From a virus, in the IMG/VR virus record IMGVR_UViG_3300025687_000227, positions 1 through 28,645 of that record: DNA of 28,645 bases; one strand, given 5' to 3'. Under the pieces are notes generated by a model. It worked only from the letters and a program-made list of their open reading frames with translations. It was not told the origin of the DNA and ran no database searches. Made by a program: the position numbers and the translations under genes. Below are positions 1-28,645 of the stretch, one piece after another (the stretch's first letter is position 1; every line of letters starts with the position of its first letter).

Positions 1-2
1 AC

Positions 3-3000
3 CGTCGTCGTCATTTGGTTCTTTTGGCTCAAAACCAAACAGGATTAAACAATCTTTTCAAGCTTATTTCCGAGTCTTACAACGAAGAGAACTATTACCG
101 TTATCCGCGTGTTGATTACAAGATGCTGGGCAAGTATTCAGAAGGCATTATCGCTGCGTCTGCTTGTTTGGGTGGTCCGTATGCCGGCAACTATTGGGCA
201 AACCGCGAGCAAGGTCCCGAGGCTGTCCGAGAAGCAATGCGCGAGACCACAAGAGAGTTTATAAAGATCTTTGGTGATCGTTGGCACGGTGAGCTTCAAT
301 GGAACAATATTCCAGAGCAGCACGAACTAAATCAGTACATTATTGAGATGCATCACGAGTTTGGTATTCCGCTTATCTCAACTGCCGATTCACATTATCC
401 TAATCCTGACGCTTGGAAGGACCGAGAGCTTTACAAGCGTCTTGGTTGGCTTGGTAAGGGCAAGCCTGATTGGATGGAGAATACTGATCTTCCGACTGGC
501 GTTGAGGAGATTGGATATGAGATTTATCCTAAGAATGGAAACCAAATGTGGGATTCCTACAAGTATTACTCAAAGACCGCTGGCGTAGAGTATGACGATC
601 AGTTGGTAATGGACTCAATCACGCGAACTCACGACATTGCTTTCAAAATGATTGAGGACTTTGTTCCTGATACAACTGTAAAACTTCCTGACTTTGTGGT
701 TCCTGCGGGACACACTGCTACAGAGGCACTTGTAAACTATGCTTTGGAAGGTTTGCGTAATCGTGGGCTCCATGAGAACAAAGAATACACTGACCGTCTA
801 AAGATGGAGTTGGATGTTATTGACGATCGTGGTTTCAGCAAGTATTTCTTGACTATGAAAGCGATCTCTGATAAAGCAAACGAAGTTCAGTTGACTGGCC
901 CCGGTCGTGGTTCTGCTGCTGGTTCTTTGGTTGCTTATGTTCTCGGGATTACGCAGATTGATCCTATCAAGTATGGTCTTCTTTTTGAGAGGTTCCTTCG
1001 CAAGGACGCAACCGATTATCCTGATATTGATTATGATGTTGCGGAGCCAATGGAACTAAAAGAGCGTCTTATGGAGGATTGGGGTCAGAACTCTGTTATT
1101 CCAATCTCAAACTGGAATACTCTACAGTTGAAGTCTCTAATCAAGGATATTTCAAAGTTCTATGGTGTGCCTTTCATTGAGGTAAATAAAGTTACATCTC
1201 AGATGATCTTTGAGGCTACTCCTGCCGCAAAGGCAAGGCACGGTATCAAGGCTGGTGTTTATACTCCAACTTGGGAAGAGGTTATGGAACTTTCTCCTTC
1301 TCTTCGTGGCTTCCTTGTAAAGCATCCTCACATCAAAACACACGTTGAGGCACTTGTAGGTCAGGTTCGGTCTTGTTCTCGCCACGCTGGCGGTGTTTTG
1401 ATTGCGGACGATCTAAACGAGCATATGCCGATTATTAGTTCTGGTGGTGTTCGGCAGTCTCCGTGGGCAGAAGGTCAGAACGTTCGTCATTTGGAGCCGC
1501 TTGGGTTTATTAAGTTTGATTTGCTTGGGCTCTCCACACTTCGGATGATTGAGGGAGCAATCCGTCACATTCTTGTTCGGCATCATAATATTCCAGAGCC
1601 GACATTCAAGGATATTCAGGATTTCTACAACAATCATCTTCACCCGGATGTGATTGACTTTGACGATCAAGAAGTATATGAGAACATTTTCCAGAAGGGA
1701 AACTTCGCCGGTATTTTTCAGTTTACCGAGGGGCGAGCACAGGAATTCTGTTCCAACGCACAACCAAAGTCTCTAGTCGATATTTCCGCCATTACTTCCA
1801 TTTATCGTCCCGGTCCTCTATCGGCAAATGTTCATGAGCAATACATTCAAGCAAAAGAGAACGCAGACGAGATTGATTATATGAATGATCATATCAAGGA
1901 AGTTACACAAGAAACTTACGGGTTCCTTATCTTTCAGGAGCAGATTGCCTTACTTGCTCACAAGTTGGGTAAGGGCGTATCTCTTGATGAAGGCAACCTT
2001 CTTCGCAAGGTTCTTACTAAAAAGGGAACCGGCAAGGGTCACGAAGTAAAAATGAAAATCCACGACAAGTTTGTTGAGGGTTGTGTTGAAAAAGGCATTC
2101 GTAGGCACGAAGCAGAAAGTATGTGGGAGCGATTTGAGTATTTCTCCGGATACGGCTTCAACAAGTCTCACGCCATTTCTTATTCCGCGATCTCTTTCCA
2201 GTGCGCTTGGCTTTGGAACTATTACCCGATTGAGTGGATGGCTTCTTTCTTGGATAAGGAGCCAGAGAAGCGAAAGGAAAAGGCAATCAACATTGCAAAG
2301 GCAAACGGCTTCTTTATCGAAAAGGCAGATGTAAATCGCTCTTCGTTTGAGTGGGAGATTGATCCAAACGATAATCGCAAGCTTATTCAGCCTCTTGCGG
2401 GACTAAAGGGACTTGGTGACGCAGCAATCCAGCAGATTGTTGATAACCGTCCGTTTGCGAATATTGAAGAGTTTCTATTCCACGATGATATTGTTTACAG
2501 CAAGCTAAACAAGAAAGCTCTTGATGTGCTAGTTCGTTCGGGAGCGATGAATAGTCTAATGGATGATCGCTTCACTGGTCGCAAGCATTTCTGGTCTGCT
2601 GTTGCAGTAGACAGAGTTTACAACCGTAAGAAGTTCAATGAGAACATTGAAAAGTATAAGAATGAAGGTGACTTCACTCCAGAAGAAGAAATCGAGAACC
2701 TAACAACAATCACAGGTATTTTCCCTATGTCTCTAGTCGTAACTCCGGAGGTTCGACAAAAGTTGGATGAATATTACATTCCGGCGATTTCAGATTACGA
2801 TCCAGAGTTGGGACTTGTATGGTTTATTCCACGCGAGATTATTCGCAAGAAAACAAAGAAAGGAAAGCCTTATTGGATTGTAGAGGTTATTGATTCGAAT
2901 TCCGTCTTGACACGCTTCCGTTGTTGGGGTATTGTTGAAGGCAAGGACAGGATTCATCTGAACCGTCCTTACATGGGCAAGTTGGATTATGACCCCGCCT

Positions 3001-3050
3001 GGGGCTTTTCAACTCGCTCAATCAAGCGTAACTTAAGATTGTTAGGATAA
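3..3050 (+). CDS. dnaE: DNA polymerase III alpha subunit, 5'-truncated by window edge
   Basis: Replicative C-family DNA polymerase that extends DNA from dNTPs at the fork. The reading frame is open from base 3 (reads RRRHLVLLAQNQTG), so the true start and the first part of the PHP domain lie outside the window; the TTG at 15 is not a real start. The remaining PHP region is followed by the palm with GPGRGSAAGSLVAYVLGIT (nt about 897) and the acidic catalytic cluster PDIDYD (about 1018-1037). KFDLLGLSTL (about 1512-1541) corresponds to the third catalytic Asp of E. coli PolC. RHAGGVLIA, IYRPGPL and GYGFNKSHA in the fingers are all typical of DnaE. A helix-hairpin-helix-like segment and a C-terminal OB-like region (from about nt 2710) close the protein. 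About 1,016 residues are visible, close to full DnaE length (about 1,160). Only two bases separate it from the next gene. Family assignment is firm; use of this type by phages is uncommon but known. Confidence 0.96.
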   Translation, partial: RRRHLVLLAQNQTGLNNLFKLISESYNEENYYRYPRVDYKMLGKYSEGIIAASACLGGPYAGNYWANREQGPEAVREAMRETTREFIKIFGDRWHGELQWNNIPEQHELNQYIIEMHHEFGIPLISTADSHYPNPDAWKDRELYKRLGWLGKGKPDWMENTDLPTGVEEIGYEIYPKNGNQMWDSYKYYSKTAGVEYDDQLVMDSITRTHDIAFKMIEDFVPDTTVKLPDFVVPAGHTATEALVNYALEGLRNRGLHENKEYTDRLKMELDVIDDRGFSKYFLTMKAISDKANEVQLTGPGRGSAAGSLVAYVLGITQIDPIKYGLLFERFLRKDATDYPDIDYDVAEPMELKERLMEDWGQNSVIPISNWNTLQLKSLIKDISKFYGVPFIEVNKVTSQMIFEATPAAKARHGIKAGVYTPTWEEVMELSPSLRGFLVKHPHIKTHVEALVGQVRSCSRHAGGVLIADDLNEHMPIISSGGVRQSPWAEGQNVRHLEPLGFIKFDLLGLSTLRMIEGAIRHILVRHHNIPEPTFKDIQDFYNNHLHPDVIDFDDQEVYENIFQKGNFAGIFQFTEGRAQEFCSNAQPKSLVDISAITSIYRPGPLSANVHEQYIQAKENADEIDYMNDHIKEVTQETYGFLIFQEQIALLAHKLGKGVSLDEGNLLRKVLTKKGTGKGHEVKMKIHDKFVEGCVEKGIRRHEAESMWERFEYFSGYGFNKSHAISYSAISFQCAWLWNYYPIEWMASFLDKEPEKRKEKAINIAKANGFFIEKADVNRSSFEWEIDPNDNRKLIQPLAGLKGLGDAAIQQIVDNRPFANIEEFLFHDDIVYSKLNKKALDVLVRSGAMNSLMDDRFTGRKHFWSAVAVDRVYNRKKFNENIEKYKNEGDFTPEEEIENLTTITGIFPMSLVVTPEVRQKLDEYYIPAISDYDPELGLVWFIPREIIRKKTKKGKPYWIVEVIDSNSVLTRFRCWGIVEGKDRIHLNRPYMGKLDYDPAWGFSTRSIKRNLRLLG
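2907..2935 (+). promoter_or_regulatory. Candidate internal sigma70-type promoter ahead of purA-like gene
   Basis: TTGACA (2907-2912), a 17-bp spacer and TATTGT (2930-2935) lie inside the 3' end of dnaE, about 118 bases before the adenylosuccinate synthetase start. The spacer end TTGTTGGGG is also found in the candidate promoter at 7196. Box quality and spacing are seen directly; activity is inferred, and a chance match within coding sequence is possible. Confidence 0.35.
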
Positions 3051-3052
3051 AA

Positions 3053-4057
3053 ATGTTAGCTGATATCGTAGTAGGTTTGTCTTTTGGTGATGAAGGCAAA
3101 GGAAAAGTAACACATCACCTTTTGAAGAATGGAGATTACACGCATTGCATTCGCTTCAATGGCGGTTGCAATGCAGGTCACACCATTTACCACGAAGGCG
3201 TAAAGTTCGTAACGCATCATATTCCTGCGGGTGTATTCTTTGGTGTGCGGTCCATCATCGGTAATGGATGCGTTGTAAATATAGATCAGTTCAATCGAGA
3301 GATTCAAATGCTCCATCAGGGCGGGGTCAACACAGATGGACTAATCTTTATCGCAAACAATGCTCACATCATTACTGATGCGCATTTAGAAGAGGATGGT
3401 AAGGATACAACTATCGGAACTACAAAGCGAGGTAATGGTCCTGCTTATCGCGATAAGTATGATCGTCAAGGAACCTTGGCCTCAGAGGCTCTTGTGGGAA
3501 CTCCTTATCTTATTGATATGTATCGGGAACTTTACGAGACAGACGAAGAGGTTGTGATCCTCTGTGAGGGCGCACAAGGCTTTGGATTGGACATTGACTG
3601 GGGAGACTACCCTTATGTTACTTCAAGCCACTGTACGACCGCTGGGGCGCTTCTAAACGGCATCCCGCCGCAGGCTGTCCGAAGGGTTTACGGTATCACC
3701 AAGGCTTACGATACTTATGTAGGAGCAAAGAACTTTCACGGCGAAGGGAGAGTATTTGATTTGCTGCAAAGTTTAGGAAACGAATTTGGTGCGACAACTG
3801 GTCGTCCTCGTCAGTGTAACTGGCTTAATGTTCGGGATCTAAAGAAGGCAGTTGATATTAATGGTGTTACAGATGTGATTATCAACAAAGTAGATATTCT
3901 TCGAGAAGTTGGAGAGTGGAACTTGCGTTCTTCAGACAACAATGCTATTATGCTCAAGTTGGGTTCAGAAGTAGCTTGGAAGCAATACATCAGACGACTA
4001 CTCAACGACAACACAAATATTAATGTTGTCTTTTCAGAATCACCAGAAAGGATTTAA
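3053..4057 (+). CDS. purA: Compact adenylosuccinate synthetase family enzyme (PurA/PurZ superfamily)
   Basis: Predicted to couple GTP hydrolysis to joining IMP and aspartate, the first step from IMP to AMP. It is 334 residues, much shorter than bacterial PurA (about 430) and like archaeal PurA and phage PurZ. Motifs: G12-D13-E14-G-K-G-K P-loop with the catalytic Asp kept; GGCNAGHT with the catalytic His at 43 but Cys at 39 where E. coli has His; IGTTKRGNGPAY; EGAQGFGLDID; YPYVTSSHCTTAG; GNEFGATTGRPRQ, the aspartate/IMP loop in the archaeal-like GRPR form; and N278-K-V-D281 for guanine recognition, implying GTP use. It starts at ATG 3053 two bases after dnaE with a weak AGGA site. Phage PurZ enzymes (dGMP as substrate, 2-aminoadenine genomes) are described as lacking the catalytic Asp, so the retained Asp favours true IMP chemistry. 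A PurZ0-like activity cannot be excluded from sequence alone. Confidence 0.9.
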   Translation: MLADIVVGLSFGDEGKGKVTHHLLKNGDYTHCIRFNGGCNAGHTIYHEGVKFVTHHIPAGVFFGVRSIIGNGCVVNIDQFNREIQMLHQGGVNTDGLIFIANNAHIITDAHLEEDGKDTTIGTTKRGNGPAYRDKYDRQGTLASEALVGTPYLIDMYRELYETDEEVVILCEGAQGFGLDIDWGDYPYVTSSHCTTAGALLNGIPPQAVRRVYGITKAYDTYVGAKNFHGEGRVFDLLQSLGNEFGATTGRPRQCNWLNVRDLKKAVDINGVTDVIINKVDILREVGEWNLRSSDNNAIMLKLGSEVAWKQYIRRLLNDNTNINVVFSESPERI

Positions 4058-4058
4058 G

Positions 4059-4523
4059 ATGATTTTACAGTACCATATGATTCACGATAATGTTCACCCT
4101 CCGACGCGATCTAATCCGTCAGATGCAGGTTTGGATTTGCGTTGGTCCCCAGCAGATTCTTCTGTTACTGCCCTACGCATTGAGCCGGGAGAGAGCAAGC
4201 TTGTTCCCACTGGTTTGCGGTTTGCTATTCCTCACGGTTATATGATGGAGATCAAGAACCGATCTAGTATGGCTGCAAAGCGTCAGCTTCTGGTTGGTGC
4301 TTGTGTTGTGGACTCTGGCTATGATGGTGAGGTTTTTGTTAATCTTCACAACATTGGTCAGCACTGGCAGACTATTGAGCCCGGTGACAAGGTAGCGCAG
4401 GCTGTTATTGTTCCGGTTGTTCACGCTCGCTTTGTGGCGTCTGAGGATCCGAACATTTACGATTGGCATCCGATTACCATTTCTAACCGGGGCGATGGTG
4501 CCCTAGGAAGCACAGGTCAGTAA
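4059..4523 (+). CDS. dut: dUTP diphosphatase (trimeric dUTPase)
   Basis: Hydrolyses dUTP to dUMP and pyrophosphate, keeping uracil out of phage DNA and supplying dUMP to the ThyX encoded about 1 kb downstream. All five trimeric dUTPase motifs are present in 154 residues: DAGLD at 22-26 (motif 1), NRSSMAAKRQLLVGAC (motif 2), VVDSGYDGEV (motif 3, uracil pocket), PGDKVAQAV (motif 4) and RGDGALGSTGQ at the C-terminus (motif 5, the flexible arm that closes the site). ATG 4059 is chosen because it follows the upstream stop by one base and has AAGGA at about 4048; an in-frame upstream start at 4023 would overlap purA and adds residues foreign to the family. The stop overlaps the next start as TAATG. 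Confidence 0.95.
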   Translation: MILQYHMIHDNVHPPTRSNPSDAGLDLRWSPADSSVTALRIEPGESKLVPTGLRFAIPHGYMMEIKNRSSMAAKRQLLVGACVVDSGYDGEVFVNLHNIGQHWQTIEPGDKVAQAVIVPVVHARFVASEDPNIYDWHPITISNRGDGALGSTGQ

Positions 4524-5086
4524 TGCCGTCCTTATTACCACTACCAAAGGATCGTTGTTTATACCTGCCTGAACAGGTTACACAGGAGTCAATGAACAAG
4601 CTAACAAAGAGCATTATTGATATCAATGCCGATGATGCGCTGCTAAAGAAGTTATATGCTGTCCACGGATTGGATTACACTCCGCAGCCTATTCAGATTT
4701 ACATTGACTCTTATGGCGGCGCCGTATACCAATGCTTTGGATTGCTTGGGGTTATGGAGAAGTCTGAAACACCAATCCATACGATTGTAACTGGTGCTGC
4801 TATGTCTTGTGGCTTTATGATTTTGATTTCAGGGCACGAGAGGTTTGGTTACAGATTATCAACCCCGCTTTACCATCAGGTTTCCACTGGGTTCTATGGT
4901 AAGGTTCAAGATATGGAAGAGGCTCTACAAGAAACAAAGCGTCTTCAAAAGTTGATTGAGGAGATTACCTTGGACAAAACCAACATCTCGAAGAAGAAGT
5001 TGGCTGATGTTCTCAAAAACAAGGTTGATTGGTATATGTCTGCCGAAGAGGCACTAAAGCTGGGCGTTATTGACGCGATCGTATAA
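4523..5086 (+). CDS. clpP: ClpP-like serine protease 1
   Basis: ClpP/crotonase-fold peptidase of 187 residues. The triad appears complete: Ser95 in GAAMSCGF, His118 in PLYHQ and Asp169 in KVDWYMSAEEALKLGVIDAI, with spacing like E. coli ClpP (97/122/171). Earlier, IQIYIDSYGGAVYQCFGL matches the ClpP oligomer-groove region. ClpP proteins normally form tetradecamers fed by Clp/AAA+ unfoldases. The start overlaps the dut stop (TAATG), so translation is probably coupled. A second, divergent ClpP lies at 10014, so the two might form one mixed barrel or serve separate roles. Phage ClpP proteins can also mature capsids, but no capsid gene is adjacent here. No unfoldase is visible in the window. Confidence 0.9.
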   Translation: MPSLLPLPKDRCLYLPEQVTQESMNKLTKSIIDINADDALLKKLYAVHGLDYTPQPIQIYIDSYGGAVYQCFGLLGVMEKSETPIHTIVTGAAMSCGFMILISGHERFGYRLSTPLYHQVSTGFYGKVQDMEEALQETKRLQKLIEEITLDKTNISKKKLADVLKNKVDWYMSAEEALKLGVIDAIV

Positions 5087-5097
5087 AGGAGTACAAA

Positions 5098-5835
5098 GTG
5101 GGATACAGTAAGTCTATTGAGTTGTATGAAGATGGTATTGGAAAGGTTGATTATGTTTCGCATATGGGATCCGACCTTGCCGTTACTAATGCGGCCCGCG
5201 TTAGTTTCGGGGTTGAGAAGGATGAGTTGGATGATAAAGATAGAAAGTTGATCAACTATCTTATCAAGCATCGTCATACCTCAACTTTGGAGCACAATCT
5301 TATAACTTTTAGATTTACTGTCCCACTTTATGTTCGTTCGCAACATCATCGTCATCGCACTTGGTCTTATAACGAGATTTCAAGAAGGTACACAGATGTG
5401 AATATTCAGTTCTATGAGCCAAAGGCTTTCAGAACACAACATAAAACAAACCGACAAGCATCAAACGCCGAAGAGTTGATCAATCCTATAATGAACTCAG
5501 AAGATGAAAGCCATCCAAAGTTTGGCGAATGGATTCATCCAATAACCGCCGCTGAATTTGTTGCAGCACATAATGCAGACTCCCTTGTTTTATTTGAACA
5601 ACTTATCGAAGCAGGCGTTTGCCGTGAACAAGCCCGTGGAGTTCTACCACAGAACCTTTACACCGAATACTACGGCACAGTCAATCTTTCAAACCTTTTG
5701 AAGTTTATCGACCTTCGCACACACGAAGGAGCACAATGGGAGATCAGAAAGGTCGCGGAAGCCTGCTTGGAGATTGCGACCGATTTATACCCTGAAACAG
5801 TTGGGGCTTACAGAAGGATTAGAAATGACCACTGA
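5098..5835 (+). CDS. thyX: Flavin-dependent thymidylate synthase ThyX
   Basis: Methylates dUMP to dTMP using methylene-tetrahydrofolate, FAD and NADPH. The diagnostic ThyX signature RHRTWSYNEISRRY lies at about residues 85-98 (RHRxxSxNExSRR). Other family features are SFGVEKDELDDKDRKLINYLIKH split across the N-terminal helices, TSTLEHNLITFRF, the active-site-containing EQARGVLPQNLYTEYY, and LRTHEGAQWEIR near the C-terminus. The protein is 245 residues, normal for ThyX. The start is GTG at 5098, supported by AAAGGAG about 7 bases upstream. With the upstream dUTPase it forms a dUTP to dUMP to dTMP route. The 3' end overlaps the next gene by 11 bases. Confidence 0.97.
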   Translation: MGYSKSIELYEDGIGKVDYVSHMGSDLAVTNAARVSFGVEKDELDDKDRKLINYLIKHRHTSTLEHNLITFRFTVPLYVRSQHHRHRTWSYNEISRRYTDVNIQFYEPKAFRTQHKTNRQASNAEELINPIMNSEDESHPKFGEWIHPITAAEFVAAHNADSLVLFEQLIEAGVCREQARGVLPQNLYTEYYGTVNLSNLLKFIDLRTHEGAQWEIRKVAEACLEIATDLYPETVGAYRRIRNDH

Positions 5836-6079
5836 TACAGCAGAAAGCGCTTTTGAGAACTTTGACTATTCATTTGACGCGATGTTGCCTTGGGCTTTAT
5901 TCGTCGTAGGTAAGTTATCTGGATTGATGGCTCTTATATCTATTTATATTGCCCCCAACCCTGTTACAGCGGGACTTATTGGGATTTATGCTGTAACAAT
6001 CTTTTCATCAGCATACTTTGGTATTCGTCGCTGGAAGGCGGAACTTGCTGAGGAGGATGCGCAGAATGAAAGTCGGTGA
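5825..6079 (+). CDS. Small membrane protein, unknown
   Basis: 84 residues, no recognised family. An acidic N-terminus is followed by two likely membrane helices (LPWALFVVGKLSGLMALISIYI and a second one spanning GLIGIYAVTIFSSAYFGI) and a charged tail rich in Glu and Arg. The start at 5825 is preferred over one 51 bases upstream because it gives the compact ATG...TGA overlap (11 bases) with thyX that is typical here. It could be a small inner-membrane protein made early in infection; function is unknown. Confidence 0.7.
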   Translation: MTTDTAESAFENFDYSFDAMLPWALFVVGKLSGLMALISIYIAPNPVTAGLIGIYAVTIFSSAYFGIRRWKAELAEEDAQNESR

Positions 6080-6272
6080 TAAAGTTCGTCTTGCTCATTT
6101 CCACGGCTCTACCGGAGATCAAATCTTGGCTGAAAGTGGAGCCGCAGGAGTAATCAAGAGCATTGAAGAAGAGCCTGAACCAAATGTTTTTACACGATGC
6201 GTAGAAGTTCAGTGGAACGACGGCATTAGTTGGCATTTCCGTCATAGGCTTATTTTGGAGAACGAAGAATGA
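6066..6272 (+). CDS. Small beta-barrel-type protein (xVGDxV family), unknown
   Basis: 68 residues beginning MKVGDKVRLAHF, then a Gly/Ala-rich turn, and ending in a segment with WNDGISWHFRHRLI. The alternating hydrophobic pattern and the opening KVGDKV suggest an SH3-like or KOW-like small barrel. Similar openings occur in the proteins at 14338, 23012 and 24393. The ATG at 6066 overlaps the upstream gene by 14 bases and follows a GAGGA site at about 6052. Role unknown. Confidence 0.7.
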   Translation: MKVGDKVRLAHFHGSTGDQILAESGAAGVIKSIEEEPEPNVFTRCVEVQWNDGISWHFRHRLILENEE

Positions 6273-6334
6273 GTGAGCAATGCCCTTATTGTGAGTGCGA
6301 TCCCTGTGATTGTGATTGGGGGACAAATGACTGA
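6269..6334 (+). CDS. 21-residue cysteine-rich microprotein
   Basis: Not counted as a gene by usual length cutoffs. It starts at ATG 6269, overlapping the upstream stop by 4 bases (ATGA), and stops at TGA 6332-6334, overlapping the ATG of the next gene by 8 bases. Five Cys fall in 11 positions in CPYCECDPCDCDWG, surrounded by acidic residues. A CxxC plus CxxC arrangement could bind one Zn or Fe ion. The exact overlap signals at both ends, the same as those between larger genes in this genome, are the best evidence that it is translated; it would also couple translation of the flanking genes. Function unknown. Confidence 0.6.
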   Translation: MSEQCPYCECDPCDCDWGTND

Positions 6335-6548
6335 AAAAGTAAACCACCCAGACCATTATGGCGGCGAAAGCAATCCATATGAAGCAATCAAAGTTATTGA
6401 GGCTTGGGATCTTAATTTTCATCTTGGTAATGTTGTGAAATACATTTCAAGAGCCGGGAAGAAGTCAGAGAACAGTATTGAGGATTTGAAGAAAGCAGAG
6501 TGGTATTTGAGCCGATATGTCCAGTTCATACAAAAAACAAATAACTGA
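6327..6548 (+). CDS. DUF3310 family phage protein
   Basis: 73 residues matching the phage DUF3310 family: VNHPDHYGG near the start, then YEAIKVIEAWDLNF, HLGNVVKYISRAGKK and DLKKAEWYLSRY. The family is widespread in phages, often near nucleotide metabolism genes, and is sometimes labelled a nucleotide kinase-related protein, but its biochemical role is not settled. The start at ATG 6327 is chosen because GGGGGA lies just upstream and the family begins near this point; the in-frame upstream ATG at 6273 would add residues that are really the microprotein's bases read in another frame. It overlaps the next gene by 32 bases. Confidence 0.85.
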   Translation: MTEKVNHPDHYGGESNPYEAIKVIEAWDLNFHLGNVVKYISRAGKKSENSIEDLKKAEWYLSRYVQFIQKTNN

Positions 6549-7035
6549 TTACATCAATGACGTTCTGAATGAAAAGAGATCAGAGTTCAGCGGTATGGCT
6601 GTGTGTCCTTTTGCTGCGCCAGAGTTGGTGAACAATAAGTTGATGATTGCTATGCTTGGCGAAGACGACAAAGGTATAAGAGATTTGTTGGAAGAGTTCG
6701 CTCAATCTGATTATGATAGTGCGATCATTGCTTTGCCGCATGAGTTAGGTCCCGAGGACACAAAGCCTTTTCAGATCTTTATCAATAAGATTTTGAAGAG
6801 ACTTGGTCTTGAAGATTACAAGAATATCTGTTTCAATCCTAATGATGAGGTGGGTATAGATGGCTTCAATCCGAGAGCAAAAGCGCCTTACTTTTTGATA
6901 AATATTGCGCACAGAAAAGTGCTAAATGATGCACATAAGTCCTTGCGCAAAACAAAATACTATGATAATCTAAATGAACAATACAGAGAGTTTTTGAAGA
7001 TCAATGAAAAAGATAAGAAAACACGTTCCGGGTAA
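6517..7035 (+). CDS. DUF1415-like protein
   Basis: 172 residues. The arrangement VCPFAAPEL near residue 30, a central ALPHELG, CFNPNDEVG and RAKAPYFLINIAHRKVL resembles the order of conserved blocks in DUF1415 proteins (CPFA, a hydrophobic strand, xFHPDY-like, SPYPxLHLLRExxVxxA). This is recall, not a search. No function is established for that family. The ATG at 6517 lies in the end of DUF3310 (32-base overlap); a strong ribosome site is not evident, so translation may be coupled. A shorter start at Met28 (6598) is possible. Confidence 0.75.
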   Translation: MSSSYKKQITDYINDVLNEKRSEFSGMAVCPFAAPELVNNKLMIAMLGEDDKGIRDLLEEFAQSDYDSAIIALPHELGPEDTKPFQIFINKILKRLGLEDYKNICFNPNDEVGIDGFNPRAKAPYFLINIAHRKVLNDAHKSLRKTKYYDNLNEQYREFLKINEKDKKTRSG

Positions 7036-7252
7036 AAGAAAACAAGAACGTAAGGAAGCAAAGGAAAGGCTTGAAAAGCAAACTGCCGCTTTCCTTGATC
7101 ACCCCAAAGAATGTTGCGTTTGCAAAACAGAGTTTGAAAGAACGCACGAGACAGTCAAAACTTGGCAAGTATCCGTAGTAGAAGATAGGGTGCGCTTGAC
7201 TTGTCCCGATTGTTGGGGTAAAATAAACGAAGTATTGGAGAACATAGAATGA
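7004..7252 (+). CDS. Small zinc-ribbon-like protein
   Basis: 82 residues. A strongly basic N-terminus (MKKIRKHVPGKRKQERKEAK) leads into a helix, then CCVC at about 40 and LTCPDCWGK near the end, so two CxxC knuckles about 30 residues apart could hold a structural zinc. The basic tail suggests nucleic acid or ribosome contact, but this is inference. It overlaps the upstream gene by 32 bases and its stop overlaps the next start (ATGA at 7249-7252). Confidence 0.7.
   Translation: MKKIRKHVPGKRKQERKEAKERLEKQTAAFLDHPKECCVCKTEFERTHETVKTWQVSVVEDRVRLTCPDCWGKINEVLENIE
7196..7224 (+). promoter_or_regulatory. Candidate sigma70-type promoter for the IMPDH/GMPR gene
   Basis: TTGACT (7196-7201), 17 bp and TAAAAT (7219-7224) sit 25 bases before ATG 7249, inside the end of the zinc-ribbon gene. 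The spacer shares TTGTTGGGGTA with the candidate at 2907. The predicted start of transcription, about 7231, would leave a short leader. Box quality is good; activity is inferred. Confidence 0.45.
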
Positions 7253-8262
7253 GAGAAGGATTAGCTTATAACGATGTATTGCTTGTCCCGCAGTATTCGG
7301 ATATTGAATCAAGAAAAGAAGTTAGTCTAAACTCTAAACTTGGGTTTATTGATTGTAATCTTCCGATCATCGCTTCACCAATGGATACAGTTTCAGAGGT
7401 GGCTATGGCGAAAGCAATGGACGCAAAGGGAGCCATTGCGATTATTCACAGATACAATGATATTGAAGATCAAGTAAGAATGGTGGCGGAAGCCAGTAGA
7501 GGAAACTCATTGGTTGGTGCCGCAGTCGGAACATCTGGCGACTTTCTTGAAAGAGCATATGGTTGTTATGAGGCAGGCGCAGATGTAATCTGTGTTGATG
7601 TAGCGCACGGTCATCATTCTCTAATGAAGCAGGCTCTAAAACTGCTAAAGCAGATGGTTGGCGATGATGTTCATATAATGGCTGGAAATGTTGCGACACT
7701 TGAAGGGTATGAAGATTTAGCTACTTGGGGCGCGGATAGTGTTCGTTGCAACATAGGCGGCGGCTCAATCTGTTCTACACGTATTCAAACAGGACACGGT
7801 GTCCCTGGCTTACAAACAATATTCGATTGTAATAGGTCTCATTTCGCTGGAACAGTTCCTATTATTGCAGACGGAGGCATTCGCAACTCGGGTGATATTG
7901 TAAAGGCTCTTGCTGCCGGTGCTGACTTTGTAATGTTGGGATCTTTGCTCGCGGGAACAACAGAAGCCCCAGGTGATATTTTGGTTGGCCGCGATGGAAG
8001 CAAGCAAAAGGCTTACAGAGGAATGGCTTCAAAGGACGCTCAAATGTCTTGGAGAGGCAAGACAGCATCTTTGGAGGGTATCGCTACAACCGTTCCGTAT
8101 AAGGGAACGGTGGTGGATATTTTAGATGATTTGGAAAGAGGTATTCGTTCTGGACTATCCTACTCCGGAGCACGAACCATTACAGAACTACAAGCAAAAG
8201 CAAAGTTTATTCGCCAGACTGTGAGCGGCCAAACTGAAAGTGGAACACACATCCTAAGATGA
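7249..8262 (+). CDS. IMP dehydrogenase / GMP reductase family enzyme (GMP reductase favoured)
   Basis: 337-residue TIM barrel of the IMPDH/GMPR family. Motifs: YNDVLLVP start, [24 protein letters not shown], the active-site Cys loop [45 protein letters not shown] split over two strands, [16 protein letters not shown] and a C-terminal [11 protein letters not shown]. There are no CBS domains; full IMPDH is about 490 residues and GMP reductase about 345. The segment between YRGM and VPYKG is short and lacks the Arg-Tyr pair of the IMPDH flap that activates water, and SYSGA resembles GMPR SYAGG/TYVGA. This favours GMP to IMP reduction, although SPMDTV and the ES-containing tail are IMPDH-like. 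With the PurA-type enzyme at 3053 it would form a GMP-IMP-AMP route. It starts with an ATGA overlap. Confidence 0.88.
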
Positions 8263-8594
8263 ATAGGTCATACCCAAAAGGACACTCTATCTTATCGTTC
8301 TCGTTGGACTCAAAACTTCACGAGAACCTAAAGATTAGATTGTTCTACGATGAGATCAAAACACAAAGCGAGTTCTTTCGATACTGTGTTGAATCTTATC
8401 TATCACAAGACAAGCTTTTTATGGAGTTTCTTGACGATTACAGAATAAACAAGAAGGTTCAGTCAAAGAAGCGTGTTACGAAATCTCGCAAGCTGCGTGA
8501 GGATGGCGAGAAAATGTTACAAGAACTTGCGCTAACAGAAGAAGATATCGAGAACATATTTGATATATTAGAAGAGGATTTACCAGAGTTATGA
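8259..8594 (+). CDS. Ribbon-helix-helix-like small regulator
   Basis: 111 residues. After a short basic start, SILSFSLDSKLHENLK could be a beta strand and first helix, followed by KTQSEFFRYCVESYLSQD as a second helix, the general order of ribbon-helix-helix DNA-binding domains. The C-terminal half is basic (KKVQSKKRVTKSRKLRED) and then acidic (LTEEDIENIFDILEEDL). It overlaps the IMPDH/GMPR stop (ATGA) and itself runs into the sigma-like gene at 8591 (ATGA), so the three form one transcription unit. A repressor or nucleic-acid-binding role is inferred; no close family was recognised. Confidence 0.65.
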   Translation: MNRSYPKGHSILSFSLDSKLHENLKIRLFYDEIKTQSEFFRYCVESYLSQDKLFMEFLDDYRINKKVQSKKRVTKSRKLREDGEKMLQELALTEEDIENIFDILEEDLPEL

Positions 8595-8833
8595 GAGAAT
8601 GTTCTAAAAGATGTTATATGCATCAAATACCTTGCACTCAAAGTGAGTGTAGACTTCATTTAGATTATGAAGATGATTTGAACTGCACCGACATAGCAGT
8701 TTATAAACACGGTGAAATGACCTTACAACAGATCGGGGATCGCCACGGTATAAGCGTTGTGAGAGCAAAGCAGATAGTTGACGAGGCACTGCTTAAATTA
8801 AAAAAGACGTTGTCAGAAGAAAATACTATTTAA
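8591..8833 (+). CDS. Cys-rich sigma70-region-4-like DNA-binding protein
   Basis: 80 residues. The N-terminus has Cys at 4, 8, 15 and 20 (ECSKRC, PCTQSEC), a plausible metal site, followed by DLNCTDIAVYKHGEMTLQQI and a helix-turn-helix, GDRHGISVVRAKQIVDEALLKL, split here between its two halves. This matches the -35-recognising region 4 of sigma70 factors, as in small phage and bacterial sigma-like proteins with the DLNCTxxAV...GxMTL pattern. It could bind RNA polymerase or promoter -35 boxes to redirect transcription, which is relevant to the CTATTTA motif that overlaps its own stop codon. ATGA overlap with the upstream gene. Confidence 0.75.
   Translation: MRECSKRCYMHQIPCTQSECRLHLDYEDDLNCTDIAVYKHGEMTLQQIGDRHGISVVRAKQIVDEALLKLKKTLSEENTI
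8826..8832 (+). promoter_or_regulatory. CTATTTA motif (candidate late-promoter element)
   Basis: CTATTTA directly at the end of the sigma-like gene, 40 bases before the acidic-protein start. The same heptamer lies upstream of the genes at 13711, 15305, 19647 and 22342. A role as a phage-specific -10 element is inferred. Confidence 0.4.
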
Positions 8834-8840
8834 AACAGCA

Positions 8841-8852
8841 TATTCGCGAATA
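8841..8852. promoter_or_regulatory. Perfect 12-base palindrome, possible operator
   Basis: TATTCGCGAATA is a perfect inverted repeat between the CTATTTA motif and the ribosome site AGGAG (8860-8864) of the acidic-protein gene. Its position fits an operator or RNA hairpin affecting that gene. A regulator is not known; the ribbon-helix-helix protein two genes upstream is a speculative partner. Confidence 0.4.
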
Positions 8853-8872
8853 ATTGTTAGGAGTTTTGCAGA

Positions 8873-9532
8873 ATGTCCAAGAAAACACTTTTAAACGAGT
8901 CACAGATTCGTTCTTTTATGAAGCTAGCTAAGCTAGAGCCTTTGACCCCAGGCTTTGTTGAGGGTCTCACAGAGAGCGCCGAGGAGCTTGAAGAGCGCGG
9001 CGATATGAAGATGCGCGCCGAGGACGAGTTAGATGAGATGCGCGGCGACAAAGACGAGATGGACGAGGTTCGTGCCGACGCTGCCGGTGGTGGTTTACAG
9101 GACGCACGAAGAGGTCACGGCAGAGGTCGTGGACCAGCTGATCGCCTTGAGGAAGAGGAAGAGATGGAAGTAGATGCAGCTGAAATGGAAGATGCTGCCG
9201 GAGACGAGATGGAGATGGATGCCGAGGTAGAGGCACCAGTAGAGGCACCAGTAGAGGCCCCAGCCGCAGATGCAGGCAAGATGGTTTCTGTTGATGATTT
9301 CCTTTCTGCTCTTGAGCGTGCCCTTGAGGACGCAATGGGTGAGGAAGTTGAGATTGATTCTGATGAGGTAGCTGATGAAGTTGCTGACGAAGAGCCAGCC
9401 GACGCTATGGATGATATGGCTGATGAGCCAGAAGATGCTGATGAGATGGGTGATGACGAGGCTCTAATGGAGTCTATCACAAAGCGAGTAGCAAAGAGAA
9501 TTCTTATGGAGGCTCTTAGCGCAAAGAAATAA
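8873..9532 (+). CDS. Highly acidic, probably virion- or prohead-associated protein
   Basis: 219 residues. The N-terminus TLLNESQIRSFMKLAKLEPL and FVEGL form a leader-like segment that I associate with structural proteins of marine phages. The middle is extremely rich in Asp and Glu, with a Gly/Arg patch (RRGHGRGRGPADR) and a three-copy VEAP repeat. The end, ESITKRVAKRILMEALSAKK, is a basic amphipathic helix. Acidic core with helical ends is the style of scaffolding or prohead-core proteins, but no capsid or portal gene is near, so this is inference. The start has AGGAG 9 bases upstream. The gene is followed by a terminator/promoter overlap, so it probably ends a transcription unit. Confidence 0.75.
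   Translation: MSKKTLLNESQIRSFMKLAKLEPLTPGFVEGLTESAEELEERGDMKMRAEDELDEMRGDKDEMDEVRADAAGGGLQDARRGHGRGRGPADRLEEEEEMEVDAAEMEDAAGDEMEMDAEVEAPVEAPVEAPAADAGKMVSVDDFLSALERALEDAMGEEVEIDSDEVADEVADEEPADAMDDMADEPEDADEMGDDEALMESITKRVAKRILMEALSAKK
9227..9262 (+). repeat. Three-copy 12-base tandem repeat within the acidic protein gene
   Basis: GTAGAGGCACCA occurs twice and is followed by GTAGAGGCCCCA. It encodes three VEAP units in the acidic linker of the protein, and may vary in copy number by slippage. Confidence 0.85.
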
Positions 9533-9533
9533 G

Positions 9534-9562
9534 TTGACAAATCCAAACTCCTAACGTATATT
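9534..9562 (+). promoter_or_regulatory. Sigma70-type promoter overlapping a terminator
   Basis: TTGACA (9534-9539), 17 bp, TATATT (9557-9562), between the acidic-protein stop and the membrane-protein start at 9608. The expected transcription start (about 9568-9570) falls inside the left arm of the terminator hairpin at 9563. Confidence 0.7.
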
Positions 9563-9594
9563 AAAGACTGTGAGCAACCCTCACAGTCTTTTTT
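9563..9594 (+). terminator. Rho-independent terminator
   Basis: A perfect 12-bp stem, AAAGACTGTGAG (9563-9574) paired with CTCACAGTCTTT (9580-9591), with a CAACC loop and a run of T residues (9589-9594). It would end transcripts of the acidic-protein unit. Transcripts that start from the overlapping promoter begin part-way through the left arm, so they would form a shorter stem. Confidence 0.85.
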
Positions 9595-9607
9595 ATTTGG
9601 ATAAACA

Positions 9608-10006
9608 ATGCTAGAACTAACAACAAATGATTTAACCATCCTCTGTGTGATGGCTTTCTTTGCCGGGGCTTTTGCGAGTATGTTTTTGTCTCGGTTCTTT
9701 GAGATTGTTCATACTTGGAGAATAGTCCAAGGTTCAGTTATCTCTATTATCTGGATGCTAACAAAGATGGTGGAAGATATTTCTTTCCTTCAAGAGTTAA
9801 AGTTAAAGCAGATGCGCGAGTCTGGTTTTACGAAGGAGCAGATTCGTCAGTTTCAAAAAGTTGACGACCAGTTCTTGACAAACTGGAAGGACAATGCTAT
9901 CATCTCCATAGTGAACAGATCCCCACGACACTTCAAAACGATGCTACCGTTCCACGATTGGGACAGTGCTACAAAGTTCTTAAACAACACCCTTAAGGGA
10001 GAATAG
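9608..10006 (+). CDS. Membrane-anchored protein, unknown
   Basis: 132 residues. A probable N-terminal membrane helix (LTILCVMAFFAGAFASMFL, about residues 9-27) is followed by a second hydrophobic stretch near VQGSVISIIWML and then a charged, helical region with FTKEQIRQFQKVDDQFLTNW. No family recognised. It is the first gene after the promoter at 9534 and ends 7 bases before the second ClpP, suggesting cotranscription with it. A role linking ClpP to the membrane would be speculation. Confidence 0.7.
   Translation: MLELTTNDLTILCVMAFFAGAFASMFLSRFFEIVHTWRIVQGSVISIIWMLTKMVEDISFLQELKLKQMRESGFTKEQIRQFQKVDDQFLTNWKDNAIISIVNRSPRHFKTMLPFHDWDSATKFLNNTLKGE
9875..9903 (+). promoter_or_regulatory. Candidate internal promoter ahead of the second clpP
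   Basis: TTGACA (9875-9880), 17 bp, TATCAT (9898-9903), inside the membrane-protein gene about 110 bases before ATG 10014. Spacing matches the other promoters; position inside a gene lowers confidence. Confidence 0.35.
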
Positions 10007-10013
10007 GAAAACA

Positions 10014-10664
10014 ATGGTTATTTTCAACAACGACACTCAAACAAATGAGGAAGAAGAGGAGGTCAGTGAGCATCAGGCTGCTATGGTTATGGCGGCGATG
10101 GCTGGTGGTCCGGAAGGTCCGCAACCAAATACTATTGGTTTGGTTGGAGACATAGACGAGGAAGCAGCCCAAGAGATTTATCACGGACTTCTGCAACTAA
10201 ACGGAGGTTCCATTTTCCCTAATCCCGTAGAGGAAGGAGAAGAGAAGCCAGAGGATCTTCACTTTCTTATCTCAACTGGTGGAGGTGCTGTTTATGAAAT
10301 GTTCGGCATTATTGATATGATGAGTATTGTAAAGAGACGCCGAGATATTTCAACATTGGGAACCGGAAAGATCTTTTCAGCCGGCGTTCCAATATTGGCT
10401 TCGGGCACAAGAGGAAAGCGCTTTATTACTCGCAATGCTCGCATTATGATGCATCGTTGCTCCGCAGGCAATATGGGCACTACCGCTGATATGAAGGCAA
10501 GCCACGATGAGATGCGTTTAATGGAAGATCAGATGGTTCAAGTTATCGCTGAGAACTCAAAGTTATCTGTGGGCGAGATCCACAATATGTTCTCAAAGAA
10601 CACAGATGAATATTTCTCTGCGCAGGAAGCAATTGAAATGGGTCTTGCCGACGAAATCATCTAA
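10014..10664 (+). CDS. clpP: ClpP-like serine protease 2
   Basis: 216-residue ClpP-fold peptidase. The triad is Ser122 (GKIFSAGVPILASG), His147 (ARIMMHRCSAG) and Asp198 (NTDEYFSAQEAIEMGLADEI), with spacing nearly identical to E. coli ClpP. HFLISTGGGAVYEMFGIIDM matches the conserved ClpP strand-helix. It differs from ClpP 1 by an acidic N-terminal extension (NEEEEEVSEH) of about 35 residues and an inserted acidic loop (PVEEGEEKPED). The start has a GGGAGAA site. Two active but divergent ClpP proteins in one phage suggest hetero-oligomers or distinct substrates; a prohead-maturation role is an alternative. Confidence 0.9.
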   Translation: MVIFNNDTQTNEEEEEVSEHQAAMVMAAMAGGPEGPQPNTIGLVGDIDEEAAQEIYHGLLQLNGGSIFPNPVEEGEEKPEDLHFLISTGGGAVYEMFGIIDMMSIVKRRRDISTLGTGKIFSAGVPILASGTRGKRFITRNARIMMHRCSAGNMGTTADMKASHDEMRLMEDQMVQVIAENSKLSVGEIHNMFSKNTDEYFSAQEAIEMGLADEII

Positions 10665-10690
10665 TTAATATTAGTTCCCGAGGATTTACA

Positions 10691-12046
10691 ATGAATATTG
10701 ATACACTGGTGGAGAGTTTCTACTCCAAAAAAGATGAGACTGAAAGCCTTATTAATGAGGTTTTTAACTTCTTGACTGAAAGAGCCGGAAAGCCGGAGTC
10801 AAGCGAAAAGATTGATATTAAGTTACCTACGATCAAACTCACAGAGAACTGGGGTGTGCTAGATAACGAAGATCGTGATCGTATTGAGGCTTACATGAAG
10901 AATGTAGCGGGCAATACAGTAGAAGAAAAGTTAGAATCACTTCGATCTGTTCTAGGAGGCTCGAAAGATGCATCGATCGGTGAAATTTTGTCTACTCTTA
11001 TTGCAGTAGAGATTTTAAGCAACCTTGCTGGACCGATCGGCACGCGAGAGTTTACCGAATCCGCAGCGGGCTTTATTTTTGAAGGCTTCTTGGCTGGGTT
11101 ATTTGGTGGTAAATCAGTGCAGATTACATCACCCGAGGAGATTGAAGGTATGGATGCGTCTGGTAAGCCAATTACAGATGTTATCTTGGGAGACCGCCAC
11201 TATTCTCTTAAGCTGCTGGGGGACAAGACAGCTGTTAAGGGGTCATTCCAAAACCTCGTGAACCACTTCAAAACACTGGATCATGTTGTTTATCTTGATG
11301 CTCGACGTACATCAGACGGAGGTCTTCAGTTCGGTGAATTTACAATTACTTTGCCTGATTTCCTAGAAGTATTTTATAAGCCATTCGCTAAGTTCAAGAA
11401 AAAGGAAGCAACTATTGACACTCCGCGTAAACTAAAAAATGCCCTAAATAAGTATGGGGATCGGATCTATCAGGTGAAACTTGGGAAGAGACTCGGACGC
11501 AAAGCTAGTATTAAGCCAGAAGAGTTCGATAATCTACTAGCCTTAGAAGATGAGCAGTTAAATCAGCTAGCGCCTTTTAAGGTACAATATGCTGAGCAGA
11601 GCTTTGCAGGAAGCCCCAAGCTCAAAAAATTGTTTGGTTCTGCACGACAGTTCAACGCTGTTCAGGATGCAATTGCTGGCGGGGATCGCAATGAGATTCT
11701 CGCCGCTCTGGAAGACACAAATGCTTATAAGAAATCGCTACAGTTTGAGTTCACCCCAAGACAGGCTGAAAAGATTGCATCGTTTAAGGAATTGGGTCCC
11801 CCACTTCCATTGGGCGAGGGCAACCTTAAGAAAGTTTGGGAAAACTATGCTGAGCTGCTGATGGCTACGATTCAGCCAGTATACGGTTATCTGCAAACAT
11901 TCACGGACAATGTAAATAGGTATTTTTTGGGAGTCACAGACGAGGGTGGTTCTTCTCGCTCTTACGGCCAGAAAGCAATTGGAGATGCTTTTGATCTCAG
12001 AAATGCTACTGATGACGCCGTCCAGAGAATTGAAAAAGAAAAATAA
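10691..12046 (+). CDS. 451-residue protein, unknown; weak nuclease-like core
   Basis: No confident family. The N-terminus (VESFYSKKDETESLINEVF) is helical and leader-like. Residues about 110-200 contain SAAGFIFEGFLAGLFGGKSV, then PITDVILGDRHYSLKLLG and AVKGSFQNLVNHF. The order Glu, Asp in a strand, then a strand with Ser-x-Lys resembles a PD-(D/E)xK fold in which the catalytic Glu is replaced by Ser, but this is only suggestive. The C-terminal half is helical and has no recognised motif. The start follows GAGGA at about 10679. It precedes the groEL promoter and lacks a clear terminator. It could be a virion or DNA-processing protein of the phage. Confidence 0.75.
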   Translation: MNIDTLVESFYSKKDETESLINEVFNFLTERAGKPESSEKIDIKLPTIKLTENWGVLDNEDRDRIEAYMKNVAGNTVEEKLESLRSVLGGSKDASIGEILSTLIAVEILSNLAGPIGTREFTESAAGFIFEGFLAGLFGGKSVQITSPEEIEGMDASGKPITDVILGDRHYSLKLLGDKTAVKGSFQNLVNHFKTLDHVVYLDARRTSDGGLQFGEFTITLPDFLEVFYKPFAKFKKKEATIDTPRKLKNALNKYGDRIYQVKLGKRLGRKASIKPEEFDNLLALEDEQLNQLAPFKVQYAEQSFAGSPKLKKLFGSARQFNAVQDAIAGGDRNEILAALEDTNAYKKSLQFEFTPRQAEKIASFKELGPPLPLGEGNLKKVWENYAELLMATIQPVYGYLQTFTDNVNRYFLGVTDEGGSSRSYGQKAIGDAFDLRNATDDAVQRIEKEK

Positions 12047-12049
12047 TAC

Positions 12050-12077
12050 TTGACACACACAATAGGTATGCTATAAT
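12050..12077 (+). promoter_or_regulatory. Near-perfect sigma70 promoter of groEL
   Basis: TTGACA (12050-12055), 16 bp, TATAAT (12072-12077), with an extended -10 TGC immediately before. Both boxes are full consensus. Expected transcription start is about 12084, leaving a 20-base leader with the GAGAGG site for groEL. Confidence 0.85.
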
Positions 12078-12103
12078 ACCAAGATAGAAAGAGAGGTTTC
12101 TCA

Positions 12104-13678
12104 ATGCCCAAGTGTGTATTTGAAGACCGACAGAGCCTCAGCCAAAAGGTTCTGGACGGTGTTAACAAGCTTGCCGACAATGTTGCGGCAACTTTAGGAC
12201 CGAAGGGTCGCAATGTTATCCTACATCAAAAAGGAAAAGATCCTATCATCACAAAGGACGGTGTAACTGTCTCTGCATTTGTTCATTTGGATGATGAGTT
12301 TGAGAACGCTGCCGCACAGATTCTAAAGCAGGCAACCTCTCAAACCAACACAATGGCTGGTGACGGAACCACAACGGCAACCGTCCTTTCTCGCGCTATC
12401 CTCAACAAGGCTCAGCGATACATTACTGCTGGCGCTTCTCCTGTTGAGTTGAAGCGAGGCATTGACTTGGCTGTGGATGCCTTGGTCGGAGAACTACAAA
12501 AGAACGCACAGTATATCGAAACTCTTGACGATGTAGAGAACATCGCAACCATCTCGGCCAACAATGACAGAACTATCGGCAAGTTGATTGCGACTGCTGT
12601 TGATAAGGCAGGCAAGGACGGATCTATTACAATCGAGGATGCAAAGTCAGTTGAGACTTCGTTGGATGTTATTGAAGGTTTCCGAGTAGAAGCTGGATAT
12701 GCTGCGTCTGCTTTTGTGACTGATGAGCGTCGAGGCGCTGTTCATTATGATTCTCCGCTTCTTCTTGTAACTGACAATCGGATTGATTCAGTGGATCAGA
12801 TTCTTCCAGCGTTGGAGATTATATCTCGCGATGGTCGTCCGCTTGTTATTGTTGCCGAAGAGATTGAAGGTCAGGCTCTCGCGGCTTTGATTATGAATAC
12901 AGTTCGCGGCTCAATGAAGATTGCTGCTGTAAAGGCTCCCTTCTACGGTGAGAGGCGTCGGAACATTCTATCCGACCTAGCACTCTCAACAGGTGCCGAG
13001 TTCATCTCTACGGACGGCACAGTGCGTCTAAAGGATATCAAGCTTCAACACTTTGGTCAGTGCCGATCGGTTGATATCACAAAGATCGGAACAACTGTTA
13101 TTGGCGGCAAGGGAGACTTTGAGGAGATTGATCGTCGCATTGAGCTTCTCAAGACTGAACTTCTACAAACAGATGATATGCGCGAGTGCGATAAGATCCA
13201 AGAACGCATTACAAAGTTGGCTTCTGGAGTTGCAGTCATCAAGGTTGGTGCAGCAACAGAAGTAGAGATGATTGAAAAGAAGCATCGCATTGAGGATGCG
13301 CTTGAAGCAGTCAAGTCAGCACAGCAAGAAGGTATTGTCCCTGGTGGTGGTGTTGCTTTGGTTCGTGTATCCAGCAATCTTCTAATGCTTGAGGCAGAGA
13401 ACGAAGATCAAATGTTTGGTATTGAAATCGTCCGCGATGCTGTAAAAGCTCCGCTACGTCAAATGGCCCAGAACTGTGGGTTGTCCCCTGACTTGGTTCT
13501 GGCCAAGGTAGAGGAAGCCGAAGGCAATCTAGGTTACAACTTCCGAACAGACGAAATGGTCGATATGTTGGAGGAAGGCGTTATTGATCCGGTCAAGGTA
13601 ACGCGAACTGCCCTTCAAAATGCTGCTTCTGCTGCTGGAACATTAATCACAACTTCTCACGCTATTGTGGAGGTATAA
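12104..13678 (+). CDS. groEL: GroEL-type chaperonin (Hsp60)
   Basis: 524-residue group I chaperonin that folds proteins in an ATP-driven double ring. Conserved features: LGPKGRNVIL, ITKDGVTV with the Asp equivalent to E. coli Asp52, AGDGTTTATVL phosphate loop, ISANNDRTIGKLIA, KAPFYGERRRNIL, ATEVEMIEKKHRIEDAL with the Asp398 equivalent, VPGGGVALVR and DPVKVTRTALQNAASAAG near the end. It lacks the Gly-Gly-Met tail. No GroES is found next to it, so it may use a host or distant phage co-chaperonin. The ATG at 12104 has GAGAGG upstream and a very strong promoter, suggesting high expression, perhaps for phage capsid or polymerase folding. Confidence 0.97.
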   Translation: MPKCVFEDRQSLSQKVLDGVNKLADNVAATLGPKGRNVILHQKGKDPIITKDGVTVSAFVHLDDEFENAAAQILKQATSQTNTMAGDGTTTATVLSRAILNKAQRYITAGASPVELKRGIDLAVDALVGELQKNAQYIETLDDVENIATISANNDRTIGKLIATAVDKAGKDGSITIEDAKSVETSLDVIEGFRVEAGYAASAFVTDERRGAVHYDSPLLLVTDNRIDSVDQILPALEIISRDGRPLVIVAEEIEGQALAALIMNTVRGSMKIAAVKAPFYGERRRNILSDLALSTGAEFISTDGTVRLKDIKLQHFGQCRSVDITKIGTTVIGGKGDFEEIDRRIELLKTELLQTDDMRECDKIQERITKLASGVAVIKVGAATEVEMIEKKHRIEDALEAVKSAQQEGIVPGGGVALVRVSSNLLMLEAENEDQMFGIEIVRDAVKAPLRQMAQNCGLSPDLVLAKVEEAEGNLGYNFRTDEMVDMLEEGVIDPVKVTRTALQNAASAAGTLITTSHAIVEV

Positions 13679-13680
13679 CC

Positions 13681-13687
13681 CTATTTA
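13681..13687 (+). promoter_or_regulatory. CTATTTA motif
   Basis: CTATTTA just after the groEL stop and 23 bases before ATG 13711, with the ribosome site GGAGG between them. Possible start of a new unit. Confidence 0.35.
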
Positions 13688-13710
13688 GTGGAGACCGGAG
13701 GTGTGATAAA

Positions 13711-13998
13711 ATGATGACTGACGACGAGCAGCAGAAACTAACTTTAATGTTGGTTGAGCTGTCAGGCAAAATTCAAACTATGCTTGACAAGCAAGAGGAA
13801 TTAGCGGAGAATGTAAGCAAGATCAAGGAGGCAGTCTACAACCCGGACTCTGGCTTGTATGCAAGATTAAAAGAGTTGGATATTCGCATTATCCAACTTG
13901 AAACTTGGAAAGCAGCCAACTCAAAGGTTATGTGGCTTGTTGGCGGTTCTGTCGCTGGTTTGTTAGTCAAAACTATTTGGACAGTTCTGTTCCCATAA
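13711..13998 (+). CDS. Coiled-coil protein with C-terminal membrane anchor
   Basis: 95 residues. A long helical region with heptad-like Leu/Ile spacing (LVELSGKIQTMLDKQEELAE, then KIKEAVYNP and LKELDIRIIQLETWKAAN) ends in one membrane helix, VMWLVGGSVAGLLVKTIWTV. This design occurs in many small phage proteins, including some near lysis genes, but no function can be claimed. GGAGGTG lies 7 bases before ATG 13711; ATG 13714 directly after it is an equal alternative. Confidence 0.75.
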   Translation: MMTDDEQQKLTLMLVELSGKIQTMLDKQEELAENVSKIKEAVYNPDSGLYARLKELDIRIIQLETWKAANSKVMWLVGGSVAGLLVKTIWTVLFP

Positions 13999-14011
13999 TA
14001 GGAGATCAAAA

Positions 14012-14338
14012 ATGAGAGTTAAGTTATCTTACACAGTTGAAGAAGAAGACATTCTAAGAGAGGCAGCAAAGATCCTTGGATTGTCTCAGGACGATGTAGG
14101 TCATTGCATCAATATGTTCAAGGCGATTCAGGAAGAGCTTCGTAATGAAGAAGATACTCCAAATACAAGCAAAGTATTGGATATGATTGAGGACTTTAGA
14201 AAGGCATTACTTTCTGTTGATACTCGTTTGCTTGAGGTTGAGGACATTATAAGAGGATACGACAAGTACCGTATTTCACAGAGAGAAGAAGTGAAAACCC
14301 CAGCCGTGGAGAGTGAAAGATATTACGGTGCTGACTAA
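14012..14338 (+). CDS. Helical small protein, unknown
   Basis: 108 residues, charged and probably helical: VEEEDILREAAKILGLSQDD, then INMFKAIQEELRNEED and MIEDFRKALLSVDTRLLEVE. AGGAGAT lies about 8 bases upstream of ATG 14012. The stop overlaps the following start (TAATG). No family recognised. Confidence 0.65.
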   Translation: MRVKLSYTVEEEDILREAAKILGLSQDDVGHCINMFKAIQEELRNEEDTPNTSKVLDMIEDFRKALLSVDTRLLEVEDIIRGYDKYRISQREEVKTPAVESERYYGAD

Positions 14339-14571
14339 TGAGAAAGAGTAAAGTTGGGGACTTGGTTCATATCCCCCAAGCTAGTCGTTTGTTATGTTTC
14401 AGTCCCAACAGTAGACAAACACCCATACCTTGGGATACAATACGTTTAGATGAGCCAAAGGTAGCACTGGTTAGTGGAGTAGATTGGGCAGAAGGATATG
14501 TCCAGATTATATGGAACGGCAAAGAATGGTCTGTTAGAGAAGAAGACGTTTTTACCTTAAAGGAGTTGTAG
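14338..14571 (+). CDS. Small beta-barrel-type protein (xVGDxV family)
   Basis: 77 residues starting MRKSKVGDLVHIPQ and ending in a strand-rich region with GYVQIIWNGKEWSVREEDV. It shares the VGDLV opening and size with the proteins at 6066, 23012 and 24393. It begins as a TAATG overlap and has no strong ribosome site of its own, so translation is likely coupled. Function unknown. Confidence 0.65.
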   Translation: MRKSKVGDLVHIPQASRLLCFSPNSRQTPIPWDTIRLDEPKVALVSGVDWAEGYVQIIWNGKEWSVREEDVFTLKEL

Positions 14572-14880
14572 ATGATACGTTTTGTAGAGGTCATAAATAA
14601 GACTGATAAGAACCCTCGTATGGAGAGAGTAGCGACACCACAGTTTGAGTTGGGCGAAGTTTGGATTAATGAAAAGTATGTAGTTAATGTTCGTCCGCAT
14701 CAAGGTTATGATACACTATTGAGAGAAGGAAAGATTGGTCTTGGTTTAGATCAAGCACATAGGTTCACTACGGTTGTAGTCAATGAGGGTGGCAGATCAA
14801 CAACGCATATTGTTCTTGGAGATCCAAGCGATGTTGCAACTCGACTAACAAACAACAGATCGCAACTTTTGAAAGGTTAA
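14572..14880 (+). CDS. Small protein of unknown function
   Basis: 102 residues starting immediately after the previous stop, with AAAGGAG at about 14560. Mixed alpha/beta pattern with FELGEVWINEKYVVNVRPHQ in the first half and a Gly-rich HIVLGDPSDVATRLTNNRSQ near the end. No motif was recognised. It precedes the mannose-isomerase-type cupin by 3 bases, so it is probably cotranscribed with it. Confidence 0.6.
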   Translation: MIRFVEVINKTDKNPRMERVATPQFELGEVWINEKYVVNVRPHQGYDTLLREGKIGLGLDQAHRFTTVVVNEGGRSTTHIVLGDPSDVATRLTNNRSQLLKG

Positions 14881-14883
14881 GAA

Positions 14884-15282
14884 ATGCGAAGAAAAGCAGA
14901 TATTATTGATAAGCCCTGGGGTCACGAAGAGATTTGGGCACAGTCTTCTCGTTATGCGGGAAAGATTTTGGTGATTAAGAAAGGGCATCGCTTATCCCGA
15001 CAGTATCACAATGTAAAAGAAGAAACGATTATGGTTCTTGAAGGAACCTTGGTCTGCGAGGAAGGACCCACAGAAGTAGGTGGCGATATCAAGAGACATA
15101 TTATGGGTCCAGGCGAAATCTTCCACGTTCTCCCTGGAACTATCCACCGCTTCTGCGCGGAAGAGACAGATGTTCGATTGATTGAGGTTAGCACATCAGA
15201 GATTTCTGACGTTGTAAGGTTAGAAGACGATTACCGTCGCATCACAAATGTTCCGAAGGCTCCGAGAACAAGCGGAAAGTAA
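14884..15282 (+). CDS. Mannose-6-phosphate isomerase type II cupin domain
   Basis: 132-residue cupin like the isomerase half of bacterial bifunctional ManC/AlgA enzymes: KPWGHEEIWA, YAGKILVIKKGHRLSRQYH, the metal-binding His/Glu of QYHNVKEETIMVLEGTL, then GPGEIFHVLPGTIHRF and LIEVSTSE. The His and Glu of QYHxxKEE and His of GTIHRF fit a metal site. It could interconvert fructose-6-phosphate and mannose-6-phosphate, and a phosphomannomutase homologue is 4 kb downstream. Stand-alone cupins of this type can also be sugar-nucleotide binding or unrelated isomerases, so the substrate is inferred. ATG 14884 follows GAAAGG. Confidence 0.85.
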   Translation: MRRKADIIDKPWGHEEIWAQSSRYAGKILVIKKGHRLSRQYHNVKEETIMVLEGTLVCEEGPTEVGGDIKRHIMGPGEIFHVLPGTIHRFCAEETDVRLIEVSTSEISDVVRLEDDYRRITNVPKAPRTSGK

Positions 15283-15291
15283 CATTCAACA

Positions 15292-15298
15292 CTATTTA
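15292..15298 (+). promoter_or_regulatory. CTATTTA motif (within CTATTTATA)
   Basis: CTATTTATA ends 4 bases before ATG 15305. The same nine bases precede ATG 19647 in the same way. No ribosome site lies between, so a -10 role would give a nearly leaderless mRNA. Confidence 0.4.
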
Positions 15299-15304
15299 TA
15301 GTTG

Positions 15305-16474
15305 ATGTATTTACGTCGAACCAATCAATGGAAACAGTTTCTACTTCAAGAGGCAATCGAACAAACCGGCTTGCCTCTTGAAGTAGTTGCTATGATCCGA
15401 GATCTAAGCAACGAGTTAGGTCCGGTTTCAGAAAAGATTTTAACTTCACTTGGAACTATGGCTCGTAGTTACTCGTATGCTACGCCCCTTATCATTGATT
15501 GGATGAACCCGTCAGATGGTGATAACAAGTTTAGAAGTAACCCCGCAATATCAGATTTACAAGCTATTCTTTATGATCGCAGGAAGCCTCGCTCTGAAAG
15601 GACCGCCGAGGATGAAGCTTTTCGTAAGGAAATGGATAGAGATTTTATTCATCCTTTGGTAGCAGGAACCACAGGAAACAACCCGGATAATCCCCGGCTT
15701 GAAAATATTTTAGATACAAATCGTTATAGAAAGAGATACGTCAAGAAACTTAAAAAAGCGGGACTAACAGAAAAAGCAGAAGCATCAGATAAGGTTTTTG
15801 TTGATGCTATGGTTAAGTGGGCAGAAAAATTTGTAATGCCTCAATTAGAGCCCATTATAAAGGCTGTTGTAGAGGACCCGGATGATTACGAATCAATATC
15901 AAAGTTTGTGAGTCTCATTCCTGATAAAAGGAAGCTGATCACCGCAGCTATACAGGCTAAAAGGCTATTAGAAAGAGAGCCAGAAGATCCGCAGAACGTA
16001 GTTCATAAGTTCAAAGATGGTTATTACTGGTATGATATCAGATCTGAAGCCTGCACTATTGAAGGACAAAAGATGGGTCACTGTGGTAGAGGAATGGCTG
16101 GCGGCAACCTTTACTCTTTGCGTTCTCCATCGGGAACCAAAAAAGATCCCGATCCTCACGTTACAATAGAATTGACTGCGCCCGGTATCATCTATCAAAT
16201 CAAAGGTAAAGGAAACGCCGCGCCTGTAAAGAAATACTGGCCTTATATTTCTTGGTTTATAAAGAACATACAAACCGAAGAGGGCAAGCCAGTGACAGGT
16301 TATATGGAAGAGGAAACCGGTCCCGGCTTTGGTGAGATGTATGATTATTTACAAGAACAAAATCCGGATGTGCTTAGAGAGGGTATTGATGAGTTCGCGA
16401 ATAGACACAAGGACGAACTAACAGAGCACGCGAAAATTAGCACGTTTGACCGTTGGGCAAAAATAATAAAATAA
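15305..16474 (+). CDS. Protein with PcfJ-like core and leader-like N-terminus
   Basis: 389 residues. The start, YLRRTNQWKQFLLQEA, resembles short capsid-targeting or virion leader peptides in large phages. The middle is helical (residues about 80-230). Near residues 240-320, EGQKMGHCGRGMAG, LYSLRSP, PHVTIELTAPGIIYQIKGKG, AAPVKKYWPYISWFIK follow the order seen in PcfJ-like proteins (M-x-H-C, SLR, HVTIE, QxKGKxN), a family of unclear function known in plasmids and phages. The preferred start is ATG 15305 over TTG 15302. No ribosome site is apparent. The closing residues are basic (RWAKIIK). Function unknown; virion packaging is inference. Confidence 0.75.
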   Translation: MYLRRTNQWKQFLLQEAIEQTGLPLEVVAMIRDLSNELGPVSEKILTSLGTMARSYSYATPLIIDWMNPSDGDNKFRSNPAISDLQAILYDRRKPRSERTAEDEAFRKEMDRDFIHPLVAGTTGNNPDNPRLENILDTNRYRKRYVKKLKKAGLTEKAEASDKVFVDAMVKWAEKFVMPQLEPIIKAVVEDPDDYESISKFVSLIPDKRKLITAAIQAKRLLEREPEDPQNVVHKFKDGYYWYDIRSEACTIEGQKMGHCGRGMAGGNLYSLRSPSGTKKDPDPHVTIELTAPGIIYQIKGKGNAAPVKKYWPYISWFIKNIQTEEGKPVTGYMEEETGPGFGEMYDYLQEQNPDVLREGIDEFANRHKDELTEHAKISTFDRWAKIIK

Positions 16475-16484
16475 TTTTCCTCTA

Positions 16485-16598
16485 ATGGTCACAAGCATCA
16501 TAGTTACTAATAGACATAAACGGGTTAGAAAGGACTCAGGTTGTATGCAAGATATAGCATCCCGTAAGGAGTTTGCAGGTAAATATACAGTGAAGTAG
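16485..16598 (+). CDS. Possible 37-residue small ORF in intergenic space
   Basis: The gap 16475-16630 (156 bases) between the PcfJ-like gene and the protease gene contains one small frame from ATG 16485 to TAG 16596-16598. It encodes basic, hydrophilic residues including VTNRHKRVRKDSGCMQ. There is no ribosome site before the ATG (CCTCTA), so it may be leader RNA only. The remaining part holds a short hairpin, GTGAT...ATCAC (about 16598-16618), just before the GGAGGG site of the protease. Confidence 0.25.
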   Translation: MVTSIIVTNRHKRVRKDSGCMQDIASRKEFAGKYTVK

Positions 16599-16630
16599 TG
16601 ATCTATTAACCTATCACGGAGGGATTATTC

Positions 16631-17467
16631 GTGTCTAGGTGGATTAAAAACTTTATTATAACAGCTTCTTTACTCTTGTTAAGTTGCGCAGGACCTGACT
16701 TACCAAAAGATAACTCAAACCAACAAGCACCCCAAGCACAACAGAAAATAGAAGTTCAGAACTCTCTTGGAGCGGTTCTGGAAATCGTTGATGCTGCAAA
16801 TCTTTCATTAGTTGAGAAAAGAACCAGACAAGCCTCAGTCAAGGTAAAATCTATCTTGCTGGGTGGTCACGGTTCTGGAACTTACATGGTCGCCTATGGC
16901 CGTCGCATCGTCGCGACTGCCGCTCACGTTGTTCGCAATGAGAGCACTATGCTTATAGAAGGTCGCGGAGATGAGGCGGTCATAGGCAAGGTTGTTTATG
17001 TAGATCACGACGTTGATCTTGCTTTCTTGGTTGTTCCAGAAATGGAAACAAGAACTGCTGTTCGTTATAAACCACAGTTGAGATATAATGAAACTCTTGT
17101 TGGCACAAAACTTACTTACACAGGCTTTCCATCACACCACGATCTTCTTACTATTCGCGGCTATGTAGCAGCCTTGGAATACAATATGATTGTTGCCAAT
17201 ATGTTTGGTTGGTTTGGATCTTCTGGATCCGGCGTCTTTGACGATCAAGGAAGATATGTTGGCTGTGTATCAGCTATTGATATGGGCAGATTTGGAGGAG
17301 GTTATAGAATACCAATCGAGGAGATTGTTTGGGTTGCTCCAATAACTCGCATCGATCAAGAAGTTCTAAAATCTAAAATCTTATCGTCCGAGGTTCCAGT
17401 CAAACCAGCATTGTGGAAAACCTTCCCAGGTGCTTCATCACCTAGAAGAGGCGGGTTGAGAGATTAA
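16631..17467 (+). CDS. Lipoprotein trypsin-like serine protease
   Basis: 278 residues. Signal peptide with hydrophobic core ITASLLLLSC forms a lipobox LLSC, so the mature protein would be a lipid-anchored envelope protein. The body is a trypsin/HtrA-fold domain: His99 in VATAAHVV, Asp129 in DHDVDLAFL, Ser198 in FGSSGSGVFD, with GHGSGTYM before the His. No PDZ domain is seen, and the Cys count is low, as in bacterial periplasmic proteases. The start is GTG 16631 with GGAGGG 7 bases upstream. It is followed by a vWA lipoprotein. A phage-encoded envelope protease could process host surface proteins or block superinfection; this is inference. Confidence 0.88.
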   Translation: MSRWIKNFIITASLLLLSCAGPDLPKDNSNQQAPQAQQKIEVQNSLGAVLEIVDAANLSLVEKRTRQASVKVKSILLGGHGSGTYMVAYGRRIVATAAHVVRNESTMLIEGRGDEAVIGKVVYVDHDVDLAFLVVPEMETRTAVRYKPQLRYNETLVGTKLTYTGFPSHHDLLTIRGYVAALEYNMIVANMFGWFGSSGSGVFDDQGRYVGCVSAIDMGRFGGGYRIPIEEIVWVAPITRIDQEVLKSKILSSEVPVKPALWKTFPGASSPRRGGLRD

Positions 17468-17468
17468 G

Positions 17469-18470
17469 ATGATGCGTAATCTCCTTCTCTTGCTTCTCTT
17501 GGTTATAACCACGACGGCTTGTGAAGGAGACTACACAATCGTCAGTCAGAACCCAGGCGAAACTGTATACGTTGAAGTTGAAGTTCCAAGCGATCCAGAA
17601 TACATTTATGGTGATGTTTGGGTTGATTCATTTGAACAACCTTACTCTGTAAATGGTGTTGATATTGTTTGGCTTATAGATAAGTCCTGCTCTATGGCAG
17701 ATGATGTCCCAGCAATCGTATCAGGCATTGAACAAATGATGAACTCTCTTCCACCAACTGGGTGGAGATTGGGTATCACGTCCACAGGTTATACTGATTC
17801 CATTTCGGCAACCGACTTTCCTTTGGTTCCTGGCGATGATATACAAGATGCTTGGGATGCTTATAGCGCTTCCGGCAACAATGCAAGAGAAGGTGGTTTC
17901 GATTCGATCTATGCTTACATAGAAGAAAACGAATATAACCAAACTTGGTTGCGTGATGATGCTGCTTTGTTGATAGTCTTTGTAAGCGATGAAGAAGAAC
18001 AAAGTCAAGAATACTTTACATCTGATCAATCAGGTTTGGACGACTTTATCAACTGGGCAACAATTGTTAGACAATCGGTTTATATCGCGAGCATTGTAAA
18101 TGTTCACGAAACTGAAAACGAATGTGGCTATACTGTAAACACAATAGATGTTGGTCATCGTTACATTGATGCAACAAACGCTTTCAATGGTGTTGTAGTT
18201 GATTTTTGTGAAGAAGATTGGGCACCCGGTGTTGCCGAAGCTTCAACGCAGATTGAGCCATACGAAGAGTGGCCACTTACTTACATACCTGTGCCGGATA
18301 CAGTGAGAGTATTTGAAGATGGTCAGTTGATGGATCCAGCCGAATGGGTTTATAATCCTATCCTTAACAAAGTTGAGTTCCTAGTTACCCCCAATGAGGG
18401 TTCATTAATAGAGATTGGATATGTGATTGACCCGCATTATACTGGGGACGACGACGACAGTGCCGAATAA
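17469..18470 (+). CDS. vWA-domain lipoprotein with GDDDDSAE tail
   Basis: 333 residues. Signal peptide LLLLLLLVITTTAC gives a plausible lipobox ending TTAC. A von Willebrand A fold follows, with VDIVWLIDKSCSMADD; the DxSxS metal site is Asp71, Ser73 and Ser75, and the ITSTGY and VFVSDEEEQSQEYF segments fit later strands. The C-terminus is GDDDDSAE. Secreted vWA lipoproteins with this 'DxSCSM' style and acidic DDDD-S-A tails are common in Myxococcota and related Deltaproteobacteria, so host-derived transfer is likely. It lies 1 base after the protease stop. ATG 17469 and 17472 are both possible starts. A role in envelope binding or signalling with the protease is inferred. Confidence 0.85.
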   Translation: MMRNLLLLLLLVITTTACEGDYTIVSQNPGETVYVEVEVPSDPEYIYGDVWVDSFEQPYSVNGVDIVWLIDKSCSMADDVPAIVSGIEQMMNSLPPTGWRLGITSTGYTDSISATDFPLVPGDDIQDAWDAYSASGNNAREGGFDSIYAYIEENEYNQTWLRDDAALLIVFVSDEEEQSQEYFTSDQSGLDDFINWATIVRQSVYIASIVNVHETENECGYTVNTIDVGHRYIDATNAFNGVVVDFCEEDWAPGVAEASTQIEPYEEWPLTYIPVPDTVRVFEDGQLMDPAEWVYNPILNKVEFLVTPNEGSLIEIGYVIDPHYTGDDDDSAE

Positions 18471-18693
18471 TATAGAAGAACAGCTAGAAACAATAGAGAT
18501 AGCACCGGGACAGTTTGAGACTTATCCGTTTCCATTAAGTTTAGATGCACAAAAAAGACTGTTGGAGTTGATTTATAACAGAAAGTCTGGTATAGTTACT
18601 AGACAGGAGTTAATCAATGTTATCTTTAATACGGAACCTATTCCGACCCCAAACATCATACGACACCGTGCTAGAACGACTAGACGATATTGA
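18460..18693 (+). CDS. Small helical protein overlapping the vWA gene end
   Basis: 77 residues from GTG 18460 (an upstream TTG at 18427 is less likely). It overlaps the vWA tail codons by 11 bases and the following gene by 77. PFPLSLDAQKRLLELIYNRK and GIVTRQELINVIFN look like paired helices. The long overlap with the well-supported 18617 gene lowers confidence in the last 25 residues. No family recognised. Confidence 0.5.
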   Translation: MPNNIEEQLETIEIAPGQFETYPFPLSLDAQKRLLELIYNRKSGIVTRQELINVIFNTEPIPTPNIIRHRARTTRRY

Positions 18694-18916
18694 AAGTGAT
18701 CTGAGAAGCGCACTAGACCATTTTGAAAGTTCATTAGACGATATCAATGCAAGGTTAGAAAAGTTAGAGAAGATTGCAGACGAAAACGAGTCTCTCTGGC
18801 AAATGTTGGATGAACAAAGAGAAATGGATCAAGCCCTCTCCAAGAACAATGAAGAGTATAACAGAGAGATCGCAGAGATCCTTTTGAGAAACACGAAAGC
18901 TCAAGGCGATGCCTGA
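18617..18916 (+). CDS. Coiled-coil protein, unknown
   Basis: 99 residues, mainly heptad-patterned: YDTVLERLDDIESDLRSALD, FESSLDDINARLEKLEKIAD and WQMLDEQREMDQALSKNNEE. A strong AGGAG lies 9 bases before ATG 18617. It ends with an 8-base overlap (ATGCCTGA) with the phosphomannomutase gene. Probably oligomeric; function unknown. Confidence 0.75.
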   Translation: MLSLIRNLFRPQTSYDTVLERLDDIESDLRSALDHFESSLDDINARLEKLEKIADENESLWQMLDEQREMDQALSKNNEEYNREIAEILLRNTKAQGDA

Positions 18917-19646
18917 TAGAGTTTTCCTTTTCGATGTTGACGGCACTCTAACAGAGCCGAGACTAAAAATAGAATCAGAAACAGAAGAAGTTTTACTTGA
19001 GTGGATCCTAACCAAGAACAAGAAAGTTTATTTGGTTACAGGTTCCGACATATCCAAAACAACTGAACAGTTAGGACAACATCTTATCGACACTTGTTTG
19101 GGTGTCTTTACTTGCTCGGGCAATGTGTTTAGACAGGAAGGCAAGGTTATATACAGTAATGTGTTTGATCCTGGCGATGAGTTTATTTCTGATTTAGAAC
19201 TTTACTTGTACAACTCTCAATGGCGTTCAAAGAAAGGCAATCACATCGAGCGAAGACCAGGGATGATAAACTTCTCTACCGTTGGACGAAATGCAAATCA
19301 AAATATGCGCAAGGCTTACGAGCGTTGGGATAAGAGATCCCTTGAACGAGAAGACATTGTTGCTTATATCAATGAGTCATACCCAGAGTTAGAAGTTTCT
19401 ATCGGTGGCTCAATCTCTGTGGATATTTATCCCAAAGGCAAGAACAAAGGTCAAGTGATTGAAAAGATAAGAGAACTTCACGGCGACGATGTTGAAATGA
19501 TTTTTGTTGGAGACAAGAATATCCCCGGTGGAAATGATTGGCCTCTCGCACAACGTTTGGAAACTATTGAAGGTTCTCAATGGTATCAAGTTTTATGTCC
19601 AGAAGAAACACGCTCCCTTATTGAGTATGGGGAACTATTTATATAG
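18909..19646 (+). CDS. Eukaryote-type HAD phosphomannomutase homologue
   Basis: 245 residues matching the alpha-phosphomannomutase (PMM2-like) branch of the HAD superfamily: nucleophile D9-V-D11-G-T (FLFDVDGTLTEPR), LVTGSDISKTTEQLG, ERRPGMINFSTVGRNA, VSIGGSISVDIYPKGKNKGQ and GDKNIPGGNDWP (201-212). Human PMM2 shows the same order (FDVDGTL, GGSD, GMLNVSPIGR, SIGGQISFDVFPDGWDK, GDKTMPGGND). PMM converts mannose-6-phosphate and mannose-1-phosphate using a phospho-Asp. Such enzymes are typical of eukaryotes and rare in phages; most bacteria use unrelated ManB. With the cupin at 14884 it suggests a mannose-phosphate route to GDP-mannose or host sugar modification. A sugar phosphatase is the alternative. 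It overlaps the upstream gene by 8 bases. Confidence 0.9.
   Translation: MPDRVFLFDVDGTLTEPRLKIESETEEVLLEWILTKNKKVYLVTGSDISKTTEQLGQHLIDTCLGVFTCSGNVFRQEGKVIYSNVFDPGDEFISDLELYLYNSQWRSKKGNHIERRPGMINFSTVGRNANQNMRKAYERWDKRSLEREDIVAYINESYPELEVSIGGSISVDIYPKGKNKGQVIEKIRELHGDDVEMIFVGDKNIPGGNDWPLAQRLETIEGSQWYQVLCPEETRSLIEYGELFI
19635..19641 (+). promoter_or_regulatory. CTATTTA motif (within CTATTTATA)
   Basis: CTATTTATA ends 3 bases before ATG 19647, closely like the arrangement at 15292. A GGGGA at 19629-19633 is too far for an ordinary ribosome site. Confidence 0.4.
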
Positions 19647-21587
19647 ATGAAAAGGCAACTACAAACATTTAAAGAGTTCATCGAGGAAGCAAAAGATCCT
19701 TCTTACTTCCAAGATACATTCAACTTTACAGTTCTAATCTCAATGGATAAGAACCGTGGTGGTTCCCGCGATGAAACTAAAAATGATATTCGCGCACTAC
19801 CAGAGGTTCTAACCGTTACTCTTATTGAAAAGGAAAAGGGTGGTGTTCAGAAGGATTTAGGCAACACTTATCTTTCCACGCTCAAGGTTCACGTTCGCAG
19901 ACCTCGCGATACATCCAAAGAACTAATGATGAAGCGTGTCGTAAAGCAGATCGCGAGACTTAAAGGTGTTTCAGTTCTTCGCTACAAGGAGCGTAAGCCA
20001 AAGCAGAGAAAGAAAGCTTTCTACGGACCAGGGTCATACACCAAGAGAGTTCAGAAAGTCAATGAGGGCGAATACTGGCAGTCCTCAGAGCATATAGCTG
20101 ACCTCAAAAAGGACTTCAAGGATCTCACTTCCAAGGGGCCGCAAAAGAAAGGCGGCTACAAAAACGTAAGTGACTCGCCTGACTTCAAATCCGCACCCCC
20201 TGGAGCCCCTGGTGGTTTAGAAGAGGCACTCCTTGACGAAGCAATGAAGACAGCAGCAGATCTTCCAGAAGATATTGTTGTCGTTGTTGATAAACAGAAA
20301 GCGCCAAACTATTACAGAATTTACTATGCGCTACAAGAGGATCTGCGTTCTCCTTTGAAAGCCGGCGATTTAGATCGTATGGAGCGCGGTGTTGGCGTCT
20401 ACGGCGTTTTATCTATTCAGTTGGGTAGAGACTTTCCTTACGAGGGAAACTACGTTGTAGAGTCTATCAAGGCTGCTGACGGTTATGGTCCATTATTATA
20501 TGATGTTGCCCTTGAAACAGTAGGCAAAGCAGGACTAAAACCAGATACCAAATCTATCTCTGATGATGCGTCAGCAGTTTGGAAGTTTTACGATACTCAA
20601 CGCGATGACGTTCAAGGCGAAATGTTGGTGTTTGATATAGATCAATATTATACTGTAATGCCGAGAGATCGAGCAGCCAAGCCAGAAGAGAACGAGCATC
20701 TTGCTCAGGTTTATCGTAAGAAAAACAAATCAACAACAAAGGAACTACAAGATCTAAACAAGTTGGTTGATATTTCTACTGCCCCGCCAGCCAAACACAA
20801 GTCGCGATACAAAGAGAAAGACCTTAGTCGCTTCAATCGTTTGCGTGAGGATATACTTGTTACTATCGGTGATGAGAGCGATCTTGCTACATTTGAAATG
20901 CAACCCGATCTTCAACAAAAGATTTGGGATGGTGATGAGAAAATCCGTCCAGGCGTCAAAGCAGCTCTAATGGATATTGTTGATGAGTTTATAGAGCGAC
21001 TTGATTTAGATGCCGAGATCAAAGATATTATTATGACTGGATCTTTGGCGAACTACAACTGGTCAAAGTTCTCTGATATTGATTTGCATATCATTATTGA
21101 CTTCAAGGAAGTAAATGACAACGAAGAGTTGGTCAAGCGCTTCTTTGATGCTGTTCGTTCTAACTGGAATAAAACCCACGACATAAAAGTGAAGGGACAC
21201 GAAGTCGAACTTTACGTTCAAGATGAAAGCGAGCCACACGTTTCAACGGGTGTATACTCTCTAAAAGATGATAAGTGGCTTGTAAAACCAAACAAAGTCA
21301 AGCCTTTCATTGACAAGAAGACCGCGAAGAAGAAAGCGTCCGGTATTGAAAGAGAGGTTGACAAAGTCGCCGCCATCCTCTATGATGGGGACCATGACGC
21401 TGCTTTGGAAGCAGCCGCCAATCTAAAAGAAAAGATCAAGATAATGCGTCAAGCAGGATTGGAAAAAGCAGGAATATTCTCTCCTGAAAATCTTGCTTTC
21501 AAAATGTTGCGAAGATCAGATGCGCTTGGTAAGTTGCACGATATATATACAAAGGCATATGATCTTGCGCTAAGTTTAGATCAATGA
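19647..21587 (+). CDS. Multidomain protein: capsid-targeting-like leader, GNAT-like region, nucleotidyltransferase
   Basis: 646 residues. The start QLQTFKEFIEEA resembles the T4 internal-protein capsid-targeting peptide MKTYQEFIAEA. Residues about 25-115 form a ferredoxin-like segment (FTVLISMDKNRGGSRDE, then LSTLKVHVRRPRDTS). Residues about 220-330 include YYRIYYALQEDLRSP, NYVVESIKAADGYGPLLYD, VALETVGKAG and DDASAVWKFYDTQRDDV, which I associate with a GNAT-like acetyltransferase fold in phage polyproteins. Residues about 455-560 are a nucleotidyltransferase: MTGSLANYNWSKFSDIDLH with Gly465-Ser466 and Asp477/Asp479. The tail is helical and lysine-rich. The presence of a leader suggests packaging into the head and ejection into the host. 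Substrates are unknown. It starts directly after the phosphomannomutase stop. Confidence 0.85.
   Translation: MKRQLQTFKEFIEEAKDPSYFQDTFNFTVLISMDKNRGGSRDETKNDIRALPEVLTVTLIEKEKGGVQKDLGNTYLSTLKVHVRRPRDTSKELMMKRVVKQIARLKGVSVLRYKERKPKQRKKAFYGPGSYTKRVQKVNEGEYWQSSEHIADLKKDFKDLTSKGPQKKGGYKNVSDSPDFKSAPPGAPGGLEEALLDEAMKTAADLPEDIVVVVDKQKAPNYYRIYYALQEDLRSPLKAGDLDRMERGVGVYGVLSIQLGRDFPYEGNYVVESIKAADGYGPLLYDVALETVGKAGLKPDTKSISDDASAVWKFYDTQRDDVQGEMLVFDIDQYYTVMPRDRAAKPEENEHLAQVYRKKNKSTTKELQDLNKLVDISTAPPAKHKSRYKEKDLSRFNRLREDILVTIGDESDLATFEMQPDLQQKIWDGDEKIRPGVKAALMDIVDEFIERLDLDAEIKDIIMTGSLANYNWSKFSDIDLHIIIDFKEVNDNEELVKRFFDAVRSNWNKTHDIKVKGHEVELYVQDESEPHVSTGVYSLKDDKWLVKPNKVKPFIDKKTAKKKASGIEREVDKVAAILYDGDHDAALEAAANLKEKIKIMRQAGLEKAGIFSPENLAFKMLRRSDALGKLHDIYTKAYDLALSLDQ
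21358..21386 (+). promoter_or_regulatory. Candidate internal promoter ahead of the Nudix gene
   Basis: TTGACA (21358-21363), 17 bp, TATGAT (21381-21386) inside the nucleotidyltransferase protein gene, about 200 bases before ATG 21584. Strong match, but inside coding sequence. Confidence 0.35.
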
Positions 21588-21994
21588 TTAGAATAAGGAT
21601 TGGTAAGAAAATGAAAGGATCGGCTGTTGTAATACTAGACGACGATAGCAATATGTTATTGTTGTTGCGTTCAGCGAAGTCTCGTTGGATGCCTAAAAAG
21701 TGGGGACTCCCAGGTGGTAAGATCGAAACCGGCGAAACACCGGAAGAAGCAGCCATCCGAGAAGTAAAAGAAGAAGCAAATCTTAACGTTGAGAATTTAA
21801 CTTACTTAAAAGATTTAAGTGATAAATGGGTTGACTTGTTCTACACAACCGACTATGATGGGGATGTTCAGATTGATTTTGAGCACGACGATTATGAGTG
21901 GGTATCCCGCGCTGATGTTGAGCAGTACGATACAACGCCACGAATCGTAGAAATATTTGATTGGGTTTTGAAAAATGAGCGAACAAACGACTAA
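21584..21994 (+). CDS. Nudix hydrolase
   Basis: 136 residues with the Nudix box GGKIETGETPEEAAIREV followed by KEEANL, matching GX5EX7REUXEEXGU. SAVVILDDDSNMLLLLRSAK precedes it, and the substrate-binding LDLFYTTDY-like strand follows. Nudix enzymes hydrolyse nucleoside diphosphates linked to other groups, such as oxidised dNTPs, NAD+ or capped RNA; the substrate here is unknown. The start overlaps the upstream stop (ATGA). ATG 21611 is an alternative start closer to the first Nudix strand. Confidence 0.9.
   Translation: MIRIRIGKKMKGSAVVILDDDSNMLLLLRSAKSRWMPKKWGLPGGKIETGETPEEAAIREVKEEANLNVENLTYLKDLSDKWVDLFYTTDYDGDVQIDFEHDDYEWVSRADVEQYDTTPRIVEIFDWVLKNERTND
21831..21859 (+). promoter_or_regulatory. 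Candidate internal promoter ahead of the 21975 gene
   Basis: TTGACT (21831-21836), 17 bp, TATGAT (21854-21859), inside the Nudix gene about 116 bases before ATG 21975. Spacing equals that of the stronger promoters. Confidence 0.3.
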
Positions 21995-22367
21995 CGAAGA
22001 CGATTTTGTAGTTGAAGAGCAATCTACAGCAGAGGAACTAATCCCTAAGAAGCCATCTCGTTTGTGCCCTCGCGGCATTCAAACGTTTACAGTTGCGCGC
22101 CAAGCAGACGAAACAGGCGTCTCTGGTGAAGGCGTCGTGATTGAGGGTGTTGTGTTGGCGACAGGGCAATGTATCGCACATTGGTTGTATCCGCGACCAA
22201 AGGGTTCCATTGCTATTTTTGATTCAATGAATGATTTTATCACAGTTCATATCAAGCCACACCCAGGCAATCGCACCATTATTACATACGATGATGGCGA
22301 ACAAGAGCGATACGGACTATTTACAGAAGAGGAAAAGTCAAATGAAAATAACGAAGTCCAAGCTTAA
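21975..22367 (+). CDS. Phage small protein with conserved SGxG beta domain
   Basis: 130 residues. An acidic start is followed by FTVARQADETGVSGEGVVIE, GVVLATGQCIAHWLYPRPKG, SIAIFDSMNDFITVHIKPHP and NRTIITYDDGEQE. The order (R..DETGVSG.G.V..G, a Trp strand, a Ser-x-x-D segment, then an IHxHxG-like strand) is a known small phage/actinobacterial domain without an assigned role. The ATG at 21975 lies inside the end of the Nudix gene (20-base overlap). It overlaps the next gene by 26 bases and includes a CTATTTA in its last codons. Confidence 0.7.
   Translation: MSEQTTNEDDFVVEEQSTAEELIPKKPSRLCPRGIQTFTVARQADETGVSGEGVVIEGVVLATGQCIAHWLYPRPKGSIAIFDSMNDFITVHIKPHPGNRTIITYDDGEQERYGLFTEEEKSNENNEVQA
22317..22323 (+). 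promoter_or_regulatory. CTATTTA motif
   Basis: CTATTTA inside the end of the 21975 gene, 18 bases before ATG 22342, with an AGAGGAAAAG ribosome site in between. Confidence 0.35.
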
Positions 22368-22956
22368 GCAAATCATTACAGAAGAGTTGCAGAACATTCT
22401 TGCCGAAGTAGATCCTACAAAGGTCCTTGATCCTGTTCAGATGGCTAAGAAGAGACAAGCTGATAGAGAAGCTCGTCATGCAGAACTCATTGCAAAGGCA
22501 AAGGTCTTTGGTCGCGCCGATAGACTTATGAAAGTTCTATACCCAGGCGTCGGAAGAGAAGAAATGGCATTCACCATAAAACAAACTGATGATGAAGGCA
22601 CTCTTGCAAATAGTTTGTTTGGATTTATGTTTCCTGATGTAACCAATATGGACAAGCCAAATCCATTTCTAATGGACAGAGCGGAGGAGTGGATTAAGAC
22701 ACGCTCTGGAGATGAGGAGATTGCTTTGGAAGTTGGAGGGCGATCAAATTCTGAGAACCTTGAGTCCATTCTTTCTTATATTGAAGGCAAAGGAATGGAG
22801 TTGGGCAAGGCAGAGTTCGAAAAAGCTAAAGCACACGGTGAGAAGTTTCCAGCAAGAAATGTCCCTGTTGGTAGGGCTGCAACCCCAGGCACGCCAGAAC
22901 GTGCCGCTCTCGACTATCTAGTAAGCGAGAAAGTTTCTCCGAAGCGAAGAAGATAA
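22342..22956 (+). CDS. Phage protein with KITKSKLKQIITEEL leader
   Basis: 204 residues. The start MKITKSKLKQIITEELQNIL is the leader type seen on many proteins of marine phages, usually of unknown or virion function. The body is charged: PVQMAKKRQADREARHAELI, then FTIKQTDDEGTLANSLFGF, a region of ALEVGGRSNSENLESILSYI and a basic tail ending SPKRRR. The ATG at 22342 is preferred over one 111 bases upstream because the leader family begins here and AGAGG is well placed. No known enzyme motif. It is the last gene before the promoter at 22965. Confidence 0.75.
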   Translation: MKITKSKLKQIITEELQNILAEVDPTKVLDPVQMAKKRQADREARHAELIAKAKVFGRADRLMKVLYPGVGREEMAFTIKQTDDEGTLANSLFGFMFPDVTNMDKPNPFLMDRAEEWIKTRSGDEEIALEVGGRSNSENLESILSYIEGKGMELGKAEFEKAKAHGEKFPARNVPVGRAATPGTPERAALDYLVSEKVSPKRRR

Positions 22957-22964
22957 TATAATCC

Positions 22965-22993
22965 TTGACGCGGCGCTCTCAGTCTGCTATGGT
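22965..22993 (+). promoter_or_regulatory. Sigma70-type promoter
   Basis: TTGACG (22965-22970), 17 bp, TATGGT (22988-22993) in the gap after 22956. Expected start about 23000, with a short leader to ATG 23012. Confidence 0.7.
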
Positions 22994-23011
22994 GTATGTA
23001 GAGGTTGAGAG

Positions 23012-23299
23012 ATGGTTTTTCACGGAGACTACGAAGAAGCGCTGAATGATTGGGGATCAAGAAACTTCCCTTGCCCTTACAACATAAGAGTTGGCGATCT
23101 TGTAAGACCAAAGGCAAAGTGGATTAATCTTTATTCTACTGATAGCCCTGATAGAGTTGGCATTATCACAGAGATATACAAGATGACGCTCGAACAAAGC
23201 GGACAATCATATTGGTGTTGTAAGGTTTTTATGGATGGTGCCTTGCAGGTCGGTCCCGTCGTTGATTTTGAACTTGTAAAGAAAGGAAACAAAGATTGA
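23012..23299 (+). CDS. Small beta-barrel-type protein (xVGDxV family)
   Basis: 95 residues. The core NIRVGDLVRPKAKWINLYST resembles the xVGDxV proteins at 6066, 14338 and 24393. It is extended at the N-terminus by VFHGDYEEALNDWG, whose HGDY recurs near the end of the 24393 protein. SYWCCKVFMDGALQVGPVVD gives a strand-rich C-terminus. It is led by the promoter at 22965, and its stop overlaps the TTG start of the next gene. Confidence 0.7.
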   Translation: MVFHGDYEEALNDWGSRNFPCPYNIRVGDLVRPKAKWINLYSTDSPDRVGIITEIYKMTLEQSGQSYWCCKVFMDGALQVGPVVDFELVKKGNKD

Positions 23300-23640
23300 G
23301 AGATTTGATTTACGGCTTCTTGCTTTTCTTTGTGGGGCAAATATTGATATGGTTCCAAACCAACGCGCAGTTCCTAAATGAATGGGCAAAGGAACATCCT
23401 TTTTTGATGTCTTGTACGTTCAGCGTTCCAATATCTTATATGTTTATCAAAGCAACTGCGTTGGTTGTAAGTTATTTTGATGGTTTGCTTTGGCCTGGAC
23501 GTTTTATTGGCTTTGCATCCGGCGTTGTTAGTTTTGCGTTCCTATCTTATTTCTTTATGGGCGAGGGGATCACAGCCAAGACAGGTTTGAGTTTGTTTCT
23601 CGCTTTTGTTATTGTTTGTATTCAGGTGTTTTGGAAATGA
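23296..23640 (+). CDS. Four-helix small membrane protein of phage type
   Basis: 114 residues. The start is TTG at 23296 (TTGA overlap), and four membrane segments follow: IYGFLLFFVGQILIW, PISYMFIKATALVVSYF, IGFASGVVSFAFLSYF and LSLFLAFVIVCIQVFW. The pattern VGQxLxWFQTNxQF, PISYxFIKAT, FDGLLWPGRFIGFA, FLGEGIxxKTxxSLxLA is familiar from a recurrent small protein of marine phages; its role is unknown. The TTG start is supported by the family alignment to RDLIYGFLLF. It overlaps the following lipoprotein gene by 4 bases. Confidence 0.75.
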   Translation: MRDLIYGFLLFFVGQILIWFQTNAQFLNEWAKEHPFLMSCTFSVPISYMFIKATALVVSYFDGLLWPGRFIGFASGVVSFAFLSYFFMGEGITAKTGLSLFLAFVIVCIQVFWK

Positions 23641-23864
23641 AAAAGATTATTATTATTTGTGTTCTCTTTATGACGGGCTGCGCGCATATGCGTATGCCTC
23701 TTCTAAATGGTCGCTGCCCAAGCGATTATCCCATCAAGGGAAATGCTGAGTCAGGAATGTATCATACCCCGGAGAGTAGGTTTTACTATCTAACCTTGCC
23801 GGAGGTTTGCTTTGCGTCTGAGGATGTTGCTCGCCGCAGAGGTTTCAGGGAAGCCAAAAACTAA
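23637..23864 (+). CDS. Small lipoprotein with sunset-like Cys/His domain
   Basis: 75 residues. Signal IIIICVLFMTGC has a lipobox (FMTGC), giving a mature lipoprotein. The rest, GRCPSDYPIKGNAESGMYHT, then FYYLTLPEVCFASEDVARRR and GFREAKN, matches a small domain with Cys, His and Cys in the order CP..YPIKGN..S..YHxPxS..Y..T.PE.CF.xE..A...GxR.AK, often called the sunset domain. It may bind a metal ion or sit at the membrane; function is unknown. ATG 23637 is preferred over the earlier in-frame start because it gives a normal signal peptide. Confidence 0.75.
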   Translation: MKKIIIICVLFMTGCAHMRMPLLNGRCPSDYPIKGNAESGMYHTPESRFYYLTLPEVCFASEDVARRRGFREAKN

Positions 23865-23874
23865 CATTTGAGCC

Positions 23875-23903
23875 TTGACTTCGGTTGCCTCCTGTGCTAC
23901 TAT
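23875..23903 (+). promoter_or_regulatory. Sigma70-type promoter
   Basis: TTGACT (23875-23880), 17 bp, TACTAT (23898-23903) in the gap between 23864 and 23923. TAGGAGG (23911-23917) follows as the ribosome site. Confidence 0.7.
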
Positions 23904-23922
23904 GTGAGTGTAGGAGGCTATT

Positions 23923-24393
23923 ATGGATAGTCAAAAGACAAACGAACTTTACGAAAGGTTCTCACACTTATACAGAGAAAGATTGGCTCCACTTGAATCA
24001 TCAAAGATGGGCTGGGGTTTTCAATGTAATGATGGATGGTATGATATTATTCACAAAATGTCTAAGAGGATTGCTGGGTTATCATCAGATGACGAGTTCG
24101 CACCAGCCATTACAGAAGTTTCTCGGAACAAAGACGGGTCACTTTATGTTGAGGCACGCAATCTTACACCGGCAGTCTCAAACCTCATTGAAGCTGCCAA
24201 AGAACAATCAAAGTTAACTTGCGAGAGTTGCGGATACTCACCAGCATTCTTGCGTTCTCAGGATGGTCCTATGAAGGGTCACATTGCCTGTGGGCGCTGT
24301 GTTAGAAATACAGGAGGGAGGACAAAGCAGCAGGCACCAAAACGCAAGAGAAGACCGCGTAGAGCGCCTGATGTGATGGTTGTAAAGCGTTAA
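23923..24393 (+). CDS. Zinc-ribbon protein with conserved phage GWGFQCNDGW domain
   Basis: 156 residues. After a helical start, WGFQCNDGWYDIIHKMSKRI is a segment recurrent in phage small proteins. In the C-terminal part, LTCESCGYSPAF and HIACGRCVR give a CxxC...CxxC zinc-ribbon followed by a strongly basic tail (KRKRRPRRAP), consistent with nucleic acid contact. Function is unknown. A strong TAGGAGG and the promoter at 23875 support ATG 23923. The stop overlaps the next start (TAATG). Confidence 0.75.
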   Translation: MDSQKTNELYERFSHLYRERLAPLESSKMGWGFQCNDGWYDIIHKMSKRIAGLSSDDEFAPAITEVSRNKDGSLYVEARNLTPAVSNLIEAAKEQSKLTCESCGYSPAFLRSQDGPMKGHIACGRCVRNTGGRTKQQAPKRKRRPRRAPDVMVVKR

Positions 24394-24617
24394 TGAAAGA
24401 ACTAAAGATAGGCGACTTGGTTCGCGATAAGTTAAATCAGAAAGATAATAGTTACGGGCTCGGTGTTATAGTTGATGATAATCTTCCTCCTTCAAAGGGG
24501 GAGTTATGGGATCGTCTGGACGGAGCCCACGGCAAAAAGTATTCTGTTTATTTTACGAAGTTTGGAAAGACAATAACATTTCACGGAGATTATCTTGAAC
24601 GAGTTTCAGAGGACTGA
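24393..24617 (+). CDS. Small beta-barrel-type protein (xIGDxV family)
   Basis: 74 residues: KELKIGDLVRDKLNQKDNSY, a loop, then YSVYFTKFGKTITFHGDYLE. It is the shortest form of the xVGDxV group in this genome, and HGDY near its end recurs at the N-terminus of the 23012 protein. It overlaps both neighbours (TAATG at its start, 23 bases at its end). Confidence 0.65.
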   Translation: MKELKIGDLVRDKLNQKDNSYGLGVIVDDNLPPSKGELWDRLDGAHGKKYSVYFTKFGKTITFHGDYLERVSED

Positions 24618-24825
24618 GAAGTATACAAGGCGTAGGATCAAGCAACTTAGAGGCGAGGTCCTCGGGATCGAGCCAATGGATGCCGACATAGAGAGATACA
24701 CAAGTCATCGCCTTTTTGAACTTCGATGCGAGTCAAAAGAAAGAGAAATCACTTTTTTCATTGACAACGTGCTGTTCAACAGGTATGCTTATGCGACGAT
24801 GGAGGTTTACGGCGACGATGACTAA
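24595..24825 (+). CDS. Small charged protein, TTG start
   Basis: 76 residues: FQRTEKYTRRRIKQLRGEVL is basic and helical, and REITFFIDNVLFNRYAYATM is strand-rich. It starts with TTG 24595 because CGGAGAT lies 6 bases upstream and no ATG fits. It overlaps the next gene by 8 bases (ATGACTAA). No family recognised. Confidence 0.6.
   Translation: MNEFQRTEKYTRRRIKQLRGEVLGIEPMDADIERYTSHRLFELRCESKEREITFFIDNVLFNRYAYATMEVYGDDD
24761..24789 (+). promoter_or_regulatory. Candidate internal promoter
   Basis: TTGACA (24761-24766), 17 bp, TATGCT (24784-24789), 29 bases before ATG 24818, inside the upstream gene. The short distance to the next start makes a regulatory role plausible. Confidence 0.4.
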
Positions 24826-25165
24826 ACTAATAAGCAACTTTACTTGGACCGACGAAGCCACCAGCGATTGGGCTGATGTTTGGAATGCTCTTTGGCAACT
24901 AGGATTCCAATGGGAATGGAAGGTTGGTGATGGTTATGTTCGTCGCAGCGGGGAATCAACTTTTAACCATTACTTTGTTCACGATCTGTACCTTACACCT
25001 CCGCAGGAAGGTGCGATACCACTTCCACAGATTCATGTTATAAACGAGATCAAGGATAGCTTATTAGATGATACCAGGGACGATCCTCGTGTGGGTTATA
25101 CCATCAAGGCTATTAATGATTGGTTTAAGCATGTATTGTTCCGACCGAGAGAGGATATAAAATGA
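24818..25165 (+). CDS. Small protein, unknown
   Basis: 115 residues: Trp-rich start (FTWTDEATSDWADVWNALWQ), then RRSGESTFNHYFVHDLYLTP and a helical C-terminus (VINEIKDSLLDDTRDDPRVG, INDWFKHVLF). No family recognised. The start at 24818 is chosen for GGAGG upstream and the ATGACTAA overlap; an in-frame start at 24716 would lie deep in the upstream gene. It ends with an ATGA overlap. Confidence 0.6.
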   Translation: MTKLISNFTWTDEATSDWADVWNALWQLGFQWEWKVGDGYVRRSGESTFNHYFVHDLYLTPPQEGAIPLPQIHVINEIKDSLLDDTRDDPRVGYTIKAINDWFKHVLFRPREDIK

Positions 25166-25428
25166 GAAACTTTATAAATTTTGTTCGCAACACTTTAATG
25201 TTCATTGGTTTCCTTATCGCTACAGCGTTGTATGTTACGATAGCAGCAGGTATGGCTACCATTGTTATCAACGACATTCAGTTGGATACTTATGTTACTT
25301 TGAGAACTGGCTTTGCGGCAGTTCTATGGATGATCCTTACCATCTGGGTGCCGATTATTCTATTTTGTGGGACAGGAAGAATCGATAGAAATCAAATAAT
25401 CCTTGACAGCGATAGCGAGGCGTGGTAG
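25162..25428 (+). CDS. Two-helix membrane protein, unknown
   Basis: 88 residues with two membrane segments, LMFIGFLIATALYVTIAAGM and AAVLWMILTIWVPIILFCG. Its last codons (IILDSDSEAW) contain the promoter of the following restriction enzyme gene, so coding and promoter overlap. It starts with an ATGA overlap. Confidence 0.65.
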   Translation: MRNFINFVRNTLMFIGFLIATALYVTIAAGMATIVINDIQLDTYVTLRTGFAAVLWMILTIWVPIILFCGTGRIDRNQIILDSDSEAW

Positions 25429-25431
25429 ACT
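25403..25431 (+). promoter_or_regulatory. Sigma70-type promoter of the R-M-like cassette
   Basis: TTGACA (25403-25408), 17 bp, TAGACT (25426-25431), followed by GTAGTCACAATAAGAGAAC. Two tRNA promoters share the same -10 and downstream bases. It lies inside the end of the previous gene and drives the endonuclease at 25462. Confidence 0.85.
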
Positions 25432-25461
25432 GTAGTCACAATAAGAGAACGGAGATAGAGT

Positions 25462-25983
25462 ATGCCAGGAGGTATTCAGCCAGGAACAGTCGCGACCGAT
25501 GAGGCGGCGCGCACACTTGATAAACATTGTAAGTCCCGCGCAGAGGTATTAAGGGAGTCACTGCTTCCGCGCTATAATGGACGCCTTACATCACAGGTAA
25601 AGTTGCGTCTAGATCAAATCCCAAACGGTAAGGGAGCCTGTCAGCCCGATGGTCATCTTTGGTTTTGGGATGGCGAGTTGATCGCCGTATTTGAAGCTAA
25701 AAAGCAGCAGGACAAGGGTAACGCCATTGAAAGATGGTATAAGAACAACTATATTTGTAGAAAAATAAGTCCTAATGTCAGTTATGTGACCTTCGCTGTT
25801 GGCGAGGGGGCATATGCAGACGGAACAATTGGACGTGCTCTTTCTCCAGCCCATGATTTTGGCTTTGATATTTATGAGCCGGGAGGTAATTCTTGTTTTA
25901 TGAACAAAAATGGCTTTACAGCAGAAGAGATTGAGTCTATTATGTTCCACACGATCAAGGAAAGGATTGAGGCATTATCATAA
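25462..25983 (+). CDS. EcoRI/MunI-like restriction endonuclease (PD-(D/E)xK)
   Basis: 173-residue PD-(D/E)xK nuclease. P62-D63 (CQPDGHL), then E78-A-K80 (VFEAKKQQ) form the catalytic core, followed by G86-N-A-I-E-R91 and KN at 94-95. EcoRI has the same arrangement (PD at 90-91, Glu111-Ala-Lys113, GNAIER at 140-145 with KN following), and GNAIER/GNAVER contacts the inner AATT of GAATTC and CAATTG in EcoRI and MunI. The Asp-to-Glu spacing of 15 matches what I recall for MunI. The loop between the core and GNAIER is much shorter than in EcoRI, so this is a compact relative; recognition of AATT is inferred. It ends where the methyltransferase begins (TAA then ATG), so they form an operon. The GGAGAT ribosome site is close to ATG 25462. 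Confidence 0.85.
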   Translation: MPGGIQPGTVATDEAARTLDKHCKSRAEVLRESLLPRYNGRLTSQVKLRLDQIPNGKGACQPDGHLWFWDGELIAVFEAKKQQDKGNAIERWYKNNYICRKISPNVSYVTFAVGEGAYADGTIGRALSPAHDFGFDIYEPGGNSCFMNKNGFTAEEIESIMFHTIKERIEALS

Positions 25984-27045
25984 ATGAAACCATTATTCAT
26001 GTGGGCAGGAGGTAAGACTTCTCTTATTAAAGAATATGAGAGTAGGAAACTTCTGCCTGAAACATTTGACACATACATTGAGCCGTTTCTAGGTGGCGGG
26101 GCAATGTTTATTTGGGCACATGAAAGGAACCCAAATGCCAACTTTGTTCTGAACGATAGGAACCCATACATCATGGGAATCTATAATGCGGTTAAGAACG
26201 ATTATGATGAGTTCTGTCGCGTTGTATTTGAGCATGAGAAGAAGTATTTATCTCTTTATCCGCCGAAAAAGGATCTAAGAGATAGTAATAACAAAAAGAT
26301 ATGGGTTGACCATCCTATTGGCTGTGCGAATAAGGAACTAGAGAAACAATATAAAGTAGGCCAGAATGTCAATTGGATAGATTTGTGGAATGAGAATCCG
26401 ATCTATCATGTGCGTCGTTCTTATTATTTCAAGACTAGACAAGAGTATCAGCAAACGCAAGATGACAGACTGAACACTTTTTATTCTGCTACTTTATATT
26501 TTCTAATGAAGACAGGATTCAATGGTGTCTGGCAAACGTATAAAGAGCGTATTCCTGGCTCTACAAAAACCAGAGACACAGGGTTGTTTCATACACCATG
26601 TGGCTTAATGAGGCATGAGGATTCTATATTTTCCAGTAAAAACGGAGACGGAAGAGAAGATTTGAAACTTTGGAATCAAGCTCTACAAAATGCTACACTT
26701 TTGAATGTAGACTTCATGGATACTTTGGATTATGCTCATGGAGAAGAAAATTGCTTTATCTTCATGGACCCGCCATATCGAGGATGTTTTACACAATATG
26801 AAGTAGATTTTGACGATAAACTACAACAAAGTGTGGTAGACTATCTAAACTGTGCAACGCATGGTGGTGCTTATGTGATGATGTCAAACCGTGATGTGGG
26901 CGACGGATTCTTTGAGCAGAGACAAGGTACTAATATTATTGAGACTTTTGATGTAACTTATACCGTTGGTCGAAGAAAGAAAGAAGACGACGGAACATAT
27001 AGTGCGAAGAAAGCCACAGAGATTTTAATGATTGGAAAAAAATAG
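25984..27045 (+). CDS. Dam-class (D12) DNA adenine-N6 methyltransferase
   Basis: 353 residues, alpha-class adenine methyltransferase. Motif I is FMWAGGKTSLI, the SAM site; YIEPFLGGGAMFIWAHERNP follows; the catalytic DPPY lies at 262-265 (IFMDPPYRG); and KKATEILMIGKK ends the protein. EcoDam, T4 Dam and M.EcoRV have this order. It has an inserted region near residues 80-150 (KYLSLYPPKKDL, HVRRSYYFKTRQEYQ) that may set specificity. It directly follows the EcoRI-like endonuclease gene, as in R-M pairs, although Dam-class enzymes usually target GATC or GATATC, not AATT. It could protect the phage or be an independent orphan enzyme. Confidence 0.92.
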   Translation: MKPLFMWAGGKTSLIKEYESRKLLPETFDTYIEPFLGGGAMFIWAHERNPNANFVLNDRNPYIMGIYNAVKNDYDEFCRVVFEHEKKYLSLYPPKKDLRDSNNKKIWVDHPIGCANKELEKQYKVGQNVNWIDLWNENPIYHVRRSYYFKTRQEYQQTQDDRLNTFYSATLYFLMKTGFNGVWQTYKERIPGSTKTRDTGLFHTPCGLMRHEDSIFSSKNGDGREDLKLWNQALQNATLLNVDFMDTLDYAHGEENCFIFMDPPYRGCFTQYEVDFDDKLQQSVVDYLNCATHGGAYVMMSNRDVGDGFFEQRQGTNIIETFDVTYTVGRRKKEDDGTYSAKKATEILMIGKK

Positions 27046-27074
27046 TTGACAAGCCCACCAGGGCATGATATAGT
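27046..27074 (+). promoter_or_regulatory. Sigma70-type promoter
   Basis: TTGACA (27046-27051), 17 bp, TATAGT (27069-27074), directly after the methyltransferase stop. The transcript would have a leader of about 90 bases before ATG 27170, including AAGGGGA at 27085 and AAAGGAGG before the gene. Confidence 0.85.
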
Positions 27075-27169
27075 AGAGACAGTTAAGGGGAATGACTGAT
27101 GCCCCGTGTTAGACCGGATAGACGGCTTCGAAAAAAAGTCAGACATAATACTAAACAAAGGAGGAACTT

Positions 27170-28189
27170 ATGTCACGGCGAATTGTTGGAAAGGATATCA
27201 CACTCGACCCCAAATGGAAGGTGTACGGGAACTATCCATCTTATTCTTATACGATTGACCCACGAATTGTGAGCGCTCTTGGAGGCCAGCGTGATACTAG
27301 CGCTAAAACTTTAATCAAATACATTAAGGAATGTGAAGGCTTGGATTTGTCCATGAGCGATCCGATCACAATCGCTTACTTTCCGAAGGACTATACACCC
27401 GATCCAGAGACGAAAGACTTGCATTATTATGGATACTGCCCAGCAGTTGGAGAAAATCGTTGGATGGCTCTCTTGGATGGTGATCATCGTCGCCATTTGC
27501 ATATCATCTTTGATTTAAGCGAGATTCCATGCGCTTATGTTGCTGTAGATAACAAGGAGAAATACTCGGAAGCTTATGTTAAGCGAAACTCCAAGCTACG
27601 GAAGGGACAGAATGCAGAGGAAATCTTCGTCATGGAGTGTCTGAGTAATCTCCCAGAGGCTCTATCCACCGTACAGGACCTTATTACATGTAACCTACAT
27701 GTTGATGGTGGTAGTGGCCAGGGGTGCAAGCAGGGCGATGTGGGAGGCCCCTCGGTTAAGATCAGGGCTTTCAGAAAGGGAATTGCAAAGCTTGCAAAGC
27801 GAGGTTTTGGTATTAAGTATCTTAAGCTGGCATCTGAAATGATTCAGCAGGATTACCCGAACGATACAAAAATCCATGCCGATCTTCTTTTGGGACTAAG
27901 CATTTTCTTGTCGGAGTACGATAATCTTCCAAACGGTAAGACTGCCTGGACCCCGCCCATGCAAAAAGATTTTTCTGTGTGGTTTAAGAATCGCTCCATG
28001 AAGAGTCAAAATCAGTTGGCACAGACTTTGAGCGATGTTCCTGGGGCTGTAGTTAACTGGATTCCAGAGTCTGTTGCGCTCGGAATGGCAATGGAATACC
28101 GATGTGAAAACACAGGGGAGATTACCGTCAAGACAAAGCAGAATAAGATAAAGGAATCGGTTATCCAAAGTCTTATCAAGCGCAAGTAG
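27170..28189 (+). CDS. ParB/Srx-fold-like protein
   Basis: 339 residues. The N-terminal part has the ParB-type signature LLDGDHRRHLHIIF followed by a hydrophobic strand IPCAYVAVDNKE and EAYVKRNSKLRKGQNAEEIF, as in ParB/Srx domains of phage and plasmid proteins. A Gly-rich loop (HVDGGSGQGCKQGDVGGPSV) leads into helices. No C-terminal dimer motif of chromosomal ParB is visible. ParB-like proteins act in DNA segregation, as nucleases or as regulators; here the position next to an R-M pair suggests DNA or defence work, which is inference. AAAGGAGG is 8 bases upstream of ATG 27170. A hairpin follows the stop. Confidence 0.8.
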   Translation: MSRRIVGKDITLDPKWKVYGNYPSYSYTIDPRIVSALGGQRDTSAKTLIKYIKECEGLDLSMSDPITIAYFPKDYTPDPETKDLHYYGYCPAVGENRWMALLDGDHRRHLHIIFDLSEIPCAYVAVDNKEKYSEAYVKRNSKLRKGQNAEEIFVMECLSNLPEALSTVQDLITCNLHVDGGSGQGCKQGDVGGPSVKIRAFRKGIAKLAKRGFGIKYLKLASEMIQQDYPNDTKIHADLLLGLSIFLSEYDNLPNGKTAWTPPMQKDFSVWFKNRSMKSQNQLAQTLSDVPGAVVNWIPESVALGMAMEYRCENTGEITVKTKQNKIKESVIQSLIKRK

Positions 28190-28200
28190 ATAGTCTCCTA

Positions 28201-28232
28201 AAAGGCACACCCGTACTTTCGGGTGTGCCTTT
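28201..28232 (+). terminator. Terminator-like hairpin
   Basis: A perfect 13-bp stem, AAAGGCACACCCG (28201-28213) and CGGGTGTGCCTTT (28220-28232), with loop TACTTT, immediately after the ParB-like gene. The T run is only three, so termination may be partial. Confidence 0.7.
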
Positions 28233-28264
28233 CACAGAGAAAACTTTAGATTCTATATTAAAGG

Positions 28265-28293
28265 TTGACAAGACAGACTGAGCGTGGTAGACT
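28265..28293 (+). promoter_or_regulatory. Sigma70-type promoter of tRNA-Lys
   Basis: TTGACA (28265-28270), 17 bp, TAGACT (28288-28293), then GTAGTCACGATGAGAGAAC. Same class as the promoter at 25403. The tRNA starts at 28313, so a leader of about 13 bases would be removed. Confidence 0.85.
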
Positions 28294-28312
28294 GTAGTCA
28301 CGATGAGAGAAC

Positions 28313-28388
28313 GGACCTCTAACTCAACAGGTAGAGTAGAAGACTTTTAATCTTTTTGTTCTGGGTTCGAGTCCCAGGGGGTTCACCA
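28313..28388 (+). tRNA. tRNA-Lys (anticodon UUU)
   Basis: 76 bases with CCA encoded. Acceptor GGACCTC/GGGGTTC (two G-U pairs), D arm ACTC/GAGT with loop AACAGGTA, anticodon stem GAAGA/TCTTT with loop CTTTTAA, T arm CTGGG/CCCAG with loop TTCGAGT. Decodes AAA/AAG. Confidence 0.93.
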
Positions 28389-28420
28389 TCTCAAAATAAG
28401 AGTGAAAGTTAAGAAAAGGG

Positions 28421-28449
28421 TTGACAAGACAGGCAGGGTGTGATAGACT
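28421..28449 (+). promoter_or_regulatory. Sigma70-type promoter of tRNA-Gln and tRNA-Glu
   Basis: TTGACA (28421-28426), 17 bp, TAGACT (28444-28449), then GTAGTCACGATGGAGA. tRNA-Gln starts at 28466; tRNA-Glu probably shares the transcript. Confidence 0.85.
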
Positions 28450-28465
28450 GTAGTCACGATGGAGA

Positions 28466-28541
28466 TGAGGTGTAGTTCAATTGGCAGAGCCCCGGATTTT
28501 GATTCCGGTAGTTGTAGGTTCGAGTCCTACCACCTCAACCA
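28466..28541 (+). tRNA. tRNA-Gln (anticodon UUG)
   Basis: 76 bases with CCA. Perfect acceptor TGAGGTG/CACCTCA, D arm GTTC/GAGC, anticodon stem CCGGA/TCCGG with loop TTTTGAT, T arm GTAGG/CCTAC. Decodes CAA/CAG. Confidence 0.95.
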
Positions 28542-28565
28542 CAATATAAAAAGAAAGTTTTATGT

Positions 28566-28640
28566 GCTCGCATAGTTTAACGGTTAGAACGCTGGGTTTT
28601 CATCCCGGTAGTCGGGGTTCGATTCCCCGTGCGAGTACCA
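28566..28640 (+). tRNA. tRNA-Glu (anticodon UUC)
   Basis: 75 bases with CCA. Acceptor GCTCGCA/TGCGAGT (first pair G-U), D arm GTTT/GAAC, anticodon stem CTGGG/CCCGG with loop TTTTCAT, T arm CGGGG/CCCCG. Decodes GAA/GAG. No separate promoter is visible in the short gap after tRNA-Gln. Confidence 0.93.
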
Positions 28641-28645
28641 AATAT

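Follow-up and report, generated by a model that had tools for sequence, protein, structure and literature searches.

A putative AATT-specific restriction-modification system of marine phages built from an EcoRI-like nuclease and a Dam-class methylase

Introduction

The locus described here raises the question of whether a small EcoRI-like nuclease and the Dam-class methylase encoded directly behind it form a restriction-modification (R-M) system of a phage and, if so, which DNA sequence the two proteins recognise. The recognition sites of EcoRI (GAATTC) and MunI (CAATTG) share the core AATT, and EcoRI-type and MunI-type enzymes, D12 methylases and virus-encoded R-M systems are all already known.

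The two genes are located on a phage fragment of 28.6 kb (IMG/VR virus record IMGVR_UViG_3300025687_000227, positions 1 to 28,645), the whole of which is referred to below as the window. The phage is described as marine, and the window carries phage genes for replication and nucleotides (DNA polymerase III alpha, PurA-like, dUTPase, ThyX), as well as GroEL, and ends with three tRNA genes. An earlier note on this DNA had pointed to the motifs PD (residues 62-63), EAK (78-80) and GNAIER (86-91) in a 173-residue open reading frame at 25462, and to a gap-free next gene coding for an adenine methylase with a DPPY motif; both are present as claimed. The nuclease and the D12 methylase are hereafter abbreviated as R and M, respectively.

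Results and Discussion

Organization of the locus

The features of the locus are as follows.

25403..25431, + strand: candidate sigma-70-like promoter, TTGACA - 17 - TAGACT, with TG before the second hexamer, 5' of the nuclease gene (consensus scan)
25462..25983, + strand: predicted compact EcoRI-fold PD-(D/E)XK endonuclease (R), 173 aa (sequence family, profile search, predicted structure)
25645-25650, + strand: R motif PD (P62-D63)
25693-25701, + strand: R motif ExK (E78-A-K80)
25717-25734, + strand: R motif GNAIER (G86-R91)
25984..27045, + strand: D12 (Dam-class) N6-adenine DNA methyltransferase (M), 353 aa (Pfam, TIGRFAM, motifs)
M residues 7-11, + strand: motif X, WAGGK
26533-26535, + strand: M Gln184, at the position of Dam Arg124
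26767-26778, + strand: M DPPY motif, residues 262-265
27046..27074, + strand: second candidate sigma-70-like promoter, TTGACA - 17 - TATAGT (consensus scan)
27170..28189, + strand: 339-aa open reading frame with a DGDHRRHL stretch, no database relative found

The start codon of M begins at the base directly after the stop codon of R. The form of the promoter-like site preceding the nuclease gene was also found by the consensus scan before the tRNA genes at 28265 and 28421. The second candidate promoter begins with the base that follows the methylase stop codon and lies 5' of the 339-aa open reading frame.

The endonuclease

The product of the nuclease gene belongs to phrog_2400 (4.7e-61), a phage family of unknown function. 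Named homologues come from 65 records of Synechococcus phages, almost all of them S-RIM2 isolates (59% identity), and a further 76 loci were detected in IMG/VR. In an alignment of 56 distinct homologues, P62, D63, E78 and K80 are unchanged throughout, and G86, N87, A88, E90 and R91 are likewise invariant, the form GNAxERW being common to the set. Since PD, ExK and GNAxER are all invariant in this alignment and the adjacency of a methylase is conserved as well, the motifs are not a matter of chance.

Searched as a single sequence against PDB and Pfam, R gave no match, and a profile built from four sequences missed EcoRI, so that a deeper profile was needed. When a profile of 51 homologues was compared with 177,635 PDB sequences, five EcoRI entries came first, albeit weakly (E 0.03-0.2), and the profile alignment places PD and GNAIER of the two proteins in register. 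The AlphaFold2 model of R, calculated from 49 sequences, reached a pLDDT of 90 and a pTM of 0.86. In structural alignments of this model with VIA-align, the highest scores went to five EcoRI entries (Z 14.8-15.2, rmsd 2.5-2.6 over 152-153 residues), the best of them being 1qc9 with a Z of 15.2; the next entry after EcoRI scored 9.2 and MunI 7.8. Foldseek alone, applied to the same model, returned no significant EcoRI match and did not rank EcoRI first. The compact EcoRI-like fold proposed in the earlier note is thus supported by the structure prediction and the profile search, and R is taken to be a compact EcoRI-fold endonuclease that is predicted to be active.

R is under purifying selection: its dN/dS is 0.05-0.24, with a value of 0.10 in the lineage that carries R only (see below). 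No bacterial relative of R was found in scans of GTDB genomes with shallow and deep patterns.

The methyltransferase

M matches both Pfam PF02086 (2.3e-23) and TIGR00571, the Dam family (1.7e-36), above the curated cut-offs, and its DPPY and motif X are shared with Dam and DpnM. GATC is contacted in EcoDam by K9, which reads the guanine of the first pair, and by R124 at the fourth base pair (PMC10073500). Unlike in Dam and DpnM, these two residues are replaced in the phage methylases by Met/Ile and Gln. The position of R124 is occupied by Gln in all 111 distinct phage methylases of the family, and that of K9 by Met, Ile, Val or rarely Arg; the window protein has Met6 and Gln184 and therefore neither of the residues by which Dam reads GATC. 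Because both guanine readers are lost, GATC specificity of M is unlikely, and a Gln that would read adenine is consistent with an AATT target. The usual orphan D12 methylase of cyanophages is of another type than the M family, and the methylase of S-RIM8, with its Dam-like FNGLTR form, keeps Arg at the position of R124.

Relatives of M with the same Gln were also found on Klebsiella plasmids, with no annotated restriction enzyme beside them. One of these (NZ_CP084495.1, 2465-3376 of locus L236) is annotated as Dam family; since it has FNGIWQ and a Met before WAGGK, as in the phage family, it may not recognise GATC.

Conservation of the gene pair

Among 54 distinct R loci, M lies directly 3' of R in 36, most often with a 4-nt overlap; one gene separates R and M in 12, M is missing from 4, and 2 are truncated at the end of the contig. 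The pairing of R and M recurs in dozens of IMG/VR phages and is a widespread phage system, not one unique to the window. Encoded together in this way, R and M have the gene arrangement of a type II R-M system. The earlier note had regarded the combination of an EcoRI/MunI-type enzyme with a Dam-class methylase as an oddity: the pairing is real and conserved, and in marine phages it is a recurrent arrangement.

In the examples tested, the intervening gene belongs to phrog_2558 (weakly ParB-like), phrog_5778 or phrog_33124. The R/M junction is a hot spot, occupied by three gene families in different phages (L001:5615-6670, L035:3228-4163 and L010:1522-2562), and it is polymorphic even among S-RIM2 isolates, the extra gene being found in HQ317291 and absent from KX349240. 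The AlphaFold2 model of the ParB-like junction gene product is poor (pLDDT 59).

Relatives of the window M were found in 80 further loci, and 34 of these have a different GNAxER nuclease, of 160-213 aa, directly upstream. This nuclease is a MunI homologue (profile match to 1d02, E 7e-10), so one methylase family adjoins both EcoRI-type and MunI-type nucleases. EcoRI-type and MunI-type nucleases would then be exchanging around a single methylase family in ocean phages.

AATT in the window and in R-bearing records

The window contains 39 copies of AATT, 134 being expected, which corresponds to a 3.4-fold depletion (ratio 0.29, Poisson 4e-22). It was stated in the earlier note that GAATTC and CAATTG occur in the window, which is correct (GAATTC at 1743, 2897 and 9498; CAATTG at 25826 and 26370), but its conclusion that the phage does not avoid the suspected sites fails for the AATT core. 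One must bear in mind that GTAC (0.28), GGCC (0.34) and CATG (0.35) reach similarly low ratios, so that the site could not be recognised from the window by itself.

The median observed/expected ratio of AATT is 0.31 in 15 R-bearing records as compared with 0.90 in 8 R-free ones (collapsed P 6e-5), the records being not fully independent of each other. Of the 136 tetranucleotides, AATT and AATA are the most shifted between the two groups, the ratio of AATA depending on that of AATT. R-free cyanophages of Synechococcus have AATT at 0.70-0.95. Among records with both R and M the ratio spans 0.09 to 0.87, the highest value being that of record G009, and three R+M phages with a more divergent R, measured after this comparison, are near normal (0.83-0.96).

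Other palindromes are also unevenly used. In most marine cyanomyoviruses (S-PM2, Syn1, Syn19, S-RSM4, S-WAM1, P-SSM2 and others), the 60 kb sampled contain no CCGG at all; AGCT and GGCC are strongly depleted in these phages too, independently of R. A strong depletion of GATC is found in S-RIM8, S-M1 and QB2.

Phages with the nuclease only

Three related IMG/VR contigs (73.9, 111.9 and 90.0 kb) encode R with no D12 or N6_N4 methylase within the contig sequence, as searched with PF02086 and PF01555; these contigs are fragments, so a methylase may lie elsewhere in the phages. They contain no AATT at all, 233, 339 and 281 copies being expected, i.e. 0 versus 853 expected in 276 kb. The R-only phages include the IMG/VR records IMGVR_UViG_3300033273_000208 and 3300021960_000030. 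The three contigs do not represent three independent events, because two of them, G002 and G003, may be near-identical; the R proteins of G001 and G002 are distinct but 95% identical (dN/dS 0.10). In the two R-only contigs that were scanned for all 256 tetranucleotides, only AATT and CCGG are absent, and CCGG is also missing from most R-free control cyanophages. Two other R-only fragments (23.5 and 10.9 kb), which are short and whose M may lie elsewhere, have AATT at 0.73-0.75.

Among named phages, the nearest relative of the R-only contigs is S-WAM1, which has neither R nor a MunI-type nuclease and in which AATT stands at 0.85 of expectation. Within the stretch that can be aligned between S-WAM1 and an R-only phage, the former has 27 AATT and the latter none. 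The same loss is seen in synonymous codon choice: for asparagine before a codon starting with T, the AAT/AAC counts, taken from mechanically defined reading frames, are 0/367 in the R-only phage and 72/158 in S-WAM1, with 32/256 in S-RIM2 and 5/46 in the window. Since AATT is lost with all its flanks, the site is probably AATT itself and not GAATTC or CAATTG. The total loss of one tetranucleotide from nuclease-only phages would be a striking natural record of the specificity of a restriction enzyme.

Taken together, the EcoRI-type and MunI-type partners common to the M family, the erasure of AATT and the Gln of M make an AATT-specific system most likely. The guess of the earlier note that specificity would centre on AATT is supported by the R-only contigs, the Gln substitution, the MunI-type partners and the codon choice. 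In this way phrog_2400 gains a function assignment together with a DNA target predicted from genome composition.

Proposed function of the system

The explanation that we regard as probable is that R and M constitute a type II R-M system of the phage, specific for AATT, whose nuclease attacks host DNA, rival DNA or both. The two proteins may be expressed from one promoter. R would read AATT through its GNAIER element and cut with the PD/ExK site, while M, which has Met and Gln in place of the guanine-reading residues K9 and R124 of Dam, would most likely methylate the adenine in AATT and shield the phage's own DNA from R. During infection, unmodified AATT in the host chromosome could be cut by R, serving nucleotide recycling or host shut-off, and/or the AATT sites of co-infecting phage DNA could be cut. 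The R-only phages would be protected by the loss of all AATT sites, and their existence suggests that the nuclease is worth keeping without an antidote.

It could be argued that the avoidance of AATT is forced by AATT restriction in the hosts, R being a coincidental passenger and M an anti-restriction methylase. Hosts may indeed shape the use of palindromes, as CCGG is absent from most cyanophages with or without R. However, the R-free Synechococcus cyanophages retain AATT, among them S-WAM1, the closest named phage to those with R only. Selection on R is purifying, and the same methylase family adjoins nucleases of two distinct families, all of which makes this an unlikely account. It is still more improbable that M is a regulatory, Dam-like enzyme and R is inactive, or that the two are unrelated neighbours: orphan D12 methylases of another type are carried by many cyanophages, but the invariant catalytic residues, the R dN/dS of about 0.1, the conserved adjacency and the erasure of AATT in R-only contigs all speak against it.

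A third possibility, that of superinfection exclusion or a selfish module, is a variant of the probable explanation and differs from it in target only: M would mark the phage, R would destroy unmarked DNA of rival phages, and the host chromosome would be incidental. Such a role was proposed for the R-M system of Marseillevirus, which spares host DNA and may act on competitors (PMC7253447), and it agrees with the patchy distribution of the R/M pair among cyanomyoviruses and with the variable R-M junction of S-RIM2 isolates. The R-only phages, whose own sequence lacks the site, are just as compatible with a weapon that cuts DNA in general, and the evidence fits host and rival alike as target. 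Exclusion of rivals as the main purpose is considered possible, though rather doubtful.

Returning to the AATT-specific R-M system, we lean slightly towards a broader proposal, namely that marine phages use AATT-directed EcoRI/MunI-type nucleases offensively, either with a D12 methylase as antidote or antidote-free after erasure of every AATT. If this is true, an orphan restriction enzyme became a self-tolerant DNA weapon. The destruction of host or rival DNA by cyanophages becomes testable in the cultured S-RIM2, S-BM1 and S-CREM2.

Comparison with known systems

With EcoRI (1eri/1qc9) the window R shares the fold over 153 residues and the same order of PD, ExK and GNAxER, but EcoRI is 276-277 aa long as compared with the 173 aa of the phage-encoded R, which differs further in its D12-class partner and in its predicted site, AATT instead of GAATTC. 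GNAxER and the AATT core are features of MunI (1d02) as well, whose homologues are neighbours of this phage methylase family at 34 loci, although the window R is closer to EcoRI (Z 15.2 versus 7.8).

The Synechococcus phages S-RIM2 and S-BM1 carry a homologous R (59% identity) together with a D12 methylase; unlike the window, S-RIM2 HQ317291 has the ParB-like gene between them. S-CREM2 encodes an R homologue, gp11, annotated by the depositors as "restriction endonuclease EcoRI", and a DNA adenine methylase, gp8, but there two genes separate R and M. In the passages retrieved from the S-CREM2 paper the methylase is placed under nucleotide metabolism and the R-M pair is not mentioned.

Virus-encoded R and M are likewise present in Chlorella viruses and Marseillevirus (PMC7253447, PMC4081073). 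The chlorovirus enzymes contribute to the degradation of host DNA, whereas in Marseillevirus host DNA is not degraded (PMC7253447). These are giant viruses of eukaryotes, whereas the system of the window belongs to tailed bacteriophages and is directed, as predicted, at AATT. No account of an R-M system in cyanophages came up in a literature search of partial coverage. What appears to be new is the widespread phage system, the assignment of AATT, the exchange of nucleases next to a common methylase, and the form that lacks an antidote and has lost every site.

Other features of the window

The 339-aa open reading frame at 27170-28189 is possibly ParB-like and an uncertain member of the R-M system. 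It shows only a faint similarity (hhalign probability 4%) to the ParB-like genes that separate R from M in other phages, and it could not be shown to be the same third component as the ParB-like junction gene.

A short PurA-like protein of 334 aa is encoded at 3053-4057 and is assigned by PHROGs to a PurZ family (phrog_1211). The presence of 2-aminoadenine in the phage DNA, to which this match would point, was dropped as a reading because the protein scores better as PurA and keeps the GDEGKG motif. Finally, two ClpP-like proteases and a GroEL chaperonin are encoded on the same phage fragment (4523-5086, 10014-10664 and 12104-13678).
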